Shown here piece after piece: positions 1 through 7,912 of a stretch of DNA of 7,912 bases (positions are counted from its first letter, which is position 1; each line of letters starts with the position of its first letter). The notes under the pieces are model-generated. The model was not told the origin of the DNA. It was given only the letters and a program-made list of their open reading frames with translations, and did no database searches. This DNA is from Flavobacterium sp. UBA6203 (GTDB taxonomy: Bacteria > Bacteroidota > Bacteroidia > Flavobacteriales > Flavobacteriaceae): positions 1-7,912 of the forward strand of contig DIST01000057.1 of NCBI GenBank assembly GCA_002421645.1, written 5' to 3'. Both the position numbers and the translations under genes were made by a program.

Positions 1-1903
1 GACAGTCTTTTCTATGAACTTTAATGCCTTCGTTTATCGTTACAAATCCAAATACTTCATCACCAGGAATTGGATTACAGCATGATGAAAGTTTGTAATC
101 TAATTTGTCTTGCTCTGTTCCAAAAACTAGTAAATCGTATTTTTTACTGATTTCATTTTTGTGAATTTGTTCTGTGTGATTGGATGGTGAACGTTTAATT
201 GTTTTTTTAAAGAAATTTACAAGAGTATTACTTTTTTGAGCTGCATAATCCTTTAATTGTTGATTTTCTATTGCACCAATTCCAGCTCTGTAAAATAAAT
301 CGAGACTAGTTTGTAACTTGAAATAATTTACAAGTTCATTTGTAGTATTTTCGTTAAGAGTAATTTTTAGATGGCGGAGTTTTCGCTCTAATAATTCTTT
401 ACCTTCTTCTGCAATTTTTTTAGTATTTTCGTTTAATACGTTTTTAATTTTATTTTTGGCACGCGAAGTTGTAACGTAATCTAACCATTGAGAAGTTGGT
501 TTTTGATTGACTGAAGTAATAATTTCAACTTGGTCACCGCTATTGAGTACATGATTTAAAGGGACTAATTTTCCATTTACCCGAGTACCCCTAGTTTTTA
601 CTCCAATTTCAGAGTGAATACTAAAAGCAAAATCTAAAGAAGTAGCTCCTTTTGGTAGCGATTTAATTTCGCCTTTTGGAGTGAAGACATAGATTTCTTT
701 GGCATATAAATTTAATTTAAAATCTTCTACAAAATCGACTGCATTAGCCGATGAATTTTCCAATGCTTCTTTAAGTTGATTTAGCCATATTTCTAAACCA
801 TGTTCTTCGGTAGCTCCGTTTTTATATTTGTAATGTGCGGCATATCCTTTTTCTGCAATTTCATCCATTCTTTCACTACGAACTTGAATTTCAACCCAGC
901 GACCTTTTGGTCCCATTACAGTAATGTGTAATGCTTCATAACCAGTTGATTTTGGGGATGAAATCCAATCTCTCAGTCTACTAGGCGATGGGCGATAATG
1001 ATCCGTAACTAATGAATAAATTTTCCATGCCAAGAATTTTTCATCGTGTTGATCTGATTTGTAAATAATTCGAAGAGCAAATTTGTCGTAGACTTCATCA
1101 AATGTTACTCCTTGAACCTTCATTTTTCTACGAATAGAATAAATGGATTTTGGACGACCTTTTATAGTGAATTCAATTCCCTCGTCTGTTAATGATTTGC
1201 TTAAAACATCTGAAATAGTTTTGATGTAAGTATCTTGTTCTTCTTTGGTTTCTTTTATTTTACTAACAATATCATTATAAACTTCAGGTTCTGTATATTT
1301 TAAACCTAAATCTTCTAATTGTGTTTTAATATTATATAAACCTAAACGATGGGCTAGAGGCGCATAAATGTATAATGTTTCTGAAGCAATTTTTGCCTGT
1401 TTGTAATCGGCCATGCTTTCCATAGTTTGCATGTTGTGCAATCTATCTGCAATTTTAATTAGAATTACCCGAACATCATCATTCAATGTCAATAGCATTT
1501 TACGGAAGTTTTCCGCTTGTACTGATATTTCTTGATCGGTTTTAACTTTGGCAATTTTGGTTAAGCCTTCCACTAATTGAGCAATCTTCGGATTGAACAT
1601 TTTTTCAATATCCTGAACCGTAATATCAGTATCTTCTACCACATCATGCATTAAGGCTGCTGCAATGGAAGTTGCTCCCAAACCAATGTCTCTAGCTACA
1701 ATTTTTGCTACAGCAATTGGATGAAAAATATAAGCTTCTCCTGATTTTCTTCTTTGGTCTTTATGAGCATCAACAGCTACATCAAATGCTTTACGAATGA
1801 TTTTTTTATCTTCATCTGTAAGGGTTTGATAACTGATGCGAAGTAATTCTTTATATTCTTGCGCAATGGCTTTGTTTTCGGCTTCTAATTCTAATTCTGT
1901 CAT
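1..1903 (-). CDS. spoT: RelA/SpoT-family bifunctional (p)ppGpp synthetase/hydrolase, 3' end cut by window edge
   Basis: Cytoplasmic enzyme of the stringent response: it makes (p)ppGpp from ATP and GTP/GDP and hydrolyses it. I translated it by hand from the ATG at 1903-1901 (start MTELELEAEN); the frame stays open to position 1, giving 634 residues plus one base. The N-terminal HD hydrolase domain shows H61 in HPIAVA, H86-D87 in ALMHDVVEDT, and D153 in IADRLHNM, all expected metal or catalytic positions. The synthetase domain has RLRDWISSPKSTGYEALH (309-326) and E338 in VEIQVRSERM. The basic RLRD matches the RxKD type of bifunctional enzymes, not the ExDD type of synthetase-only RelA. A TGS domain spans about 404-465 (YVFTPKGE onward). 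A conserved-Cys region has C608-C609 (SSCCNPIPGDE) and C634, the last full codon. The C-terminal ACT domain, roughly 100 residues in relatives, should lie outside the window. The gene is 106 bp downstream of the RNA methyltransferase. The family call is firm; the choice of spoT over relA as a name is convention. Confidence 0.95.
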   Translation of the reverse strand, partial: MTELELEAENKAIAQEYKELLRISYQTLTDEDKKIIRKAFDVAVDAHKDQRRKSGEAYIFHPIAVAKIVARDIGLGATSIAAALMHDVVEDTDITVQDIEKMFNPKIAQLVEGLTKIAKVKTDQEISVQAENFRKMLLTLNDDVRVILIKIADRLHNMQTMESMADYKQAKIASETLYIYAPLAHRLGLYNIKTQLEDLGLKYTEPEVYNDIVSKIKETKEEQDTYIKTISDVLSKSLTDEGIEFTIKGRPKSIYSIRRKMKVQGVTFDEVYDKFALRIIYKSDQHDEKFLAWKIYSLVTDHYRPSPSRLRDWISSPKSTGYEALHITVMGPKGRWVEIQVRSERMDEIAEKGYAAHYKYKNGATEEHGLEIWLNQLKEALENSSANAVDFVEDFKLNLYAKEIYVFTPKGEIKSLPKGATSLDFAFSIHSEIGVKTRGTRVNGKLVPLNHVLNSGDQVEIITSVNQKPTSQWLDYVTTSRAKNKIKNVLNENTKKIAEEGKELLERKLRHLKITLNENTTNELVNYFKLQTSLDLFYRAGIGAIENQQLKDYAAQKSNTLVNFFKKTIKRSPSNHTEQIHKNEISKKYDLLVFGTEQDKLDYKLSSCCNPIPGDEVFGFVTINEGIKVHRKDC

Positions 1904-1921
1904 ACATTTTCTTTAACCAAC

Positions 1922-1952
1922 TAAAAGTAAGTTAATTTTTCTAATTGTGCAA
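1922..1952 (-). promoter_or_regulatory. Possible Bacteroidota-type promoter for the RelA/SpoT gene
   Basis: On the minus strand a TTG (1952-1950) is followed after 20 bases by TACTTTTA (1929-1922), which matches 7 of 8 positions of the flavobacterial -7 consensus TAnnTTTG. The spacing is within the range I recall for Flavobacterium. Transcription would start about a dozen bases before the ATG at 1903, with an A-rich leader (TTAAAGAAAA) instead of a strong Shine-Dalgarno site. The remaining gap, 1953-2009, shows only AT-rich sequence. In such AT-rich DNA this match could be chance. Confidence 0.3.
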
Positions 1953-2009
1953 GAGAGAAAATAGAGAAAAGAATAAAGAACAAAGATTTGAAATTGAATT
2001 TTGAAATAG

Positions 2010-2804
2010 CTATTGAAATTGTCTTTGTCTTTTCGCTTCAAATAGTAAAATAGCGGCTGCAACCGAAACATTCATCGAATCGATTTCGCCTTGCATAGGA
2101 ATGATGATATTTTTGGTGCTTTCGGTTCGCCATTTTTCAGATAAACCAGTGGCTTCTGTTCCCACAACTAAAGCAGTGGGAGTGGTGTAGTTTTGGGTGT
2201 GATATTCGGTTGAATCTTGTAAAGTAGCGGAATAAATATTAATGTTATTTGATTTTAAATAAGCAATAACTTCTTCCGTAGTTCCAATAGCAATTTGTCG
2301 GGTAAACAAACAACCTACGCTAGAGCGAACGATGTTTGGATTGTATAAATCGCTTTTAGGATTGGCGATAATTACGGCATCAATATTAGCGGCATCAGCA
2401 GTTCTTAAAATTGCACCTACGTTTCCAGGTTTTTCCAAAGATTCACCAACTAAAATTAATGGATTTTTAGATAGTTTTAAATCGGATAACTCTAAAGATT
2501 TTGTTTTTGCAATTGCTAAAATGCCTTCGGTAGTATCGCGATATGCTAATTTTTGATAGACTTCTTTTGAAATTTCGATAAGTTCAACTTCGTTAGATTT
2601 TACCAGATTTTTTATTTCTCTTTCTGAAATGATTTCTGGTAAAAATAGAATCGTTTCTAATTCGTAACCACCTTTTAGCGCCAATTCAATTTCGCGTTTT
2701 CCTTCAATTAAAAATGTGCCCGTTTGCTTACGAACTTTTGCTTTTTCCTGCAATTGCACTAACGATTTAATAAACGGATTTTGAACCGAGGTGATTTGTT
2801 TCAT
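2010..2804 (-). CDS. SpoU/TrmH-family RNA 2'-O-ribose methyltransferase
   Basis: Cytoplasmic SAM-dependent methyltransferase of the SPOUT superfamily, expected to methylate a ribose 2'-OH in rRNA or tRNA. The 264 residues fit the usual two-domain layout. An N-terminal L30e-like RNA-binding domain covers about 1-105, with TGTFLIEGKREIELAL as its typical opening. The knotted catalytic domain follows. Motif 1 is EKPGNVGAILRTADAA (124-139), with the conserved N128 and R134. Motif 2 is VVGTEATGLS (213-222). Motif 3 is IPMQGEIDSMNVSVAAAI (235-252), with N245. All family signatures are present, so it should be active. The target nucleotide cannot be read from the sequence; it resembles RlmB and other 23S rRNA methyltransferases of this family, so I give no symbol. 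The ATG at 2804 is favoured because MKQITSVQNPFIK is a typical N-terminus and a promoter-like element lies 41 bp upstream. RelA/SpoT follows downstream. Confidence 0.93.
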   Translation of the reverse strand: MKQITSVQNPFIKSLVQLQEKAKVRKQTGTFLIEGKREIELALKGGYELETILFLPEIISEREIKNLVKSNEVELIEISKEVYQKLAYRDTTEGILAIAKTKSLELSDLKLSKNPLILVGESLEKPGNVGAILRTADAANIDAVIIANPKSDLYNPNIVRSSVGCLFTRQIAIGTTEEVIAYLKSNNINIYSATLQDSTEYHTQNYTTPTALVVGTEATGLSEKWRTESTKNIIIPMQGEIDSMNVSVAAAILLFEAKRQRQFQ

Positions 2805-2844
2805 GTTTTAAGATACATATTTTTTCTACCAACTAACTAAGTAG

Positions 2845-2852
2845 CAAAGGTA
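2845..2852 (-). promoter_or_regulatory. Perfect -7 promoter element upstream of the RNA methyltransferase
   Basis: The minus strand reads TACCTTTG, an exact match to the Bacteroidota/Flavobacterium -7 consensus TAnnTTTG, 41 bp before the ATG at 2804. No TTG is visible 17-23 bases further upstream, where the -33 element should be, so only half of the promoter is supported. It suggests that the methyltransferase has its own promoter rather than being read only from the membrane-protein gene. Confidence 0.5.
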
Positions 2853-2888
2853 ATATTTAATAGATTATTTATATTTTTAAATTAAGAA

Positions 2889-3314
2889 TTACTGAATTAA
2901 AAATATTATTACATATGTTACTAAAATAATTAAAAAGAATGTGACAATGAATATTATTTTTGATAGATAGTCAACAATCTTATTTTTTTTAATAAAAATT
3001 ATTGAAATAATTGTAACAAAAGATGTAAACAACATTAAAATAAAAAAAAATGACGCCCAAGGATTTCCACTCGAATTTAATGAAATGTTACCAAGAACTC
3101 TTATTAGAATTTCATTTAATAACACTAATGTTAATGCTAATGAAATTTTCAAATTGAAATTTTCATTACATAAATTTTTTAATAAAATAATCAAGCTAAT
3201 TGGTATATAAATATATGAAATGGCTCCAATCATGTTTTGAAATTCTATTGATAGGATCCCAAAAGTTAAAACTATTAAAATAGATATTATAGTATTCAAA
3301 TGCTCTTTTATCAT
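2889..3314 (-). CDS. Unrecognised small integral membrane protein (141 aa)
   Basis: I do not recognise this protein. It is almost entirely hydrophobic, with about five likely membrane-spanning segments at residues 7-24, 28-45, 54-74, 87-108 and 118-140. The short polar stretches between them include KNLCNENFN (46-54) and KKNKIVDYLSK (109-119). No catalytic motif, signal peptide or lipobox is seen. The DNA is visibly more AT-rich and A/T-run-rich than the neighbouring genes, partly because of Ile/Phe/Leu/Asn codons, though recent acquisition would look the same. It sits between the repeat cluster at 3332-3377 and the methyltransferase, 84 bp from the latter, with no functional link to either. 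The ATG at 3314 is the first available and is followed by a plausible MIKEH start. No clear promoter is seen. The long open frame and coherent helix pattern support a real gene; its role is unknown. Confidence 0.65.
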   Translation of the reverse strand: MIKEHLNTIISILIVLTFGILSIEFQNMIGAISYIYIPISLIILLKNLCNENFNLKISLALTLVLLNEILIRVLGNISLNSSGNPWASFFFILMLFTSFVTIISIIFIKKNKIVDYLSKIIFIVTFFLIILVTYVIIFLIQ

Positions 3315-3331
3315 GAAAGTGTCATTATTTT

Positions 3332-3377
3332 AAAGCCACAAAGTTTAAATTCCTTCGTGGCTTTGGGTCTTTGTGGC
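3332..3377. repeat. GCCACAAAG inverted-repeat cluster, possible hairpin terminator
   Basis: Three copies of one unit lie in 46 bp: AAAGCCACAAAG (3332-3343), its inverted copy CTTCGTGGCTTT (3353-3364, one mismatch that pairs as G-U when transcribed leftward), and a second inverted copy CTTTGTGGC (3369-3377, perfect over 9 bases). The first can pair with either of the others, giving a 12-bp stem with a 9-base loop or a 9-bp stem with a longer loop. It lies just past the TAG of the amidohydrolase (3385-3383), a good place for a terminator. However, no T-run follows the stem in the direction of transcription, so intrinsic termination is uncertain. It may instead be a dispersed intergenic repeat. 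Confidence 0.6.
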
Positions 3378-3382
3378 AAAAA

Positions 3383-4678
3383 CTATTTTTTTTGTTGTTC
3401 GAATTTTCCTTTGTAGCGTTGGTACAATTCGGTATGGTGACTTTCTAAACTGATTTGTCTTCCATCAATAAATGCGAATGAAATGACATTGGTTTTCATA
3501 TCTAAAGCATCGCCTTCAGAAATAAATAAAGTAGCACTTTTACCTGATTCTAACGTTCCGTATTGCTTATTGATTCCTAAAATTTTAGCGGAATTTCCAG
3601 TGATTAATTGTAACGCTTGTTCTTTTGTTAATCCCCAAGCGGCACAAGTTCCGGCATAAAATGGTAAGTTTCTTGTTTGCATACGTTCCATGTCGCCTGC
3701 ATTTTGTAATGCAACTAAAACGCCTGCATCGACTAATAATTTAGCATTTTTGTATGGTAAATTTACATCTTCATCTTCTAATAAAGGTAAATCGTGAACG
3801 CGTTTTAATAAAACAGAAACGTTATTCTCTTTTAATAAATTTGCCACTTTGAATGCGTAATAACCACCAACAATTACCATGTTTTTGATGTTGTTTTTCT
3901 TTTTAAATAAAACGGCATCGATGATTTCTTTTTCACCATTAGCGTTTACAAATAAGGTTTTCTCACCCGATTGTAAACCTTTCATGGCTTCGTAAGGAAT
4001 ATCTTTTTTCGCATTTTTACTTCCCAAATAAGCAAAAGCATTGTGGAAATACTCTTGAATTGCTTTTACTTGTGGATCGTAATTTTTGTTCATTTCAATT
4101 CCGCCTGGTTCTGCCCACCATCCTGCTCTTGAGTAGCTTCTTGGCCAGTTTAAGTGAATTCCGTCATCCGTTTTAATGGAAGCGTCTTCCCAGTTCCAAG
4201 CATCTAACTGAACAATTGATGAAGTACCAGCAATTCTTCCCCCTCGAGGTGTAATTTGTGCTAATAAAACGCCATTTGGACGTGTAGTTTCTACTAATTT
4301 AGATTCAGCGTTATACGCAATAATGCTTCTTACGTGTGGATTGAATTCTCCAATTTCACTTTCGTCATCTGAAGCTCTTACCGCATCAATTTCTACTAAA
4401 CCTAACGTTGAATTTGGTGCAATGAATCCTGGGTAAACATGTTTTCCAGAAGCATCAATCACAATATCGTGTTTGGCTGGTTTCATAACTTTTGCATCAC
4501 CAATATTGGCAATTTTTCCATCAATAATTGAAATTAAACTGTTTTCAATAACTTGTCCGTTTCCTAAATGCGCTTTGGCACCTAAGATTAAAATCGATTT
4601 GCTTTGTTTTGGCGCTGGAGTTTGTTGCGCAAACCCAAACAAAGAAATAATACAAAGAATGAATGTTATTTTTTTCAT
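3383..4678 (-). CDS. Secreted amidohydrolase-fold protein lacking the usual metal ligands
   Basis: A 431-residue protein of the imidazolonepropionase-like amidohydrolase group (COG1228 type). Residues 1-18 form a Sec signal peptide (MKKITFILCIISLFGFAQQ, likely cut after FA), so the protein is exported. The small beta domain typical of the fold is seen at 28-83 (SILILGAKAH, ENSLISIIDGKIANIG, IDASGKHVYPGF) and again at the C-terminus (NSAKILGINKQYGTLESGKSA, then FIDGRQI). The first metal motif is expected right after the PGF at 83-85 as HxH. Here the sequence is IAPNSTLGLVEID, with no histidine. The late catalytic Asp region reads LQNAGDMERMQ, not the usual SDD-type motif. It is therefore probably inactive or works without the classical binuclear centre. 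The same layout recurs in the N-terminal module of the upstream large gene. Together they look like a paired system, now separated by 382 bp holding an insertion. The substrate is unknown. Confidence 0.88.
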   Translation of the reverse strand: MKKITFILCIISLFGFAQQTPAPKQSKSILILGAKAHLGNGQVIENSLISIIDGKIANIGDAKVMKPAKHDIVIDASGKHVYPGFIAPNSTLGLVEIDAVRASDDESEIGEFNPHVRSIIAYNAESKLVETTRPNGVLLAQITPRGGRIAGTSSIVQLDAWNWEDASIKTDDGIHLNWPRSYSRAGWWAEPGGIEMNKNYDPQVKAIQEYFHNAFAYLGSKNAKKDIPYEAMKGLQSGEKTLFVNANGEKEIIDAVLFKKKNNIKNMVIVGGYYAFKVANLLKENNVSVLLKRVHDLPLLEDEDVNLPYKNAKLLVDAGVLVALQNAGDMERMQTRNLPFYAGTCAAWGLTKEQALQLITGNSAKILGINKQYGTLESGKSATLFISEGDALDMKTNVISFAFIDGRQISLESHHTELYQRYKGKFEQQKK

Positions 4679-4711
4679 TTATATATCTTTTTAATTTTAT
4701 TAAAATAGTAA

Positions 4712-4738
4712 AACTAACTAAGTATAACTCTAAACTTA
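4712..4738 (-). promoter_or_regulatory. Weak promoter-like stretch before the 431-aa amidohydrolase
   Basis: The minus strand reads TAAGTTTA (4738-4731), 7 of 8 matches to TAnnTTTG, followed by TACTTAGTTAGTT (4724-4712). The identical 13-mer occurs at 2843-2831, directly after the perfect -7 element of the methyltransferase. Both lie about 27-34 bases before a start codon. No -33 TTG is visible. The remainder of 4679-4747 is AT-rich with no other signal. This could be a leader element or a chance AT-rich match. Confidence 0.25.
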
Positions 4739-4973
4739 ATTAGAAGGATTGTCCCCTTGAGGGGACTTTAGGGGTGTTTTTAATCTTTCAATTTCTTGTT
4801 CCAATGAAAGTAAAACGGAAAATAAATTTTGTTTTACATCATTATCATTAAATCTTAAAAAATGAACACCTAATTTTTCTAATTCACCTTGTCTAAATCT
4901 GTCGTATTCATAGCTCTCTTGCAAAATCTTTTAAATGTGACTTATATGGTATGATTTTATTTTTCATGAACAT
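4736..4973 (-). pseudogene. Remnant of a DUF559 (endonuclease-like) gene with the middle deleted and frame shifted
   Basis: Two pieces of one gene are joined in different frames. The N-terminal piece starts at the ATG at 4973 (or the in-frame ATG at 4967), reads MKNKIIPYKSHLKDFAREL, and stops at TGA (4910-4908). The opening MKNKIIPY..LK..AR is typical of Bacteroidota DUF559 proteins. The C-terminal piece, in another frame, covers about 4924-4736: SYEYDRFRQGELEKLGVHFL then RFNDNDVKQNLFSVL. This matches the end of the DUF559/Vsr-like fold (ELEKLG..FLRF...DV..N...VL). About 60 residues between them are missing, including the region where family members carry the acidic nuclease residues, so no active protein is expected. 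The last residues (TPLKSPQGDN) are encoded by the left repeat arm at 4748-4777. A 62-residue open frame here starts only with TTG and is preceded by an in-frame stop at 4933-4931, so it should not be called as a gene. Confidence 0.75.
4748..4777 (+). repeat. Left 30-bp arm of the inverted repeat
   Basis: This arm matches the reverse complement of 4978-5007 at every base. It contains a near-perfect palindrome, GTCCCCTTGAGGGGAC (4751-4766, all but the central two bases pair), followed by TTTAGGGGTGT, which gives a third C4/G4 block and alternative folds. Similarity ends abruptly after 4777. These G/C-rich blocks stand out against the AT-rich surroundings, as REP-type repeats do. Arms of this CCCCTAAAG/CCCCTCAAGGGG kind are, from memory, frequent in flavobacterial intergenic regions. 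Confidence 0.9.
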
Positions 4974-4977
4974 TTTT

Positions 4978-5007
4978 ACACCCCTAAAGTCCCCTCAAGG
5001 GGACAAT
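4978..5007 (-). repeat. Right 30-bp arm of the inverted repeat
   Basis: Exact inverted copy of 4748-4777, with the same internal palindrome at 4989-5004. In the direction of transcription it comes after the stop of the large amidohydrolase (5063-5061), with a 53-bp AT-rich spacer (5008-5060) that holds nothing else recognisable. The hairpin is followed on the minus strand by only three T, so it would be a weak intrinsic terminator at best. It may still affect read-through between the amidohydrolase genes. Confidence 0.9.
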
Positions 5008-5060
5008 TGTTCGAATGAAATCTATTGTTTTACTTTTTCGTTAGAAATTAAACGTTTTGA

Positions 5061-7912
5061 CTAATTATATTTGTAGTGAGACTCTTTGCAATATTCACCT
5101 AAAGTATCACAGTGGTAGTGACCGTTTTCTTTTTTCTTAGGTAATTGCGTTTTCATTCCTTTGTTTTTAGCGTCTAACATGAAATTGATTAGCTCAGCAC
5201 GTTCTTTTTGAATCAATGCTAAAGTCTCTTTTTCTTTTTCTAAATCGTAGAAAATGATTCCGTCTACTAACGTTTTTTCTGCTCTTGTGTAGATTGATAA
5301 TGGACTATCTGACCAAAGTACCACATCGGCATCTTTACCCACTTTGATACTTCCTACTTTATTATCTACTTGAAGAATTTTGGCTGGATTTAAGGTTACG
5401 AAATTCCAAGCTTCTTCTTCCGTGACGTTACCGTATTTAACCGTTTTAGCAGCTTCTTGATTCAAACGACGTGACATTTCAGCATCATCAGAATTGATAG
5501 AAACTTTTACGCCTTCGTTCATCATAATCGATGCATTGTATGGAATGGCATCGTTAACTTCATATTTATAAGCCCACCAATCTGCAAATGTTGAACCAGC
5601 AACACCATGAGCCGACATTTTATCAGCTAATTTATATCCTTCTAAAATGTGTGTAAACGTTTGAATTTTGAATCCATAACGTTCCGCTAATTTCATCAAC
5701 ATATTGATTTCTGATTGTACGTAAGAGTGACACGTGATGAAACGTTTTTTAGCTAAAATTTCGCCTAAAACTTCCATTTCGATATCAAATCTTGGCATTT
5801 TTTTATTCTTACCTGATTTGTAAGTATCCCATTCGTTTTTGTATTCGATAGCTCTTGTGAAATAATCCTCATAAACTTGTTCAACTCCCATACGAGATTG
5901 CGGGAAACGGTTTCTTGAAAAATCACCCCAATTCGATTGTTTTACATTTTCACCTAAAGCAAATTTGATGTATTTTGGAGCATCTTTTACTAACATTTCA
6001 TCAGGAGCATAACCCCATTTTAATTTGATGAATGCTGCACGACCACCAATTGGATTTGCCGAACCATGTAATAAGTTAGCCGAAGTAACTCCACCCGCTA
6101 AGTTTCTGTAAATATTAATATCGTCTGAATTTACTACATCTTCAATGGTAACTTCTGCTGATGAATTTTGTCCGCCTTCGTTTACACCGTTTGAAATGGC
6201 AATGTGCGAATGTTCATCAATAATTCCAGCAGTTAAATGTTTTCCAGTTCCATCAACTACTTTTGCTCCAGTTGATGGTAAGTTTTTACCAATTTTTACA
6301 ATTTTACCGTTCTGAATTAAAACATCGGTTTCTTTTAGAATTCCTTCTTTTTCACCAGTCCAAACCGTTGTGTTTTTAAATAGAATAGTTTCTTGTTTTG
6401 GTTTTTCAGTCGTTCCAAACGAAATATTTGGATACGTTACAGCATACATTGAAGGAACTTTTGGTTCGTCTTTTTTGTCGTCTTTCTTTTTATCCTCTTT
6501 AACTTCAGTTACTCTTTTTGCAGCTGTCCAAGAAGTTTCGTTTCCGTTTTCTAAAACAGCTTTTCCTTGCATCATATCTTTTACAAATGTTCCTGAAAGT
6601 CTAACGAAGTTCGCTTTTGTAGTATCTTGGTTTTTGATTACTAAATTTACCCAAGGATCATTGAACTGAATTTTTGTTCCAAAGTTGATACTGTCTTTAA
6701 CCGCCTTTGCTTCAAATTTTGAAGTTTCGCCTTCGATTTTTAGTTCAAATTTATGGTTATCAAACACTAAATCATAAGTTCCTCTTATATCAGTTGGATT
6801 GATTTTATCAATGATGTTTCGATTTCCTTGCACCCAGTTTTCTAAGATGTTGCTTTTGTCTTCAAAAATATCACCTGAAACGATGATGAAGTTCGCTAAT
6901 TTTCCTTTTGAAATAGAACCTACTTTATCAAATTGATTGACCAATTTCGCAGGATTTTCTGTTAAGGCTAATAACGCTTTGTCTTTTGGTAAACCATATA
7001 AAATGGCTTTTCTTAAGTTTGATAAGAACGATTTTGTTTCTTTTAAATCAGCTGTTGAAAGTACAAAAGGTACATTATTCTCAGCCAAAATTTTCAAGTT
7101 GAATGGTGCTTGATTCCAAAATTTCATATCGCTCAAGCTTACTTGTTGCGCTAAATAGGGGTCAGAAACATCATAAGCGTCTGGAAAATTCAATGGAATA
7201 ATAAAAGTAGCTCCTGATTTTTTAATTTCATCGATGCGTTCAAATTCGTTTCCACTTCCTTTAATTAGATATTTTACTCCGAATTCATCTCCTAATTTAT
7301 CTGCTCTTAATGCATTTAATTTATCACCAGCATTGAAGATTTGCAATAAAGATTTGTTAGCATTGAAAGCTTCTAAAGATAAGTCTTTATTGGTTGCATT
7401 TCCTTGTGCATACCATTTTGCATCATGGAATACTTGACGAATTAAAGCCATACTTCCCATCATAGAAGAAGGATAACTTTGTTTAGTAAATTTACTTATG
7501 CTGAATGTAAAATGTTGTGAAATTTTGTCTTTTACAATTCTATCAGCGTTAGTACCAAAGTCGTTTAAGGTCCAAAGTAAACCGGTTCCAGCAATAACAC
7601 CGTCATTATGGTGACTTAAAACCGTTCCAAAACCAGCTTCTCTTAAATTTCCTGCTGCTTTTGAATCGTAGCTTAAGTTTTCATACGCATTGTATTCTGG
7701 TTTGATGTGGTCGTTCCAATAATACCCTTCACGATTGGTGTCGTATTGAGGAGTGAAGTTACCATTTGGTCTTGGAGTAGGCTTGTTAATTCCGAATTCA
7801 CTATACAATTCGATGAATGAAGGATAAATTGTTTTTCCTGTAGCATCAATTATGTTGGTTCCTTTTGGAATTACAACATTGGTTCCTACTTCTACAATTT
7901 TGTTTTCTTTGA
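5061..7912 (-). CDS. Large two-module amidohydrolase, N-terminus cut by window edge
   Basis: The frame is open from the window edge to the TAG at 5063-5061: 949 residues here, numbered from the first full codon. A TTG at 7808 is not the real start, because 34 in-frame codons upstream (KIVEVGTNVVIPKG, then TIYPSFIELYSEFG) are clearly part of the fold. A signal peptide is expected just outside. Module A (1 to about 330) has the amidohydrolase frame but ELYSEFG where HxH belongs. A beta-rich stretch (about 340-465) and a Lys/Asp-rich linker (about 469-487, EVKEDKKKDDKKDEPK) follow. Module B (about 490-905) keeps the ligands: H567-S-H569 after GIIDE, H728 (ITCHSY), H754 (FTHILEGYK) and the D808 region (INSDDAE). 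It is thus the probable metal-dependent hydrolase domain, COG1228 type, with unknown substrate (dipeptides or other cyclic or linear amides are options in this group). The tail carries an HxHC-x7-C-x3-H pattern. Confidence 0.92.
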   Translation of the reverse strand, partial: KENKIVEVGTNVVIPKGTNIIDATGKTIYPSFIELYSEFGINKPTPRPNGNFTPQYDTNREGYYWNDHIKPEYNAYENLSYDSKAAGNLREAGFGTVLSHHNDGVIAGTGLLWTLNDFGTNADRIVKDKISQHFTFSISKFTKQSYPSSMMGSMALIRQVFHDAKWYAQGNATNKDLSLEAFNANKSLLQIFNAGDKLNALRADKLGDEFGVKYLIKGSGNEFERIDEIKKSGATFIIPLNFPDAYDVSDPYLAQQVSLSDMKFWNQAPFNLKILAENNVPFVLSTADLKETKSFLSNLRKAILYGLPKDKALLALTENPAKLVNQFDKVGSISKGKLANFIIVSGDIFEDKSNILENWVQGNRNIIDKINPTDIRGTYDLVFDNHKFELKIEGETSKFEAKAVKDSINFGTKIQFNDPWVNLVIKNQDTTKANFVRLSGTFVKDMMQGKAVLENGNETSWTAAKRVTEVKEDKKKDDKKDEPKVPSMYAVTYPNISFGTTEKPKQETILFKNTTVWTGEKEGILKETDVLIQNGKIVKIGKNLPSTGAKVVDGTGKHLTAGIIDEHSHIAISNGVNEGGQNSSAEVTIEDVVNSDDINIYRNLAGGVTSANLLHGSANPIGGRAAFIKLKWGYAPDEMLVKDAPKYIKFALGENVKQSNWGDFSRNRFPQSRMGVEQVYEDYFTRAIEYKNEWDTYKSGKNKKMPRFDIEMEVLGEILAKKRFITCHSYVQSEINMLMKLAERYGFKIQTFTHILEGYKLADKMSAHGVAGSTFADWWAYKYEVNDAIPYNASIMMNEGVKVSINSDDAEMSRRLNQEAAKTVKYGNVTEEEAWNFVTLNPAKILQVDNKVGSIKVGKDADVVLWSDSPLSIYTRAEKTLVDGIIFYDLEKEKETLALIQKERAELINFMLDAKNKGMKTQLPKKKENGHYHCDTLGEYCKESHYKYN

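Follow-up and report, generated by a model that had tools for sequence, protein, structure and literature searches.

A decayed DUF559 gene between inverted palindromic arms in Flavobacterium, a plausible remnant of a homing-endonuclease-like selfish unit

What kind of genetic unit leaves a broken gene held between two perfect inverted repeats? This question is raised by a stretch of 7,912 nucleotides from Flavobacterium sp. UBA6203 (GenBank assembly GCA_002421645.1, contig DIST01000057.1; hereafter the window), in which two amidohydrolase-type genes lie in tandem on the minus strand with a short element between them (Table 1). The preliminary description reported perfect 30-nt inverted arms fitted tightly around a remnant of a DUF559 gene, and this is borne out: the arms are identical at 30 of 30 positions in inverted orientation, each with its tail on the inner side of the hairpin. 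The longest exact inverted repeat with partners up to 600 nt apart is 30 nt in the window and at most 17 nt in 100 random sequences that keep the window's dinucleotide transitions. We consider it moderately probable that the window carries a decayed copy of a selfish, homing-endonuclease-like unit consisting of a palindromic arm, a DUF559 gene and an inverted arm.

Table 1. The element and its surroundings, in positions of the window
Feature	Position	Strand	Description
Arm A	4748..4777	+	outer hairpin GTCCCC-TTGA-GGGGAC, then TTTAGGGGTGT; complement codes the C-terminal TPLKSPQGDN of DUF559
Arm B	4978..5007	-	inverted copy of arm A, same 30 nt; lies shortly before the DUF559 start
DUF559 N-terminal fragment	4908..4973	-	MFMKNKIIPYKSHLKDFAREL, then stop; frame 0 of the reverse complement
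DUF559 C-terminal fragment	4736..4924	-	other frame, runs through arm A; flanking DNA gives the stop
Internal deletion of ~170 nt, approximate place	4911..4918	-	from alignment to the intact copy in L001
AT-rich outer flank	4679..4747	.	in filled alleles only; missing from L200, L201 and L202
AT-rich outer flank, opposite side	5008..5059	.	in filled alleles only
Host gene downstream of the insertion, amidohydrolase	3383..4678	-	PF07969
Host gene upstream of the insertion, amidohydrolase-like	5061..7910	-	named by reading the translation

The C-terminal piece of the remnant scores 19.9 bits against PF04480, just below the cut-off of 20.6, and the intact copy in Flavobacterium sp. LMO8 (L001) scores 89.8 bits. 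Comparison with L001 shows that the remnant is broken by an internal deletion of about 170 nt and a change of frame. A near-identical full-length protein (P0001) exists, and it also ends with the arm-coded peptide TPLKSPQGDN; in the window, arm A codes this peptide close to the end of the DUF559 frame, just as had been read from the window alone. Arm B had been placed four bases before the start codon, which holds for the ATG at 4973 (minus strand), but homologues begin at the next ATG, 4967. Another DUF559 protein, P0003, differs in its N-terminal half and has a C-terminal half and an arm of the window type; it perhaps arose by recombination within the gene.

The proposal that the mobile unit is simply arm, DUF559 gene and arm agrees with the arms and with the filled and empty sites described below, but its boundaries were drawn too narrowly. 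Against empty alleles, the insertion in the window runs from about 4679 to about 5059, which exceeds 4748-5007 and takes in AT-rich outer flanks of about 69 and about 52 nt. The left boundary of the unit varies elsewhere too: 16-18 extra nt were counted by script in most copies at a PALP gene (see below), and 7, 10, 32, 35 and 37 nt also occur. No target-site duplication was seen by eye at solitary-arm or PALP junctions.

We then compared the window site among relatives. Filled and empty versions, as anticipated, both exist. An intact DUF559 gene with the same arms occupies the site in Flavobacterium sp. LMO8 (L001) and in strain BAL38 (L002), and in at least five relatives (G248, G237, G257, G238 and G264) the site is empty and the two amidohydrolase genes are close together. 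A tree built from 4.1 kb of the host genes places the empty G248 (94.9% identity) as sister of the window and the empty G237 (92.1%) as sister of L001, with L002 outside. The arms and gene of L001 and L002 are 96.5% identical (427 nt), and their flanking genes 86.7%. Within about 4 kb, nineteen sites unite the three filled alleles to the exclusion of the two empty ones. Six of these lie at 4651-4692, where some (at 4679-4692) fall in gapped alignment, and two lie at 5064-5067; for comparison, 70 sites unite the window with G248, in line with the gene tree. This pattern suggests that the element moved together with short flanks. A single old insertion plus two losses may also account for this distribution.

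Two other sites, upstream of a PALP gene and of RnpA, allowed us to compare histories. A PALP gene was found, at the threshold used, in 54 of 60 genomes of the Winogradskyella genus of G003, with 12 long frames (444-468 aa; 11 were read and G325 was assigned by length only) and 42 short ones (311-334 aa), among which an out-of-frame unit would also be scored. In the simplest short alleles, the TAA of the upstream gene stands directly before the TTG start. The filled allele L013 reads TAA, 18 nt, left arm and so on to GGGGACAAT and TTG; L015 and L016 likewise have no extra base after the arm, and other PALP copies have 9 or more. L003 and L012 are 98.8, 94.8 and 92.3% identical around the PALP site and only 79.0% in DUF559, whereas L003 and L006 are 86.2, 84.3 and 86.9% identical around it and 96.0% in DUF559. 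L007 and L014 are concordant (86.1-87.9%), and most of the 55 pairs show 75-85% in all segments, too diverged to tell. A PALP tree with 28 rows, 11 of them filled and 17 taken from the 42 short alleles, requires 8 changes of the occupied state, close to the 8.9 of shuffled labels, and its strongly supported branches force 5. In relatives without DUF559 at the intergenic spot upstream of PALP, we found other short repeats of the GTCATTCCTGCGAAGGCAGGAATC type (L320, L322, L323, L329 and L333) or of the CGTCAGTTCGAGTG...TATCGAGAAC type (L324-L327, L334 and L338); since these are quite different repeats, the spot looks like a general repeat hotspot.

At the RnpA site, six of the 60 G017-group genomes have long frames, of which five were read and that of G380 was assigned from its length. 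DUF559 identity is 92.2% between L025 and L027 against 79.6-82.9% in the surroundings, and 96.5% between L022 and L023 against 88.6-91.2%; L051 and L053 show the opposite (89.9% against 93.2-93.6%). The site was readable in 25 of 30 loci, of which 4 are fused and 21 unfused. The right arm is kept at the RnpA N-terminus in 8 of the 21 unfused loci, and in one of them (L354) a DUF559-like tail lies ahead of the arm, comparable to the internal deletion of the window. Thus, the history of DUF559 differs from that of its flanks at the PALP and RnpA sites for some species pairs. DUF559 appears to spread horizontally into the same site independently of the flanks in L003-L006-L012 and in L025-L027, and not in L051-L053 or L007-L014. 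Such discordance shows transfer, not its cause, and ordinary homologous recombination could likewise exchange the element at a site that two species share. Few species pairs are informative, which also counts against reading the exchange as homing.

The link between inverted palindromic arms and DUF559 is general, and this is strongly supported by two gene sets. For the first set, genome contigs were scanned with a DUF559 alignment and the best 80 of 331 stretches encoding relatives were taken. The second set was chosen regardless of arms, from PF04480 matches in 199 Flavobacteriaceae genomes, with one gene from each of 71 regions having a near-full-length match in a frame shorter than 500 aa; it excludes larger frames, short partial matches and the genomes G001 and G016, already represented in the first set. 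The two sets share at least three loci (L170 = L039, L187 = L016 and L188 = L032). Intact DUF559 genes had been expected to be flanked by inverted arms above chance, and they are, by a wide margin. Of the 80 genes of the first set, 59 have flanks that pair as an inverted repeat with a score of at least 18 (21 fell below), compared with 17 of 5,787 control windows shifted along these loci; slightly altered windows gave a similar picture. At the same threshold, 23 of 64 standalone genes of the second set stood against 5 of 2,163 controls, with 41 of the 64 below it, and 37 of all 71 genes beat every control window of their own locus. None of the seven frames longer than 230 aa reached 18. These comprise six DUF559-HemD fusions and the PALP fusion L187, in which extension of the frame end hid the arms from the comparison.

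The same arrangement is found on plasmids. Among 33 PLSDB records, 11 were taken and 10 analysed, one (L313) being dropped because its DUF559 belongs to a 4.9-kb frame. Eight of the ten loci scored above every local control, the exceptions being L310 and L312; the eight come from Cyanobacteria, Deinococcus and Alphaproteobacteria. Some plasmid DUF559 genes lie inside gene sets of a single pathway: L316 separates sufB from sufC, L315 separates paaD from paaZ, and L311 and L314 lie among hpa genes. Arms of the window type occur near DUF559 in 50 loci, 41 of which have an inward-pointing arm on both sides (9 with an outward one too), and a single locus has outward arms only on both sides.

The tail that follows the hairpin served to classify the arms (GGGGTGT, GGGGTGGG, GGGGGATGT, GGAGGATGT, GGGGTGTG and one more). 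A single class is present on both sides in 58 of 161 loci, that is, in 58 of the 61 where both sides have a class; L071, L153 and L183 have different classes on their two sides, and the remaining 100 lack a class on at least one side. When the classes are mapped onto a tree of 57 proteins, with one single-member class left out, the class changes 7 times compared with 21.5 for shuffled labels, and never as few times in 200 shuffles, although near relatives inflate this clustering. Clustering is unclear for the GGGGGATGT (GGAT) class, since 17 of 500 shuffles gave as few as its 5 changes, and the GGGGTGTG class, with two rows, is uninformative. In Pontibacter amylolyticus, two DUF559 genes each have their own arm class (L033 and L066). 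In these comparisons, arm class mostly follows the DUF559 clade. By eye, the G-run of the tail resembles that of the stem in several classes (GGGG/GGGG, GGGGG/GGGGG and GGAGG/GGAGG), and the C side of the hairpin could possibly pair with either run to form an alternative structure.

Arms are also found alone. Allowing up to 3 mismatches, a 27-nt arm pattern occurs in 21 of 29 genomes of the studied loci, and a reversed control pattern in none. G009 and G017 have exactly two arms each, both around DUF559. A 25-nt pattern with 2 mismatches occurs in 18 of 199 Flavobacteriaceae genomes. Counted from the list of PF04480 matches in these genomes, a near-full-length DUF559 in a frame shorter than 500 aa is present in 16 of the 18 arm-bearing genomes and in 35 of the 181 armless ones (Fisher p = 5e-9). 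Judged by tails, 11 of the 16 have a DUF559 of the window type, and G081, G088, G096, G100 and G195 show only other types; the arm-bearing G146 and G184 have no near-full-length match. The preliminary description would have been undermined by arms occurring mostly without a link to DUF559, and in part they do: only two of the 55 arms in G024 (C3:113205 and C3:113685) bracket L049, the one DUF559 gene with which the arms of G024 were compared, and 7 of the 18 arm-bearing genomes show none of the window type, yet 16 of 18 have a DUF559.

At L196, a solitary arm with 17 nt of outer flank stands directly before the start of murG (named by reading) as a clean insertion of about 49 nt, which is absent from four relatives (G248, G257, G237 and G002). 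A comparable outer flank precedes two neighbouring arms in L009, as if arm plus outer flank were the copied piece. A solitary arm at L240 was rejected as a clean insertion, the spacer of the outgroup G257 being of similar length. The solitary arms of Pontibacter G024 (L288-L299) and of G096 (L300-L302) were rejected as simple 30-nt units, with longer conserved sequence around them, and probably belong to larger repeats. When 48 loci were roughly surveyed for the position of solitary arms relative to open reading frames, no consistent preference for start codons emerged. In G161 (L190-L194), arms in one orientation form tandem arrays, about 100 to several hundred nt apart and inside repeated longer units, and 24 of 26 arm matches are on one strand. 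In G184 and G195 (L281 and L307), arms stand back to back in pairs at a distance of about 30 nt, an arrangement that resembles REP dimers.

The correspondence of arm class with DUF559 clade, the matching classes on both sides, the two Pontibacter genes with separate classes, and the scattered solitary arms with the L196 insertion are what would be expected if DUF559 acted directly on the hairpin arms, excising or copying the arm-bounded DNA, perhaps as single strands, and inserting it elsewhere, as has been proposed for RAYTs and REPs. This is the model of the preliminary description. Solitary arms in arm-rich genomes are, moreover, unexplained by homing. We know of no covalent DNA intermediate for PD-(D/E)XK enzymes, so joining in such a model would need host enzymes. 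Against it, the window, PALP and RnpA sites show exchange or gain and loss in one place rather than transposition, G184 carries 15 arms with no near-full-length DUF559 match, and the GGGGGATGT class is not clearly clustered. We regard this REPtron-like action as possible but rather unlikely; homing-like copying fits the site-level data (gain and loss, exchange and predicted fold) at least as well as RAYT-like action, and on balance accounts for more of them.

We then investigated where the DUF559 frame ends. Many copies lack a stop within the unit, and the frame crosses the right arm (TPLKSPQGDN) into the target DNA. In-frame fusions, which the window itself does not reveal, are absent from the preliminary description. 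Frames of at least 170 aa with an N-terminal DUF559 were found in 33 of 151 loci of both sets. They include 15 fusions (14 distinct loci; 440-449 aa) to a PLP-dependent enzyme (PF00291) in Winogradskyella and relatives, nine to RnpA (L019, L021, L022, L023, L025, L027, L040, L051 and L053), one to CutC (L026) and six to HemD (L119, L120, L122, L126, L127 and L136; HEM4 matches in all six frames), and L042 carries a further extension. In L067, DUF559 lies in frame inside chorismate synthase (AroC), in one 662-aa frame, and the two AroC pieces are the only AroC matches of that genome. Pfam confirms example fusions for PALP, RnpA, CutC and AroC. The DUF559 frames are plain fusions or free-standing. 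There is one RnpA match per genome in all ten genomes tested, and in nine it is in the fusion frame (the assemblies may be incomplete); in the tenth, G292, it is a 159-aa frame with the arm kept. Each of the six HemD-fusion genomes has a second HemD match, so these fusions are extra copies and give no argument from essentiality. Linkers of the HemD fusions such as LTPNPSPGGRGE resemble worn arm-coded peptides.

DUF559 is under strong purifying selection. This would suit a resident Vsr-like mismatch-repair gene with old insertions, whose hairpins are terminators or mRNA structures and whose discordant histories come from natural transformation. According to PMC12907096, a methyltransferase mutant of Caulobacter requires the DUF559-containing VsrA for its SOS response, and VsrA is predicted to be a mismatch-repair endonuclease; this also speaks for a resident repair gene. 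A resident gene does not, in contrast, account for the same inverted arms on both sides and alone elsewhere, for insertions with empty relatives, for the in-frame insertion inside AroC, or for the patchy presence of the family (any PF04480 match in 89 of 199 Flavobacteriaceae genomes). We consider resident repair combined with transformation improbable.

The arms might instead be REP-like repeats moved by RAYT-type Y1 (HUH) transposases, with an unrelated DUF559 bracketed by chance. Y1 matches are indeed present in 15 of 17 genomes searched, and Bacteroidetes TnpAREP genes of subclass 2.6 are reported to have atypical secondary structures on their flanks (PMC6006769). However, G009 and G195 bear arms and have no Y1 match, and in the window arms the 5' foot ahead of the GTCCCC stem reads ATT, the GT[AG]G tetranucleotide being absent. 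The 29 Y1 matches compared, from 10 genomes, all lie more than 5 kb from any listed arm, the nearest at 10.1 kb; this comparison left out 8 Y1 matches of G003, G006, G007, G012 and G161 and covered 20 of the 27 arms of G104. This agrees with the earlier reading that DUF559, rather than a Y1 enzyme, accompanies the arms. Passenger status of DUF559 is thus highly improbable, and we set it aside as less likely together with terminators alone and chance.

The homing-endonuclease-like unit would work as follows. DUF559 would be a small Vsr-like PD-(D/E)XK endonuclease, and the intact unit would spread mainly in the manner of homing endonuclease genes: the enzyme would break or nick the unoccupied allele, or nearby DNA, and repair would copy the unit, often along with a little adjoining flank, into the broken allele. 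Once occupied, a site would degenerate through internal deletion, as seen in the window, and might later be re-invaded. The arms would be the ends of the unit and would also spread alone as short REP-like repeats. Since the frame of the gene often continues across the right arm and ends in the target, insertion beside or inside genes can yield in-frame fusions. In this scheme, the nuclease activity, the copying by repair and the moving of arms by DUF559 are what we infer.

More tentatively, such units may form a class of bacterial selfish elements found across several phyla. Clade-specific palindromes would bound a Vsr-like homing endonuclease, which would also spread them through the genome, and an open-ended frame would repeatedly fuse to essential genes, making the sole RnpA of some species a hard-to-lose nuclease fusion. 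If so, a partner enzyme would be at hand for the GC-rich palindromic repeats of Bacteroidota and of cyanobacterial, Deinococcus and alphaproteobacterial plasmids, and DUF559, a widespread family still of 'unknown function' in Pfam, would gain a mobile role. Gain and loss at the PALP and RnpA sites would offer natural replicates of a cycle of invasion and decay, and the DUF559-RnpA fusion a case of how a selfish gene could become hard to lose.

In the openly licensed literature, we found no link of DUF559 to repetitive extragenic palindromes or inverted repeats, no report of RnpA fusions of this kind, and no tie of very short patch repair to palindromic or miniature transposable elements. The unit nevertheless resembles several known systems in part. 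The predicted fold of DUF559 is nearest to that of another DUF559 protein and then to the homing endonuclease I-Bth0305I, which we take to belong to the EDxHD family, and so is predicted to be the nuclease fold of a known homing family. Unlike homing endonuclease genes, the DUF559 unit has palindromic arms that also occur alone, and it forms fusions at gene starts instead of being removed seamlessly, with no self-splicing intron or intein noticed; to our knowledge, no homing endonuclease gene has palindromic arms. From the Vsr mismatch endonuclease and Caulobacter VsrA it differs by its arms, its gain and loss and its fusions. As in REP/RAYT systems (TnpAREP, REPtrons), a small nuclease gene lies between inverted palindromic repeats that also occur alone, and repeat type largely tracks enzyme clade; the enzyme, however, is PF04480 with a Vsr-like fold and not a Y1 HUH transposase, and the window arms lack the GT[AG]G foot of REPs. 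Rickettsial palindromic elements insert in frame. These elements and intragenic REPs are likewise short palindromic repeats within genes, but the CGTC class described in PMC3733652 has no associated transposase gene, and the DUF559 unit carries its own gene. MITEs differ from it in that the DUF559 unit has no DDE transposase and shows no target-site duplication by eye; like a MITE, the copy in the window is internally deleted with its ends intact.
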